In this document: positions 1 through 49,234 of the stretch, one piece after another
How the letters are laid out: every line of letters begins with the position of its first letter
Numbering within the stretch: the first letter of the stretch is position 1
Assembly (NCBI GenBank): GCA_947388185.1
Contig: CANDQP010000008.1
Location: 1 to 49,234 of the forward strand
Origin: an uncultured Dorea sp.
GTDB lineage: Bacteria > Bacillota > Clostridia > Lachnospirales > Lachnospiraceae
DNA: 49,234 nt
Direction: 5' to 3'
The notes under the pieces: generated by a model
Seen by the model: the letters and a program-made list of their open reading frames with translations, nothing else
Database searches by the model: none
What the model was told of the DNA's origin: nothing
Made by a program: the position numbers and the translations under genes

Positions 1-31
1 TTTTTGTCTGGTAGCTTAATTTTACATCAAA

Positions 32-48
32 AAGGAATGGGATTCCTT
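32..48 (+). terminator. Inverted repeat, possible weak terminator of an upstream gene
   Basis: A perfect 7-bp stem (AAGGAAT / ATTCCTT) with a GGG loop is followed by a broken T-rich stretch (ATATTTTAGGTATTTTTT). It could end a transcript entering from the left, but the stem is AT-rich and the U-tract interrupted. The rest of the first 270 bases holds only the promoter and palindrome listed next; I see no gene there. Confidence 0.35.
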
Positions 49-142
49 ATATTTTAGGTATTTTTTGAAAATTGTTTATAATAAGGCTGAAGGAATTAGG
101 GTTCTGTGGATAAATCTGCGGAAACTCAAGAAATATATATTA

Positions 143-169
143 TTGACATATTTGCTAAAATGTGATAAT
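143..169 (+). promoter_or_regulatory. Candidate sigma-A promoter of the molybdenum locus
   Basis: TTGACA at 143-148 is a perfect -35. A GATAAT at 164-169 gives 15-bp spacing; TAATTT at 166-171 would give 17 bp with a poorer match. It is the best promoter ahead of the first gene, and no promoter as good appears again until after modC, so the locus may be one transcript. Confidence 0.5.
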
Positions 170-188
170 TTATTATTACAATAATAAA
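169..188. promoter_or_regulatory. 20-bp AT-rich palindrome overlapping the -10 region
   Basis: TTTATTATT (169-177) and AATAATAAA (180-188) form a perfect 9-bp inverted repeat with a 2-bp centre. It starts at or just after the candidate -10, where a bound repressor would block initiation. A ModE-like DNA-binding domain is encoded by the next gene, so autoregulation is plausible; that link is inference. Confidence 0.45.
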
Positions 189-271
189 ATATGTTACAAT
201 CATTTGTATAAGTATCAGGCCATTCACGCATAGGTAATGGCAGCTATATTTTGCAGAAGGAAGAGACAGAT

Positions 272-1201
272 ATGAATGTAGGCGCAGTAATCGCAGCGGC
301 GGACAGGCCTCTTGGAACGGATGACGGCGGACAGATCGTGAAGATCGGGAACCTGACGTTAGCCGAGAGGATCGTCATTAATTTTCAGAGAGCCGGAATT
401 AAGGATATTGCAGTGATAACGGGCGCTTCGGCAAAGCAGGTTGAGAAGTCGCTGCACCGCTTCGGTGTCACGTTTTTGAAGAAGGAGAATTATGAGAGCG
501 CGGAGTTGTTCGATTCTGCCAGAATGGGATTGGAGTATTTGAAGAACCGTTGTGATCAGGTTTTTTTCTGTCCGGTGGACATTCCCTTTTTTACGGAGCA
601 GACGCTTAAGAGCCTGCTGGAGCAGCCGGGGGAGATCGTGATCCCTAAGTATAACGGCAGAAGAGGGCATCCGGTGCGTTTTGATGCAGGGCTGATTCCT
701 TCGATCCTTAAGTATCAGGGAGATCGGGGGCTTAAGGGTGCGTTGGATTCCCTGGGAATTGCGGCGTATGAGGTGCCGGTTGATGATGAAGGAGTCGTAG
801 TGGATGCGGACGAACCCGGGAATTATCAGCATATTCTTAAGCTTCATGATGAGAAGCTGATGCGGCCGCAGGTGAAGGTAAGGCTTGCGAATCACAGACC
901 CTTTTTCGGGCCCGGGGCAGTGACGCTGCTTCGGCAGATCGACAGGCTGGAATCGGTAAGAGAAGCCTGCGGGAAGATGGGGATCTCCTACAGTAAGGGA
1001 TGGACGATCATCCGCACGGCGGAGGAAGAACTTGGATACAAGATCATTGAACGGCGGCACGGCGGGAAGAATGGCGGCGCGGCTTATGTAACGGAGCGCG
1101 GCAAGAAGCTGTTATATAAGTTCGAACGGTATGAAGAACAGGTGGAGAAGGCGGCGCTGGAATTATTTGAAGATATTTTTTTGGACACCGATTTGTTTTG
1201 A
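272..1201 (+). CDS. MobA/MocA-like nucleotidyltransferase fused to a ModE/LysR-type winged helix
   Basis: The N-terminal ~190 residues resemble the NTP-transferase fold of MobA/MocA, which attaches CMP or GMP to molybdopterin. Residues ~200-305 resemble the ModE/LysR DNA-binding domain (segment 'TLLRQIDRLESVREACGKMG' followed by a recognition helix and 'ERRHGGKNGG' wing). ATG 272 is preferred over an in-frame TTG at 251 because AGAAGGAAGAG lies 8 nt before it. The usual nucleotide-binding signature (GxSxRMGxxK) is poorly kept: here it reads AAADRPLGTDDGG, so catalysis is uncertain and the module may have become a sensor. It heads the molybdenum locus and could be both enzyme and local regulator. 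Length 309 aa. Confidence 0.8.
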   Translation: MNVGAVIAAADRPLGTDDGGQIVKIGNLTLAERIVINFQRAGIKDIAVITGASAKQVEKSLHRFGVTFLKKENYESAELFDSARMGLEYLKNRCDQVFFCPVDIPFFTEQTLKSLLEQPGEIVIPKYNGRRGHPVRFDAGLIPSILKYQGDRGLKGALDSLGIAAYEVPVDDEGVVVDADEPGNYQHILKLHDEKLMRPQVKVRLANHRPFFGPGAVTLLRQIDRLESVREACGKMGISYSKGWTIIRTAEEELGYKIIERRHGGKNGGAAYVTERGKKLLYKFERYEEQVEKAALELFEDIFLDTDLF

Positions 1202-1212
1202 AAAAATAATCG
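1189..1212 (+). repeat. 24-nt imperfect hairpin, copy 1 of a motif repeated before modA
   Basis: CGATT (1189-1193) pairs with AATCG (1208-1212) around an A-rich centre, with further T-A pairs inside and two mismatches. It spans the stop codon of the first gene and the short gap before the next. The 18 nt TTTGAAAAAATAATCGAA at 1197-1214 recur with a single inserted G at 5413-5431. Confidence 0.4.
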
Positions 1213-1243
1213 AACGAAAACAGATAATGGGGAGAAGACACAG

Positions 1244-2263
1244 ATGAAATTAATGAAGACAGAAGATGCAGTAGGACAGATATTATGTCATGATATTACA
1301 CAGATCATCAAGGGAGTCACCAAGGATGCGGTGTTCCGTAAAGGCCACGTGATCCGCGAAGAGGACATTCCGGTTCTCTTAAGCGTGGGCAAGGATCATA
1401 TCTATATCTGGGAGAATAACGAGAACATGCTCCATGAGAATGAGGCGGCGCAGATTCTATACGATATCTGCAAGAATGACCATATGAGGCCGACGGATGT
1501 CAAGGAGGGCAAGATTGAGCTGATCGCAGAGTGCGGCGGTGTCCTCAAGATCGACAGGGAGAAGCTTAACCGGATCAATTCCTTAGGTGAGATGATGATT
1601 GCAAGCCGTCACGGGGATTTCCCGGTGAAGGCGGGAGATAAGATCGCCGGGACGAGGATCATTCCGCTGGTGATCGAGAAAGAGAAGATGGAACGTGCGA
1701 AAGAGGCGGGCGGTGATGCTCCGATTTTCACGGTCCTGCCGTTTCAGAAGAAGAAGGTGGGGATCGTTACCACGGGAAATGAAGTATTCCACAGGCGGAT
1801 ACAGGATACATTTACCCCGGTAATCCTGGAAAAGCTGTCGGAATATGACGCGGAGGTGATCGGTCATGAGGTCAGCGACGATAATCACGAGCGTATCACG
1901 GCATGTATTCAGAAGCTGATCGGACAGGGCGCGGATATGGTGATCTGTACCGGAGGGATGAGTGTGGATCCGGACGACAAGACACCGCTTGCGATCCGTA
2001 ACTCCGGCGCAGAGGTTGTAACATACGGGGCGCCGGTATTGCCGGGGGCGATGTTTCTTCTGGCGTATTATGAGGGAAATATTCCCGTTATGGGACTGCC
2101 GGGCTGTGTGATGTATGCGAAGCGGACGATCTTCGACCTGGTGCTGCCGAGAGTGATGGCGGGGGAGATATTAGAGAAGAAGGATCTGGATATCCTTGGA
2201 GAAGGAGGCTTATGCCTGTCCTGTCCGGTCTGTACATTTCCGAATTGCGGGTTTGGTAAATAG
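1244..2263 (+). CDS. Molybdopterin-binding protein (MoeA/MogA-like) with cysteine-rich tail
   Basis: Residues ~165-310 form a MoCF-type molybdopterin-binding domain, with VTTGNEVF, a TGGMSVDPDD loop and an LPG turn. The N-terminal ~160 residues resemble the first half of MoeA-like proteins found beside molybdenum hydroxylase genes. Likely role: binding pterin or adenylated pterin during molybdenum insertion. The C-terminus ends in a compact cluster, CLSCPVCTFPNCGFGK, with four cysteines (CxxCxxCxxxxC) that could hold zinc or an Fe-S cluster. GGGGAG at 1229-1234 is the ribosome site. The gene lies between the nucleotidyltransferase and the XdhC-like protein, which supports a role in hydroxylase cofactor maturation. 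Length 339 aa, cytoplasmic. Confidence 0.8.
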   Translation: MKLMKTEDAVGQILCHDITQIIKGVTKDAVFRKGHVIREEDIPVLLSVGKDHIYIWENNENMLHENEAAQILYDICKNDHMRPTDVKEGKIELIAECGGVLKIDREKLNRINSLGEMMIASRHGDFPVKAGDKIAGTRIIPLVIEKEKMERAKEAGGDAPIFTVLPFQKKKVGIVTTGNEVFHRRIQDTFTPVILEKLSEYDAEVIGHEVSDDNHERITACIQKLIGQGADMVICTGGMSVDPDDKTPLAIRNSGAEVVTYGAPVLPGAMFLLAYYEGNIPVMGLPGCVMYAKRTIFDLVLPRVMAGEILEKKDLDILGEGGLCLSCPVCTFPNCGFGK

Positions 2264-2298
2264 AAGATAAATCAATCGGGAGAGAAGGTAGTTGAGAT

Positions 2299-3414
2299 AT
2301 GTTAGAATTTTACAATCGAGTAGAGAACGCGGATCCAAAACGCCAGAATCTTACATTGACTGTTGTGGAAGGAGAGAATGCCGGAGAGAAGGCATTGGTC
2401 GTAGATCATAAGTTGATCTGGGAATCTTCGGATCAGGGATATTTTACGGAGCACAGGGAAGAGATCGAGCAGATCAGGGATTACGGCCTGGTATCCATAG
2501 GCGGACAGAGTGTATTCTGCGAGCTTCTGGGCGGAGAGAAGAAGATGGTGATCTGCGGAGGCGGACATGTGTCGATTCCGATCACCCGGATGGGAATGAT
2601 GATCGGGTTCCAGGTCACGGTACTGGAAGACAGGCCGATGTTTGCGGACAATGCAAGACGTGCGGGTGCGGCAAAGGTGATCTGCGAGCCGTTTGCAGAA
2701 GGGCTTAAGCAGATAGAAGGCGACAAGGATACTTTCTTTGTGATCGTGACGAGAGGGCACCGGTATGATCAGGTGTGCCTTGAGAGTATTGTGAAAATGC
2801 AGCACGCATATATTGGCATGATCGGCAGCCGGAAGCGTGCGGCGCTGGTCAAGGAGCTGGTAATCGAAGCCGGGGGCGACCCGAATGTAGTGAACAGCGT
2901 TCATTCACCGATCGGGCTTAACATCGGAGCGGAGACGCCGGAAGAGATTGCAGTCTGTATTATGGCCGAGATCATCGAGGTTAAGAATAAGAGGAAACAG
3001 AGCGGCGGATATTCCAGTGAGATGCTCAAGGCAATCCTGGATGTGCCGTGCAGCAAGGTGAAGACGGGCACGGATGCAAGGAACTGCAAGGCGGATGAGG
3101 AGAGTAAGGCGCTTAAGGAGCTTATGGCCGGGGAAGATGAGGTCAGAGGGAAGATATTGACTACGATCGTAGCGCGGAGAGGCTCGGCGCCCCGGGCGGT
3201 CGGAACGAAGATGCTGGTGCTGCCGGACGGAAGATGCGTGGGTACCATAGGCGGCGGCTGTGCGGAGGCGGAGGTCTTGCGTAAGGCGCTGTGGATGCTT
3301 AGGAGTCAGGAACCAAAGACGAAATTATGCCAGGTCAATATGACCGGGAAGGACGCCGAAGAAGAAGGAATGGTCTGCGGCGGCGTGATCGACGTGTTCC
3401 TGGAGTCTGTATAG
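2299..3414 (+). CDS. XdhC/CoxI-family protein with permuted domains
   Basis: XdhC proteins bind molybdenum cofactor, help sulfurate it and insert it into xanthine-dehydrogenase-type hydroxylases. Here the Rossmann-like XdhC C-terminal domain comes first (MVICGGGH at 83-90, then 'IGMIGSRKRA' and 'SPIGLNIGAETPEEIA'). The segment that is usually N-terminal comes last, at ~285-371 (GSAPRAVGTKML, GTIGGGCAEAEV, ending MVCGGVIDVF). The order is therefore permuted relative to classical XdhC. Both signature regions are well kept, so I expect function. A linker at ~230-285 is Lys/Glu-rich. Length 371 aa; no molybdenum hydroxylase structural gene is in the window, so its client lies elsewhere. Confidence 0.85.
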   Translation: MLEFYNRVENADPKRQNLTLTVVEGENAGEKALVVDHKLIWESSDQGYFTEHREEIEQIRDYGLVSIGGQSVFCELLGGEKKMVICGGGHVSIPITRMGMMIGFQVTVLEDRPMFADNARRAGAAKVICEPFAEGLKQIEGDKDTFFVIVTRGHRYDQVCLESIVKMQHAYIGMIGSRKRAALVKELVIEAGGDPNVVNSVHSPIGLNIGAETPEEIAVCIMAEIIEVKNKRKQSGGYSSEMLKAILDVPCSKVKTGTDARNCKADEESKALKELMAGEDEVRGKILTTIVARRGSAPRAVGTKMLVLPDGRCVGTIGGGCAEAEVLRKALWMLRSQEPKTKLCQVNMTGKDAEEEGMVCGGVIDVFLESV

Positions 3415-3441
3415 ATAAGAGCGGAGAGGAAAAGGGATGTC

Positions 3442-4419
3442 ATGAGAGATCAGTATCAAAGAGAAATAGATTATCTGAGGATATCGGTGACGGACCGCTG
3501 TAATTTCCGATGCCGGTATTGTATGCCGGCAAAGGGCGTGGAGTTCGTGGAGCACAGCGAGATCATGACCTATGAAGAGATTCTGCGGTTCTTAAGGATC
3601 GCTGCCGGGACCGGGATACGGAAGGTAAAGGTCACCGGAGGGGAGCCGCTTGTGCGCAAAGGGGTCTGCGGGTTCATCCGCAAGGTTCGGAATATCCCGG
3701 GAATCGAATCCGTCACGTTGACAACGAACGGGGCGTTATTGGAAGAGCATCTGTCTGAACTGGAAGCGGCAGGGATCACAGGTATCAATGTCAGCCTGGA
3801 TACCCTGGATCCTGAGAAATTCCGTCAGATTACGAGATGTGATGATTTTGACCGGGTGTGGAGCGGAATTCGTGCGGCGGCGCAGACGAAGATTCCGGTC
3901 AAGGTCAATTGCATTCCCATGAAGGGCTGCAATGAAGAGGAGCTTGCGAAGATAGCGGCGCTTGCGAAGGAATATCCGATCACGGTCCGTTTTATTGAGA
4001 TGATGCCGATCGGGATGGGAACCGGGTATGCAAGGATTCTGCAGGACGAGATCAAGGAGCTTCTGGAAGATCGATTCGGAACGATGGAATTAGTAGATGA
4101 GATCCTTGGAAATGGTCCGGCAGGTTATTACAAGATAGCGGATTTTAAGGGGCGGATCGGATTCATCAGCGCGGTCAGCCATGAGTTCTGCGGAAGCTGT
4201 AACCGTATCCGTCTGACTGCGGACGGAATCCTGAAGCCTTGCCTGAATTTCGAGAGCCGGGTGAATCTCAAAGAAGAGATGCGAAGCGGGATGACGGATG
4301 AAGAGTTAGAGCATTTGCTTAAGAATGTGATCTATCATAAGCCCAGATGCCATGCATTTGGAGATGAGACGAAGAAGGATATACAGGAGAAACGCCGGAT
4401 GGCGGGGATAGGAGGATAA
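3442..4419 (+). CDS. moaA: GTP 3',8-cyclase MoaA
   Basis: This radical SAM enzyme converts GTP to the cyclic intermediate that becomes cyclic pyranopterin monophosphate. The N-terminal cluster motif is CNFRCRYC (C20, C24, C27). The C-terminal second-cluster motif FCGSCNRIRLTADGILKPC supplies three more cysteines. The GG motif (VTGGEPLVRKG) and the TTNGALL strand are present. Length 325 aa is normal for MoaA. It starts 27 nt after the XdhC-like gene and ends 2 nt before the MOSC-MogA gene, so it is clearly in the same operon. Its usual partner MoaC is not in this window. Confidence 0.96.
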   Translation: MRDQYQREIDYLRISVTDRCNFRCRYCMPAKGVEFVEHSEIMTYEEILRFLRIAAGTGIRKVKVTGGEPLVRKGVCGFIRKVRNIPGIESVTLTTNGALLEEHLSELEAAGITGINVSLDTLDPEKFRQITRCDDFDRVWSGIRAAAQTKIPVKVNCIPMKGCNEEELAKIAALAKEYPITVRFIEMMPIGMGTGYARILQDEIKELLEDRFGTMELVDEILGNGPAGYYKIADFKGRIGFISAVSHEFCGSCNRIRLTADGILKPCLNFESRVNLKEEMRSGMTDEELEHLLKNVIYHKPRCHAFGDETKKDIQEKRRMAGIGG

Positions 4420-4421
4420 AG

Positions 4422-5354
4422 ATGGGAGCTGTAAGAGCAGTCTGCACCAGTGAAAGGCGCGGGATTCAGAAGAAGGATGTGGGGACCGCTGATTTTCAGG
4501 TGGGATTCGGAATTAAGGGGGATGCCCACGGAGGAAACTGGCACAGGCAGGTGAGCCTGCTGTCAGCGGAGAAGATAGATGCATTTAACCAGAAGGGAGC
4601 GGGGGTGAAGCCCGGAGCCTTTGGGGAGAATCTGGTGGTGGAAGGGTATGATTTCAGGAATCTTCCGGTAGGAACGAGATTCCAGTGCAATGACGTGATC
4701 CTGGAGATGACGCAGATCGGGAAGGAGTGCCATACGCACTGTCAGATCTATCAGAAGATGGGAGAATGCATCATGCCGACCCAGGGAGTATTCGCCCAGG
4801 TGATCCATGGCGGAACCATTTCCGTAGGGGATGAGATGCGGATGCTTGAAGATAAGGATACGCGGTATACAGCGGCGGTAGTGACCATGAGTGATAAGGG
4901 CGCTAAGGGAGAGCGGGAGGATACGAGCGGGCCTCTGATCTGTGAGATGCTTGAAAAGGCGGGATACCGAGTCGCGGAGAAGCTGCTCATCCCGGACGAT
5001 CAGGCGAGGATAGAGAGGGAGCTGACCCGGCTGTCTGACGGCAGGCAGGTGAACCTGATCCTTACGACGGGAGGAACCGGATTCTCCGAGCGTGACCGGA
5101 CACCGGAGGCTACCATGGCAGTCGCCACAAGAAATGCGCCGGGTATCGCGGACGCGATCCGTATGCATTCGCTGTCGATTACCGGGCGGGCGATGCTTGG
5201 AAGGGGCGCATCCGTGATCAGGAATAAGACTGTGATCGTGAATCTGCCGGGGAGCAGGAAGGCAGTTCAGGAGAGCCTGGAATACATATTGCCGCATCTG
5301 GAGCATGGAATTCAGATATTGATGGGAGATACCTCAGAATGCGGGAGGAGATAG
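4422..5354 (+). CDS. MOSC domain fused to MogA/MoaB molybdopterin adenylyltransferase
   Basis: Residues ~1-145 form a MOSC domain (GDAHGGNWHRQVSLLS, then GAFGENLVVEG, then IGKECHTHC with the conserved cysteine), a fold used for sulfur carrier chemistry on molybdenum cofactor. Residues ~150-310 match MogA/MoaB (VVTMSDKGAKGEREDTSGP, LILTTGGTGFSERDRTPEAT, VNLPGSRKAV), which adenylates molybdopterin before metal insertion. One polypeptide thus joins a cofactor-activation step and a sulfur-handling domain. The start is 2 nt after moaA stops, suggesting translational coupling. Length 310 aa, cytoplasmic. Confidence 0.92.
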   Translation: MGAVRAVCTSERRGIQKKDVGTADFQVGFGIKGDAHGGNWHRQVSLLSAEKIDAFNQKGAGVKPGAFGENLVVEGYDFRNLPVGTRFQCNDVILEMTQIGKECHTHCQIYQKMGECIMPTQGVFAQVIHGGTISVGDEMRMLEDKDTRYTAAVVTMSDKGAKGEREDTSGPLICEMLEKAGYRVAEKLLIPDDQARIERELTRLSDGRQVNLILTTGGTGFSERDRTPEATMAVATRNAPGIADAIRMHSLSITGRAMLGRGASVIRNKTVIVNLPGSRKAVQESLEYILPHLEHGIQILMGDTSECGRR

Positions 5355-5405
5355 AGAAAATACGGTTTGAAAAGTTTGCTTGCAGCAGACTTTTTCAATG
5401 GGCAG

Positions 5406-5429
5406 CGATTACTTTGAAAAAAGTAATCG
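5406..5429 (+). repeat. Perfect 10-bp hairpin with GAAA tetraloop before modA
   Basis: CGATTACTTT (5406-5415), loop GAAA (5416-5419), AAAGTAATCG (5420-5429). It lies in the 91-nt gap between the MOSC-MogA gene and modA and ends 2-3 nt before the modA ribosome site AAAGGAGG (5432-5439). No U-tract follows, so it is not a standard terminator. It could act as an mRNA-processing or stability element separating transport from biosynthesis genes. A degenerate copy sits at 1189-1212. Confidence 0.6.
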
Positions 5430-5445
5430 AAAAAGGAGGATACGG

Positions 5446-6309
5446 ATGTTGAAGAGAGCGGTAAGCAGTATATTGATCGGAGTCTTGATGGGAGCTATGC
5501 TGACGGGATGCGGCAGTTTGTCCAAGGGGCAGACACCGAAGGAATCGTCCGCGGAAGAGACGGAGATCCAGGTATTCATTGCTGCCAGCCTGAATACGGT
5601 TATGACAGAACTGGCAGAGAAATACAATGAAGAGCACCCGGAGGTGAAGATCACTTATAATGCGGACAGCTCCGGTACGCTGCTTACTCAGATCCAGGAA
5701 GGGTATGAGTGCGATATTTTCTTCTCAGCGTCGTCAAAGCAGATGGACCAGTTAGAGGCGGCCGGGCTTATGGAGGAAGGGACGAGGGCTGATGTGCTCA
5801 ACAATCAGGTGGTGGTCGTGACCTTAAAGGACAGCGGGACGAAGGTGACCGGGCTTGAAGACATAGACCGGGCAGAGAGCTTCGCGCTGGCAGGAGGAAA
5901 CGTTCCGGCCGGGAAGTATACCAGACAGGCGTTGGTGAACCTGGGAGTATTAGTGGAAGCAGAGGATGTGTCTGCGATCACTGCAGAGCAGGTCTCGGAA
6001 GCGCTGGGAGGATTAGAGATCAGCGAGCAGGACAATGTGAGCAAGGTATTGTCTGCGGTGGCGGAAGCCTCCTGCGAAGTCGGGACCGTTTATTATTCTG
6101 ATATCTGCGGATATGAGGATCAGCTTAAGATTCTGGAGACGGTAAGTTATGATCTGACAGGGAATGTGATCTATCCCGTTGCCCGGGTGGTGAATGACGA
6201 GGCGGACGCTGCGCAGAAGGCAGCGGCGGATGATTTCATGAAGTTTATCCTGTCGGATGAGGCGAAGGATGTATTTGATTCTTATTTTTTTGATACTGAG
6301 GTAGAATAG
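5446..6309 (+). CDS. modA: Molybdate ABC transporter substrate-binding lipoprotein ModA
   Basis: This extracytoplasmic receptor captures molybdate or tungstate for ModBC. ATG 5446, with AAAGGAGG just upstream, is preferred to the longer in-frame ORF from 5380. It gives a clean lipoprotein signal: Lys/Arg start, hydrophobic stretch, and lipobox LTGC with the lipidated Cys at residue 22. The mature part begins with the ModA signature 'IQVFIAASLNTVMTELAEKY' followed by 'YNADSSGTLLTQI'. Length 287 aa. Followed by modB and modC in the usual order. Confidence 0.95.
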   Translation: MLKRAVSSILIGVLMGAMLTGCGSLSKGQTPKESSAEETEIQVFIAASLNTVMTELAEKYNEEHPEVKITYNADSSGTLLTQIQEGYECDIFFSASSKQMDQLEAAGLMEEGTRADVLNNQVVVVTLKDSGTKVTGLEDIDRAESFALAGGNVPAGKYTRQALVNLGVLVEAEDVSAITAEQVSEALGGLEISEQDNVSKVLSAVAEASCEVGTVYYSDICGYEDQLKILETVSYDLTGNVIYPVARVVNDEADAAQKAAADDFMKFILSDEAKDVFDSYFFDTEVE

Positions 6310-6352
6310 TGCCGCATATTATGTCTGATGCACCGCTGCCTGCGGCGGGGTT

Positions 6353-6416
6353 TTGAATGCAGCAGGAGCAATTGAATGCGGCAGGAGTAATTGAATGTGA
6401 TGGGAGTAATGAAATG
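6353..6416 (+). repeat. Three exact-period 19-bp repeats carrying reiterated ribosome sites and ATGs
   Basis: Units start at 6353, 6372 and 6391, with a partial fourth at 6410. Unit 1 is TTGAATGCAGCAGGAGCAA, unit 2 TTGAATGCGGCAGGAGTAA and unit 3 TTGAATGTGATGGGAGTAA. Each has an ATG (6357, 6376, 6395) and a GGAG core placed 7-8 nt before the next ATG, the last being 6414. Because 19 is not a multiple of 3, the ATGs fall in different frames: 6376 reads ATG then TAA after four codons, and 6395 reads ATG TGA. Only 6357 and 6414 are in the modB frame. Confidence 0.9.
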
Positions 6417-7118
6417 GAAGCGATAATGGAAATTATGAATGATCTGGACTGGAGTCCGCTGTGGATCTCCTTGAAAACAGGAGCGGCGGCGACTTTTATA
6501 TCTTTCTTTCTCGGAATCTATGCCGCAAGAAAAACAGTCAAAATGGCGCCGGGGAAGAAGGCGGTCATAGACGGGATCCTGACGCTTCCCATGGTTCTTC
6601 CGCCGACGGTTGCGGGATTCTTCCTCTTGCTGTTATTCAGCAGGAGAAGACCTCTTGGAATCTTGCTTTATGAGAATTTTGATATCAAGGTAGTGCAGAC
6701 CTGGCTTGGATGTGTGATCGCGGCGACGGTGATCGCATTTCCTCTGATGTACCGCAATGCCAGGGCGGCTTTTGAACAGATCGACGTGAATCTTGTCTAT
6801 GCGGGAAGGACGCTTGGAATGTCCGAGATGCGGATCTTCTGGACGGTGGTGATTCCAAGTGCGGGGCCTGGGATCGCATCCGGCACGATCCTGACATTTG
6901 CAAGAGCTCTTGGAGAGTACGGGGCGACTTCTATGCTGGCGGGAAATATTCCGGGGAAGACGGGAACGATATCCCAGAAGATCGCCATGGTGATTCAGGA
7001 CGGTGATTACGCGACAGCGGGAATCTGGGTCGCGGCTGTGATACTCATTGCGCTTGCAGTGATTATCCTGATGAACCTGATCTTAGGAAAAAGGATGAAG
7101 ACGGCGAAGCGGTGGTAG
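6414..7118 (+). CDS. modB: Molybdate ABC transporter permease ModB
   Basis: This inner-membrane permease shows several hydrophobic segments and the EAA-type loop in 'YAGRTLGMSEMRIFWTVVIPSAGPGIASG', which docks onto ModC. 'LTLPMVLPPTVAGFFLLLLF' and 'FARALGEYGATSMLAGNIPG' are typical of ModB. I chose ATG 6414 (234 aa), with GGGAG at 6402-6406, because it gives the natural start of the family. ATG 6357 in the same frame would add 19 residues encoded entirely by the 19-bp repeats (253 aa). The reiterated start region makes translation of this gene unusual. Confidence 0.93.
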   Translation: MEAIMEIMNDLDWSPLWISLKTGAAATFISFFLGIYAARKTVKMAPGKKAVIDGILTLPMVLPPTVAGFFLLLLFSRRRPLGILLYENFDIKVVQTWLGCVIAATVIAFPLMYRNARAAFEQIDVNLVYAGRTLGMSEMRIFWTVVIPSAGPGIASGTILTFARALGEYGATSMLAGNIPGKTGTISQKIAMVIQDGDYATAGIWVAAVILIALAVIILMNLILGKRMKTAKRW

Positions 7119-7157
7119 ACAATGCAGCGCAGTAATGATGAAAGAAAGGGAAATCAG

Positions 7158-8252
7158 ATGGGGCTTGCGGTTCGTATTAAGAAAAAATTAGGTGATTTTT
7201 GTCTGGACGTTGGATTTCAGAGCGAGTCTTCACGCATCGGTATCCTTGGCGCATCCGGCTGCGGGAAGAGCATGACGCTAAAGAACATCGCGGGGATCGA
7301 GACGCCGGACCAGGGAGAGATCACGGTGAATGGGCATACCTTCTATCATTCAGATGAAAAGATAAATGTGAAGCCGCAGAAGCGTAAGGTGGGCTATCTC
7401 TTTCAGAATTACGCATTATTCCCGACCATGACGGTGGCGAAGAATATTGAGGCCGGGTTAAAAGGATCGAAACAGGAGAAGAAAAAGAGAGTGGATGAGA
7501 TGATCCGAACCTTCCAGTTAGAGGGGTTAAAGGAGCGCCTGCCGGGAGAACTGTCCGGAGGGCAGCAGCAGCGGGCGGCTCTTGCACGAATCATGGCCTA
7601 TGGACCGGATGTGATTCTGCTAGATGAACCCTTCTCTGCAATGGATATGTTTCTTAAGGACCGGCTGCAACAGGAATTGATCGAAATGCTCTCGGATTAT
7701 CGTGGAATTGTGATCCTTGTGTCCCACAACAGAGATGAGATCTACCGGTTCAGTGAAGAATTGATCATCATGGACAGAGGTGCTGTGGTCACATCCGGGA
7801 AGACGAAAGAGATCTTCGCCAATCCCGGCAAGAGGGAGGCGGCGCGCCTTACCGGATGTAAGAATATCTCGAGGATTCAGCGGCTTGATGCCCATAAAAT
7901 GAAGGCGCTTGACTGGGGGACGGAGCTTACGCTTCAAAGAGAGATACCGGAGGATACCGCTTATGTCGGATTCCGTGCACATGAATTTATCCCCGTCTGG
8001 GGAGAACGGCGGGAGAACTGTATCAGGGTGCAGCTTGCGGGACAGGCGGAGCTGCCTTTTGAGAAGAATTTTTATCTGCTTCCGGAGAAGGAGAAGACGG
8101 ATCCATGCGGGGAAGAAGGGGAGGGGGAAGAACGGCAGGATATGCAGAATTTGTGCTGGTTTCTTCAGAAGGATAAGTGGCGGATGCTGGAAGATAAGGG
8201 GATGCCGGATTACCTGCAGTTTCGGGAGGAGCAGTTGTTGCTGCTGTCTTAG
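7158..8252 (+). CDS. modC: Molybdate ABC transporter ATP-binding protein ModC
   Basis: ABC ATPase with Walker A GASGCGKS, Q-loop FQNYALFP, signature LSGGQQQR, Walker B VILLDEP and H-loop SHN. ATG 7158, with GAAAGGGAAA upstream, gives the usual N-terminus MGLAVRIKKKLGDF; the in-frame ATG at 7122 lacks a ribosome site. About 364 aa, longer than the core. The region after ~residue 235 corresponds to the molybdate-binding (TOBE/MOP-like) end but is divergent and carries an acidic Glu/Gly stretch near residues 315-325. Last gene of the molybdenum locus. Confidence 0.93.
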   Translation: MGLAVRIKKKLGDFCLDVGFQSESSRIGILGASGCGKSMTLKNIAGIETPDQGEITVNGHTFYHSDEKINVKPQKRKVGYLFQNYALFPTMTVAKNIEAGLKGSKQEKKKRVDEMIRTFQLEGLKERLPGELSGGQQQRAALARIMAYGPDVILLDEPFSAMDMFLKDRLQQELIEMLSDYRGIVILVSHNRDEIYRFSEELIIMDRGAVVTSGKTKEIFANPGKREAARLTGCKNISRIQRLDAHKMKALDWGTELTLQREIPEDTAYVGFRAHEFIPVWGERRENCIRVQLAGQAELPFEKNFYLLPEKEKTDPCGEEGEGEERQDMQNLCWFLQKDKWRMLEDKGMPDYLQFREEQLLLLS

Positions 8253-8327
8253 GTATTCCTATGCCGATAGTTTAAGCTGTTACCATTTTGCTAATCATTT
8301 AACAAAATTTACTGTGTCATTTTGGGG

Positions 8328-8333
8328 TATAAT
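8328..8333 (+). promoter_or_regulatory. Candidate -10 box of the Panacea/GNAT pair
   Basis: A perfect TATAAT lies 81 nt before the first TA gene, in an AT-rich gap after modC. I see no good -35 at 16-18 bp; TTTACT at 8308-8313 is only 14 bp away. A regulated or non-canonical promoter is possible. Confidence 0.4.
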
Positions 8334-8419
8334 GTTGTAAAATAATATTGAAAATGGTACACTATTAGCATCATAATCAAAGACCGCTGCGAGCGGGAAT
8401 AAAACGAGGAGGGATGTAT

Positions 8420-8869
8420 ATGGAAAAGACAATGTGCGTAGCAAAAGCGTTGTATGATATGTATTATATGCAATTTGGTGTATATATGGATGAAATGAAA
8501 ATGCATAAGCTTATGTATTTTTCACAGAGAGAATCCCTCATGTGCTATAATCAGCCTTTATTTGACGGCACTTTTTATGGTTGGAAGTATGGCCCTGTAT
8601 TGAAAGAAGTCAGAAGAGAGTATAAGTTTGAGACATTCTTTGTATCGGCTGTGGAAGGGGTAAGTGAAACTACTCAGAAGTTGCTGAAAAGAGTGCTTGA
8701 CAGATATGGATCGCTTTCTTCCTGGAAATTGAGTAGTTTGTCGCATGAGGAATTTTCATGGAAAAAGGCAAGGGCAGGACTTGCATCGGGTGAAGATGGG
8801 GATGTCGCACTTTCTCTGAATGCAATGAAGGTGGATGCAACAAAAGAAATTGTTGCAAGAGAGCGTTAA
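8420..8869 (+). CDS. Panacea-domain (SocA-like, DUF4065) putative antitoxin
   Basis: The segment MKMHKLMYFSQRESLMCYNQ, followed by FDGTFYGWKYGPVLKEV and a later 'SSLSHEEFSWKKAR', is characteristic of the Panacea/DUF4065 family. These proteins are promiscuous antitoxins or protein-interaction adaptors. ATG 8420 is chosen because GAGGAGGG ends at 8413; an ATG at 8414 directly abuts that site. About 149 aa, no membrane segment. The gene is much more AT-rich than the molybdenum operon before it, a sign of transfer. The partner gene starts ~12 nt downstream, so the two form an operon with antitoxin first. Confidence 0.85.
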   Translation: MEKTMCVAKALYDMYYMQFGVYMDEMKMHKLMYFSQRESLMCYNQPLFDGTFYGWKYGPVLKEVRREYKFETFFVSAVEGVSETTQKLLKRVLDRYGSLSSWKLSSLSHEEFSWKKARAGLASGEDGDVALSLNAMKVDATKEIVARER

Positions 8870-8881
8870 CATAGAGATGAG

Positions 8882-9739
8882 GTGAGTATTATTAACACGG
8901 CGGAAAAGCGGAATTACTTTCGAGAATTCAAATGTGAAGTACTAACATCTACTCCCTATAACAAAGAGTTGGTTAAAAGCTTTGTATCGAAAAAAGCCAG
9001 GAATCAACTTGAATTATATATTACAAGCGAAGACAAGGCATGGGCTGAGGATACTGAAGGTGAAACAAGAGTTTACTTGATTAAAGATGAATCCGGCAGA
9101 ATTGCCTTGTTTTTTTCTATTAAATGTGGTTTGCTGATCGGTGAAAATCCTAAATATAGATTGACGGAGGATGAAAGACAGTTTGTTGATATACTGATTG
9201 AAGCCAAAAAAGAGGGGAATGAGAAAGCAAGAGAGAATTACTATGATGCGGGTCTGTCCTTATATGGTGAAAGAGTAGACGTTCTGTTTGAGATAGCGGA
9301 TAAAAGAGTGGAATCAAAGATGGAAGCCAAGGCTACAGGACAAGTTGAAAATTGGAAGGTAGAAAAGTGTGTGTCGGCAATCGAACTGAGACATTTTTGT
9401 AAAAATGAAAGCTATCAGATACCTGAGAAAGTGGGAATACCTTTAGGGTTTGGATTGTTTTGGGAACAAATAGTACCTACAATATTAGATATAACGAAGC
9501 ATGTAGGATGCAAATACATATATTTGTTTGCGGCAGACAGAACGGAAGAATTTGAAGCGTCAGATATGAAAAAACTGGTAAGATATTATAAAAATGCATT
9601 CAAGTTTTATGAGTGTGATGAAGATGATCTGATAATTGTAAAACCAGATTATGATGAAGATTGTTATGGATTAATACAAGAGGTAAGTGGACTTGAAAAA
9701 AATAGGGACGCTGTATGGCATGAGTTCTCAGATGTATAA
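8882..9739 (+). CDS. GNAT-like acetyltransferase, probable toxin partner of the Panacea protein
   Basis: The C-terminal ~130 residues resemble GNAT proteins. 'SAIELRHFCKNE' is followed by a long helix, then 'GCKYIYLFAADRTEEFE' and 'LVRYYKNAFKFYECDEDDL', matching the fourth-strand/helix region and the YY motif. The N-terminal half is not recognised. No ATG starts this frame near the end of the Panacea gene. GTG 8882 is the first candidate, but GAGGTGAG at 8878-8886 overlaps it, so an ATT start at 8888 or 8891 cannot be excluded. About 285 aa, AT-rich like its neighbour. Pairing of Panacea with GNAT-type partners is known; toxicity here is inferred. Confidence 0.65.
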   Translation: MSIINTAEKRNYFREFKCEVLTSTPYNKELVKSFVSKKARNQLELYITSEDKAWAEDTEGETRVYLIKDESGRIALFFSIKCGLLIGENPKYRLTEDERQFVDILIEAKKEGNEKARENYYDAGLSLYGERVDVLFEIADKRVESKMEAKATGQVENWKVEKCVSAIELRHFCKNESYQIPEKVGIPLGFGLFWEQIVPTILDITKHVGCKYIYLFAADRTEEFEASDMKKLVRYYKNAFKFYECDEDDLIIVKPDYDEDCYGLIQEVSGLEKNRDAVWHEFSDV

Positions 9740-9771
9740 GAAGTTATTATAGGATATTTCATTTATTGATT

Positions 9772-10203
9772 ATGAAAAGATTGATTGAATATATGTTTCT
9801 TCTCTTATTAGCCACAGCCGCATGGAAAGATATCCATACAAGGCGCATCCCCAATGCGATCGTCCTTGGAATAGCGGCGGCAGGTATCTTCTCTATTCCG
9901 TTTTTCCCTGCAATCAGTCTTGTGGACAGAGGGATTGGCGTGTTCTGTGTAAGCCTGCCCCTTTTAATTCTTACAATGATTGTACCGGGAAGTTTCGGCG
10001 GCGGAGACATTAAGTTAATGGCTGCCAGCGGAATATTCCTGGGATGGGAAGCTAATCTTGAGGCATTCGCGCTGGCAGTTTTCTTGGCCGGGGGTTATTG
10101 TATCTGGATGCTTCTTAGAAAGAAGCTTAGCCGAAGGGAGCGGATCGCATTCGGACCATTTTTATGTGCGGGAATCGTTGCAAAGATGCTTATAGCTCTT
10201 TAA
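9772..10203 (+). CDS. A24-family prepilin peptidase (single-domain)
   Basis: This membrane aspartyl protease would cleave class-III (type IV or Flp) prepilin leaders. The two catalytic aspartates are visible: WKDIHTRRIPN (Asp20) and the FGGGDIKLM motif near residue 80. About 143 aa with four or five hydrophobic segments. It lacks the N-terminal methyltransferase domain of full PilD, which is usual for the TadV/CpaA/FlpD type. ATG 9772 is preferred to TTG 9766. No pilin, ATPase or TadB/C genes are in the window, so it is an orphan here. Confidence 0.85.
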   Translation: MKRLIEYMFLLLLATAAWKDIHTRRIPNAIVLGIAAAGIFSIPFFPAISLVDRGIGVFCVSLPLLILTMIVPGSFGGGDIKLMAASGIFLGWEANLEAFALAVFLAGGYCIWMLLRKKLSRRERIAFGPFLCAGIVAKMLIAL

Positions 10204-10235
10204 TTCCGGCTTTATTCCTTTTATCTTTTTGTTGG

Positions 10236-10265
10236 TTGACTTTTATTTTGCGGAAGGGATATACT
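10236..10265 (+). promoter_or_regulatory. Sigma-A promoter of the MNT antitoxin gene
   Basis: TTGACT (10236-10241), 18-bp spacer, TATACT (10260-10265). It lies 36 nt before the start codon, with GGAAGGGAGG at 10291-10300 as ribosome site. Confidence 0.75.
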
Positions 10266-10301
10266 GTCTATGAACAGCTGAATGTATAGCGGAAGGGAGG
10301 C

Positions 10302-10649
10302 ATGGTTTATGCCCAGACAATACAAAGCCTGATAGATCAGTATATTTCGGAAATTAAGAAAATATATGGTTCTCATCTGCAAAGAGTGATATTATATGGT
10401 TCCTATGCCAGAGGAGATTTTAGAGTGGATTCAGATGTTGATATTATGATATTGCTTGATATGTCTGATTTGGATTTAAAGGTATATAGTCAGGAGCTTG
10501 CTTATATGACCTATGATTTTAATTTAGATAATGACCTTGATATAAAACCAATTGTTAAGAATGAGGATCATTTTAGAAAATGGATTACAAATTATCCGTT
10601 TTATGCAAATATCCATAAAGAAGGGGTAATTTTATATGGAGCAGCCTAA
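10302..10649 (+). CDS. MNT-type nucleotidyltransferase domain protein (antitoxin of an MNT-HEPN pair)
   Basis: The signature 'ILYGSYARGDFRVDSDVDIMILL' region carries GSYARG and the SDVDI aspartate pair of minimal nucleotidyltransferases (MNT). In MNT-HEPN systems the MNT neutralises a HEPN RNase by AMPylation or binding. Length 115 aa, the family's usual size, and all motif residues are present. It is AT-rich and independent of its flanks. Its last 14 nt overlap a second start codon (10636), the standard MNT-HEPN arrangement, but that partner is broken. Confidence 0.85.
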   Translation: MVYAQTIQSLIDQYISEIKKIYGSHLQRVILYGSYARGDFRVDSDVDIMILLDMSDLDLKVYSQELAYMTYDFNLDNDLDIKPIVKNEDHFRKWITNYPFYANIHKEGVILYGAA

Positions 10650-10780
10650 AAAAGATATATGATGACTTTTACATTGCCAGCCGTGAAGAGTCTGAGCGGC
10701 AGATTATGACTGCCGATGAATTTATAAGGTTGGGCGAAAGCTATTGTGTAAAACAAATTGATTCATCAGAAAAGAGTTAG
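10636..10780 (+). pseudogene. HEPN toxin remnant: start and C-terminus kept, middle deleted and out of frame
   Basis: ATG 10636 reads only eight codons (MEQPKKDI) before TGA at 10660. In the +1 frame, from 10658 to the TAG at 10778-10780, 40 codons read YDDFYIASREESERQIMTAD followed by EFIRLGESYC and a short tail. This matches the C-terminal end of HEPN partners ('DYDDFY.AS.EEAE.QI..A.EFI'). The catalytic RxxxxH region is absent, so roughly the first two-thirds of a ~130-residue toxin is lost. The junction lies near 10655-10660. Confidence 0.75.
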
Positions 10781-10795
10781 CATTTTTGGCGGGTG

Positions 10796-10819
10796 GGGGC
10801 TTTTATATCTAAAAGCCCC
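10796..10819. terminator. Strong hairpin between convergent genes
   Basis: GGGGCTTTTA (10796-10805), loop TATC, TAAAAGCCCC (10810-10819): a perfect 10-bp stem between the HEPN remnant and the anti-sigma gene on the other strand. Neither side has a clean U-run, so it may stop transcription only partly; the T/A-rich lower stem partly replaces the U-tract. Confidence 0.5.
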
Positions 10820-10831
10820 TTAGCATTGTCG

Positions 10832-11770
10832 TTATTCCTTAGAAACATATATAGGGAAGCAATCTGCAGGATTTTTTATATTGCGGTAATAATCTATGAA
10901 GCGTTCAAGGAGTTCGTCTTGAGACGTTGTCTCGCCGATTAATTCCATCTCATCAAGCGCTTTCTGAGCATTTCCGTCAATCTGGTATGCCTGGATCGCC
11001 TTTTCTTCTATATGCTTCGGGGCTTTCTCAAGCGTCTGCCCCTCTTCCCAGATCACAAGCTTGTCTTTCTTGCCTTTTCCCCGATAATTGATAGAAGTAC
11101 AAGTATAAGTAGAATCAGGGTCAAGATTTGAATAGAAATCTCCGGAAACTTCCGCGGGGAATATGATGCTCACGGTGTCATAGTAAAAATATTTTTCTTC
11201 GTCTACAGACAACGGATACTGACAATGTAATTCGTAAAAGCCTTCGTGTTTGTCCGAGGTTTTGTCAATAATGTCCATTGATCCCAGTGCCGGCGGATTG
11301 ACCAGCTTCGGGAATTCCAGCGTACAGTAGATGTCCCCGCCCGCCAGTTGGTAGAGTTCCGTGATCTTAATATCTTCTGCCGGTACGGCAAAGACGCTTG
11401 ATTCCAGGAATTCCATCCAGCCGATCTTGACTAAGGCTCCGGCAACTAATAGAAAGAATCCGAGTATTATAATGTTCAGGAAGGTGATCTTCTGGCGGTA
11501 CTTCCTGAGAGATTTTACGAACCGAGCATCTTCATTATTTTCAACATCCTGGTCGGCCGTCACCGGCGGGAACGGTTTCGCGGTCTGTTCGTAAGCCTTG
11601 CGGCATCCTTCGCAGCCTTTTATGTGCTCCTTGATGACTTCGTTGCTTTCCTCGCTGCATACGTCGTCTTCATACAGGATCAGCAGATCCCGGACTACGC
11701 CGCAGGGAATAGCCTTCTTATTTGAAATGTCAGGATTCTGTTTGCTGTTCATAGTATTCATATTATTCAT
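10832..11770 (-). CDS. Anti-sigma factor, zinc-finger (zf-HC2-like) membrane protein
   Basis: Residues ~20-60 hold a ZAS-type zinc-binding anti-sigma motif: CGVVRDLL... then HIKGCEGC (HxxxCxxC) before AYEQ. One transmembrane helix follows at ~95-115 (ITFLNIIILGFFLLVAGALV), then ~190 extracytoplasmic residues I do not recognise, a likely sensor domain. It would hold the adjacent ECF sigma factor at the membrane until a signal frees it. ATG 11770 has AAGGAGGG 8 nt upstream. It starts 35 nt after the sigma gene ends. Length 312 aa. Confidence 0.85.
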   Translation of the reverse strand: MNNMNTMNSKQNPDISNKKAIPCGVVRDLLILYEDDVCSEESNEVIKEHIKGCEGCRKAYEQTAKPFPPVTADQDVENNEDARFVKSLRKYRQKITFLNIIILGFFLLVAGALVKIGWMEFLESSVFAVPAEDIKITELYQLAGGDIYCTLEFPKLVNPPALGSMDIIDKTSDKHEGFYELHCQYPLSVDEEKYFYYDTVSIIFPAEVSGDFYSNLDPDSTYTCTSINYRGKGKKDKLVIWEEGQTLEKAPKHIEEKAIQAYQIDGNAQKALDEMELIGETTSQDELLERFIDYYRNIKNPADCFPIYVSKE

Positions 11771-11805
11771 TCTTTTTCCCTCCTTTTTGCAACGTCAGCA
11801 TATGT

Positions 11806-12288
11806 CTATATAAGTTCCCGGATCTTCTCTTTCGCCCGGTGGTAAGTGACTCTGGCCCATCCTTCCTTGCGCCCGAATATCTCGCCGATTTCCCGAAAAG
11901 ACAGTTCACCAAGTGTTCGGAGTGTGAAGACCTCTTTGTAAGGTTCTTCCAGATAATGCAGGATCTTATAGATCGACAGTGCATCGTCCTTCCTGATACA
12001 CGCAGATTCCAGATCGTACGGTGAGACGGCGGCGCATCCGGCTTCCGAAGTATCGGCATTCTCATCCACAGGCTTCTGTTTCTTGAGATGCGACAGGTAG
12101 GTGTTCTTGGCGATCTGGAAGAGCCAGGTCTTGACAGAACATTCGCCGCGGTACTTGCCGATATTCTTCAGAGCCTTGAAGAATGTCTCCTGGGTAATCT
12201 CCTCGGCGGTATCAGGACTTCGGCTCGTAGCGAGGATGAACAGGTAGACGTCTTTAAAATATAACCGGTACATTTCCTCGAATTCCAT
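11806..12288 (-). CDS. ECF RNA polymerase sigma factor
   Basis: 160 aa. Region 2 is at ~5-70 ('MYRLYFKDVYLFILATSRSP', 'AEEITQETFFKALKNIGKYRG', 'VKTWLFQIAKNTY') and region 4 at ~105-158 ('LEEPYKEVFTLRTLGELSFR', 'EIGEIFGRKEGWARVTYHRA'). There is no region 1.1 or 3, as expected for group IV sigma factors. GAGGTGAT precedes the start. The anti-sigma gene follows on the same transcript. Two candidate promoters lie upstream on this strand, one of ECF type, which suggests positive autoregulation. Confidence 0.93.
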   Translation of the reverse strand: MEFEEMYRLYFKDVYLFILATSRSPDTAEEITQETFFKALKNIGKYRGECSVKTWLFQIAKNTYLSHLKKQKPVDENADTSEAGCAAVSPYDLESACIRKDDALSIYKILHYLEEPYKEVFTLRTLGELSFREIGEIFGRKEGWARVTYHRAKEKIRELI

Positions 12289-12310
12289 TGTGTATCACCT
12301 CCTTCATTTA

Positions 12311-12339
12311 TTAGACTCCCCAGAATATGTTTCGTTACA
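12311..12339 (-). promoter_or_regulatory. Candidate ECF-type autoregulatory promoter
   Basis: On the minus strand: TGTAAC (12339-12334), 17-bp spacer, GTCTAA (12316-12311), 23 nt before the sigma start codon. The -35 resembles the AAC-containing box of SigW/SigV-like factors (TGAAAC/TGTAAC) and the -10 carries GTC. The leader would be very short. Confidence 0.5.
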
Positions 12340-12354
12340 AGGTATGGAAAAATA

Positions 12355-12383
12355 ATTATAAACAAATACAAGAAAAGAGTCCA
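12355..12383 (-). promoter_or_regulatory. Sigma-A promoter of the ECF operon
   Basis: On the minus strand: TGGACT (12383-12378), 17-bp spacer, TATAAT (12360-12355). It lies just upstream of the ECF-type promoter and could give basal expression of sigma and anti-sigma. Confidence 0.6.
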
Positions 12384-12401
12384 GAGAATATGATAAAAAA
12401 G

Positions 12402-12431
12402 TAGACAACAGGAATGCAGATGTGGTATGAT
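12402..12431 (+). promoter_or_regulatory. Sigma-A promoter of the DEAD-box helicase gene
   Basis: TAGACA (12402-12407), 18-bp spacer, extended -10 TGGTATGAT with the hexamer at 12426-12431. Divergent from the sigma operon promoters; about 90 nt of leader precede the start. Confidence 0.7.
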
Positions 12432-12523
12432 AATCACCGACACTTTGTAAATGCTCTTTGCTTGGTATCAGGCAGGGAGTATTTTTTATGATTCAAATAG
12501 ATTCAGGAAGGAATAGACTATAT

Positions 12524-14101
12524 ATGGAAGAAGTTAGATTTGAAGAACTGGGATTACGCCCGGAGATTATGAGAGCAGTGAAGAAGATGGGATTCGAGGA
12601 AGCCTCCCCGATCCAGGCAAAAGCGATCCCGGTTATGATGTCCGGACGGGACCTGATCGGGCAGGCACAGACCGGGACCGGCAAGACGGCCGCATTTGGG
12701 ATACCGCTTCTTACGAAGATCAATCCGAAGAATAAGAAGCTGCAGGCGATCGTGCTGTGCCCGACCAGGGAGCTTGCCATACAGGTGGCAGAAGAGATCC
12801 GCAATCTGGCGTATTACATGCACGGCATCAAGGTGCTGCCGATCTACGGCGGGCAGGAGATCGTGAAGCAGATCCGCTCCTTGAAGAGCGGCGTACAGTT
12901 GATTATCGGAACACCTGGACGTGTGATGGATCATATGCGGCGAAGAACGGTGAAGATGGACCAGCTTCACACGGTCGTATTAGATGAGGCGGACGAGATG
13001 CTCAACATGGGTTTCAGGGAGGATATTGAGACGATATTGGAAGAGGTGCCGAAAGAGCGTCAGACGGTACTGTTTTCTGCGACCATGCCTAAGCCGATCC
13101 TGGAGATCACGAAGAAGTACCAGACGGATGCCGAGCTTATCAAGGTGACCAAGAAGGAACTGACGGTTCCGAGCATTGAGCAGTATTATTATGAAGTAAA
13201 GCCGAAGAATAAGGAAGAAGTGTTATCAAGAATCCTTGATATCTATAATCCTAAGCTGTCGGTCGTGTTCTGCAATACGAAGAAGCAGGTGGATCTTCTG
13301 GTAAACGGACTCTTAGGCAGGGGATATTTTGCCGCGGGGCTTCATGGGGATATGAAGCAGGCCCAGAGAGACCGCGTCATGGAGGGATTCCGCAAGGGTA
13401 AGACGGATATCCTGGTAGCGACGGACGTTGCGGCGAGGGGGATCGATGTGGAGGAAGTGGAGGCCGTCTTCAACTACGACCTTCCGCAGGATGACGAATA
13501 TTATGTACACCGGATCGGAAGGACCGGAAGGGCAGGGCGCGTAGGACGGTCATTCTCCTTTGTTTCCGGGCGTGAAGTATATAAGCTTAAGGAGATACAG
13601 CGTTACTGTAAGACGAAGATCTATGCGCAGAAGGTTCCTTCATTAAATGATGTGGCGAATACGAAGATCGAGAAGCTGATGGATACGGTAAACCGGATGA
13701 TCGAAGAAGAAGATCTGACCACATATCTGCAGTTGGTTCAGTCGGAGGTCAATGATTCTGATTATACCAGCATGGATATCGCGGCGGCGCTTCTGAAGCT
13801 GTGCGCAGGAGGCAAAGAAGAGCCTCAGGAAGCATTTGCCGATACCGGAGCCGAAGAGCCGGGGATGGTCCGCCTGTTTATCAATGTAGGGAAGAAGGAC
13901 AAGGCAAGGCCGGGAGATATCCTGGGAGCGCTGGCAGGAGAGAGCGGAATCCCGGGCAGGGTCGTCGGAACGATCGATATGTATGACAAGTACACCTTTG
14001 TAGAAGTTCCGACAGAGTATGCGAGGGAGATCATCAATTCCGTGAACCATACGAAGATCAAAGGGAAATCCGTAGCGGTAGAGCCGGCAAACCAGAAATA
14101 A
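12524..14101 (+). CDS. DEAD-box RNA helicase with C-terminal DbpA-type RNA-binding domain
   Basis: All helicase motifs are visible: Q motif (GFEEASPIQ), AQTGTGKT, PTRELA, TPGR, DEAD, SAT, ATDVAARGID and HRIGRTGRAGR. A linker region follows, then a C-terminal ~75-residue DbpA RNA-recognition-like domain ('VRLFINVGKKDKARPGDILG', ending 'TKIKGKSVAVE'). Proteins of this kind (CshA/DbpA-like) remodel RNA in ribosome assembly, mRNA decay or cold growth. ATG 12524, with AGGAAGG upstream, is preferred; ATG 12488 also has a GGGAG site and would add 12 residues. Length ~525 aa. Its stop codon directly abuts that of the convergent gene at 14102. Confidence 0.93.
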   Translation: MEEVRFEELGLRPEIMRAVKKMGFEEASPIQAKAIPVMMSGRDLIGQAQTGTGKTAAFGIPLLTKINPKNKKLQAIVLCPTRELAIQVAEEIRNLAYYMHGIKVLPIYGGQEIVKQIRSLKSGVQLIIGTPGRVMDHMRRRTVKMDQLHTVVLDEADEMLNMGFREDIETILEEVPKERQTVLFSATMPKPILEITKKYQTDAELIKVTKKELTVPSIEQYYYEVKPKNKEEVLSRILDIYNPKLSVVFCNTKKQVDLLVNGLLGRGYFAAGLHGDMKQAQRDRVMEGFRKGKTDILVATDVAARGIDVEEVEAVFNYDLPQDDEYYVHRIGRTGRAGRVGRSFSFVSGREVYKLKEIQRYCKTKIYAQKVPSLNDVANTKIEKLMDTVNRMIEEEDLTTYLQLVQSEVNDSDYTSMDIAAALLKLCAGGKEEPQEAFADTGAEEPGMVRLFINVGKKDKARPGDILGALAGESGIPGRVVGTIDMYDKYTFVEVPTEYAREIINSVNHTKIKGKSVAVEPANQK

Positions 14102-14581
14102 TTACTGATCTCGTTCGATCCCCTTTGACGAGAAGAATTGCGCGGCATAAGCATCCCACTCCTTCTCCAGGGATTTGTCCAAGGTGAAGGTATTCATGGA
14201 GATACCGGTGATGCATTGAAGGCTTGCCCCGTCATAATGGAAATTCAGGTATAATCCGGTAATCTCTTCCGGACGGAAAGATGTGATCTTATGTTCGCTC
14301 AAGAAGGCAGGGTAGTCTTCGGGTGCAAGCGACAGAATGATCTTAAAATTCAGAGGGGTGCGTTTGCCGCGGATGATGCCGAAGCAATGGTCCCGCAGAT
14401 CCTTCCAGCGGGCGTGATCCTGTTCCGGTTTCTCATCGAAGAAGTCCTTGTGGAGGAAGCCGTCTATGGTAAATCTGCAGAATGTGGTAATCTCGCCTTC
14501 GATCAATACGAAGTGATCGAAGGTATCCTTAAGAAGCAGATGGGACATACAGGATTTGGCTGACAATGTTAACATATTCAT
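14102..14581 (-). CDS. Uncharacterised protein, possibly DUF5721-like
   Basis: 159 aa, no membrane segment or signal peptide. I do not recognise catalytic motifs. It begins MNMLTLSAKSCMSHLLLKDT and has a mixed alpha/beta look, with 'SFRPEEITGLYLNFHYDG' in the C-terminal half. I recall similar short proteins in Lachnospiraceae labelled DUF5721, but this is from memory only. AAAGGAG lies 11 nt before ATG 14581. A GC-rich hairpin at 14606-14622 (CCTCCC / GGGAGG) sits in its 5' leader. Its stop codon touches that of the helicase with no spacer. Confidence 0.6.
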   Translation of the reverse strand: MNMLTLSAKSCMSHLLLKDTFDHFVLIEGEITTFCRFTIDGFLHKDFFDEKPEQDHARWKDLRDHCFGIIRGKRTPLNFKIILSLAPEDYPAFLSEHKITSFRPEEITGLYLNFHYDGASLQCITGISMNTFTLDKSLEKEWDAYAAQFFSSKGIERDQ

Positions 14582-14643
14582 ATAGTGGTCTCCTTTCCGC
14601 GAACCCTCCCGACAGGGGAGGACTCATTAAGTATAGCATATAT

Positions 14644-14672
14644 TTGACTTTTAGGGGGAAAAACAGTACAAT
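14644..14672 (+). promoter_or_regulatory. Sigma-A promoter of the SGNH/MBOAT/DHHW cassette
   Basis: TTGACT (14644-14649), 17-bp spacer, TACAAT (14667-14672). Start codon of the first gene lies 55 nt downstream. Confidence 0.75.
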
Positions 14673-14727
14673 GTGTACAGATTATAACTTGTAGTAATCG
14701 GCCTGACAGAGGGAGTGCTCATAGATT

Positions 14728-15528
14728 GTGAAGAAGCAGGAGAAGAAGACGAAGAAGACAAGAAGTGAAGAGAGAGACGTTGTTCTGCGTGTAGCTGTTA
14801 CGGCTATGATCGTCTGGATGATCTTTGGGGGGATCGTCTTCGCCATCGGCGTGATGAATCCAAGAGAGGACCCAAGGGCAGGGCTTGCCAGGCTCGAACA
14901 GATGGAGGCGGCGGATACAGATGAGATCGACAGCCAGATCCAGGCGCTTGAGGAGGCAGAACGGGCGGCGGACGAGGCCTGGGCCAACCGCCCTGTGAAC
15001 GAGAAGTTTGCCAATGCATATGTGCTGGGGGATTCCATTGCCCAGGGATTGTACGAGAATGCAGTGTTAGACGGCAGCTATGTCACGGCGGAACGGGATA
15101 CCGGGGTCTGTAAGTCAGAGATCAGCATGATCGAGAATCATGTGTCGAGGGCGATCGAGGTGGGTCCGCAGGTATTGTTCTTAAGCTATGGCCTGAAGGA
15201 TATAGAAGCGGCGTCGGGGAATGCGGACGTATTTGCGATGGCATATAAGAATGTGCTGGATACACTTAAGAATGGTCTTCCGGAGACAAGGATCTATGTC
15301 AACTGTGTGCTGCCGGTTCAGCAGTTTGTGATCGAAGAGAACGAATGGTACGGCAGTATTCCCGAATATAACGAGAAGCTTAAGGAATTATGCGCCGAAG
15401 AGGGCGTAACATTTATTGACAACAGCAGTCTTGCCGGGGATGAGGATTATTCTGAGGACGGGATTCATCTGACGAGTGAGTACTATACGGAATGGGTGAA
15501 CCATATGGCGGAGATTGCAGAATTGTAA
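14728..15528 (+). CDS. Membrane-anchored SGNH/GDSL-type hydrolase
   Basis: A cytoplasmic Lys/Arg-rich N-terminus (1-18) is followed by one transmembrane helix (~20-45), a coiled-coil-like Glu/Ala segment (~48-85) and an SGNH domain. The serine block reads YVLGDSIAQGLYE and the C-terminal catalytic Asp/His block EDGIHLTSEYY. Such domains remove or transfer acyl groups on glycans at the cell surface. GTG 14728 is the apparent start; GAGGGAG lies 13 nt upstream, which is long, so the start is uncertain. First gene of a three-gene glycan-modification cassette. Length 266 aa. Confidence 0.85.
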   Translation: MKKQEKKTKKTRSEERDVVLRVAVTAMIVWMIFGGIVFAIGVMNPREDPRAGLARLEQMEAADTDEIDSQIQALEEAERAADEAWANRPVNEKFANAYVLGDSIAQGLYENAVLDGSYVTAERDTGVCKSEISMIENHVSRAIEVGPQVLFLSYGLKDIEAASGNADVFAMAYKNVLDTLKNGLPETRIYVNCVLPVQQFVIEENEWYGSIPEYNEKLKELCAEEGVTFIDNSSLAGDEDYSEDGIHLTSEYYTEWVNHMAEIAEL

Positions 15529-15565
15529 CGGACAGGCAACAGTTCAGAAAAGGAAGCTTACATAC

Positions 15566-16972
15566 ATGCTATTTGACAGTGTAGTTTTTTTGTTTTCATT
15601 TTTGCCGGCGGTATTGCTCTTGTATTATCTGCTGCCGGGGATGCTTAAGAATGCGGTGCTTCTCCTGGCGAGTCTGGTATTCTATGCGTGGGGGGAGCCG
15701 ACAGGTATATTGATCCTTATCGTATCTGTCATATTCAATTATATCTGCGGCCTGGGTATCGCAGACAGGATAAAAGACCGCCGCAGGGCAAGGTTTATCC
15801 TGAGGGTCTGCCTGGCAGTGAATCTTGGAGCCTTAGGGTTCTTTAAATACGGGAGAACTGTGCTTACAGGCTTAGGTGCGGTGCTTCCGGTCGATATACC
15901 GTATCAGGGAGAAGTGCTGCCGATCGGCATGACTTTTTATACTTTCCAGATATTGTCTTATATTATAGATGTTTATTGGGGAAATGTAAAGGTGCAGAAG
16001 AATTTTATAGATTTTGCACTCTATGCCGCCATGTTTCCCAAGCTCCTGGCGGGGCCGGTCGTCAGATACATTAGTATTGAGAAACAGCTTGGCACAAGGC
16101 AGGTGACGGTTGGGAAGCTTGGAGAAGGGATGATGTGTCTGGTCCGGGGCCTTGCGAAAAAAGTAATCCTTGCGGACACTGTGGGGATGGTGTATACGAA
16201 GGTTGTATCGTCAGGGACAGGCCAGATGTCGGTGCTCGGCGCATGGCTTGGCTGTGCGGCATTCGCGCTGATGATCTATTATGATTTCAGCGGATATTCA
16301 GATATGGCGGCGGGGCTTGGGAAGATGGCAGGTTTCGATTTCCCGAAGAATTTTGACTATCCTTATATCGCGGGAAGCACTACAGAATTCTGGTATCGGT
16401 GGCATACGTCTGTCGGAGCATGGTTCCGCGAATATGTCTACCATCCTCTCGGCGGCGGCGAAGCAGACGAGGGCAGGCAGGTGAGGAATATCCTTCTGAT
16501 CTGGCTTCTGGTCGGCCTGTACCATGGACTTACATGGAATTATGTGGTGTGGGGCTTATACTGCGGGCTTCTGATGGTTGCGGAGAAGCTGTTCCTGTGG
16601 AGAGTGGTGGATCGGATGCCCGGTTTCCTGGGGCATATATACAGCATCGTGTTGGTGATGATCGGCTGGGTGTTCTTCTTTAGTCCTGGAGTCGGGGATG
16701 CATTCGCTTATATTGGGACGATGTTCGGAGCGGGCGCCCGGGGCCTTGCAGACGATCGGGGGATGTATCTGCTGGTCACGAATCTGGCCTGGCTGATCCT
16801 TGCGGCTCTGGGGACGATACCATTTTTCCATAAGACTTATGTGAATATCATGGATGAGGGCGGTAAGGGACGGGCCGTGGTGAACGCCGCGCTCTACGGA
16901 CTGCTATTTATATTGTGTATGGTCTATCTGATCACGGGAGAGCACGTCCCGTTCTTGTATCTAAGTTTTTAG
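15566..16972 (+). CDS. MBOAT-family membrane O-acyltransferase (DltB/AlgI-like)
   Basis: Polytopic membrane protein of 468 aa. 'PIGMTFYTFQILSYIIDVYWG', 'FPKLLAGPVVRY', 'YYDFSGYSDMAAGLGKMAGF' and 'TEFWYRWHTSVGAWFREYVY' are hallmarks of the AlgI/PatA branch. The catalytic histidine is in LLVGLYHGLTWNYVVWG. It moves acyl groups across the membrane onto extracytoplasmic acceptors. The true start is ATG 15566 (MLFDSVVFLFSFLP), with AAAAGGAAG upstream; the longer frame from 15515 overlaps the previous gene. The SGNH and DHHW neighbours are its expected partners. Confidence 0.94.
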   Translation: MLFDSVVFLFSFLPAVLLLYYLLPGMLKNAVLLLASLVFYAWGEPTGILILIVSVIFNYICGLGIADRIKDRRRARFILRVCLAVNLGALGFFKYGRTVLTGLGAVLPVDIPYQGEVLPIGMTFYTFQILSYIIDVYWGNVKVQKNFIDFALYAAMFPKLLAGPVVRYISIEKQLGTRQVTVGKLGEGMMCLVRGLAKKVILADTVGMVYTKVVSSGTGQMSVLGAWLGCAAFALMIYYDFSGYSDMAAGLGKMAGFDFPKNFDYPYIAGSTTEFWYRWHTSVGAWFREYVYHPLGGGEADEGRQVRNILLIWLLVGLYHGLTWNYVVWGLYCGLLMVAEKLFLWRVVDRMPGFLGHIYSIVLVMIGWVFFFSPGVGDAFAYIGTMFGAGARGLADDRGMYLLVTNLAWLILAALGTIPFFHKTYVNIMDEGGKGRAVVNAALYGLLFILCMVYLITGEHVPFLYLSF

Positions 16973-16979
16973 GAGAGCT

Positions 16980-18143
16980 ATGAGACAGAAACCAAATAAA
17001 ACCGGAAAACTATATATCAGAAAGACGGCGGCGGCAGTGCTTGCGGGGATGCTGGGAGTGATGTCCCTGATAGAGTTGATTCCGCTGCAGAAGTCCTACT
17101 CTGCCAGGGAGGACAGGGAGCTTAAGGGAAGGCCGGACCTTTCTCTTGAGTCGGTTGCAGACGGAAGCTTTATGGAGGAGTACGAGACATACCGGGAGGA
17201 TCAGTTTGCGGGCCGGAGCCTCTGGCTGTCAATCCGAAACGGTGTGGACCTGTTGGCGGGCAGGCGCGATTCCGGCGGTGTATTCAAGGGAGAGGACCAG
17301 TATCTCCTGGAGGAGATCGTGCAGCCGGATGAGGAGCAGATGCAGGAGAAGCTTGACGCCATGAAGGAATTCAAGGCAGGCTATGGGAAGATCCCCATGT
17401 ATCTGATGCTTGTCCCCAATGCAGCAAATGTGCTGGACGAGAAGCTGCCGCGGTTCGCGGTCACAGAGGATCAGGATCAGATCTTCGATTCGGTCCGGCA
17501 GGAGCTGGGAGAGCAGATCACCTGGGTGGATATCGGCAAGACGCTGGAGGAACACCGTAAGGAGGAGATCTACTACCGCACGGACAGCCATTGGACGACC
17601 AGAGGGGCTTACTATGCCTTTCAGAAGCTATCGGAGACCATGGGGCTTAATCAGGAGAAGACGCCCAAATGGCAGGAATATGTGGTTACGAATATATTTA
17701 ACGGAGATCTGTCGGCTAAGAGCGGATACGGCGGAGGGGTCGAGGAGTCCATCTATATCTATGCTTCTGAGAAGAAGGGAGAAGAACCTCAGATCGTAGT
17801 CGAATACGCAGACGAGGGGAAGAAGACCTCTACCCTGTATGAACGTTCGAAGCTTAAGGAAAAGGATGCATATGGATTATTCTTAGGCGGCGACCACGCC
17901 AGAGTGAATATCCGTACCACAGCAGATACGACGGACCGTCTGCTGCTTGTGAAGGATTCCTACGCGAACTGTCTGATCCCGTTCCTGACGCCTTATTACA
18001 GAGAGGTGATCGTGATCGACCCGGCGTATTACAAGGGCAGCCTGGATGATATCATGGAAGAGAATAAGATCACAAGCGTATTATTCCTATATAATGGAAA
18101 TACTTTTGCAGAGGATGAGAATATAAACGGGGTGCTTAGGTGA
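16980..18143 (+). CDS. DHHW-family (AlgX/AlgJ-like) extracytoplasmic acyltransferase
   Basis: N-terminal signal/anchor helix (residues ~12-32), then an SGNH-like domain with the DxHW motif as DSHWTTRGAYYAF and a later LLVKDSYANCLIPFL block containing the Asp-Ser of the family. AlgX/AlgJ-like proteins complete O-acetylation of a polysaccharide together with MBOAT proteins. 387 aa. It starts 7 nt after the MBOAT gene, with AGGAGAG as ribosome site, and its TGA overlaps the next start as TGATG, so the rRNA-modification gene downstream is co-transcribed. Confidence 0.88.
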   Translation: MRQKPNKTGKLYIRKTAAAVLAGMLGVMSLIELIPLQKSYSAREDRELKGRPDLSLESVADGSFMEEYETYREDQFAGRSLWLSIRNGVDLLAGRRDSGGVFKGEDQYLLEEIVQPDEEQMQEKLDAMKEFKAGYGKIPMYLMLVPNAANVLDEKLPRFAVTEDQDQIFDSVRQELGEQITWVDIGKTLEEHRKEEIYYRTDSHWTTRGAYYAFQKLSETMGLNQEKTPKWQEYVVTNIFNGDLSAKSGYGGGVEESIYIYASEKKGEEPQIVVEYADEGKKTSTLYERSKLKEKDAYGLFLGGDHARVNIRTTADTTDRLLLVKDSYANCLIPFLTPYYREVIVIDPAYYKGSLDDIMEENKITSVLFLYNGNTFAEDENINGVLR

Positions 18144-18889
18144 TGGTAAGGCTGAACAAATACTTAAGTGATGCCGGAGTATGCTCCAGGCGGGAGGCAG
18201 ACCGGCTGATCGAGAGCGGCAGGGTGACGGTTGACGGAATCCGGGCTGTTCCGGGGATGAAGGTGGAGGCCCATCAGGAGGTCAGAGTCGGGAAGAAGCT
18301 GATCGGAGGCAGCGGCGGGCGGATCGTCCTGGCGGTGAATAAGCCTGCGGGCATCGTGTGTACGGAGGATAAGAGGGAACGCAAGAATATCATCCGGTAT
18401 CTGAATTACCCTCAGAGGATCACCTATGCGGGGAGGCTGGATAAGGACTCGGAGGGACTTCTGATCATGACCAACGACGGAGATCTGATCAACGGGATGA
18501 TGCGGGCAAGATACGGGCATGAGAAAGAATATAAGGTGACGGTAGATAAGCCGGTGACAGACGGATTCTTAAGGCAGATGGCAGAAGGTGTCAGGATCAC
18601 AGACCGGGAGAAGAAGCTTGATGCGGTGACCAGGCCGTGCAGGACGAAGGCGGCAGGCAGATATACATTTACCATTGTACTGACCCAGGGGCTTAACCGG
18701 CAGATACGCAGGATGTGCGAGGCGCTGGGATACCGGGTGACCAGACTGGTAAGGATAAGGGTCATGAATATTGAACTTTCGGGACTTAAGACGGGAGAGA
18801 GCAGAAAATTAACGGAACAGGAGTTAAAGGAATTATATGAGCGGATCGAAGAAAGACAGAATGCTGGAGCTGGTGCAGATCTTGGGTGA
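18143..18889 (+). CDS. rRNA pseudouridine synthase, RluB/RluF type
   Basis: An S4 RNA-binding domain at the N-terminus ('MVRLNKYLSDAGVCSRREAD') is followed by a catalytic domain with GRLDKDSEGLLIMTNDG containing the catalytic Asp, and 'QGLNRQIRRMCEALGYRV'. It isomerises uridine in 23S rRNA; the RluF-like GRLDKDSEGL pattern fits the U2604-type branch, but the exact site is uncertain. Start ATG 18143 overlaps the previous stop (TGATG). Length ~248 aa. Its last 53 nt overlap the start of ligA. Confidence 0.9.
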   Translation: MVRLNKYLSDAGVCSRREADRLIESGRVTVDGIRAVPGMKVEAHQEVRVGKKLIGGSGGRIVLAVNKPAGIVCTEDKRERKNIIRYLNYPQRITYAGRLDKDSEGLLIMTNDGDLINGMMRARYGHEKEYKVTVDKPVTDGFLRQMAEGVRITDREKKLDAVTRPCRTKAAGRYTFTIVLTQGLNRQIRRMCEALGYRVTRLVRIRVMNIELSGLKTGESRKLTEQELKELYERIEERQNAGAGADLG

Positions 18890-20813
18890 TGCCGGACGCG
18901 CCTATTATCAGGAATCCAGGGAGATTATGAGTAATTATGAGTATGATAAGCTGTATGATGAGCTTCTGGGGCTGGAGAGAGAGCTTGGGATCACTTTGGC
19001 GGGCAGCCCTACGGTGAACGTAGGTTACGAGGTGTTAAGCGAGCTTCCTAAGGAGCGGCATGAAAGTCCGATGCTTTCGCTGGATAAGACGAAGGAGGTG
19101 GAAGAATTAAGGAAGTTCCTGGGAGATCAGAAGGCGCTGATGTCCTGGAAGCTGGACGGCCTGACCATCGTTCTTACTTATCGTGAGGGGAGGCTCTATA
19201 AGGCGGTAACCCGCGGAAACGGAGAAGTCGGCGAGGTGATCACCAACAATGCCAGGGTATTTAAGAATATTCCGCTTCAGATCGCTTATCAGGGGGAGCT
19301 GATCTTAAGAGGCGAGGCAGTGATCGGATACCGGGATTTTGAGCGGATCAATGCAGAGATCGAGGATGCGGATGCAAGATATAAGAATCCAAGGAATCTT
19401 TGCAGCGGTTCTGTAAGGCAGCTCAATAATGAGATCACAGCCAGGAGAAATGTCAGGTTCTTTGCATTTTCCCTAGTGCAGGCGGAGGATGTGGACTTCC
19501 ATAATTCCAGGGCTTGCCAGATGGAGTGGCTTAAGGAGCAGGGATTTGAAACCGTTGAGTATCATATGGTCACGGCAGATACGGCGGAGCAGGAAGTTAT
19601 AAAATTTTCAGAAAAAATCGTGCATAATGATTTTCCATCGGATGGACTTGTGCTAATATATGATGATATAGCATATGGTCAGTCTCTTGGACGGACGTCT
19701 AAGTTCCCGAGGGATTCCTATGCGTTTAAGTGGGCGGATGAGATCCGGGAGACAAAGCTTGTTGAGATCGAGTGGAGTCCGTCGAGGACAGGGCTTATTA
19801 ATCCGGTCGCGATATTCGAGCCGGTGGAGTTAGAGGGTACGACGGTCAGCCGTGCAAGCGTCCATAATATCAGCATTATGGAGGATCTGGAGCTTGGAAT
19901 CGGCGACCGAATCGAGGTCTATAAGGCGAATATGATCATTCCGCAGATCGCGGAGAACCTTACGCGGAGCGGTGTGAAGGATATCCCTGAGCATTGTCCG
20001 GTGTGCCGGGGGAGGACCGAGATCCGGCAGGTCGCCAATGCGAAGGCGCTGTACTGTACCAACCCTGACTGCCAGGCCAAGCATGTGAAGTCGTTTGCTC
20101 TGTTTGTCAGCAGAGACGCGCTGAATATCGAAGGGCTGTCTGAGGCAACTCTGGAGAAATTCATTACCCTTGGATATATCCGGGAATACGCGGATATATT
20201 CCATCTGGACAGATACCAGGATGAGATCCGGTCTCTGGAGGGGTTCGGGGAGAAGTCTTATCAGAACTTGATCGACAGCGCAGACAAGGCAAGGACGACG
20301 ACGCTGCCCCGGGTGGTCTATGCGCTTGGGATCGCCAACATCGGTCTTGCAAATGCGAAGATGATCTGCAGGGAATTTGGGTATGATGCAGAAGCCATGC
20401 TTCGGGCGACGCAGGAAGAGTTAAATGAGATTCCGGGCGTCGGGGAAGTGATCGCGAAGGCGTTCGTAGATTATTTCTCCTCCGAGCTGCATGTGAGGCG
20501 GTTTCGGGAGCTTTTAGAGGAGCTTAATATCCCGGAAGAAAAGGCGGAAGAGGCGAAGCAGATATTTGCGGGGATTAATTTTGTGATCACCGGCAGTGTG
20601 GAGCATTTTGCCAACCGGGGAGAGGTCAAGGAACTGATTGAGAGTATGGGCGGCAAGGTGACGGGGTCTGTCACATCCAAGACCAATTATCTGATCAACA
20701 ATGACGTGACGTCCGCATCATCTAAAAATAAGAAGGCGAACGACCTGGGTATCCCGATCATATCTGAGGAGACATTTCTTGATATGGTGCAGCAGAATAC
20801 TGCGGAAGCGTAG
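18837..20813 (+). CDS. ligA: Divergent NAD-dependent DNA ligase LigA
   Basis: 658 aa with LigA order: Ia-like N-terminus, adenylation domain with KLDG (adenylated Lys105), OB fold, four-cysteine zinc finger (CPVC... YCTNPDC), HhH region ('ALGIANIGLANAK', 'NEIPGVGEVIAKAF') and C-terminal BRCT ('INFVITGSVEHFANRGEVKE'). It seals nicks using NAD+. Two usually conserved adenylation-domain positions differ. TRGDG reads TRGNG (Asn128), and the motif IV lysine in DGxVxK is replaced (DGLVLIYDD, Ile274); Lys298 (FKWAD) is kept. ATG 18837 has AAAGGAA upstream; ATG 18861 would avoid much of the overlap with the previous gene. I recall the same pattern in Lachnospiraceae ligases. Confidence 0.93.
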   Translation: MSGSKKDRMLELVQILGDAGRAYYQESREIMSNYEYDKLYDELLGLERELGITLAGSPTVNVGYEVLSELPKERHESPMLSLDKTKEVEELRKFLGDQKALMSWKLDGLTIVLTYREGRLYKAVTRGNGEVGEVITNNARVFKNIPLQIAYQGELILRGEAVIGYRDFERINAEIEDADARYKNPRNLCSGSVRQLNNEITARRNVRFFAFSLVQAEDVDFHNSRACQMEWLKEQGFETVEYHMVTADTAEQEVIKFSEKIVHNDFPSDGLVLIYDDIAYGQSLGRTSKFPRDSYAFKWADEIRETKLVEIEWSPSRTGLINPVAIFEPVELEGTTVSRASVHNISIMEDLELGIGDRIEVYKANMIIPQIAENLTRSGVKDIPEHCPVCRGRTEIRQVANAKALYCTNPDCQAKHVKSFALFVSRDALNIEGLSEATLEKFITLGYIREYADIFHLDRYQDEIRSLEGFGEKSYQNLIDSADKARTTTLPRVVYALGIANIGLANAKMICREFGYDAEAMLRATQEELNEIPGVGEVIAKAFVDYFSSELHVRRFRELLEELNIPEEKAEEAKQIFAGINFVITGSVEHFANRGEVKELIESMGGKVTGSVTSKTNYLINNDVTSASSKNKKANDLGIPIISEETFLDMVQQNTAEA

Positions 20814-20866
20814 GGAGTTAGCCAGCTGGGCTTAGGTATAGATTGAGCAGAAAGTGAGGAAAAAAG

Positions 20867-22291
20867 ATGTCCAGTCAGGATAATCATGAGAACGATATAG
20901 AGAAAGCAGAGAATGGACAGGTAGAAGAGACCAAAAACCATGAGGACGAGTATGAGAAGATCTGTTTCGTGTGCAGGCGGCCGGAGACGGTTACGGGGAA
21001 GATGATCGACCTTCCCAACGGGATCTCCATCTGCAGCGATTGTATGCAGAAGAGCTTTGACGCTATGATGAGCGGACAGATCGATTACAGCCAGTTGATG
21101 AATATGAATATACCGGGCGTTCAGATCTTGAATATGGCGGATATGGAGAAGAACATCCCCAAGAAGCAGAAGGTCAAGAAGAAGAAGGAAGGGGAAGAGA
21201 AGAAGCCCCTGATCGACATCAGGAATATTCCGGCGCCGCATAAGATCAAAGGCAGGCTTGACGAGTATGTGGTAGGGCAGGAATATGCGAAGAAGGCCAT
21301 GTCTGTGGCGGTCTATAACCATTACAAGCGTGTGGCGACTGGGACCATGGACGAGATCGAGATCGAGAAGTCGAACATGCTGATGATCGGACCGACCGGT
21401 TCCGGGAAGACGTATCTGGTCAAGACGCTGGCAAGGCTTCTTGACGTGCCGCTTGCCATCACGGACGCCACTTCGCTTACAGAGGCGGGCTATATCGGCG
21501 ATGATATCGAGAGCGTGGTATCCAAGCTCCTGGCTGCGGCAGGCAATGATGTGGAGAAAGCGGAGCAGGGGATCATCTTCATCGACGAGATCGACAAGAT
21601 CGCGAAGAAGAAGAATACGAACCAGAGGGATGTGAGCGGGGAATCTGTTCAGCAGGGGATGCTCAAGCTCCTGGAAGGAAGTGAAGTGGAGGTTCCGGTG
21701 GGAGCCAACAGTAAGAATGCCATGGTGCCGCTCACTACGGTGAATACGAAGAATATCCTCTTCATCTGCGGCGGCGCGTTCCCGGATCTGGATATGATCA
21801 TCAAGGAACGGCTGACGAAGCAGTCCTCGATCGGCTTTGGCGCGGAACTGAAAGACAGATATGACCATGATAAGACGATCCTTGAGAAGGTTGCGACGGA
21901 AGATCTCCGAAGCTTCGGTATGATACCGGAGTTCCTTGGCCGTCTGCCGATCGTATTTACCCTGCGGGGCTTAAGCGAGGAGATGCTGATCAAGATCCTG
22001 AAGGAACCTAAGAACGCGATCTTGAAGCAGTATCAGAAGTTGCTGGCTCTCGATGAGGTGAAGCTTGAGTTTGATGACGGCGCCCTGTCTGCGATCGCGA
22101 AGAAGGCCATGAAGAAGGATACAGGGGCGAGAGCGCTTCGGGCGATCATCGAGGAGTTCATGCTGGATATCATGTATGAGATCCCCAAGGACGACAGTAT
22201 CGGGCAGGTGACGATCACAAGGGAGTACATAGAAGGAACCGGCGGGCCGCTGATCATGCTGAGAGGGCAGGAACCGGCGCGGATCGAGTAA
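20867..22291 (+). CDS. clpX: ATP-dependent Clp protease ATP-binding subunit ClpX
   Basis: N-terminal zinc-binding domain with cysteines 33, 36, 56 and 59, preceded by ~30 acidic residues. AAA+ core: Walker A GPTGSGKT (175-182), Walker B IIFIDEIDKI, the ClpP-docking IGF loop (SSIGFGAE), sensor 2 GARALRAIIEEF. It unfolds tagged proteins and feeds them to ClpP. 474 aa, longer than the usual ~420, because of the acidic start and a Lys-rich linker (~97-112). It stands alone here without tig or clpP, so it may be a second copy or a displaced clpX. A hairpin terminator follows. Confidence 0.94.
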   Translation: MSSQDNHENDIEKAENGQVEETKNHEDEYEKICFVCRRPETVTGKMIDLPNGISICSDCMQKSFDAMMSGQIDYSQLMNMNIPGVQILNMADMEKNIPKKQKVKKKKEGEEKKPLIDIRNIPAPHKIKGRLDEYVVGQEYAKKAMSVAVYNHYKRVATGTMDEIEIEKSNMLMIGPTGSGKTYLVKTLARLLDVPLAITDATSLTEAGYIGDDIESVVSKLLAAAGNDVEKAEQGIIFIDEIDKIAKKKNTNQRDVSGESVQQGMLKLLEGSEVEVPVGANSKNAMVPLTTVNTKNILFICGGAFPDLDMIIKERLTKQSSIGFGAELKDRYDHDKTILEKVATEDLRSFGMIPEFLGRLPIVFTLRGLSEEMLIKILKEPKNAILKQYQKLLALDEVKLEFDDGALSAIAKKAMKKDTGARALRAIIEEFMLDIMYEIPKDDSIGQVTITREYIEGTGGPLIMLRGQEPARIE

Positions 22292-22315
22292 GATGAAGAA
22301 TAGGATAAACAGAAC

Positions 22316-22356
22316 ACCTCATATACTCTATAAAAAGTATATGGGGTATTTTATAT
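22316..22356 (+). terminator. Hairpin terminator after clpX
   Basis: ACCTCATATACT (22316-22327) pairs with AGTATATGGGGT (22336-22347) over 12 bp with one U-G pair, followed by ATTTTATATT. The longest ORF of the next gene starts inside the T-rich tail at 22358, so either the terminator leaks into that gene or its real start is further down. Confidence 0.75.
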
Positions 22357-22387
22357 TATGAATGGAAATTCTTGCAGGGAGAAGATA

Positions 22388-24061
22388 TTGTCAGAGGATT
22401 ATTATGACTTTATCTCTCCGATCTATAGAGCGGTTGAACCGTCGGAGATCGGCGGGGCGGACGTCTGTGTTCAGGAGATGGATTTCGGATTTCGGGCAGT
22501 CTATGCGAACCGTGAGGGTATGGCGCCCTTATCATTGCAGTCTTACCGGTATAATTCTATACCGAACTGTTTCGAGCTGATGGATATGGAGGCGATGGAT
22601 GCCGCAGGGATCAGTGTTGTCCAGACTTATCCGACGCTGAATCTACAGGGCAATGGGATCATGGTGGGGTTCCTGGATACGGGAATCGACTACCGCAACG
22701 ATCTCTTCAAGAATATTGACGGCACCACTAGAATTGCCGGGATCTGGGACCAGACCATTCAGGATGGGACACCCCCGGAAGGACTGGATTACGGCAGTGA
22801 ATATACAGAGGAGATGATCAATGAAGCGCTCCGCTCGGAGAATCCGCTTGAGATTGTTCCGAGTATGGATACGGAGGGTCACGGAACATTTCTTGCCAGT
22901 GTCGCGGCGGGAGGCGCGAACCTGGAGAAGAGGTTTATCGGGGCAGCCCCGGAGGCGGCGATCGCAGTAGTGAAGCTTAAGCAGGCTAAGGCTTATCTGA
23001 AAGAATTCTATGCGATCCGCCAGGATGCAACCTGCTTTCAGGAAAATGATATCATGCTTGCTTTGAAATACCTGAATGATCTCGCAAAGAAGCGAGATAT
23101 GCCGCTTGCTGTCTGTGTTGCCCTGGGGACGAACTTAGGAGGGCATAACGGTTCGTCTCTTCTGTCGATGATGCTTGACGCCTATTCTTCTGTCCTGAAC
23201 CGCAGTGCGGTGGTAAGCGCGGGGAATGGGGCGGTCCACAGGCATCATTTTTCCTACGAATTCAAGGATATGAATGATTCGGCAGAGGCCGAGATCCGTG
23301 TGGAAGAGGGAGTAGACGGGTTTGTCGCGGAATTGTGGACGGCGGTTCCCAATGTTATGACGGTTGCGTTCACGTCGCCTTCCGGGGAGCGGACGGGTTA
23401 CATATCTATCAAGCAGGGCTATGAGTATCAGGAGAATTTTCTGTTCGATAAGACGAATATACAGGTGGAATATCGTCTGTTGTTGGAGAACAATGATTCT
23501 CAACTGATATTTATGCGGTTCAGGAATCCGGCGCAGGGAATCTGGAAAATCAACGTGAAGCCGGTGCGGATGTCGGACGGAAGATTCCATATGTGGCTCC
23601 CTGTTCAGGAATTCTTGTCCGGCGAGGTGAATTTCCTGCAGGCCGACCCGGATACCACCCTTGCAGAACCGGGAACGAGTCAGGTTGCGATGACGGTGGC
23701 TTATTACAATGGAATTGATAATACGGTTGATATTAACTCGGGGAGGGGGTATACTAGAGATGGACGGATCAAGCCGGATTATGCGGTACCTGGCACGATG
23801 GTGACCGGAGCGGGACTTAACGGAGAATTTGTGGTCAGAAGCGGGTCCAGTGTTGCGGCGGGGATCGCGGCAGGGGCATCGGCGCTTCTGATGGAGTGGG
23901 TTCTTGCACAGCCGAATCCATACGGTGTGAATTCAAGCCAGGTCAGGAATATTATCCTGCTTGGAGCGGAGCAGAGACCGGGGATGGAGAATCCGAACCG
24001 GGAATGGGGGTTCGGAGCCATGAACCTGTACCGTTCTCTGGATATCCTGAGGCAGCTATAG
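22388..24061 (+). CDS. S8-family subtilisin-like peptidase, Csp-like
   Basis: Catalytic triad is intact: Asp in GFLDTGIDYRN, His in TEGHGTFLASVAAGG, Ser in VVRSGSSVAAGIAAGASALL. A ~170-residue jellyroll-like insert lies between the His and Ser blocks, as in the CspABC/CspA-type proteases that act in spore germination and related peptide processing in Clostridia. No signal peptide is visible. I prefer TTG 22388, which has AGGGAG at 22376-22381 with 6-nt spacing. ATG 22358 has no good ribosome site and sits in the terminator tail. About 557 aa. Confidence 0.88.
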   Translation: MSEDYYDFISPIYRAVEPSEIGGADVCVQEMDFGFRAVYANREGMAPLSLQSYRYNSIPNCFELMDMEAMDAAGISVVQTYPTLNLQGNGIMVGFLDTGIDYRNDLFKNIDGTTRIAGIWDQTIQDGTPPEGLDYGSEYTEEMINEALRSENPLEIVPSMDTEGHGTFLASVAAGGANLEKRFIGAAPEAAIAVVKLKQAKAYLKEFYAIRQDATCFQENDIMLALKYLNDLAKKRDMPLAVCVALGTNLGGHNGSSLLSMMLDAYSSVLNRSAVVSAGNGAVHRHHFSYEFKDMNDSAEAEIRVEEGVDGFVAELWTAVPNVMTVAFTSPSGERTGYISIKQGYEYQENFLFDKTNIQVEYRLLLENNDSQLIFMRFRNPAQGIWKINVKPVRMSDGRFHMWLPVQEFLSGEVNFLQADPDTTLAEPGTSQVAMTVAYYNGIDNTVDINSGRGYTRDGRIKPDYAVPGTMVTGAGLNGEFVVRSGSSVAAGIAAGASALLMEWVLAQPNPYGVNSSQVRNIILLGAEQRPGMENPNREWGFGAMNLYRSLDILRQL

Positions 24062-24159
24062 ATTAAGCCGGATGTACCAGACACCTGTCCCAAAGGCAGG
24101 GATTGACAGTCTGTTTACAGGTTCGTTATTGGAGACAGCAAAGAATAGGAGGAATTACG

Positions 24160-24450
24160 ATGGCAGATTTTTTTGGTGAGTTAGGGAAGAAGATCACAGA
24201 TACGGCGAGTGATCTGAGTAAGAAAGCGGAGGATACGTTGGAGATCCAGAAGATCAAGGGAGAGATCCGCTCTCTCAAACGTGCCAATGAGAGGGATTAT
24301 AAGGATATCGGACGTATGGTATATGAGAAGTTCCAGAAGGGAGAGGTAAGCGATACAGAATATATTTCCCTGTGTGAAGAGATCGAGAAGCGTGAGGAAG
24401 AGGTCGAGAAGCAGGAAGAACAGATCGTGAAGATCAAAGAGGAGATATAA
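24160..24450 (+). CDS. Small coiled-coil protein of unknown function
   Basis: 96 aa, highly charged. It starts MADFFGELGKKITDTASDLS and continues as a nearly unbroken heptad-like helix ('EIRSLKRANERDYKDIGRMV', later 'KREEEVEKQEEQIVKIKEEI'). No cysteine or membrane segment. ATG 24160 with AGGAGGAATT is clear; the upstream in-frame extension to 24103 lacks such a site. The next gene starts 1 nt after its stop, so the two are coupled. I cannot assign a function; a cytoplasmic scaffold or phage-shock-like role is possible. Confidence 0.8.
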   Translation: MADFFGELGKKITDTASDLSKKAEDTLEIQKIKGEIRSLKRANERDYKDIGRMVYEKFQKGEVSDTEYISLCEEIEKREEEVEKQEEQIVKIKEEI

Positions 24451-24451
24451 G

Positions 24452-25006
24452 ATGATCTCATCGATGCTCGTAATATTTGCGTCGCTTTTGGGGATTGACG
24501 TGCTGATAAAGCAGCAGGTGGAAGAGAACATAGAACCGGGAGAAGAAAAGGAGCTTGCAGGCGGAAGGATCGTCATACGCAAGGTCTACAACAGGGGATT
24601 CCTGATGAATATCCTGGATGGGAAGCCTAAGGTGGTCAGGTATGCGACGATCGTTTCGGGAATCGGGCTCCTGATCTGGGATATCCTGACATTCCTTCCG
24701 GTTCGGATTATACGGACTGCGCGTGTTGACGGGAAGGCCGGCGGTATTCGGCTCGGTATCAGAAGAGGACCATACCTCAGGCAGTTCGGCATGACCCTCT
24801 TAAGTGCCGGAGCGGCGAGCAACATCTTCGACAGACTGGTAAGAGGCAGGGTGATCGATTATATCGGGATACGGACCGGGGAAAGGCATCTCGATCGGAT
24901 CACGGCAAATCTGGGAGATTGCTTCATAGCATGCGGCGGGCTTATTCTGATGCTGAGAGATTTAGTGTGTCAGTTGATTATCATACCAGGCAGAAGAACT
25001 CCTTGA
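24452..25006 (+). CDS. Divergent signal peptidase II (LspA)-like membrane protease
   Basis: The two aspartyl-protease blocks of LspA are recognisable: GAASNIFDRLVRGRVIDYI (canonical GNxxDR...GxVxDF) and TANLGDCFIACGG (canonical FNxADxxI). An NRGF block matches the NxGxxF motif. It would cut the prolipoprotein signal before the lipidated Cys. Differences: a basic insert between membrane segments (~95-110) and loss of the usual N-terminal DQxTK pattern (IDVLIKQQ here). 184 aa. Coupled to the coiled-coil gene upstream; its end overlaps the convergent dehydrogenase by 26 nt. It may be a second LspA, since at least two lipoproteins here need a peptidase. Confidence 0.78.
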   Translation: MISSMLVIFASLLGIDVLIKQQVEENIEPGEEKELAGGRIVIRKVYNRGFLMNILDGKPKVVRYATIVSGIGLLIWDILTFLPVRIIRTARVDGKAGGIRLGIRRGPYLRQFGMTLLSAGAASNIFDRLVRGRVIDYIGIRTGERHLDRITANLGDCFIACGGLILMLRDLVCQLIIIPGRRTP

Positions 25007-25919
25007 TCTGTCCCAGTACGATATCCATCAGCCGTGTCCGGGCTTCCACGCTCGCCCAGGCAATGTGCGGTGTGATAAGCAGCCTCCGGCTGTCTTTGAT
25101 CTGAAGGAGCGGATTGTCCGGGCTCATCGGCTCTGTACACAGTACATCCAGTCCGGCCGCGGCGATCTCTCCTTGCCTCAGTGCGTCATATAAGTCTTGT
25201 TCTATGACGATCGGTCCCCGGCCAAGGTTCAGGAAGATGCAAGAGCTCTTCATCTGCCTGAACGCCGAAGCTCCGATCAGATTCTCGGTATATTGGTTCA
25301 GCGGCGCATGGACAGAGATAATATCCGATTCGGCAAGCAGCGTATCCATGGGGACTTGGCGATACCCTTCCTGAGGGGCGGCGCCTGACGGGGAGGTATA
25401 GATAACATGTGCGCCGAAGGCTCCGGCGATAGAAGCCACCCGTCTTCCGATATTGCCAAGGCCTATGATTCCCCAGGTCTTACCGTTCAGCTCATAGAAA
25501 TGTTCTTCAAAATGTGTAAACAGAGTATCGCATGCGTAGCGTTCTTCTTTTACATAGTCGTCATAATACCGCAGCTTCTCTGACAGATAGAACAACATGG
25601 CGAATGTGTGCTGTGCTACAGATTCCGTAGAATATCCGGCCACATTTCTCCAGGCGATGCCGCGGCTGTCTAAGTATTCTTTGTCCAGGTTATTCGTTCC
25701 GGTAGCTGTCACACAGACCAGTTTGAGCCGGGATGCACTTCCGATGGTGTCTTCACTGACTGTAACTTTGTTCAGTACGATAACATCCGCATCTTTTACC
25801 CGTTCCGGGACTTCGGCGGGTGTGGAGAAGGGATAGCTTACAACTTCCCCTAATCGGTCGTAGCCGGACAGGTCGATATCTTCTCCGATGGTCTTCACGT
25901 CTAAAAATACGATCTTCAT
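24981..25919 (-). CDS. D-2-hydroxyacid dehydrogenase (NAD-dependent)
   Basis: Member of the D-isomer family. Rossmann GLGNIGRRVASIAGAFG near 150, the catalytic Arg region 'CIFLNLGRGPIVIEQDL', Glu region 'GLDVLCTEP' and the His block 'LLITPHIAWASVEAR'. It interconverts 2-keto and D-2-hydroxy acids; hydroxypyruvate/glycerate or lactate-like substrates are possible, and the sequence alone does not decide. 312 aa. GAGGTAATCG lies before ATG 25919. It overlaps the lspA-like gene tail to tail by 26 nt. Confidence 0.9.
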   Translation of the reverse strand: MKIVFLDVKTIGEDIDLSGYDRLGEVVSYPFSTPAEVPERVKDADVIVLNKVTVSEDTIGSASRLKLVCVTATGTNNLDKEYLDSRGIAWRNVAGYSTESVAQHTFAMLFYLSEKLRYYDDYVKEERYACDTLFTHFEEHFYELNGKTWGIIGLGNIGRRVASIAGAFGAHVIYTSPSGAAPQEGYRQVPMDTLLAESDIISVHAPLNQYTENLIGASAFRQMKSSCIFLNLGRGPIVIEQDLYDALRQGEIAAAGLDVLCTEPMSPDNPLLQIKDSRRLLITPHIAWASVEARTRLMDIVLGQIKEFFCLV

Positions 25920-25974
25920 TCGATTACCTCCTTAAATTATGAATGATGACAGGTCTGTTTTGGATAGAAAAAAA

Positions 25975-26044
25975 GCGGGTGATGGGAATCGAACCCACGT
26001 ATCTAGCTTGGAAGGCTAGTGTTCTACCATTGAACTACACCCGC
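25975..26044 (-). tRNA. tRNA-Gly (TCC)
   Basis: Reads on the minus strand with acceptor GCGGGTG / CACCCGC, D arm GTTC...GAAC, anticodon stem CTAGC / GCTAG with loop CTTCCAA (anticodon TCC), and T arm GTGGG-TTCGATT-CCCAT. About 70 nt; the 3' CCA is not encoded. Confidence 0.95.
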
Positions 26045-26054
26045 ATAACATCAT

Positions 26055-26128
26055 CGGGGTGACAGGATTCGAACCTGCGACCTCCTGGTCCCAAACCAGG
26101 CGCTCTAGCCAAGCTGAGCCACACCCCG
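26055..26128 (-). tRNA. tRNA-Pro (TGG)
   Basis: Minus strand: acceptor CGGGGTG / CACCCCG, anticodon stem CCTGG / CCAGG with loop TTTGGGA (anticodon TGG), T loop TTCGAAT. 74 nt. It lies 10 nt upstream of tRNA-Gly in the same transcript; CCA is not encoded. Confidence 0.95.
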
Positions 26129-26167
26129 ACAGATATTAAATTATTGTTATTTCTTTAACCGGGTTAT

Positions 26168-26196
26168 ATAATATCATCTTTTGGTAAAAATATCAA
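26168..26196 (-). promoter_or_regulatory. Sigma-A promoter of the tRNA-Pro/tRNA-Gly operon
   Basis: Minus strand: TTGATA (26196-26191), 17-bp spacer, TATTAT (26173-26168), about 40 nt before tRNA-Pro. Confidence 0.8.
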
Positions 26197-26238
26197 GTAT
26201 TAAATAAAAAATATTAAGAATATTAAGAATACTTTAAG

Positions 26239-26267
26239 TTGCCACCTTCTCGACAGAGGGGTATAAT
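26239..26267 (+). promoter_or_regulatory. Sigma-A promoter of the C39-like peptidase gene
   Basis: TTGCCA (26239-26244), 17-bp spacer, TATAAT (26262-26267), about 50 nt before the start codon. Confidence 0.8.
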
Positions 26268-26316
26268 TAACGACATAACAAGCGCCAAGTGAATTGCAAG
26301 TGAAAGGATGATGTGC

Positions 26317-27285
26317 GTGAGCAGGAGCCTGGATAGAAGTTTAGAAAGAGGATCCGTAAGACATAGAAGCAGAAGTTATGAAGGCAGAAGCTATGGAGAC
26401 AGGGCTTATAGGAATAGAAATTACAGGAAGAGAAGACATTCCAAGAGGAGACAGCAGGTACGGCGTCAGATTTTCCTGATGGGATGCATGCTGATTCTGA
26501 TAGTGGGAGGAGCGGCCGGTTGGTATGTGAGAAGAAGCCAGATGACAGCCGAGGTTCAGAAGATTGTGGAGGCCGAAGGAAGAGGGGGCGACCGGAAGGT
26601 CAGGCAGATCACGATAGAGGAGGAGACGGAAGAAGAGAAGGTGGCCCGTATTCGGAGAATTGCGCAGGAACAGGGATACCCGGACAGTGTGATAGAGTTG
26701 CTGGACAAGAATCCTGAGACTGTTGACTTCGTGGCGCATTATGGGGATAAGATGAATGAGCCGGGTGCGGAGACTTTGGGAGATGAATTAGTTAAGGGGC
26801 AGATCCCTAAGCTGTACCAGTGGGATGAGCGATGGGGATATTCAGTTTATGGGACAAGTATAATAGCCGTCAGCGGCTGCGGACCGACCTGTATGGCTAT
26901 GGTGGCGTCGGGGCTTTTGAACGACCCGTCCATCACTCCGGCTAATGTGGCGGCGTATGCGATGGAGAATGGTTATATAGATGGGAATAATGATACCTAT
27001 TGGCGGTTTATGAAAGAAGCAGGCGCCAATTGGAATATTTCCTGCTATGACGGTCAGTTGACGGAGGATCAGGTGAGGAGCGAACTGGAACAGGGACATC
27101 CGGTCATCTGTACGGTGGGACCCGGGAACTTTACACAGAACGGCCATTTTATCGTGCTGACAGGGTATGCGGACGGCAAGGTCCGGGTGAATGATCCCTT
27201 TAGCCGGAAGAACAGCGATACCGAGTGGGTATTTGCGGAGATCGCGGGACAGATCAAGGCTATGTGGGTATATTCGATAGATTGA
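26317..27285 (+). CDS. Membrane-anchored C39-like cysteine peptidase with Arg-rich N-terminal repeat tail
   Basis: Residue order: a very basic cytoplasmic tail rich in Arg/Ser/Tyr, one transmembrane helix ('IFLMGCMLILIVGGAAGWYV'), a charged linker, then a papain-like C39_2 domain. That domain has YQWDERWG, the nucleophile block SGCGPTCMAMV, the His block NGHFIVLTGYADG and the Asp/Asn block VNDPFSR. It should cut peptides or amide bonds outside the cell. GTG 26317 has AAAGG 9 nt upstream; ATG 26308 and 26311 lie on top of that site. About 322 aa. The tail is built from 15-bp repeats (separate entry). Confidence 0.85.
   Translation: MSRSLDRSLERGSVRHRSRSYEGRSYGDRAYRNRNYRKRRHSKRRQQVRRQIFLMGCMLILIVGGAAGWYVRRSQMTAEVQKIVEAEGRGGDRKVRQITIEEETEEEKVARIRRIAQEQGYPDSVIELLDKNPETVDFVAHYGDKMNEPGAETLGDELVKGQIPKLYQWDERWGYSVYGTSIIAVSGCGPTCMAMVASGLLNDPSITPANVAAYAMENGYIDGNNDTYWRFMKEAGANWNISCYDGQLTEDQVRSELEQGHPVICTVGPGNFTQNGHFIVLTGYADGKVRVNDPFSRKNSDTEWVFAEIAGQIKAMWVYSID
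26374..26448 (+). repeat. Five diverged 15-bp repeats encoding Arg/Tyr pentapeptides
   Basis: The peptide units are SYEGR, SYGDR, AYRNR, NYRKR and a diverged RHSKR. The DNA units share the pattern of a Tyr codon (TAT/TAC) and a terminal Arg codon (AGA/AGG). The repeats lie in the cytoplasmic tail just before the membrane helix. Confidence 0.7.
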
Positions 27286-27349
27286 TGTCGGAGGCAGAAG
27301 TAAATTGGTTTGAGTATCACAGATTATAATATTAAGGAGATAAGAGGAA

Positions 27350-28630
27350 ATGGCAAAAACATTATATTTGGAGTGCTACAGCGGGATCAGCGGAGATATG
27401 ACGGTGGGAGCATTGCTTGATCTGGGGGCGGATCAGCGGCTTCTTGAGGAACAGTTAAGGAGCCTTCCGGTGTCCGGATTCGAGATTGAGATCAGCAGGG
27501 TGAAGAAGTCAGGACTGGATGCCTGTGATTTCCGTGTGATTCTTGATAAAGAGCATGAGAACCATGATCATGACAATGAATATCTGTATGGGCATGGACA
27601 TAAGCATGAGCATCATCATCACCATGCACATACTCACGATCATATCCATCGGGGTCTTCCGGAGATCAGGGAGATCATCTTACATTCCGGTATTACAGAG
27701 CGGGCGAAGAAGACGGCGCTCGCCATCTTCCAGGTATTGGCAGAAGCCGAAGCCAAGGCACATGGAACATCCATTGACGAAGTACATTTTCACGAAGTAG
27801 GCGCGGTAGATTCTATTGTGGATATTGTGGCGGCGGCAGTCTGTTTGGATAATCTGGCCGTGGATGAAGTGATTGTACCGGAACTGTACGAGGGGAGAGG
27901 GACTGTGAGATGCCAGCACGGGATCATCCCCGTACCGGTGCCGGCGGTGGTACATATTGCCGGGGATCATGGCATCACGCTGCATATGACGGATACGGAG
28001 GCAGAGCTGGTGACGCCTACCGGCGCTGCGATCGTGGCGGCAGTGCGGACTGCAGACAGGCTTCCTAAGAGGTATAAGATCCTGCGGACCGGAATGGGAG
28101 CAGGCAAGAGGGACTACGGGAGGGCCAGCATCCTTCGGGGGATGCTGATCGAGCCGGATACGGAGGAAGCGGCGGATTTTGTATATAAGCTTGAGAGCAA
28201 TATTGACGACTGTACGGGAGAAGCCCTGGGATATGTGATGGACCGTCTGTTTGAGGCGGGTGCCAGGGACGTGAATTATATTCCTGTGTATATGAAGAAG
28301 AACCGTCCGGCATATCAGTTGAATGTGCTCTGTTCGGAAGAGACAGTGCCAAGGATAGAGGAGATCATTTTCAAGGAAACGACGACGATCGGAATACGGA
28401 GAGTCCGGATGGAGCGCACGGTGATGCGCCGGGAGATCCGAACGCTTGCAACTTCTCTCGGAGAGGCGAAAGTGAAGGTATGCAGATTAGGATGCTCTGA
28501 TATTATCAGGGTATATCCGGAGTATGAAAGTGCGGCGGATATCAGCAGGGAGAAGAAGCTTCCCTACCAGGATGTGTGGAGGCAGCTCCAGAAGGAGGCA
28601 TGTGAGCAGATAGAGAAGTGCTATGAATAA
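27350..28630 (+). CDS. larC: Nickel-pincer cofactor biosynthesis protein LarC
   Basis: LarC inserts nickel into the pyridinium-3,5-dithiocarboxylate mononucleotide in a CTP-dependent step. The family start 'TLYLECYSGISGDMTVGALL' is present, then a long His-rich metal-binding loop (residues ~65-101: repeated HDH, HGHKH, HHHHH), then 'VHFHEVGAVDSIVDIVAAAV' and the C-terminal 'NIDDCTGEALGYVMDRLFEA' part. 426 aa as one uninterrupted frame; in some lactobacilli the two halves are joined by programmed frameshift. Its end overlaps larE by 8 nt. LarA and LarB are not in the window. Confidence 0.95.
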   Translation: MAKTLYLECYSGISGDMTVGALLDLGADQRLLEEQLRSLPVSGFEIEISRVKKSGLDACDFRVILDKEHENHDHDNEYLYGHGHKHEHHHHHAHTHDHIHRGLPEIREIILHSGITERAKKTALAIFQVLAEAEAKAHGTSIDEVHFHEVGAVDSIVDIVAAAVCLDNLAVDEVIVPELYEGRGTVRCQHGIIPVPVPAVVHIAGDHGITLHMTDTEAELVTPTGAAIVAAVRTADRLPKRYKILRTGMGAGKRDYGRASILRGMLIEPDTEEAADFVYKLESNIDDCTGEALGYVMDRLFEAGARDVNYIPVYMKKNRPAYQLNVLCSEETVPRIEEIIFKETTTIGIRRVRMERTVMRREIRTLATSLGEAKVKVCRLGCSDIIRVYPEYESAADISREKKLPYQDVWRQLQKEACEQIEKCYE

Positions 28631-29450
28631 TAATTACACACAGAAGAAGGAATTATTGAGGAAACACATGGCAGAGTACATGGCAGAAGATGCGATCGTT
28701 GCATTTTCCGGCGGTGTGGACAGCAGCTTGTTACTGAAGCTTGCCTGTGATGCATCCAGAGTAACGGGCAAGAAAGCTTACGGAATTCTGCTTCACACGA
28801 TGCTGCATCCCAAGGCTGAATTAGAAGAAGCGGAGAGAGTGGCACAAGAGACGGGCGCTGTCTTCCGTGTGTTGAAGATTAATGAATTAGAAGGAGCGGG
28901 GATCGGGGATAATCCTGCGGACAGATGCTATCTCTGCAAGCGGTATCTTTTTGGGGAACTTATAAGGGAGGCAGGGCAGTTGGGGGTATCCCGTATTCTG
29001 GAAGGCACGAATGAGGACGACCTGCACGTATATCGGCCGGGAATTCGGGCTGTCCGTGAGCTTGGGATCATCAGTCCGCTGGCAGACGCGGGCTTTACAA
29101 AGGCGGACGTAAGACGGCTTGCGGGAGAGTACGGAATTTCCGTATCTAAGAAGCCGTCCGCGCCTTGCCTTGCGACCAGATTTCCCTACGGCGTCAGACT
29201 CACCTATGAGGAGATGCGCAAGGTAGAGCAGGGAGAAGAGTATCTTCGAAGCCTTGGATTGGGGAATGTGAGATTGAGAGTCCATGATAAGCTTGTGCGG
29301 CTGGAGGTAGACAGAGACGATATTGGGAAGATAATGGAACGAAGAGAAGATGCAGCCGCATATCTCAGGAGATTGGGGTATGTATATATCACGTTGGATC
29401 TTGAAGGGTTTCGTTCCGGAAGTATGGATGAGGCTGTTGTAAGAGAATAA
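28623..29450 (+). CDS. larE: Pyridinium-3,5-biscarboxylate sulfurtransferase LarE
   Basis: PP-loop ATPase (AFSGGVDSSLLL) that adenylates and sulfurates the nicotinate-derived precursor of the nickel-pincer cofactor. Cysteines C102 and C105 (DRCYLCKR) and C182 (PSAPCLATRFPYG) are all present. This is the three-cysteine pattern of LarE proteins that carry a [4Fe-4S] cluster and use external sulfur, as opposed to the sacrificial single-cysteine type. 275 aa. Translationally coupled to larC (ATGAATAA overlap). Client racemases (LarA family) lie outside this window. Confidence 0.94.
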   Translation: MNNNYTQKKELLRKHMAEYMAEDAIVAFSGGVDSSLLLKLACDASRVTGKKAYGILLHTMLHPKAELEEAERVAQETGAVFRVLKINELEGAGIGDNPADRCYLCKRYLFGELIREAGQLGVSRILEGTNEDDLHVYRPGIRAVRELGIISPLADAGFTKADVRRLAGEYGISVSKKPSAPCLATRFPYGVRLTYEEMRKVEQGEEYLRSLGLGNVRLRVHDKLVRLEVDRDDIGKIMERREDAAAYLRRLGYVYITLDLEGFRSGSMDEAVVRE

Positions 29451-29455
29451 ATTGA

Positions 29456-29498
29456 AAAAGTCCGGTTCTCCGTCATGACGACGGAAGACCGGACTTTT
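29456..29498. terminator. Bidirectional terminator between larE and tRNA-Ser
   Basis: AAAAGTCCGGT (29456-29466) pairs with ACCGGACTTTT (29488-29498); an inner stem CCGTC / GACGG closes around ATGAC. T/A runs on both sides suit termination of larE on the plus strand and of the tRNA-Ser transcript on the minus strand. Confidence 0.9.
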
Positions 29499-29500
29499 GA

Positions 29501-29586
29501 CGCAGCGGGAGGGATTTGAACCCCCGGAGCCTTGCAGCTCTTCTGCTTTCGAGGCAGATGCCATCAGCCATCTCGACCACCGCTGC
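29501..29586 (-). tRNA. tRNA-Ser (CGA)
   Basis: Minus strand: acceptor GCAGCGG / CCGCTGC, anticodon stem TCTGC / GCAGA with loop CTCGAAA (anticodon CGA), a long class II variable arm, T loop TTCAAAT. 86 nt, CCA not encoded. Confidence 0.94.
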
Positions 29587-29609
29587 TTAATACTTTTTCA
29601 TACCGTTAT

Positions 29610-29615
29610 ATTATA
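29610..29615 (-). promoter_or_regulatory. Extended -10 promoter of tRNA-Ser
   Basis: Minus strand TGTTATAAT: extended TG motif plus TATAAT (29615-29610), 24 nt before the tRNA. No clear -35. Confidence 0.55.
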
Positions 29616-29676
29616 ACACAAGAACTTATGAAGAGGAATACCCAATTTAATAATTTTTTGTTATAATAAGGAAAGA

Positions 29677-29700
29677 GGGCCGATGCACTTGCACCGGCCC
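29677..29700 (-). terminator. Hairpin with U-rich tail on the minus strand
   Basis: On the minus strand GGGCCGGTGC pairs with GCATCGGCCC (one G-U pair) around a 4-nt loop, followed by TCTTTCCTTATT. On the plus strand the same position is an A-C mismatch and the following sequence (CTGGAGGGGG) is not U-rich. It therefore fits a minus-strand terminator and implies a minus-strand transcript from the gap at 29701-29860. Confidence 0.6.
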
Positions 29701-29829
29701 CTGGAGGGGGATGAAAAATCTATCAAAATTTAAACTAATTGTCTTTAGTCGAAGTCCGGTAACCATACCTTCCTGATATGTAATGTAAAGTACGATTACC
29801 GTCTCCATTTATTTGATAGATTTATTATA
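29701..29829 (-). ncRNA. Candidate structured non-coding RNA
   Basis: The 338-nt gap between tRNA-Ser and the AraC gene has no convincing gene, but nested complementarity is strong. P1: AATCTATCAAA (29717-29727) with TTTGATAGATT (29812-29822), a perfect 11 bp. P2: CGGTAA (29757-29762) with TTACCG (29796-29801). P3: ACTAA (29734-29738) with TTAGT (29745-29749). Together they make a three-way junction. Because the hairpin at 29677-29700 works as a terminator only on the minus strand, I assign that strand. A TTGACA (29857-29852) lies upstream, but the nearest TATAAT (29829-29824) is 22 bp away. No family recognised. A plus-strand leader for the AraC gene remains possible. Confidence 0.5.
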
Positions 29830-29878
29830 TAAAACAAATGTGACGCAAGTATGTCAAAATCTGGAAATGTTTATAAAA

Positions 29879-29890
29879 TTTCTTAAGAAA
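29879..29890. promoter_or_regulatory. 12-bp palindrome upstream of the AraC gene
   Basis: TTTCTTAAGAAA is perfectly symmetric and lies 34 nt before the AraC start codon, close after TATAAA (29872-29877). It is a possible operator; the role is inferred from position only. Confidence 0.3.
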
Positions 29891-29924
29891 ATCATAAGTT
29901 GTATGAAAAGGGGATAAGAAGGAT

Positions 29925-30863
29925 ATGTCAAAGAAGAAAAAGCCCAAGATGGAATTTCGGTATTACAGGATGCCGGAAGGCAGTCCGATCCTTGCGCTGC
30001 TTGGGCAGAGATGGGTGCAAGCATACGGAAGAGATGTAGACTATCTGCATTTCCATAATTATCTGGAGATTGGGTACTGTTACTCAGGAGAGGGAACGCT
30101 TACATTGGGAGAGAGAGATTATCGGTTTACAGGGGGTGAGATCTCGATCATTCCTAAGAATTATCCCCATACGACGAACAGTGATTTGGGAACCGTCAGC
30201 AAATGGGAATATCTGTTCGTGGATGTTGACGGGATTCTGGAGGAGGTGTATCGGAAGGGCGGCAACGTCAAGCGTATGAATTATCTTCTGCACAGGATCA
30301 ATTCCCGGGCAATATTCAGGGCGGTAGAGGAGGCGCCGCATCTTGCGAGGATGATCCGGGAGCTTCTTGATATTATGCGGGACACGAAGGAATTCTACAT
30401 GGAAGAAGCCAAGGGGATTATGGTTGCGCTTCTGGTGAGTATCGCAAGGGAGAATCAGGGGGAGAAAGGGCCGGCGGAGATCAGCGGGAAGGTGACGACC
30501 CCTGTTTCCAGGGCATTGGATTATATTACGCTTCACTATATGGAGACGCTTAAGGTGGAAGAGCTGGCGAGATGGTGCCATATCAGTGAGACGCATTTCC
30601 GGAGAGTGTTTACTGAATTTATGCAGATGGGCCCGCTGGAATATATTAATCTGGTGAGAGTGCAGGCAGCATGCAATTATCTGAAGAATACGGATGAATC
30701 GATGTCAGATATTGCTGGGAAATGCGGTTTTACTACGCTTTCTACATTTAACCGGAATTTTAAACAGATTACGGGGGTCTCTCCCAGTGAGTGGCGGAAA
30801 CGCCCGGAGAATTTTGAACAGCAGCTTTTGAAATATTGGATCCACTCGGAAGAAGGGTGGTAA
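29925..30863 (+). CDS. AraC-family transcriptional regulator (cupin plus HTH)
   Basis: N-terminal cupin-like ligand domain ('DYLHFHNYLEIGYCYSGEGT', then 'GGEISIIPKNYPHTT'). C-terminal two-helix-turn-helix domain at ~210-300 ('VEELARWCHISETHFRRVFT', 'SDIAGKCGFTTLSTFNRNFK', 'ITGVSPSEWRK'). 312 aa, cytoplasmic. The stop codon is directly followed by the GH20 gene on the same strand, so it probably controls hexosaminidase and the nearby sugar importer. AGAAGGATATG supplies a close ribosome site. Confidence 0.93.
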   Translation: MSKKKKPKMEFRYYRMPEGSPILALLGQRWVQAYGRDVDYLHFHNYLEIGYCYSGEGTLTLGERDYRFTGGEISIIPKNYPHTTNSDLGTVSKWEYLFVDVDGILEEVYRKGGNVKRMNYLLHRINSRAIFRAVEEAPHLARMIRELLDIMRDTKEFYMEEAKGIMVALLVSIARENQGEKGPAEISGKVTTPVSRALDYITLHYMETLKVEELARWCHISETHFRRVFTEFMQMGPLEYINLVRVQAACNYLKNTDESMSDIAGKCGFTTLSTFNRNFKQITGVSPSEWRKRPENFEQQLLKYWIHSEEGW

Positions 30864-30890
30864 TTGATACCAAAGAAGGAGGAAAATATT

Positions 30891-32333
30891 ATGTTGCCAA
30901 GACCAGAAAAGATTATATTTATGGATGGATTTGCTGCGCAGGATGCCAGAGTGGAAGAACAGCTCTGTCCGGAACTTGAGAAGGAGGAATATCGGATACA
31001 GATTGCACCAGAGAGGATCATGCTTACAGGCAGCGGGAAGACAGGGCTTTTCTATGCCCGGACAACGCTTGACCAGTTGAGAATGGTATACGGAGATATG
31101 CTTCCCTGTATGAAGGTGGCAGATCGGCCGGCTTATTCCTACCGTTCGTTCCATATTGACTGTGCGAGACACTATTTTCCAACAGACGAGTTGAAGAAGA
31201 TGATTCGTATGTCGGCAGAGTTCAAATTGAATCGGTTTCACTGGCATATATCGGATGACCAGGGATGGCGTATTGAGAGCAAGTGTTACCCAAGACTTCA
31301 TGAGATCGGCGCCGTACGCGGAGGAGATTATTTTGGGAATTATCATTCTGATCAGCCGGAGGGCGGTTATTACCGCAGGGAGGAAGTCAGAGAGATCGTA
31401 GATTACTGCGGGCAGTTTGGAATAGAGGTAGTGCCCGAGATTGATATGCCGGGGCATGTAACGGCGATCCTTGCGGCATATCCAGAATTATCCTGTGCTG
31501 GTGAGCCGGTGGAGGTCGGAATGAGAGCGGGAATCTTTAAAGAACTCTTCTGTGCGGGGAAGGAAGAGACTTTTGCGTTCATTCACAATCTGTTGGATGA
31601 GCTGTTGGAGCTTTTCCCGGGCAAGTATTTCCATATCGGGGGAGACGAAGCTCCAAAGGAGCGTTGGAGAGCGTGTCCGCACTGTCAGAAGCGGATGAGA
31701 GAAGAAGGCTTTCAGAATGAGCAGGAGCTGCAGGGATATTTCTGCAATCGTATTGCATCGTACCTGCTGTCAAAAGGAAGGATTCCGATTGTCTGGAATG
31801 AAGCCGTCTATGGCGGGAACCTTGATAAAGAGGCAGTAGTCCAGCTATGGACGGAGGATAAGGACGATCAGATCAAGGCACATCTTGACAAAGGAGGGAA
31901 GGCAGTCCTCTCGGTGGTAGAGAATTGCTATTGTGACTATCCCTATGGGATGCATTCTCTGAAGGATGTGTATCAGCTTAACATGAATCCGCGGGAGCTT
32001 GGCGGGCATGGGAAGGATTCTGTTCTGGGAACGGAAGTCTTGATATGGACAGAATTCATCCGCAGTCATATAATGCTGGAGGAAATGAGCTGGCCCAGAT
32101 TCGCAGCTTCAGCGGAGGTTGGATGGTGCGGAGAGAAGAGTCCCGGATATGAGGATTTCAGCAGAAGGCTGGAGGTGTTGTTTCCGTTATTCGCAAAGTA
32201 TGGGATCCGTGCGGCCGGAATGGAAGAGTGGGTTCCTGATGAGGATAAGGCGGCAGAACAAGCGGCGGCGTTCCAGATGAATTTCTCGGAGGAAGACAGA
32301 GAAGAAGTCCGCAGGCTGCAGGAGGATATCTAA
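30891..32333 (+). CDS. GH20 beta-N-acetylhexosaminidase, cytoplasmic
   Basis: A GH20b-like N-terminal domain (~1-85) is followed by the TIM-barrel. 'SYRSFHIDCARHYFPTDELK' and 'FHWHISDDQGWRIE' mark the start, and the catalytic Asp-Glu pair is in YFHIGGDEAPKERW. The enzyme releases terminal GlcNAc or GalNAc by substrate-assisted catalysis. There is no signal peptide, so substrates must be imported, fitting the ABC operon on the other side. ATG 30891 with AAGGAGG upstream is clear. 480 aa. A strong terminator follows. Confidence 0.93.
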   Translation: MLPRPEKIIFMDGFAAQDARVEEQLCPELEKEEYRIQIAPERIMLTGSGKTGLFYARTTLDQLRMVYGDMLPCMKVADRPAYSYRSFHIDCARHYFPTDELKKMIRMSAEFKLNRFHWHISDDQGWRIESKCYPRLHEIGAVRGGDYFGNYHSDQPEGGYYRREEVREIVDYCGQFGIEVVPEIDMPGHVTAILAAYPELSCAGEPVEVGMRAGIFKELFCAGKEETFAFIHNLLDELLELFPGKYFHIGGDEAPKERWRACPHCQKRMREEGFQNEQELQGYFCNRIASYLLSKGRIPIVWNEAVYGGNLDKEAVVQLWTEDKDDQIKAHLDKGGKAVLSVVENCYCDYPYGMHSLKDVYQLNMNPRELGGHGKDSVLGTEVLIWTEFIRSHIMLEEMSWPRFAASAEVGWCGEKSPGYEDFSRRLEVLFPLFAKYGIRAAGMEEWVPDEDKAAEQAAAFQMNFSEEDREEVRRLQEDI

Positions 32334-32360
32334 ATATAAGGGTATAGTGAAATTAATAAG

Positions 32361-32400
32361 AAGTCCGGCATGTACCTCTGTATGGAAACATGCCGGACTT
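32361..32400. terminator. Bidirectional terminator between convergent GH20 and ABC genes
   Basis: AAGTCCGGCATGT (32361-32373) and ACATGCCGGACTT (32388-32400) form a perfect 13-bp stem between the two convergent operons. Confidence 0.88.
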
Positions 32401-32412
32401 TGTAACAGGGTT

Positions 32413-33243
32413 TTATTTGACAGCGCCGGTAATACCTTCTGCAAATTGTTTTTGTAATACAAAGAATACGATCATAGTAGGAATAGAACAGAACAGTACG
32501 CCCATCATGATCATACCGTAATCAATCTTGTATCCGCCGATGGTGTTGGCGATCAACATAACCATGTTCAGGGACTTTCCGTCTGTCATGATTACCTTCG
32601 GCCACAGATATGCATTCCATGCATTCATGAATGTGATAACAGCCGCCGCCGCATAGGTCGATCTCATAGTCGGGAAGAACATGCGGAAGAAGATCTGTAT
32701 CTCATTCAGACCGTCGATACGCGCAGCCTCGATGATGTCGATCGGGAATGCCCTCGCGTTCTGACGAAACATCATGATCATGAACGGCGTCGATATCATC
32801 GGAAGGAAGAAACCGATCGTTGTGTTCAGAAGCTTTGCCTTCGAAAACATCTGGAACAGAGGGATCATAGTCGCAACCTGAGGAACCATCATTGCAAGCA
32901 GAAGGATAGAGAACAGCTTATCTTTCCATTTGTCATGGTAAACCTCGAATCCGTAACCTGCCAGTGAGCAGATGAACAGACATATGATCGTCACGGAGAT
33001 GGCATATACGAAAGAATTGGTCATCGCACGTGCCAACGGCTGCTGGGCAACCAGATTCCGAAAGTTCTCTGCTGCGAACGCACCCGGCATCAGGCGTCCT
33101 TTGGAGATGTCGATATAGTTATTCGTAGCAGCGGATATCATCCACAGGAACGGAAACACTGAGATGATGGAGAAAATCGTCAAAAATATGTAGGTAGGAA
33201 TCAGTCTGCGCTGAATCATGGATTTGTTCTTCTTCTCAGTCAC
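32413..33243 (-). CDS. Carbohydrate ABC transporter permease, MalG type
   Basis: Six membrane segments and the EAA loop 'EAARIDGLNEIQIFFRMFFP'. It is the second permease of a CUT1 sugar importer. GTG 33243 is preferred: AGGTGAT lies just upstream and the codon overlaps the previous stop by 8 nt. A GTG at 33252 lies inside the ribosome site. About 276 aa. No ATPase gene is linked, so a shared MsmX/MsmK-type ATPase encoded elsewhere is expected. Confidence 0.94.
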   Translation of the reverse strand: MTEKKNKSMIQRRLIPTYIFLTIFSIISVFPFLWMISAATNNYIDISKGRLMPGAFAAENFRNLVAQQPLARAMTNSFVYAISVTIICLFICSLAGYGFEVYHDKWKDKLFSILLLAMMVPQVATMIPLFQMFSKAKLLNTTIGFFLPMISTPFMIMMFRQNARAFPIDIIEAARIDGLNEIQIFFRMFFPTMRSTYAAAAVITFMNAWNAYLWPKVIMTDGKSLNMVMLIANTIGGYKIDYGMIMMGVLFCSIPTMIVFFVLQKQFAEGITGAVK

Positions 33244-34129
33244 GTGTATCACCTACTTTCAGATTAATAAATGCCAAGATTGCTACAATGATAAATACAA
33301 AGAATGCCATAGCGCTTCCATAACCAAAGTTCGGGGCACGCAGGAAACATGTATTGTAAATATAATGGGACATTGTGATCGTCGCGTTGGCAGGTCCGCC
33401 GTTTGTCAGGTTGACAGACTCGTCGAACAGCTGCAATGTACCGTTGATCGACATAATGAACGTCATAATAATAGTCGGTTTCAGGAGCGGTACGGTAATC
33501 CCCCAGAAAGTCTTCCAGCCGTTGGCGCCGTCGATCTTCGCGGCTTCATATACGGAATATTCAATATTCTGAAGACCGGCCAGATAGAATACCATGTTAT
33601 AACCTGTCCATCTCCAGACCAGCGCAATAATGATCACCATCTTTGCCGACCAGGCGGTACCCAGGAAATTAAATCCCTGATCCAGAAGTCCTAATTTAAC
33701 CAACGCATTGTTCACAAGACCGTCCTGCGCGAACAGGAAGCGGAAAATGATCGCATAGGAAACCAGAGACGTTGCGCAAGGCAGGAATACACAGGTACGG
33801 AACAGACCTTTAAAACGAAGATCCCTGTTGTTCAGAAGCTGTGCAAGCAGGATGGCGAGCACCAGCATGATCGGTACCTGGATTGCCAGATAGAAAAACG
33901 TGTTGCCGACAGAGCGAAGGAACACCCTGTCCTGAAACATACGTGCATAGTTGGAAAAACCGGTAAATCTGTAGTTGGCTCCTTTACCTGTCTGTAACGA
34001 GAGGATAAAGGCTCTTATCATGGGATAAAAACTCATGACTGCAATCATCAGGGTTGCCGGAGTGAGGAAAGCCCAGCCGGCGGCTTTCTGCTTTGCAATC
34101 AGGGTCATACCTTTCTTTTTCTGTTCCAT
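33236..34129 (-). CDS. Carbohydrate ABC transporter permease, MalF type
   Basis: Six hydrophobic helices and the EAA loop 'EAAKIDGANGWKTFWGITVP'. First permease of the CUT1 importer. ATG 34129 (MEQKKKGMTLIAKQ), with AGGGGG upstream, is preferred to the longer frame from 34219, which runs through the intergenic hairpin. About 297 aa. It overlaps the MalG-type gene by 8 nt and follows the binding-protein gene. Confidence 0.94.
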   Translation of the reverse strand: MEQKKKGMTLIAKQKAAGWAFLTPATLMIAVMSFYPMIRAFILSLQTGKGANYRFTGFSNYARMFQDRVFLRSVGNTFFYLAIQVPIMLVLAILLAQLLNNRDLRFKGLFRTCVFLPCATSLVSYAIIFRFLFAQDGLVNNALVKLGLLDQGFNFLGTAWSAKMVIIIALVWRWTGYNMVFYLAGLQNIEYSVYEAAKIDGANGWKTFWGITVPLLKPTIIMTFIMSINGTLQLFDESVNLTNGGPANATITMSHYIYNTCFLRAPNFGYGSAMAFFVFIIVAILAFINLKVGDTRD

Positions 34130-34202
34130 TTTCAAACCCCCTTGGTTCTCAAAGCTTGTTACTTTTGCGGTCAAAGACCGCAATATGGTAAATTTTGTGT
34201 AC

Positions 34203-34230
34203 AAAAAGGGAAACCGCATGGCGGTTCCCC
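34203..34230 (-). terminator. Intercistronic attenuator hairpin between binding protein and permeases
   Basis: Minus strand: GGGGAACCGC (34230-34221) pairs with GCGGTTTCCC (34217-34208) with one G-U pair, then TTTTT. It lies right after the binding-protein gene, where partial termination would make more receptor than permease. Confidence 0.8.
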
Positions 34231-34251
34231 TGCGTGTTTTATAACAACATC

Positions 34252-35580
34252 TTATTGATAGTAGAATTCAGCATCTGCCTGAGCCTGCTCTAAGGTTGAT
34301 TCGGCATCTGCACCTGTCATGATATCCTGAATTGCTGTAGAGATAACTTCACGAACGTCATAGTAGTAAGCGCTTGTGTTGTTAGTAGGCGTCAGTTCAG
34401 CATATTCTACGATCGTAGAGTAGATCGGCTTGTCATTCCAGAATTCCTGCGGCGCCTGATAAGCTTCTGATTCGCCGGCAGGTCCCCATGTACCGATCGC
34501 ACCTGTTGTAGGAAGGATGTTTGAATACAGGTCTTCGCTTCCTGCGAATGTCTTGGCAAGGAAATCGAATGCAAGGTCTGTATTCTTGCAGTTAGAGGTT
34601 ACATACCAGGAAGAACCGCCGTTGTTGGAGTAGTTTGTTGCATCGGCAGTCTTAACCAGCTTAGGCATATTGGTGATCTCCCACAGACCTGATGTGTCTT
34701 CCATACCCATGATCGTAGCCATGATCCAGTTACCGTTGATAGTTCCTGCACACTGCTCATTAGTGATAGAAGATACATACTCATCCCACTCATTAACCTC
34801 ATAGAAGATACCTTCTTTTACCATCTTCTGATAGATATCGATACACTCGTTCAGAGGATCGTTGCCAACCAGGTTCGGTGTGCCGTCTTCGTTGAACAGG
34901 GAAGCGCCTGCAGACTGAAGCATCATCATGATAATATCCTGGCTGTTAGCCTGTCCTGATAACATGTATTTTCCGGTCTTCTCCTTTACTACTTTACCGA
35001 TCTCAATGAACTTATCCCAGTCGATATCGGTGATGTCAGCGATAGAATATCCGGCCTGGTCAAGGATGTCTGTACGATAACAGGAAACAACCGCGCCGTT
35101 ATCGAATGGAACACCATAGTTCTTACCGTCGACTGTGGAGTAACTCAGCTTACCTTCTGCAAACTGTGAAAAATCGATTCCGCTGTCAGACAGGTCTGTA
35201 AATGCTTCTGGATAGAATGAAACGAACTTCTGATAGGAGTTATCCTGCATCAGAACGATGTCCGGCATAGTACCGAAATCCCCGGACTCTGCACAGGTCT
35301 GAAGCTTAGTCTCGCAGTCGTCAGACAGAGTCTCAACGACTTCCAGTTCAAACTTGTCATTCACGGTCTCCTTGTAGATCTTGCCGGCTTCTTCGATTGC
35401 CGGGATGTTGAATGCCGGATCCCAAGTCCATACAACCAACTTATCCCCGCCTGAGGAGCCGCCTTCATCAGAACCGGAATCCCCGCCGCCGGAACTGCTG
35501 TCGTCTGAACCGCCGCCGCAGGCAGTAAGTGAAAATGCCATGGCTCCTACGAGTAGTACTGAAAGTAACTTTTTCTTCAT
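34252..35580 (-). CDS. Sugar ABC transporter substrate-binding lipoprotein
   Basis: Signal peptide with lipobox LTAC (Cys21), then a low-complexity Gly/Ser/Asp linker (~22-46), then a type 1 solute-binding fold ('KLVVWTWDPAFNIPAIEEAG', 'MPDIVLMQDNSYQKF', 'YGVPFDNGAVVSCYRTDIL'). It captures an oligosaccharide for the two permeases downstream. The family is COG1653; the exact sugar is unknown, but a GlcNAc/Gal-containing oligosaccharide fits the GH20 and LacZ neighbours. AAAAGGAGG lies before ATG 35580. 442 aa. Confidence 0.93.
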   Translation of the reverse strand: MKKKLLSVLLVGAMAFSLTACGGGSDDSSSGGGDSGSDEGGSSGGDKLVVWTWDPAFNIPAIEEAGKIYKETVNDKFELEVVETLSDDCETKLQTCAESGDFGTMPDIVLMQDNSYQKFVSFYPEAFTDLSDSGIDFSQFAEGKLSYSTVDGKNYGVPFDNGAVVSCYRTDILDQAGYSIADITDIDWDKFIEIGKVVKEKTGKYMLSGQANSQDIIMMMLQSAGASLFNEDGTPNLVGNDPLNECIDIYQKMVKEGIFYEVNEWDEYVSSITNEQCAGTINGNWIMATIMGMEDTSGLWEITNMPKLVKTADATNYSNNGGSSWYVTSNCKNTDLAFDFLAKTFAGSEDLYSNILPTTGAIGTWGPAGESEAYQAPQEFWNDKPIYSTIVEYAELTPTNNTSAYYYDVREVISTAIQDIMTGADAESTLEQAQADAEFYYQ

Positions 35581-35619
35581 AATCTTTGTCCTCCTTTTAA
35601 AAGCACTTTTTATGAGGAT

Positions 35620-35628
35620 ATTATATCA
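35620..35628 (-). promoter_or_regulatory. Extended -10 promoter of the sugar ABC operon
   Basis: Minus strand TGATATAAT (TATAAT at 35625-35620). No -35 match, as expected for an activator-dependent promoter. The direct repeats at 35659-35694 lie about 45-80 bp upstream of the likely start point. Confidence 0.6.
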
Positions 35629-35658
35629 GTATAGAGGGACAGATTGTTTGCATTATCA

Positions 35659-35694
35659 ACTGTATAGTGTGCAAATTCGACTATAAATAGTGCT
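35659..35694. promoter_or_regulatory. Direct repeats with 21-bp period, candidate AraC activator sites
   Basis: ACTGTATAGTGTGC begins at 35659 and ACTATAAATAGTGC at 35680. They share ACT-TA-A-AGTGC with a one-base shift. Two helical turns separate them, as in AraC half-sites. A related TAGTGT sequence lies in the lacZ promoter. Confidence 0.4.
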
Positions 35695-35750
35695 TTTGTA
35701 TGAGATTTGACAAGAAGTGACATTTTTTTTGTGTTATAAGTATAAGAGGA

Positions 35751-36263
35751 TTATGACAGAAAGACTCTGTCAGGATATCTACGTTTGATCATCTGCAGCA
35801 TAGAGTCACTAAGATCCAGCAGAATCTTGATTTTTTCACGGTTTTCCGTAATGATCATGGTGTAGAAGGGAGTATCCTCCTCATAGGAGGTATAGTCATA
35901 TTTGACAAGACGGATGCTTCCGCCGTTTTTCCGGTATTTTGCTACGGCGTTATGCCAGTTGGGAGCGAGGACCTCCAGGGAGTCCATATCAAGGTAATGT
36001 GCGGATCTGCGGTGCTTTTTGCCGAAGATGACGTCGATAGTCAGGTGGTTGTCTTCCAGGATGTATTCATATTCCTTCTGGCTGTAAGTGTTGTAGAAGT
36101 AATAGAGAACCACGAGAAGAAAACCCGGAAGCATGAAGCCCTGAGAGATTGTGACGCCAAGTAACAGAAGAATTGCTGCAAAAATGATCATGATTACGCG
36201 AAGGATGCCTGTCAGAGGCTTTGGTCTGCGGATTACCTGTTCTACGATCTTATAGTTGTACAT
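35751..36263 (-). CDS. Small membrane protein of unknown function, possibly DUF6106-like
   Basis: 170 aa with two adjoining hydrophobic helices (~18-60, 'ILRVIMIIFAAILLLLGVTI' then 'GFLLVVLYYFYNTY'). A soluble C-terminal ~110 residues rich in beta-type sequence ('YEYILEDNHLTIDVIFGKKH', later 'TPFYTMIITENREKIKILLD') looks like a PH-like or regulatory domain. I recall DUF6106 as a label for similar Lachnospiraceae proteins but cannot confirm it. It lies between the binding protein and the second AraC gene. Confidence 0.65.
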   Translation of the reverse strand: MYNYKIVEQVIRRPKPLTGILRVIMIIFAAILLLLGVTISQGFMLPGFLLVVLYYFYNTYSQKEYEYILEDNHLTIDVIFGKKHRRSAHYLDMDSLEVLAPNWHNAVAKYRKNGGSIRLVKYDYTSYEEDTPFYTMIITENREKIKILLDLSDSMLQMIKRRYPDRVFLS

Positions 36264-36298
36264 GTGAAATTATCTCCTTTGCTTTTCCTGTTATCATA

Positions 36299-37105
36299 TC
36301 AGTTAAGCTTCCGGAATTCAAGCGGTGTGATTCCGGCAGCCTTCTTAAACATTGCGATGAAATGACTGGTATCGGTAAATCCGGTTCTGCGGGCGATCTG
36401 CTGGACTTCCATATGTTGGTATGAAACCAGAAATTCCCTGGCCCGGTTGATCCGGTAGACGGTTAAGTATTCATAGACCGAGCAGCCAAGGAAGCGCCGG
36501 AACAGCCGGGAAAGATATTGCGGCGTGACATACACCTTCCGGCTTAAATCCTGTACTGTGAGTTCTGACGCGTAATTTGTTTCGATCTCCTTTAATACCG
36601 GTTCTACATATCGCTGATACAGCGGTTCTTCTGCAAGGGCGCGGGCGCGTGTGCTGTCTGTAAAATGCATCAGCAGGCGGTAGCATCTGATAGAGAGGGT
36701 CTGTGAGTCGGAGGACAGGGAATCCCAATCATCCATAATACTGTCGATCAGCGTACGGATGCGGGCGCCCTGCTCCTTTTCTATCAGCATGAAGGGTCTG
36801 TTTCCGATCATCTTGTCAATGCTTCCGCTGATGGTTCCGGCAAATGTTGCAAAAGAGGTGACCCATTCTTCTGAGACCTTCTCGTAGGAATGCTTAAGGA
36901 AGGGAGAGATCAGGATCCCTTCCCCCTGATGCAGCGTGTAGCTGCAGTCCTGGATCTCAATGATACCGTGCCCGTCTTCTGTCTGCAGATAATGATAGAG
37001 AGGATAGCCTTTGGGGCGGAACACGCGGTCCTGGATCCAGCGGTTCCCTATGGAATCGAAGATGAAAGGTTCGTTGATATGAGAATTTCTAAAATGTATC
37101 GGCAT
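36299..37105 (-). CDS. AraC-family transcriptional regulator
   Basis: Cupin-type N-terminus ('YPLYHYLQTEDGHGIIEIQD', 'EGILISPFLKHSYEKV'). C-terminal double HTH at ~165-265 ('VQDLSRKVYVTPQYLSRLFR', 'VQQIARRTGFTDTSHFIAMF', 'KKAAGITPLEFRKL'). ATG 37105 with CAGGTGAC is preferred to TTG 37123. About 268 aa. It is divergent from lacZ and the likely regulator of lacZ and the sugar ABC operon; it may respond to galactosides or GlcNAc-containing sugars. Confidence 0.92.
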   Translation of the reverse strand: MPIHFRNSHINEPFIFDSIGNRWIQDRVFRPKGYPLYHYLQTEDGHGIIEIQDCSYTLHQGEGILISPFLKHSYEKVSEEWVTSFATFAGTISGSIDKMIGNRPFMLIEKEQGARIRTLIDSIMDDWDSLSSDSQTLSIRCYRLLMHFTDSTRARALAEEPLYQRYVEPVLKEIETNYASELTVQDLSRKVYVTPQYLSRLFRRFLGCSVYEYLTVYRINRAREFLVSYQHMEVQQIARRTGFTDTSHFIAMFKKAAGITPLEFRKLN

Positions 37106-37150
37106 ACTTGTCACCTGTTTCAAAATGTTATATTATTTAGTTTAACATAC

Positions 37151-37176
37151 TACACTTTTTTAGGCTAGTGTATAAT
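37151..37176 (+). promoter_or_regulatory. lacZ promoter with overlapping inverted repeat
   Basis: -10 TATAAT at 37171-37176, with no good -35. The inverted repeat TACACT (37151-37156) / AGTGTA (37167-37172) overlaps the -10 and spans the -35 area, so a regulator bound here could control lacZ and the divergent AraC gene. Confidence 0.5.
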
Positions 37177-37213
37177 ATAATGATGGCAGAAGGCTATTAT
37201 GAAGGAGGTTATT

Positions 37214-40200
37214 ATGAGCCATATATTTGATTATGACAAATTAAAGGATCCGCAGTATTTTCGCGACGGAAGGCTGGATGCACATTCTGATCACAGCTAT
37301 TATGCGTCCGGAACAGATATGGAGGCAGGGCGTGAGACGTTCAAGGAGAGCCTTAACGGGCTATGGAAATTCCACTATGCCAGGAATTACGGATCGGCAG
37401 TTGCTGGCTTCGAGAAGATGGATTATTGCTGCAGGACATGGGATGATATTCATGTTCCGGCACATATCCAGATGGAGGGATATGATGTGCCTCAGTATGC
37501 GAACGTGCAGTACCCATGGGAAGGGCATGACGAGATCAGGCCGGGTGAGATCCCGGAGTATTTCAATCCGGTAGCAAGCTATGTAAAATATTTCACCGTA
37601 CCGGAGAAGATGAAAGGCAGAAGATTATTTATCTCCTTTCAGGGAGCTGAGAGCGGGCTTGCGTTGTGGCTGAACGGTGAATTCGTAGGATACAGCGAGG
37701 ATTCATTCACGCCGTCCGAATTCGAGCTGACTGATTATGTGAAAGAAGGTGAGAATAAGCTGGCGGCGCAGGTATTCAAGTGGACCGCGTCAAGCTGGTG
37801 TGAGGACCAGGATTTCTACCGGTTCTCCGGCATCTACAGGGATGTGTATCTCTATACGGTGCCGGATGTGCATGTAAGGGATCTTGAGATCCGCGCAGTG
37901 CCGGATGAGACCTTGAAGAGAGCGGCGCTTACTGTCCGTTTGGAGACGATGGTATCTGGCAGCGCCGAAGCCGGGAAGGCGGTATTTGTCCTTGAGAGAG
38001 CCGGACAGGCAGTGTTCCGGGAGGAGAAGCAGCTTGGGGAAGAGAATGCTTATTCCTTCACAGTGGAGGAACCAAAGCTTTGGAGTGCGGAAGAGCCGAA
38101 TCTCTATGATCTGAGGATTGAGATCTATGATGCGGAGAGTGTACTGCAGGAGATCATCCCGGAGAAGGTTGGGTTCAGGCGTTTTGAGATGAAGGATCAC
38201 ATTATGACTCTGAACGGGAAGAGGATCGTATTCAAGGGCGTGAACCGCCATGAGTTCAGCGCCGTGAGCGGACGTCATGTGAGTGAAGCGGAGCTTCGCA
38301 AGGATCTGGAGACTATGAAGCGCAATAATATCAATGCGATCCGTACCTGTCACTATCCAGATGCGTCCCTGATCTACAGGCTCTGCGACGAGTACGGTAT
38401 CTATATGATGGATGAGAATAACCTGGAATCCCACGGAACCTGGGATACGGGGATGATGACCGGCGATTTCAGCGAGGTGGTTCCAAATGACAGGCCGGAG
38501 TGGCTTGAGATGATGTTGGACCGTGTGAACTCTACGTATCAGCGGGATAAGAATCATCCGGCGATCCTGATATGGTCCTGCGGGAATGAATCTTACGGCG
38601 GCAGGGACATCTATGAGATGTCGCAGCTCTTCCGGAAGCTTGACCCGACCCGTCTGGTTCATTATGAAGGAGTGCATCATGACCGCCGGTACAATGACAC
38701 CAGTGATATGGAGAGTCAGATGTATACGCCAGTGGAAGGGATCAAGGAATTCCTTGCCAAGGACAGAAGCAAGCCGTTTATCTGCTGTGAATACACGCAT
38801 GCCATGGGGAATTCCTGCGGCGCCATGCATAAATACACCGATCTGACGGATACGGAGCCTCTGTATCAGGGCGGATTTATCTGGGATTATATCGATCAGT
38901 CCATCTATAAGAAGGACCGTTACGGAAGGGACTTCCAGGCTTACGGCGGCGACTTCGGCGAGCGTCCGACGGATTATAATTTCAGCGGCAACGGAATCGT
39001 ATATGGAGATCGTGAAGCATCCCCTAAGATGCAGGAAGTGAAGTTTAATTATCAGAATATTACGGCAGAGGTCGGCCGGTCAGAGGTCAAAGTTATCAAC
39101 AAGAATCTGTTCGTGAGTACAGATACCTTCGAGTGCCGGGTCACTGTGGCGAGGGACGGCAAGGTTATAAGGCGGGCTGCTCTTGAAACCTGTGTAGAGC
39201 CTCTTGCATCAGAAGTTTATGCGCTTCCGGTTCCTGAGGAGGTTGTTGCCGGAGAGTATACGGTTACGGTTTCCTTCCATACGAAGGAAGACCAGATCTG
39301 GGCGCAGAGAGGACACGAGGTTGCATTCGGACAGTATGTGTACTCGGTCGAGGATGCGTCATGTGTCTGTGAGGGCGCTTGCTGCAAGGGTTTGGCGAAG
39401 GCCTGCAGGAAGGGCGTGACAGTGATACAGAGCACGCATAATATCGGTGTGAGAGGGGAACATTTTGAAGTGATGTTTTCCATCCTGTCAGGAGGTCTGG
39501 TATCTTACCGGTACGCCGGAAGAGAGATGCTGGAGGCAGTACCGAAGCCGAATTTCTGGAGGGCGCCGGTCGATAATGACTGCGGGAATCAGATGCAGGG
39601 CCGTTATGCACAGTGGAAGATCGCAAGTATGTATATATCCCATAAAGCGCCGGGAGAGGAACTGTTTGCTCCATGCAGGCCGGAAGTCAAGGTGAATTCA
39701 GACAGCGCCGAAGTTGCGTTCACATATAATCTCTGTACGATACCGGCGGCGCAGTGCCGGGTTGCCTACGAGGTATTCGGGGACGGCTGCGTGAAGACGA
39801 CTCTCACCTATGATCCGGTGAAAGAGTTGGGAGATATGCCGGAGTTCGGTATGATGTTCAAGCTGAGCGCCGATTATGATCATGTGAAATGGTATGGGCT
39901 CGGACCTGCCGAGACCTATGCGGACCGTAAGAAGGGGGCTAAGCTCGGCATCTATGAGAATCTTGTGAAGGATAATATGGCGGCATATCTTGTCCCGCAG
40001 GAATGCGGCAGCAAGGAAGAGGTAAGGTATGCGGAAGTTTGCGACCGCAAAGGCCGGGGAATGCGTTTTGCCATGACCAGTGAGAACGGACCGATGACCT
40101 TCTCGGCTCTGCCGTATACGCCTCATGAGCTGGAGAATGCAATGCATCCGTATGAGCTTCCGGAGGTGCACTATACGGTCGTGCGCGCAGCGAAAGGCCA

Positions 40201-40306
40201 GATGGGCATTGCGGGAGACGACAGCTGGGGCGCGCTGACGCATCCTGAATATCTGTTGGATGTGAGCAGGAAGATGGAGTTTAGTTTTTGGTTCTGTGGT
40301 ATATAA
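37214..40306 (+). CDS. lacZ: GH2 beta-galactosidase (LacZ/EbgA-like)
   Basis: About 1030 aa in LacZ domain order: sugar-binding jellyroll, two Ig-like domains, TIM barrel, Ig-like and a C-terminal bgal small-chain domain. Acid/base Glu in WSCGNESYGGRD, nucleophile Glu in FICCEYTHAMGNSCG, and the Asn/His block 'VFKGVNRHEF'. It hydrolyses beta-galactosides in the cytoplasm (no signal peptide). ATG 37214 with AAGGAGG is clear. Position beside GH20 and a CUT1 importer suggests Gal-GlcNAc glycans such as mucin or milk oligosaccharide fragments. Confidence 0.94.
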   Translation: MSHIFDYDKLKDPQYFRDGRLDAHSDHSYYASGTDMEAGRETFKESLNGLWKFHYARNYGSAVAGFEKMDYCCRTWDDIHVPAHIQMEGYDVPQYANVQYPWEGHDEIRPGEIPEYFNPVASYVKYFTVPEKMKGRRLFISFQGAESGLALWLNGEFVGYSEDSFTPSEFELTDYVKEGENKLAAQVFKWTASSWCEDQDFYRFSGIYRDVYLYTVPDVHVRDLEIRAVPDETLKRAALTVRLETMVSGSAEAGKAVFVLERAGQAVFREEKQLGEENAYSFTVEEPKLWSAEEPNLYDLRIEIYDAESVLQEIIPEKVGFRRFEMKDHIMTLNGKRIVFKGVNRHEFSAVSGRHVSEAELRKDLETMKRNNINAIRTCHYPDASLIYRLCDEYGIYMMDENNLESHGTWDTGMMTGDFSEVVPNDRPEWLEMMLDRVNSTYQRDKNHPAILIWSCGNESYGGRDIYEMSQLFRKLDPTRLVHYEGVHHDRRYNDTSDMESQMYTPVEGIKEFLAKDRSKPFICCEYTHAMGNSCGAMHKYTDLTDTEPLYQGGFIWDYIDQSIYKKDRYGRDFQAYGGDFGERPTDYNFSGNGIVYGDREASPKMQEVKFNYQNITAEVGRSEVKVINKNLFVSTDTFECRVTVARDGKVIRRAALETCVEPLASEVYALPVPEEVVAGEYTVTVSFHTKEDQIWAQRGHEVAFGQYVYSVEDASCVCEGACCKGLAKACRKGVTVIQSTHNIGVRGEHFEVMFSILSGGLVSYRYAGREMLEAVPKPNFWRAPVDNDCGNQMQGRYAQWKIASMYISHKAPGEELFAPCRPEVKVNSDSAEVAFTYNLCTIPAAQCRVAYEVFGDGCVKTTLTYDPVKELGDMPEFGMMFKLSADYDHVKWYGLGPAETYADRKKGAKLGIYENLVKDNMAAYLVPQECGSKEEVRYAEVCDRKGRGMRFAMTSENGPMTFSALPYTPHELENAMHPYELPEVHYTVVRAAKGQMGIAGDDSWGALTHPEYLLDVSRKMEFSFWFCGI

Positions 40307-40332
40307 TATATAGAAATTAAATATTTGGATAG

Positions 40333-40360
40333 TTTGGCGCAGAAAATATTCTGTGCCAAA
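40333..40360. terminator. Hairpin between convergent lacZ and pdxY
   Basis: TTTGGCGCAGAA (40333-40344), loop AATA, TTCTGTGCCAAA (40349-40360), a 12-bp stem with one mismatch or wobble depending on strand. The following bases are not strongly U-rich on either strand, so strength is uncertain. Confidence 0.6.
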
Positions 40361-40384
40361 TTGCCGATGAGTCTGGCTTATTGG

Positions 40385-41260
40385 TTAGCCGAACTTTATC
40401 GGATTAGGATTCTTTGCCAGAAGAGACAGATACTTCTCATAGTTCACCCCGTCCTCGCGCGGCACCTGCTCTCTGACTGAGTCAAGAAGGGCAAGCTCCA
40501 AGAACGTGCCGGCCGTCTCTATAACAGAAGGAATAGAATCTCCCCGCGCGATGCCGGCGGTCAGACAGGAGGCGAACAGATCCCCTGTTCCGGAATAGCT
40601 GCCGCCTACATATGGGAAAGAGGAAAGAGAAGCCCCCTCCCGGTCAATGCACAGATTCCCCATCTGCTTCGTACCGTCATCATCCTGAAAATGAATCCCG
40701 GTAACGACTACGGTCTTTGGTCCGCTGCGGCATAATTCCTGTCCAAGCTCCTGGACTGCCTGTATCAGCTCGCGATGATCCCTGCGGCCGGCCAGCGCAT
40801 GATAATCGGCATCGGTCAGCAGGCATAATTCCGTCAGATTGGGTGTAATGATGTCGGACATGGAAACCAGTCTCTTCATCTGTGACAGAAGAGATAGGGT
40901 ATACATACAGTAAGTATCTCCGTCGTCGCCCATCACCGGGTCCACCAGGAGAAAGGTATCCGTTTTCTTAAAGGTATCCACAAATCGGAAGATCTGCCGA
41001 ATCTGTTCCTCGCTTGCAACGAATCCGGTATAGATCCCGTCAAAATGCTGCCCCATCTTCTCCCACTCCGAACGATAATATTCCATCTTGTCGGTATAAT
41101 CATCACAGTAGTAACTTGGATATCCTGTCTGGGCGGTCAGCAGTGCAGTCGGAAGGGGGCATGCCTGCACACCCATCACAGAGAGCACAGAGATGGCGGC
41201 GGTGAGGGAACACCGCCCAAAGCCCGACAGGTCATTGATCACAGCAATTTTTTTCGTCAT
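40385..41260 (-). CDS. Pyridoxamine/pyridoxal kinase, PdxY-like
   Basis: PfkB/ribokinase-like fold of the PdxK/PdxY kind. 'IAVINDLSGFGRCSLTAAIS' starts the family, 'DPVMGDDGDTYCMYT' binds substrate and metal, 'ITPNLTELCLLT' and the GSYSGTGDLFASCLTAG anion hole with the catalytic Asp. It phosphorylates B6 vitamers to salvage pyridoxal phosphate. 291 aa. It stands alone on the minus strand; a long hairpin (41289-41318) lies in its upstream region. Confidence 0.92.
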   Translation of the reverse strand: MTKKIAVINDLSGFGRCSLTAAISVLSVMGVQACPLPTALLTAQTGYPSYYCDDYTDKMEYYRSEWEKMGQHFDGIYTGFVASEEQIRQIFRFVDTFKKTDTFLLVDPVMGDDGDTYCMYTLSLLSQMKRLVSMSDIITPNLTELCLLTDADYHALAGRRDHRELIQAVQELGQELCRSGPKTVVVTGIHFQDDDGTKQMGNLCIDREGASLSSFPYVGGSYSGTGDLFASCLTAGIARGDSIPSVIETAGTFLELALLDSVREQVPREDGVNYEKYLSLLAKNPNPIKFG

Positions 41261-41288
41261 AATATATCATATCCTTCTCACATGAATC

Positions 41289-41318
41289 TTGATGTACATT
41301 TTCTAATGTTAACATCAA
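41289..41318. promoter_or_regulatory. Long inverted repeat upstream of pdxY
   Basis: TTGATGT (41289-41295) with ACATCAA (41312-41318), and inside them ACATT (41296-41300) with AATGT (41305-41309), separated only by a TA bulge. The repeat begins 29 bp upstream of the pdxY start codon. It could be an operator or a leader hairpin. Confidence 0.45.
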
Positions 41319-41398
41319 ACTGGATACTTTAAAAAGTCCAGATGCAGATAAAATAGACAGGCCAGTCCGTTCGATTCGAAATAAGTTAAAATATTATC

Positions 41399-41427
41399 TT
41401 GACATTCTATGATAACTAGGCTATAAT
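41399..41427 (+). promoter_or_regulatory. Consensus sigma-A promoter of tRNA-Arg
   Basis: TTGACA (41399-41404), 17-bp spacer, TATAAT (41422-41427): a perfect consensus promoter 31 nt before the tRNA, as expected for stable RNA. Confidence 0.9.
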
Positions 41428-41458
41428 GAATATCGTTGTAAATAACCTTGTGTTTTAT

Positions 41459-41532
41459 GTGGGCGTAGCTCAGCTGGATAGAGCGTTTGGCTACGGACCA
41501 AAAGGTCGGGGGTTCGAATCCTCTCGCCCACG
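41459..41532 (+). tRNA. tRNA-Arg (ACG)
   Basis: Acceptor GTGGGCG / CGCCCAC, D stem GCTC / GAGC, anticodon stem TTTGG / CCAAA with loop CTACGGA (anticodon ACG, expected to be read as inosine), T loop TTCGAAT, discriminator G. 74 nt, CCA not encoded. Confidence 0.96.
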
Positions 41533-41607
41533 CTTTAAGTCCTTGCAGATTGTCTGTGGGGACTTTTATCATATCGGCAGATTGTTTGCCGGGAGAGGAA
41601 TTCTTTG

Positions 41608-41760
41608 ATGGAGAAGAAGAAGATCAACTGTGAGGTGTGCAGGAATAACTGTGAGATGGAAGTGGAAGTGGATGACAAAGAAGTAATCGACGTCACGGGC
41701 AACGGATGTATGAAGGGATATATTTTTGCGCAGACTGCAGTTTCGGAGATGTCAGAGTAG
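41608..41760 (+). CDS. 50-residue four-cysteine protein resembling a DUF1667 / Fe4S4 N-terminal fragment
   Basis: The ORF begins MEKKKINCEVCRNNCEMEVE and continues through KEVIDVTGNGCMKGY. Cysteines 8, 11, 15 and 34 give C-x2-C-x3-C-x18-C, resembling the cluster-binding start of DUF1667 proteins and of molybdopterin oxidoreductases. A single metal or Fe-S cluster would be enough to hold so short a chain. GGGAGAGG at 41591-41598 with 9-nt spacing is a good ribosome site. It lies 75 nt after tRNA-Arg and may be read from the tRNA promoter. No full-length DUF1667 or GlpA/GlpB partner is adjacent. Function unknown. Confidence 0.7.
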   Translation: MEKKKINCEVCRNNCEMEVEVDDKEVIDVTGNGCMKGYIFAQTAVSEMSE

Positions 41761-41799
41761 GGCATTTCTTGAAGTTTTTGGCGGATATGACGCTATTTT

Positions 41800-41826
41800 T
41801 TGTAGACATTTACGCCAAAATATACT
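41800..41826 (+). promoter_or_regulatory. Candidate promoter of the PFK gene
   Basis: TTGTAG (41800-41805), 15-bp spacer, TATACT (41821-41826), about 50 nt before ATG 41877. The spacing is short. Confidence 0.4.
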
Positions 41827-41876
41827 AAGATATTACTATCGTCAGCAATTTTAAGGAAGGAAGGGAATCATTAACT

Positions 41877-43124
41877 ATGAAGAGAAATGTTATTGTTGGA
41901 CAGTCAGGAGGACCAACGGCAGCGATCAATTCAAGCCTTGCCGGAGTTTACCGCACAGCGAAGGATCGTGGAGCGCAGAAGGTATATGGTATGCTTCATG
42001 GTGTACAGGGTCTGTTAGAGGAGAGGTATATCGATCTGTCAGATCACATCAAGACAGAGTTGGATGCGGAATTATTGAAGAGGACGCCGGCGGCATTTTT
42101 AGGTTCATGCCGGTACAAGCTGCCTGAGATTCATGAGAACCGCGAAGTATACGATAAGATTTTTGAGATTCTTGAGAAGCTGGATATTGAAGCCTTTATC
42201 TATATCGGCGGCAATGATTCCATGGATACCATCAAGAAGTTGTCTGATTATGCGATCATTACAGGATTTTCAACGAGATTTATCGGATGCCCGAAGACGA
42301 TTGATAACGATCTGGCACTGACAGACCATACGCCGGGCTACGGAAGCGCTGCAAAATACATCGGAACATCTATGAAAGAGATCATCCGTGACGGATTCTG
42401 CTTAGAGCATGAGAAGGGAATCGTTACGATCGTAGAGATCATGGGACGTAATGCAGGCTGGCTTACAGGTTCAGCAGCCTTGTCCATGGGTGAGGACTGC
42501 GAGGGTCCGGACCTGATCTATCTGCCGGAGATCGAGTTCGACATTCATTCCTTCAGCGCGAAGGTTAAAGCACTGGTAGAGAAGAAGACGTCTATCGTAG
42601 TTGCGGTTTCTGAGGGGATCCGCACAGCAGACGGCACCTATGTATGTGAGCTTGGCAACAGTATCGACTTTGTCGATGCATTCGGACATAAGCAGTTATC
42701 AGGAACAGCGTCTTATCTTGCAAGCTTTATCGCGGGCGAGATCGGATGCAAGACTCGTGCGATCGAGCTCAGTACCCTGCAGCGTTCCGCATCGCATGCG
42801 GCATCCCGCGTAGATATCCTGGAAGCATATCAGGTAGGCGGTGCGGCAGTGAAGGCAGCGGACGAGGGAGATTCCGGCAAGATGGTAGTCCTGCAGAGAT
42901 TGTCCGATGATCCGTATCAGTGCGGAACTGAGGTGAAGGATGTCCACAAGATCGCCAACGATGAGAAGCTTGTTCCGAGGGAGTGGGTGAACGAAGAAGG
43001 TACCTATGTGACGAATGAGTTCATTTCCTACGTGAAGCCTTTGATCCAGGGAGATGTGTCACCGGTTATGGTTGACGGTATTCCGAGACATCTGCTTACA
43101 CCGACAGAGTTAAGCTATAGATAG
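41877..43124 (+). CDS. 6-phosphofructokinase, pyrophosphate-dependent type
   Basis: PFK fold with the nucleotide/PPi region GGNDSMDT (111-118) and PKTIDND (139-145). An Asp where ATP enzymes have Gly in GGDGS, together with Lys140, is the pattern of PPi-dependent PFKs. It makes fructose 1,6-bisphosphate reversibly from fructose 6-phosphate using PPi. 415 aa, as in the clostridial long-type PFP. AAGGAAGGAAGGG precedes ATG 41877. A strong terminator follows. Confidence 0.93.
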   Translation: MKRNVIVGQSGGPTAAINSSLAGVYRTAKDRGAQKVYGMLHGVQGLLEERYIDLSDHIKTELDAELLKRTPAAFLGSCRYKLPEIHENREVYDKIFEILEKLDIEAFIYIGGNDSMDTIKKLSDYAIITGFSTRFIGCPKTIDNDLALTDHTPGYGSAAKYIGTSMKEIIRDGFCLEHEKGIVTIVEIMGRNAGWLTGSAALSMGEDCEGPDLIYLPEIEFDIHSFSAKVKALVEKKTSIVVAVSEGIRTADGTYVCELGNSIDFVDAFGHKQLSGTASYLASFIAGEIGCKTRAIELSTLQRSASHAASRVDILEAYQVGGAAVKAADEGDSGKMVVLQRLSDDPYQCGTEVKDVHKIANDEKLVPREWVNEEGTYVTNEFISYVKPLIQGDVSPVMVDGIPRHLLTPTELSYR

Positions 43125-43147
43125 ACCTCTGTAAAAGACGGTTTTTC

Positions 43148-43205
43148 AATTCCCGGCAGCAAGACAGAATCAGATCTGTTCTGCTGTCCGGGAATTTTTA
43201 TTTTA
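43148..43205 (+). terminator. Terminator after the PFK gene
   Basis: AATTCCCGG (43148-43156) pairs with CCGGGAATT (43188-43196); inner pairs AGCA / TGCT and GACAGA / TCTGT strengthen it; the tail TTTTTATTTTATTTT follows. Confidence 0.93.
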
Positions 43206-43220
43206 TTTTCCAAAAAATAC

Positions 43221-43249
43221 TTGTATTTTCAGATGAAATCGAGTAATAT
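43221..43249 (+). promoter_or_regulatory. Candidate promoter of the pseudokinase operon
   Basis: TTGTAT (43221-43226), 17-bp spacer, TAATAT (43244-43249). About 100 nt of AT-rich leader follow, containing a 7-bp direct repeat ATTCGAT ATTCGAT (near 43291-43304). Confidence 0.5.
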
Positions 43250-43355
43250 ATAAATCACTCTAATATTCAAAAGAATCTTTTAAATCTGGTAATTCGATAT
43301 TCGATTTTCCCGTTAGTAATTTTAATAATCTGGCAAAGAAAAAGAGGTGATGCAA

Positions 43356-44846
43356 GTGGCATCAAAAGAAGAGTATGACGTATTGCGTCTGATTGAGCAC
43401 GGACAAACCTGTTATATCAGTTCAGAATGTGTGGAGGGATGGATACTGGCCGGTTGGCTTAAAAGTCAGCCAGGAATCCCCAAGGGCCGCCTGTTTGCCC
43501 TGATCCGGGATCTCACAGGGCAGTTGGGGATGCTCCATAAGTGCAGGAAGAAGCCTTGTTATCAGTATGTCAATCCGTACAGCATCGTGGTCACGGAAGA
43601 GGGGAGATTGTATTTCCTTGACCTGGAGGCGGGTTCTAACGAAAAACAGTTAAAATTCATGCAGAAGCGTGCTGTCCGGGAATGTTTTCTTCCGGCAGAG
43701 GAGGCGTACTACCAGAAGGCAAGTACCGGGCTTGACATCTATGGGGCGGGGAAGACCATCCAGTACATTCTGGCGGTTACGGTACCGCAGCCGCCGCTTA
43801 ACAGGCGGGAGGAAAGAAGATTTCGAAATATCATATCAAAATGTCTGAAATATCAATCTAAATTGGCATATCAAAATGCAGCAGAAATTCGCAGAAATAT
43901 TCCGCAATATCGAAAAAAGATAAGACACAGCCGTATCAGCAGAAGAAAGAAGGCCTTCATGATCGGCGGTGCAGCGTTGTTCCTTGCGGCGGCGTGGAAG
44001 CTTCAGGATTGGATTCAAATGGGGCGGCATCAGGCAGTAACCCAGGCATCACAGGAAGACCTGAAAACTCAGGAAACCGGGGAACCGCAAGAAGAGCTGA
44101 CAGAAGAATACAGATCTTATATGGAGCTTGCAATGGCGTACATCCTGGATGTGGAAGACTATGAGAAGAGCATCCGTTATCTTGAGAAGATTAAGAATGA
44201 CTATACACCGGCAGAGGATCTGCAGGAGGTAGTGGAGACACTTCTGGGGAGAAGAAAGGAGCCCGCAGAACTGGATAAACACTTGAAGGCGCTGGAGGAA
44301 GCGGCGCCAAAGGAAGGCCGCGAACGATGGTACCGGTGTCTGATCAGGGGCTACGGGTCGCTGAATACGAGACGGTCTTCTGAGTCCATTCTCCGGCTGG
44401 GCAAAGCCTGTCTGGACGAACTGGGCGAAGAGAGCGAAGAGTCAAAGGAAGTGAAGGAGTATATGGCTTCCGCCTGTGAGAGGGTGGAGGAATCAGAAGA
44501 GGCTGCGCGTATCTATGAAGAGCTGTTGGAACAGACGGAGGATAATGGGAAGAGAGAAGAGATCTACAGGAAAATTATTGTATTATATGAGAGTTGCGGA
44601 CAGAATGACCGGGCATTGGATGCCTGCATTCGGGGAGTCGGGGAGCAGACAGATTCAGAGGGGCTTAAGATCATGCATATCCGGCTGCTGTGTCAGGACA
44701 GCGCCGTAGACCGCGGGCTGTGCGTCCAGACAATACAGGGATATATCAGCCAGAGCAGGGAGATTCTTGAGATGGAAGAGTTTCAGAAGCTGCAAAGAGA
44801 ATATGAAATACAAGTGGAGGGTGATCACGTATGGGTAGGAAGATGA
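43356..44846 (+). CDS. Degenerate protein kinase (pseudokinase) with membrane helix and TPR-like repeats
   Basis: Residues ~1-190 fit a shortened protein-kinase fold. A hinge-like 'TCYISSECVEGWILAGWLKS' is followed by the helix before the catalytic loop, then CYQYVNPYSIVV where HRDLKPxNI should be, LDLEAG where DFG should be, and 'LDIYGAGKTIQYIL' like the DxxxxG helix of kinases. The Gly-rich loop, the VAIK lysine and the catalytic Asp are absent. One membrane helix (~203-219) and a TPR-like helical region (~245-480) follow. The plan recalls EssB/YukC-type pseudokinases but is not the same family. AGGTGAT (43344-43350) favours GTG 43356; GTG 43347 or ATG 43350 lie on it. It overlaps the next gene by 16 nt. 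Confidence 0.75.
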   Translation: MASKEEYDVLRLIEHGQTCYISSECVEGWILAGWLKSQPGIPKGRLFALIRDLTGQLGMLHKCRKKPCYQYVNPYSIVVTEEGRLYFLDLEAGSNEKQLKFMQKRAVRECFLPAEEAYYQKASTGLDIYGAGKTIQYILAVTVPQPPLNRREERRFRNIISKCLKYQSKLAYQNAAEIRRNIPQYRKKIRHSRISRRKKAFMIGGAALFLAAAWKLQDWIQMGRHQAVTQASQEDLKTQETGEPQEELTEEYRSYMELAMAYILDVEDYEKSIRYLEKIKNDYTPAEDLQEVVETLLGRRKEPAELDKHLKALEEAAPKEGRERWYRCLIRGYGSLNTRRSSESILRLGKACLDELGEESEESKEVKEYMASACERVEESEEAARIYEELLEQTEDNGKREEIYRKIIVLYESCGQNDRALDACIRGVGEQTDSEGLKIMHIRLLCQDSAVDRGLCVQTIQGYISQSREILEMEEFQKLQREYEIQVEGDHVWVGR

Positions 44847-46768
44847 AGAATATTGTTGCGTTGTTGGTAATACTGGGATTGATCTACTGGCAGCAGCCGC
44901 CTGCCGTTAGACCGGCATATGCCTGGGATGAAGGCAGCGGAGAGCAGAATATAAGCCCGGACCAGGAGACGGCTGCAGATTCGGATGGATCATGGGAAGA
45001 GGAGGATGAGATATCAGGAGGAACAGAAGAAGGAGATACATCGGAGAAGACAGAAGAATCCTTGGATGAATCGGATGAGAAAGAACCCCAGGGAGAGACA
45101 GAAGGGGAAGACAAGGAAGACAAAGAAGACAAAGAAGACGAACCGCCGATAGAATGCTTCAAGACGGTCATCCCGCCGGAGGACGGGCAGAACGGGTATT
45201 ACATGACCAGACCGGAAGCAGAAGTGCGTCATAACAGCGAGAGAGGGGTTACCAGATACTGCTTTACTGACAGCAGCGGGCGCAGGGAAGAAGGCGGGCT
45301 GACGGAAAAAGACGGCAGCTTTAAGATCGGAAGGGAACGTTTCCTTGAAGGCAGCAATCATCTGTCGGTATGGATGGAGGATGAAGCAGGAAAACGTGTG
45401 GAAGAATATGCGTTAGAGAAGACTTTTCTGGTTGATACGCAGCCGCCGTCAGTCAGGATCCGGACGCCTATGGGAGCAGAAGCCTGGTATCAGAAGGAGG
45501 TTTTCATCAATGCGTCCGGTGAGGATGGCGTCAGGGGGAGCCAGATTGAAGAGATTGCCTGCTTTGTGGGCAGCCAGAAGATCGGAAGCAGCAAGGAGTC
45601 TTCTGCCGGTTTCCTGATCTCCTGTGCGTCAGCAGGCGGGCAGGCGGTTCCGGTAACGGTGAGAGTGACAGACCGCGCCGGAAATATCGCAAGAGAGACG
45701 TGCGGTCTCTATATCGATCAGCGTCCGCCCAGAACAGCGGTGGAAGGGGTGTCAGACTACATGATCACCAGTGAACCGGTGGAGGTTGAATATCGGATAG
45801 AGGAGGAGAACGCTGTCGGGAAAATGGAGGCAGGCGCCAGATGGGAGGATCCCAGAGGACGGGTCATATATCTGGCGGCAGAAGAGTGGAAGGAAGAAGA
45901 AGGTGGCAAAAGTGCACGGCAGACCTTGAATGAGGACGGAATCTATCAACTGAGCGTCAGCGCATGGGATCAGGCAGGATATGAGGGCAGCAGCAAGGGA
46001 CAGGTGATCATAGACAGTGAGGATCCGGTCATCCGCCATGTAGATGAGCTGGACGGGCAGTATATGAAGAGCTTCTGCTGGGAATATCCGGCGGAAGAGA
46101 CGGTAGAGGACTTTACCAGCTATACTTACTCCGTGTGTCTGGACGGCAGGCCATATCATATCGGAGAGAATATCTTAAGAGAAGGGAAGCATGTATTAGA
46201 GGTACAGGCGGAGGATTCTGCCGGGAATAAGGGCAGGGCGGAGGCGGAATTTGCCATTGACCGAACGGCGCCCCGGATCATATTCGGAAATGCCAGGGAC
46301 GGACAGATCTACGAGGAAGCAATGAATTTTGAAGTATCGCTTGAGGATCAGGAAGATTATATCGAGGAAATTCGGATCAATGGGAAATTACAGAAGACCA
46401 CCGCTGAGAAAAAGACCTATTCCTATGAGGTAAAAGAGAGCAGGGACTACGAAGTCCTGGTGAAGGCGTATGACAGAGCCGGCAACTGTGCGGTATCACG
46501 GATGGATTTTACAGTGGCGCATAAGCAGAGCCTTCTTAACAAGTTTGCAGGACCGATCAGGAAGATGCTGGGAGTTCCTGTTCAAGAAAGTACGAAGGAT
46601 CAGGTGCTCCGGGAGCAGGAGGAGACAGGTGCAGAACCGATCCGCAGAGGCGGTATCGTTCTCCTTGGACTTGCGGGTACCGGATGTATAACTGCCATAA
46701 TCTGGCGGAGGAATACACTTCTGCTGTTGGCGGGCAGGCTTACGAATATTTGTAAAAAACAGTTGTGA
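44831..46768 (+). CDS. Ig-like repeat surface protein with acidic linker and C-terminal membrane anchor
   Basis: 645 aa. Signal peptide (1-30, ending RPAYAW); a strongly acidic Asp/Glu segment (~35-108) containing four 9-bp repeats; then several beta-sandwich, bacterial Ig/cadherin-like units with repeated 'VTDRAGN', 'AWDQAGY', 'AEDSAGNKG' and 'AYDRAGN' ends and 'DTQPPSVRI' / 'DQRPPRTAV' / 'DRTAPRIIF' starts. A C-terminal helix (~607-627) is followed by basic residues; no LPXTG. Likely an outward-facing membrane protein. ATG 44831 has GGAGGGTGAT upstream inside the pseudokinase gene, so translation of the two is coupled. Function unknown. Confidence 0.8.
   Translation: MGRKMKNIVALLVILGLIYWQQPPAVRPAYAWDEGSGEQNISPDQETAADSDGSWEEEDEISGGTEEGDTSEKTEESLDESDEKEPQGETEGEDKEDKEDKEDEPPIECFKTVIPPEDGQNGYYMTRPEAEVRHNSERGVTRYCFTDSSGRREEGGLTEKDGSFKIGRERFLEGSNHLSVWMEDEAGKRVEEYALEKTFLVDTQPPSVRIRTPMGAEAWYQKEVFINASGEDGVRGSQIEEIACFVGSQKIGSSKESSAGFLISCASAGGQAVPVTVRVTDRAGNIARETCGLYIDQRPPRTAVEGVSDYMITSEPVEVEYRIEEENAVGKMEAGARWEDPRGRVIYLAAEEWKEEEGGKSARQTLNEDGIYQLSVSAWDQAGYEGSSKGQVIIDSEDPVIRHVDELDGQYMKSFCWEYPAEETVEDFTSYTYSVCLDGRPYHIGENILREGKHVLEVQAEDSAGNKGRAEAEFAIDRTAPRIIFGNARDGQIYEEAMNFEVSLEDQEDYIEEIRINGKLQKTTAEKKTYSYEVKESRDYEVLVKAYDRAGNCAVSRMDFTVAHKQSLLNKFAGPIRKMLGVPVQESTKDQVLREQEETGAEPIRRGGIVLLGLAGTGCITAIIWRRNTLLLLAGRLTNICKKQL
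45107..45142 (+). repeat. Four 9-bp tandem repeats in the acidic linker
   Basis: GAAGACAAG, GAAGACAAA, GAAGACAAA, GAAGACGAA in frame. They encode an acidic E/D/K run, so unit number could vary without a frameshift and would alter linker length. Confidence 0.8.
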
Positions 46769-46791
46769 AGTTCGCTTTGTTATGATATAGT
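46763..46791 (+). promoter_or_regulatory. Promoter of the glpP leader
   Basis: TTGTGA (46763-46768, overlapping the stop of the Ig-protein gene), 17-bp spacer, TATAGT (46786-46791). It would start a ~145-nt leader before glpP. Confidence 0.55.
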
Positions 46792-46822
46792 TATAACAGT
46801 TGAATAGCAGTGTTGAGATAGG

Positions 46823-46872
46823 AGAGCGAATGAGGGCAGCAGAAGTGTTGTTGTGAAGTTTGCTCTTTTTTT
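46823..46872 (+). terminator. Leader terminator, probable GlpP-controlled antitermination site
   Basis: AGAGCGAA (46823-46830) pairs with TTTGCTCT (46859-46866), and an inner GGCAGCA / TGTTGTT stem closes around GAAG with several G-U pairs; TTTTTTT follows. It lies in the untranslated leader before glpP, the place where GlpP with glycerol-3-phosphate prevents termination in known glp operons. Confidence 0.7.
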
Positions 46873-46943
46873 CCGCAGGCAGCCAGTACAGCATTGCGTG
46901 ATTAACGGTGAATTCAGCAGCGCTGTACCAGAGGAGAGTAGAG

Positions 46944-47513
46944 ATGGACAGGAAGTATTATGATGCGATCGAGGGGAATCCGGTCGTCGCGGCAGTGAAA
47001 GATATGGAAGGCCTCAGGATATGCTGCAGGCTTGAGGATATCAAGGTGGTTTTTATCTTGTTCGGCGATATCTGTTCGATCGGAGAGATTGTAAGCCAGG
47101 TGAAGGAGACGGGACGGATGGCCATGGTCCATGTGGATCTGATCGCGGGCTTAAGTTCGAAGGAAGTGGCGGTTGATTTTATCAAGAAGAATACGCAGGC
47201 AGACGGGATCATATCAACGAAGCCGTCTCTGATACGAAGAGGGCGGGAGTTGTCCCTGTGTACGGTCCTTCGGTACTTCCTGATTGATTCCATGGCATTG
47301 GAGAGTATCAGGCAGCAGCAGTCTATTGTGAAGCCGGACTTTATAGAGGTGCTTCCGGGACTGATGCCCAAGGTGATACAGAAGATCTGCAGAACATCCA
47401 GGACGCCTATTATTGCGGGCGGCCTGATCACAGACAAGGAAGCTGTGATGGGAGCGCTTAACGCAGGGGCGATCGCGGTATCTACGACGCACCAGGATGT
47501 GTGGCGGATGTAG
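46944..47513 (+). CDS. glpP: Glycerol-3-phosphate-responsive antiterminator GlpP
   Basis: TIM-barrel-like RNA-binding regulator. 'NPVVAAVKDMEGL' start, 'VHVDLIAGLSSKEVAVDFIK', 'GIISTKPSLIRRGRELSLCT', 'IEVLPGLMPKVIQKI' and 'PIIAGGLITDKEAVMGALNA' are family blocks, including the phosphate-binding AGGLI turn. With glycerol-3-phosphate it binds leader RNA and lets polymerase pass the terminator. ATG 46944 with GAGGAGAG upstream is preferred to the 46908 frame. 189 aa. glpK follows 107 nt later, and a leader terminator precedes it, so autoregulation is likely. Confidence 0.93.
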   Translation: MDRKYYDAIEGNPVVAAVKDMEGLRICCRLEDIKVVFILFGDICSIGEIVSQVKETGRMAMVHVDLIAGLSSKEVAVDFIKKNTQADGIISTKPSLIRRGRELSLCTVLRYFLIDSMALESIRQQQSIVKPDFIEVLPGLMPKVIQKICRTSRTPIIAGGLITDKEAVMGALNAGAIAVSTTHQDVWRM

Positions 47514-47569
47514 GATAGACGGAAGCTGTGATATACGGCAGATACAGGATACATGCAGGTGTAGAATAA

Positions 47570-49120
<1,551 letters not shown>

Positions 49121-49180
49121 GGAATGCTGACCGGGCAGCCGGACAGATGAGAATAATTGAAGAGAGAATTGCACGAGAGA

Positions 49181-49234
49181 AGAGTCAGGCAATCACCGCA
49201 TTGAGAGAGATGCGTCTGTTTGCCGACTCTTTTT
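49181..49234 (+). terminator. Terminator after glpK or leader terminator of the next gene
   Basis: AGAGTC (49181-49186) pairs with GACTCT (49225-49230), GGCAA with TTGCC inside, and GCAT / ATGC at the top, then TTTT to the window edge. The TTTGCC...CTCTTTT end resembles the glpP leader terminator (TTTGCTCTTTTTTT), so a second GlpP target is possible. Confidence 0.8.

Follow-up and report, generated by a model that had tools for sequence, protein, structure and literature searches.

In layout, the locus studied here comes closest to TsxD and TsxI, the kinase and Ig parts found in subtypes d, e, and j of type VII secretion (PMC11217815; Garrett, Higginson and Palmer 2024). In TsxD a kinase domain in the cytoplasm is joined by a single membrane helix to an ectodomain that is helical or, in TsjD, TPR, and its partner TsxI has a signal peptide, Ig repeats and a C-terminal helix (PMC11217815); the two are clustered with TsxC and TsxA and, in subtype e, also with TsxF and TsxJ. 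A dead kinase domain, a membrane helix and a second soluble domain are likewise combined in EssB/YukC and in TraF, a further postulated transmembrane pseudokinase (PMC9600267 and PMC13037476, in the accessible portions of both papers), and for YukC, which has a helical outer domain, a hub role is experimentally supported (accessible portion of PMC9600267). Membrane linkage and degradation of all three motifs also mark the MviN-type (ActPs3) and other families in a catalog of bacterial pseudokinases (PMC12599244). No C-lobe-only family came to light in the accessible portion of that catalog, whose accessible main text does not contain the words TPR, tetratricopeptide, or Ig-like.

We analyzed a 49,234-nucleotide stretch of DNA from an uncultured Dorea sp. 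(contig CANDQP010000008.1; the window), in which two genes on the forward strand are predicted to encode a pseudokinase-TM-TPR membrane protein (gene 1, 43356..44846) and an Ig-repeat membrane protein (gene 2, 44831..46768), with an overlap of 16 nt (44831..44846). In prediction, the pair has the layout of TsxD/TsxI, a kinase-type domain, membrane helix and helical ectodomain next to a protein with signal peptide, Ig repeats and membrane helix. The initial annotation regarded such a pair as possibly undescribed. No published description of this pair was found in a literature with thin coverage of subscription journals, but the layout has been published with an intact kinase (PMC11217815), which tempers that view.

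Gene 1 begins with a kinase C-lobe-only domain (residues 1-185, 43356..43910, +), which in the predicted structure is about half of a kinase fold and has the Hanks-type C-lobe, in agreement with the kinase scaffold first read from the sequence. The N-lobe with its Gly-loop and VAIK Lys is absent, as is the HRD Asp, and nearly all of 66 relatives have other residues in place of the catalytic Asp, Lys, and Asn. The loss of the active site was thus correctly called, except that DFG, also listed as lost, keeps its Asp in 63 of these 66. The lobe is followed by a single predicted membrane helix (residues 196-226, 43941..44033, +; model and sequence), with a positively charged N-terminal flank, and by a TPR ectodomain (residues 244-496, 44085..44843, +) that is predicted to lie outside the membrane; both features had been anticipated and are predicted by the model and domain matches. 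Despite the missing catalytic residues, dN/dS values of 0.04-0.17 show strong purifying selection on the lobe, and two of its segments are conserved, the equivalent of the P+1 loop (R108, F111, L112) and a YxYxNPYS motif, which, judged from their conservation, likely form a contact face.

The best Foldseek match of the gene 1 model by E-value (1e-5) is PknG, in which a kinase is followed by TPRs as in gene 1. However, the whole-chain superposition of PknG on the model is poor (TM 0.25, rmsd 25), and PknG is soluble and active, whereas the gene 1 domains are separated by a membrane helix and the kinase is dead. TsxD differs in having an intact kinase, where the window protein has no N-lobe and replaced catalytic residues. 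EssB differs in that its glycine-rich loop and VAIK positions, in the accessible portions of the literature, are reported as degraded but present, and the pair is set apart from EssB/YukC and TraF by its TPR ectodomain and Ig partner. The gene 1 protein had no match to PF10140 (YukC) listed up to E 10, with filters that drop most matches above 0.1; a control YukC homolog of the same genome (L104) matched at 2.7e-28. EssB/YukC was not among the matches listed by Foldseek or VIA-align for the gene 1 fold, and this was not used as evidence. Since the hub role of the dead kinase in YukC/EssB is experimental (PMC9600267, accessible portion), an analogy with the pair is reasonable. The comparison with EssB made at the outset is therefore fair as one of function, but not as one of family, given the lack of a YukC Pfam match and the separate YukC in this genome.

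Gene 2 has the signal peptide, acidic linker and Ig-like units expected of it, as seen in its sequence, its Big_13 matches and its model (mean pLDDT 76.8). The putative signal peptide (residues 1-31, 44831..44923, +) ends in AYA and contains a modeled helix at 3-20. It is followed by an acidic linker of variable length (44924..45142, +), modeled with low confidence across residues 22-103, and by an Ig-like repeat array (residues 104-563, 45140..46519, +) assigned from Big_13 and related Ig models, the predicted structure, which has strands across residues 111-563, and structure comparisons; we divided the array into five segments. A second low-confidence acidic stretch precedes a predicted C-terminal membrane helix (residues 620-644, 46688..46762, +). 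Because the signal peptide ends in AYA and a basic tail lies past the last helix, the sequence suggests a type I membrane protein. Its nearest solved sequence relative is an Ig segment of the SiiE adhesin (E 7e-6).

Upstream of the pair lies a 6-phosphofructokinase (PFK) gene (41877..43124, +), which is present in 60 of the 65 unique stretches fetched around relatives (a set that includes the window, after 8 duplicate loci were dropped). A predicted terminator hairpin on the + strand (43148..43196; -32.6 kcal/mol in an RNA fold of 43126-43215), followed by a T-rich run, stands 3' of PFK, and beyond it is a predicted promoter, CTTGTATTTT-spacer-TAATAT (43220..43249, +). This pattern recurs within 200 nt upstream of 45 of all 65 relatives, against a mean of 0.1 and a maximum of 2 in shuffled sequences; the promoter alignment comprised 39 of the 65 upstream stretches, selected by eye. 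Because of the hairpin and the promoter-like element, the pair is probably its own transcription unit, and PFK probably a separate one. No RNA element was matched in the leader of the pair in an Rfam search at E up to 1. GlpK is, with PFK, a conserved neighbor, in varying order, and regulation of the pair by glycerol or sugar was considered and rejected on account of the same hairpin and promoter pattern. A helix-turn-helix (HTH) gene found 3' of the pseudokinase at three loci (L039-L041), with a tail that we take to be Uma2-like, was judged local. At four loci (L073, L081, L147, and L028) the pair is flanked by two phosphofructokinase genes, one per strand. A promoter-like site that fits the consensus perfectly, TTGACA-17-TATAAT, occurs elsewhere in the window (41399-41532), directly ahead of a tRNA gene (41459-41532).

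The 42 relatives of the pseudokinase from named genomes bear titles such as Lachnospiraceae bacterium, Dorea, Faecalicatena, Mordavella, and Extibacter, and an order-level search of 294 genomes, among which the share of other families is not given, returned 12 matches, all in Lachnospiraceae. In 396 genomes of the family, with the best 3 candidates per genome scored, 49 had a match at 1e-10, 36 of these at 1e-30. The Ig gene is adjacent to the pseudokinase in 43 of 63 scorable loci (L017 and L039 were left out because of contig ends; at L021 the Ig gene is cut by the contig end and was scored as present) and is missing at that place in the other 20, so that the adjacency predicted across Lachnospiraceae is common but the couple is not obligate. 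The 16-nt overlap was confirmed, and the start that yields it is kept exactly in 35 of the 43 Ig-bearing relatives. A whole-genome search of the 36 pseudokinase genomes found the Ig protein in 22, each time at the pseudokinase, and no ortholog elsewhere in the remaining 14 at 1e-15. Along the tree, the Ig gene switches between presence and absence at least 7 times, and 6 independent pairs fall on branches with support; these switches would reflect loss rather than gain. Short ectodomains occur at 15 of the 20 Ig-less loci vs 4 of the 43 Ig-bearing ones; however, a tree-based independent-pairs test of ectodomain shortening against Ig loss was not significant (median p 0.25), and the proposal that Ig loss causes ectodomain decay was set aside as suggestive.

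It could be that two independent envelope genes have simply stayed with PFK through slow change of gene order. The persistence of PFK at most loci in spite of the terminator-like hairpin that follows it in the window, and the repeated changes in Ig presence, would accord with this account, but the exactness of the overlap and the occurrence of Ig homologs with kinases or pseudokinases at the unrelated sites described below speak against it, and we regard it as quite improbable. Evolutionary rates over 39 loci covary with those of the Ig protein, given PFK, for both the ectodomain (partial r 0.43) and the cytosolic lobe (0.46). As the value for the lobe is no weaker, covariation does not single out the ectodomain, but that of both halves of gene 1 beyond PFK fits one functional unit.

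Given the likeness to TsxD/TsxI, we considered whether the pair serves a type VII system as a structural part encoded off the main locus, with an EssB- or TsxD-like pseudokinase and an Ig protein in place of EsaA or TsxI. The shared layout favors this (PMC11217815), as do the occurrence of kinase-Ig couples in type VII loci such as L160, where a cluster of kinase, PP2C, Ig, and WXG100 genes shares its contig with an EssC-type gene, much like the published T7SSe, and the presence in this genome of EssC and WXG100. However, an EssC over the family cut-off occurs in 11 of the 36 pseudokinase genomes vs 84 of the 360 others (odds ratio 1.4, Fisher p 0.31; G161, which has a divergent pseudokinase, counted as negative), so that 25 of the 36 carry the pseudokinase without it. 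Single-sequence searches of the 65 loci with this genome's EssC, two WXG100 proteins and YukC returned no relative, nor did searches with one PP2C and one FHA protein, while controls were found; these queries thus gave no sign, at any of these loci, of nearby EssC or WXG100 genes or of the companions with which TsxD and TsxI are clustered. The type VII locus of this genome, with EssC, WXG100, and YukC all on contig 26, also has its own YukC. By the EssC comparison and the searches of the loci, the pair is no part of a type VII system, though it has a layout in common with one, and we consider a structural role encoded off the main locus very unlikely. Membership of the EssB family was rejected for want of both a YukC match and type VII co-occurrence. 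FHA genes, for which a search of the rest of the genome had been suggested, gave no PF00498 match at E up to 0.001 in this 92%-complete assembly, and with none at the 65 loci either, an FHA link was dropped. A part in a Tad pilus was rejected too, as the T2SSE proteins of this genome (contigs 13 and 123), used as queries, found no relative at the 65 loci, while controls were found.

The type VII locus on contig 26 (L104, 4825-10313) encodes the EssC-type ATPase, WXG100 and a YukC homolog that has only 219 residues and ends directly past a hydrophobic helix-like stretch. The same contig also encodes a kinase-like protein of 1062 residues, whose C-terminal part is long (L103, 7220-10408).

Homologs of the Ig protein keep company with a kinase or pseudokinase beyond the PFK site. 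A profile of the Ig protein matched 37 of the 396 genomes at 1e-25 (best 3 candidates per genome scored): 22 matches lie beside the pseudokinase, 13 have an intact-motif kinase no more than two genes away, one belongs to a divergent pseudokinase-Ig pair adjoining PFK and GlpK (G161), and in the 37th genome (G158) the sequence ends before its neighbor. Homology of gene 2 to the kinase-linked Ig proteins reaches E values down to 2.9e-74. At one type of site (L176-L183), near secDF-like genes (a product was matched to SecDF in L176), a kinase-TM protein of ~700 residues and a small one-helix protein are followed by an Ig protein of 1259-1888 residues; the kinase-TM protein of L176, the one tested, has TPR matches, and FHA and PP2C genes lie upstream of it. 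Some genomes with such modules (G353, G173, G040, and G391) have no type VII ATPase over the cut-off. At a second type of site (L156 and L185-L187), an intact kinase-Ig couple has an M50 protease gene on one side and a GcpE gene on the other, flanks that were identified by Pfam in L156 and by similarity of the gene starts in L185-L187, and its surroundings look like the cluster for envelope precursors, uppS-cdsA-dxr-rseP-ispG. At L083, L084, and L161, too, a related kinase has a neighbor that is Ig-like by Pfam; the neighbor of the L157 kinase had no Pfam match, and the kinase of L188, where the stretch is cut, was not scored.

In a mixture-model tree of kinase domains (21 of the 66 pseudokinases, chosen; the contig-26 kinase of this genome left out), the 21 pseudokinases form one clade (100/100) that groups with the kinases of L155-L158, L083-L085, and L187 at 86/94, apart from the PP2C/FHA-type kinases. 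Four of these nearest eight kinases have a Pfam Ig-like neighbor and none was found for L155, L157, L158, and L085, the last lying outside the Pfam scan. Because the pseudokinases sit on a very long stem (2.3), the 86/94 grouping may be long-branch attraction, and it is uncertain which lineage is the sister. With 32 chosen of the 66, a first tree left the sister grouping unresolved, but it separated the whole group from the PrkC of this genome with support of 99/90. We tentatively propose, at somewhat less than even confidence, that in Lachnospiraceae kinase-Ig couples make up an envelope receptor class of their own, which stands alone and occupies several unrelated sites (near secDF, between an M50 protease and ispG, and beside phosphofructokinase), that some type VII TsxD-TsxI couples are recruited members, and that the phosphofructokinase-site branch has shed the kinase N-lobe and its chemistry, so that what is left is a C-lobe scaffold that an Ig-repeat sensor drives.

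On the narrower question of the pair itself, we lean slightly toward descent from stand-alone couples of a membrane kinase and an Ig protein, with the kinase now dead and the pair acting as a transmembrane scaffold or receptor. The Ig array may reach through the wall and sense or bind something; the TPR ectodomain would dock on it, through a putative contact, and the change would cross the membrane to the C-lobe, which may recruit a cytosolic protein instead of phosphorylating one. As the lobe persists where the Ig protein is absent, cytosolic docking is probably the core function and the Ig protein an input module. The initial reading of a non-catalytic pseudokinase-Ig membrane pair is accordingly upheld by sequence, predicted fold and linkage, and partly supported overall; a two-component system in the sensor-kinase sense is not supported.

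Alternatively, the lobe could regulate an active kinase such as PrkC in trans, as a decoy or allosteric activator, with the Ig protein as a sensing subunit. Pseudokinases commonly act on kinases, a PrkC-like kinase is encoded in this genome, and conservation of the P+1-equivalent and YxYxNPYS segments would suit such a role, yet the PP2C and FHA queries found no relative at the 65 loci and the genome has no PF00498 match, and we think regulation in trans unlikely.

A transmembrane scaffold descended from kinase-Ig couples would place the kinase and Ig proteins of the new type VII subtypes in a wider family, found also in genomes where no type VII ATPase passes the cut-off. It would also offer a natural progression from an active kinase to a pseudokinase reduced to its C-lobe, with a partner of the same kind throughout, so that what a bacterial pseudokinase keeps after the loss of catalysis would become directly testable, as would the sensing by the Ig partner in common gut bacteria.
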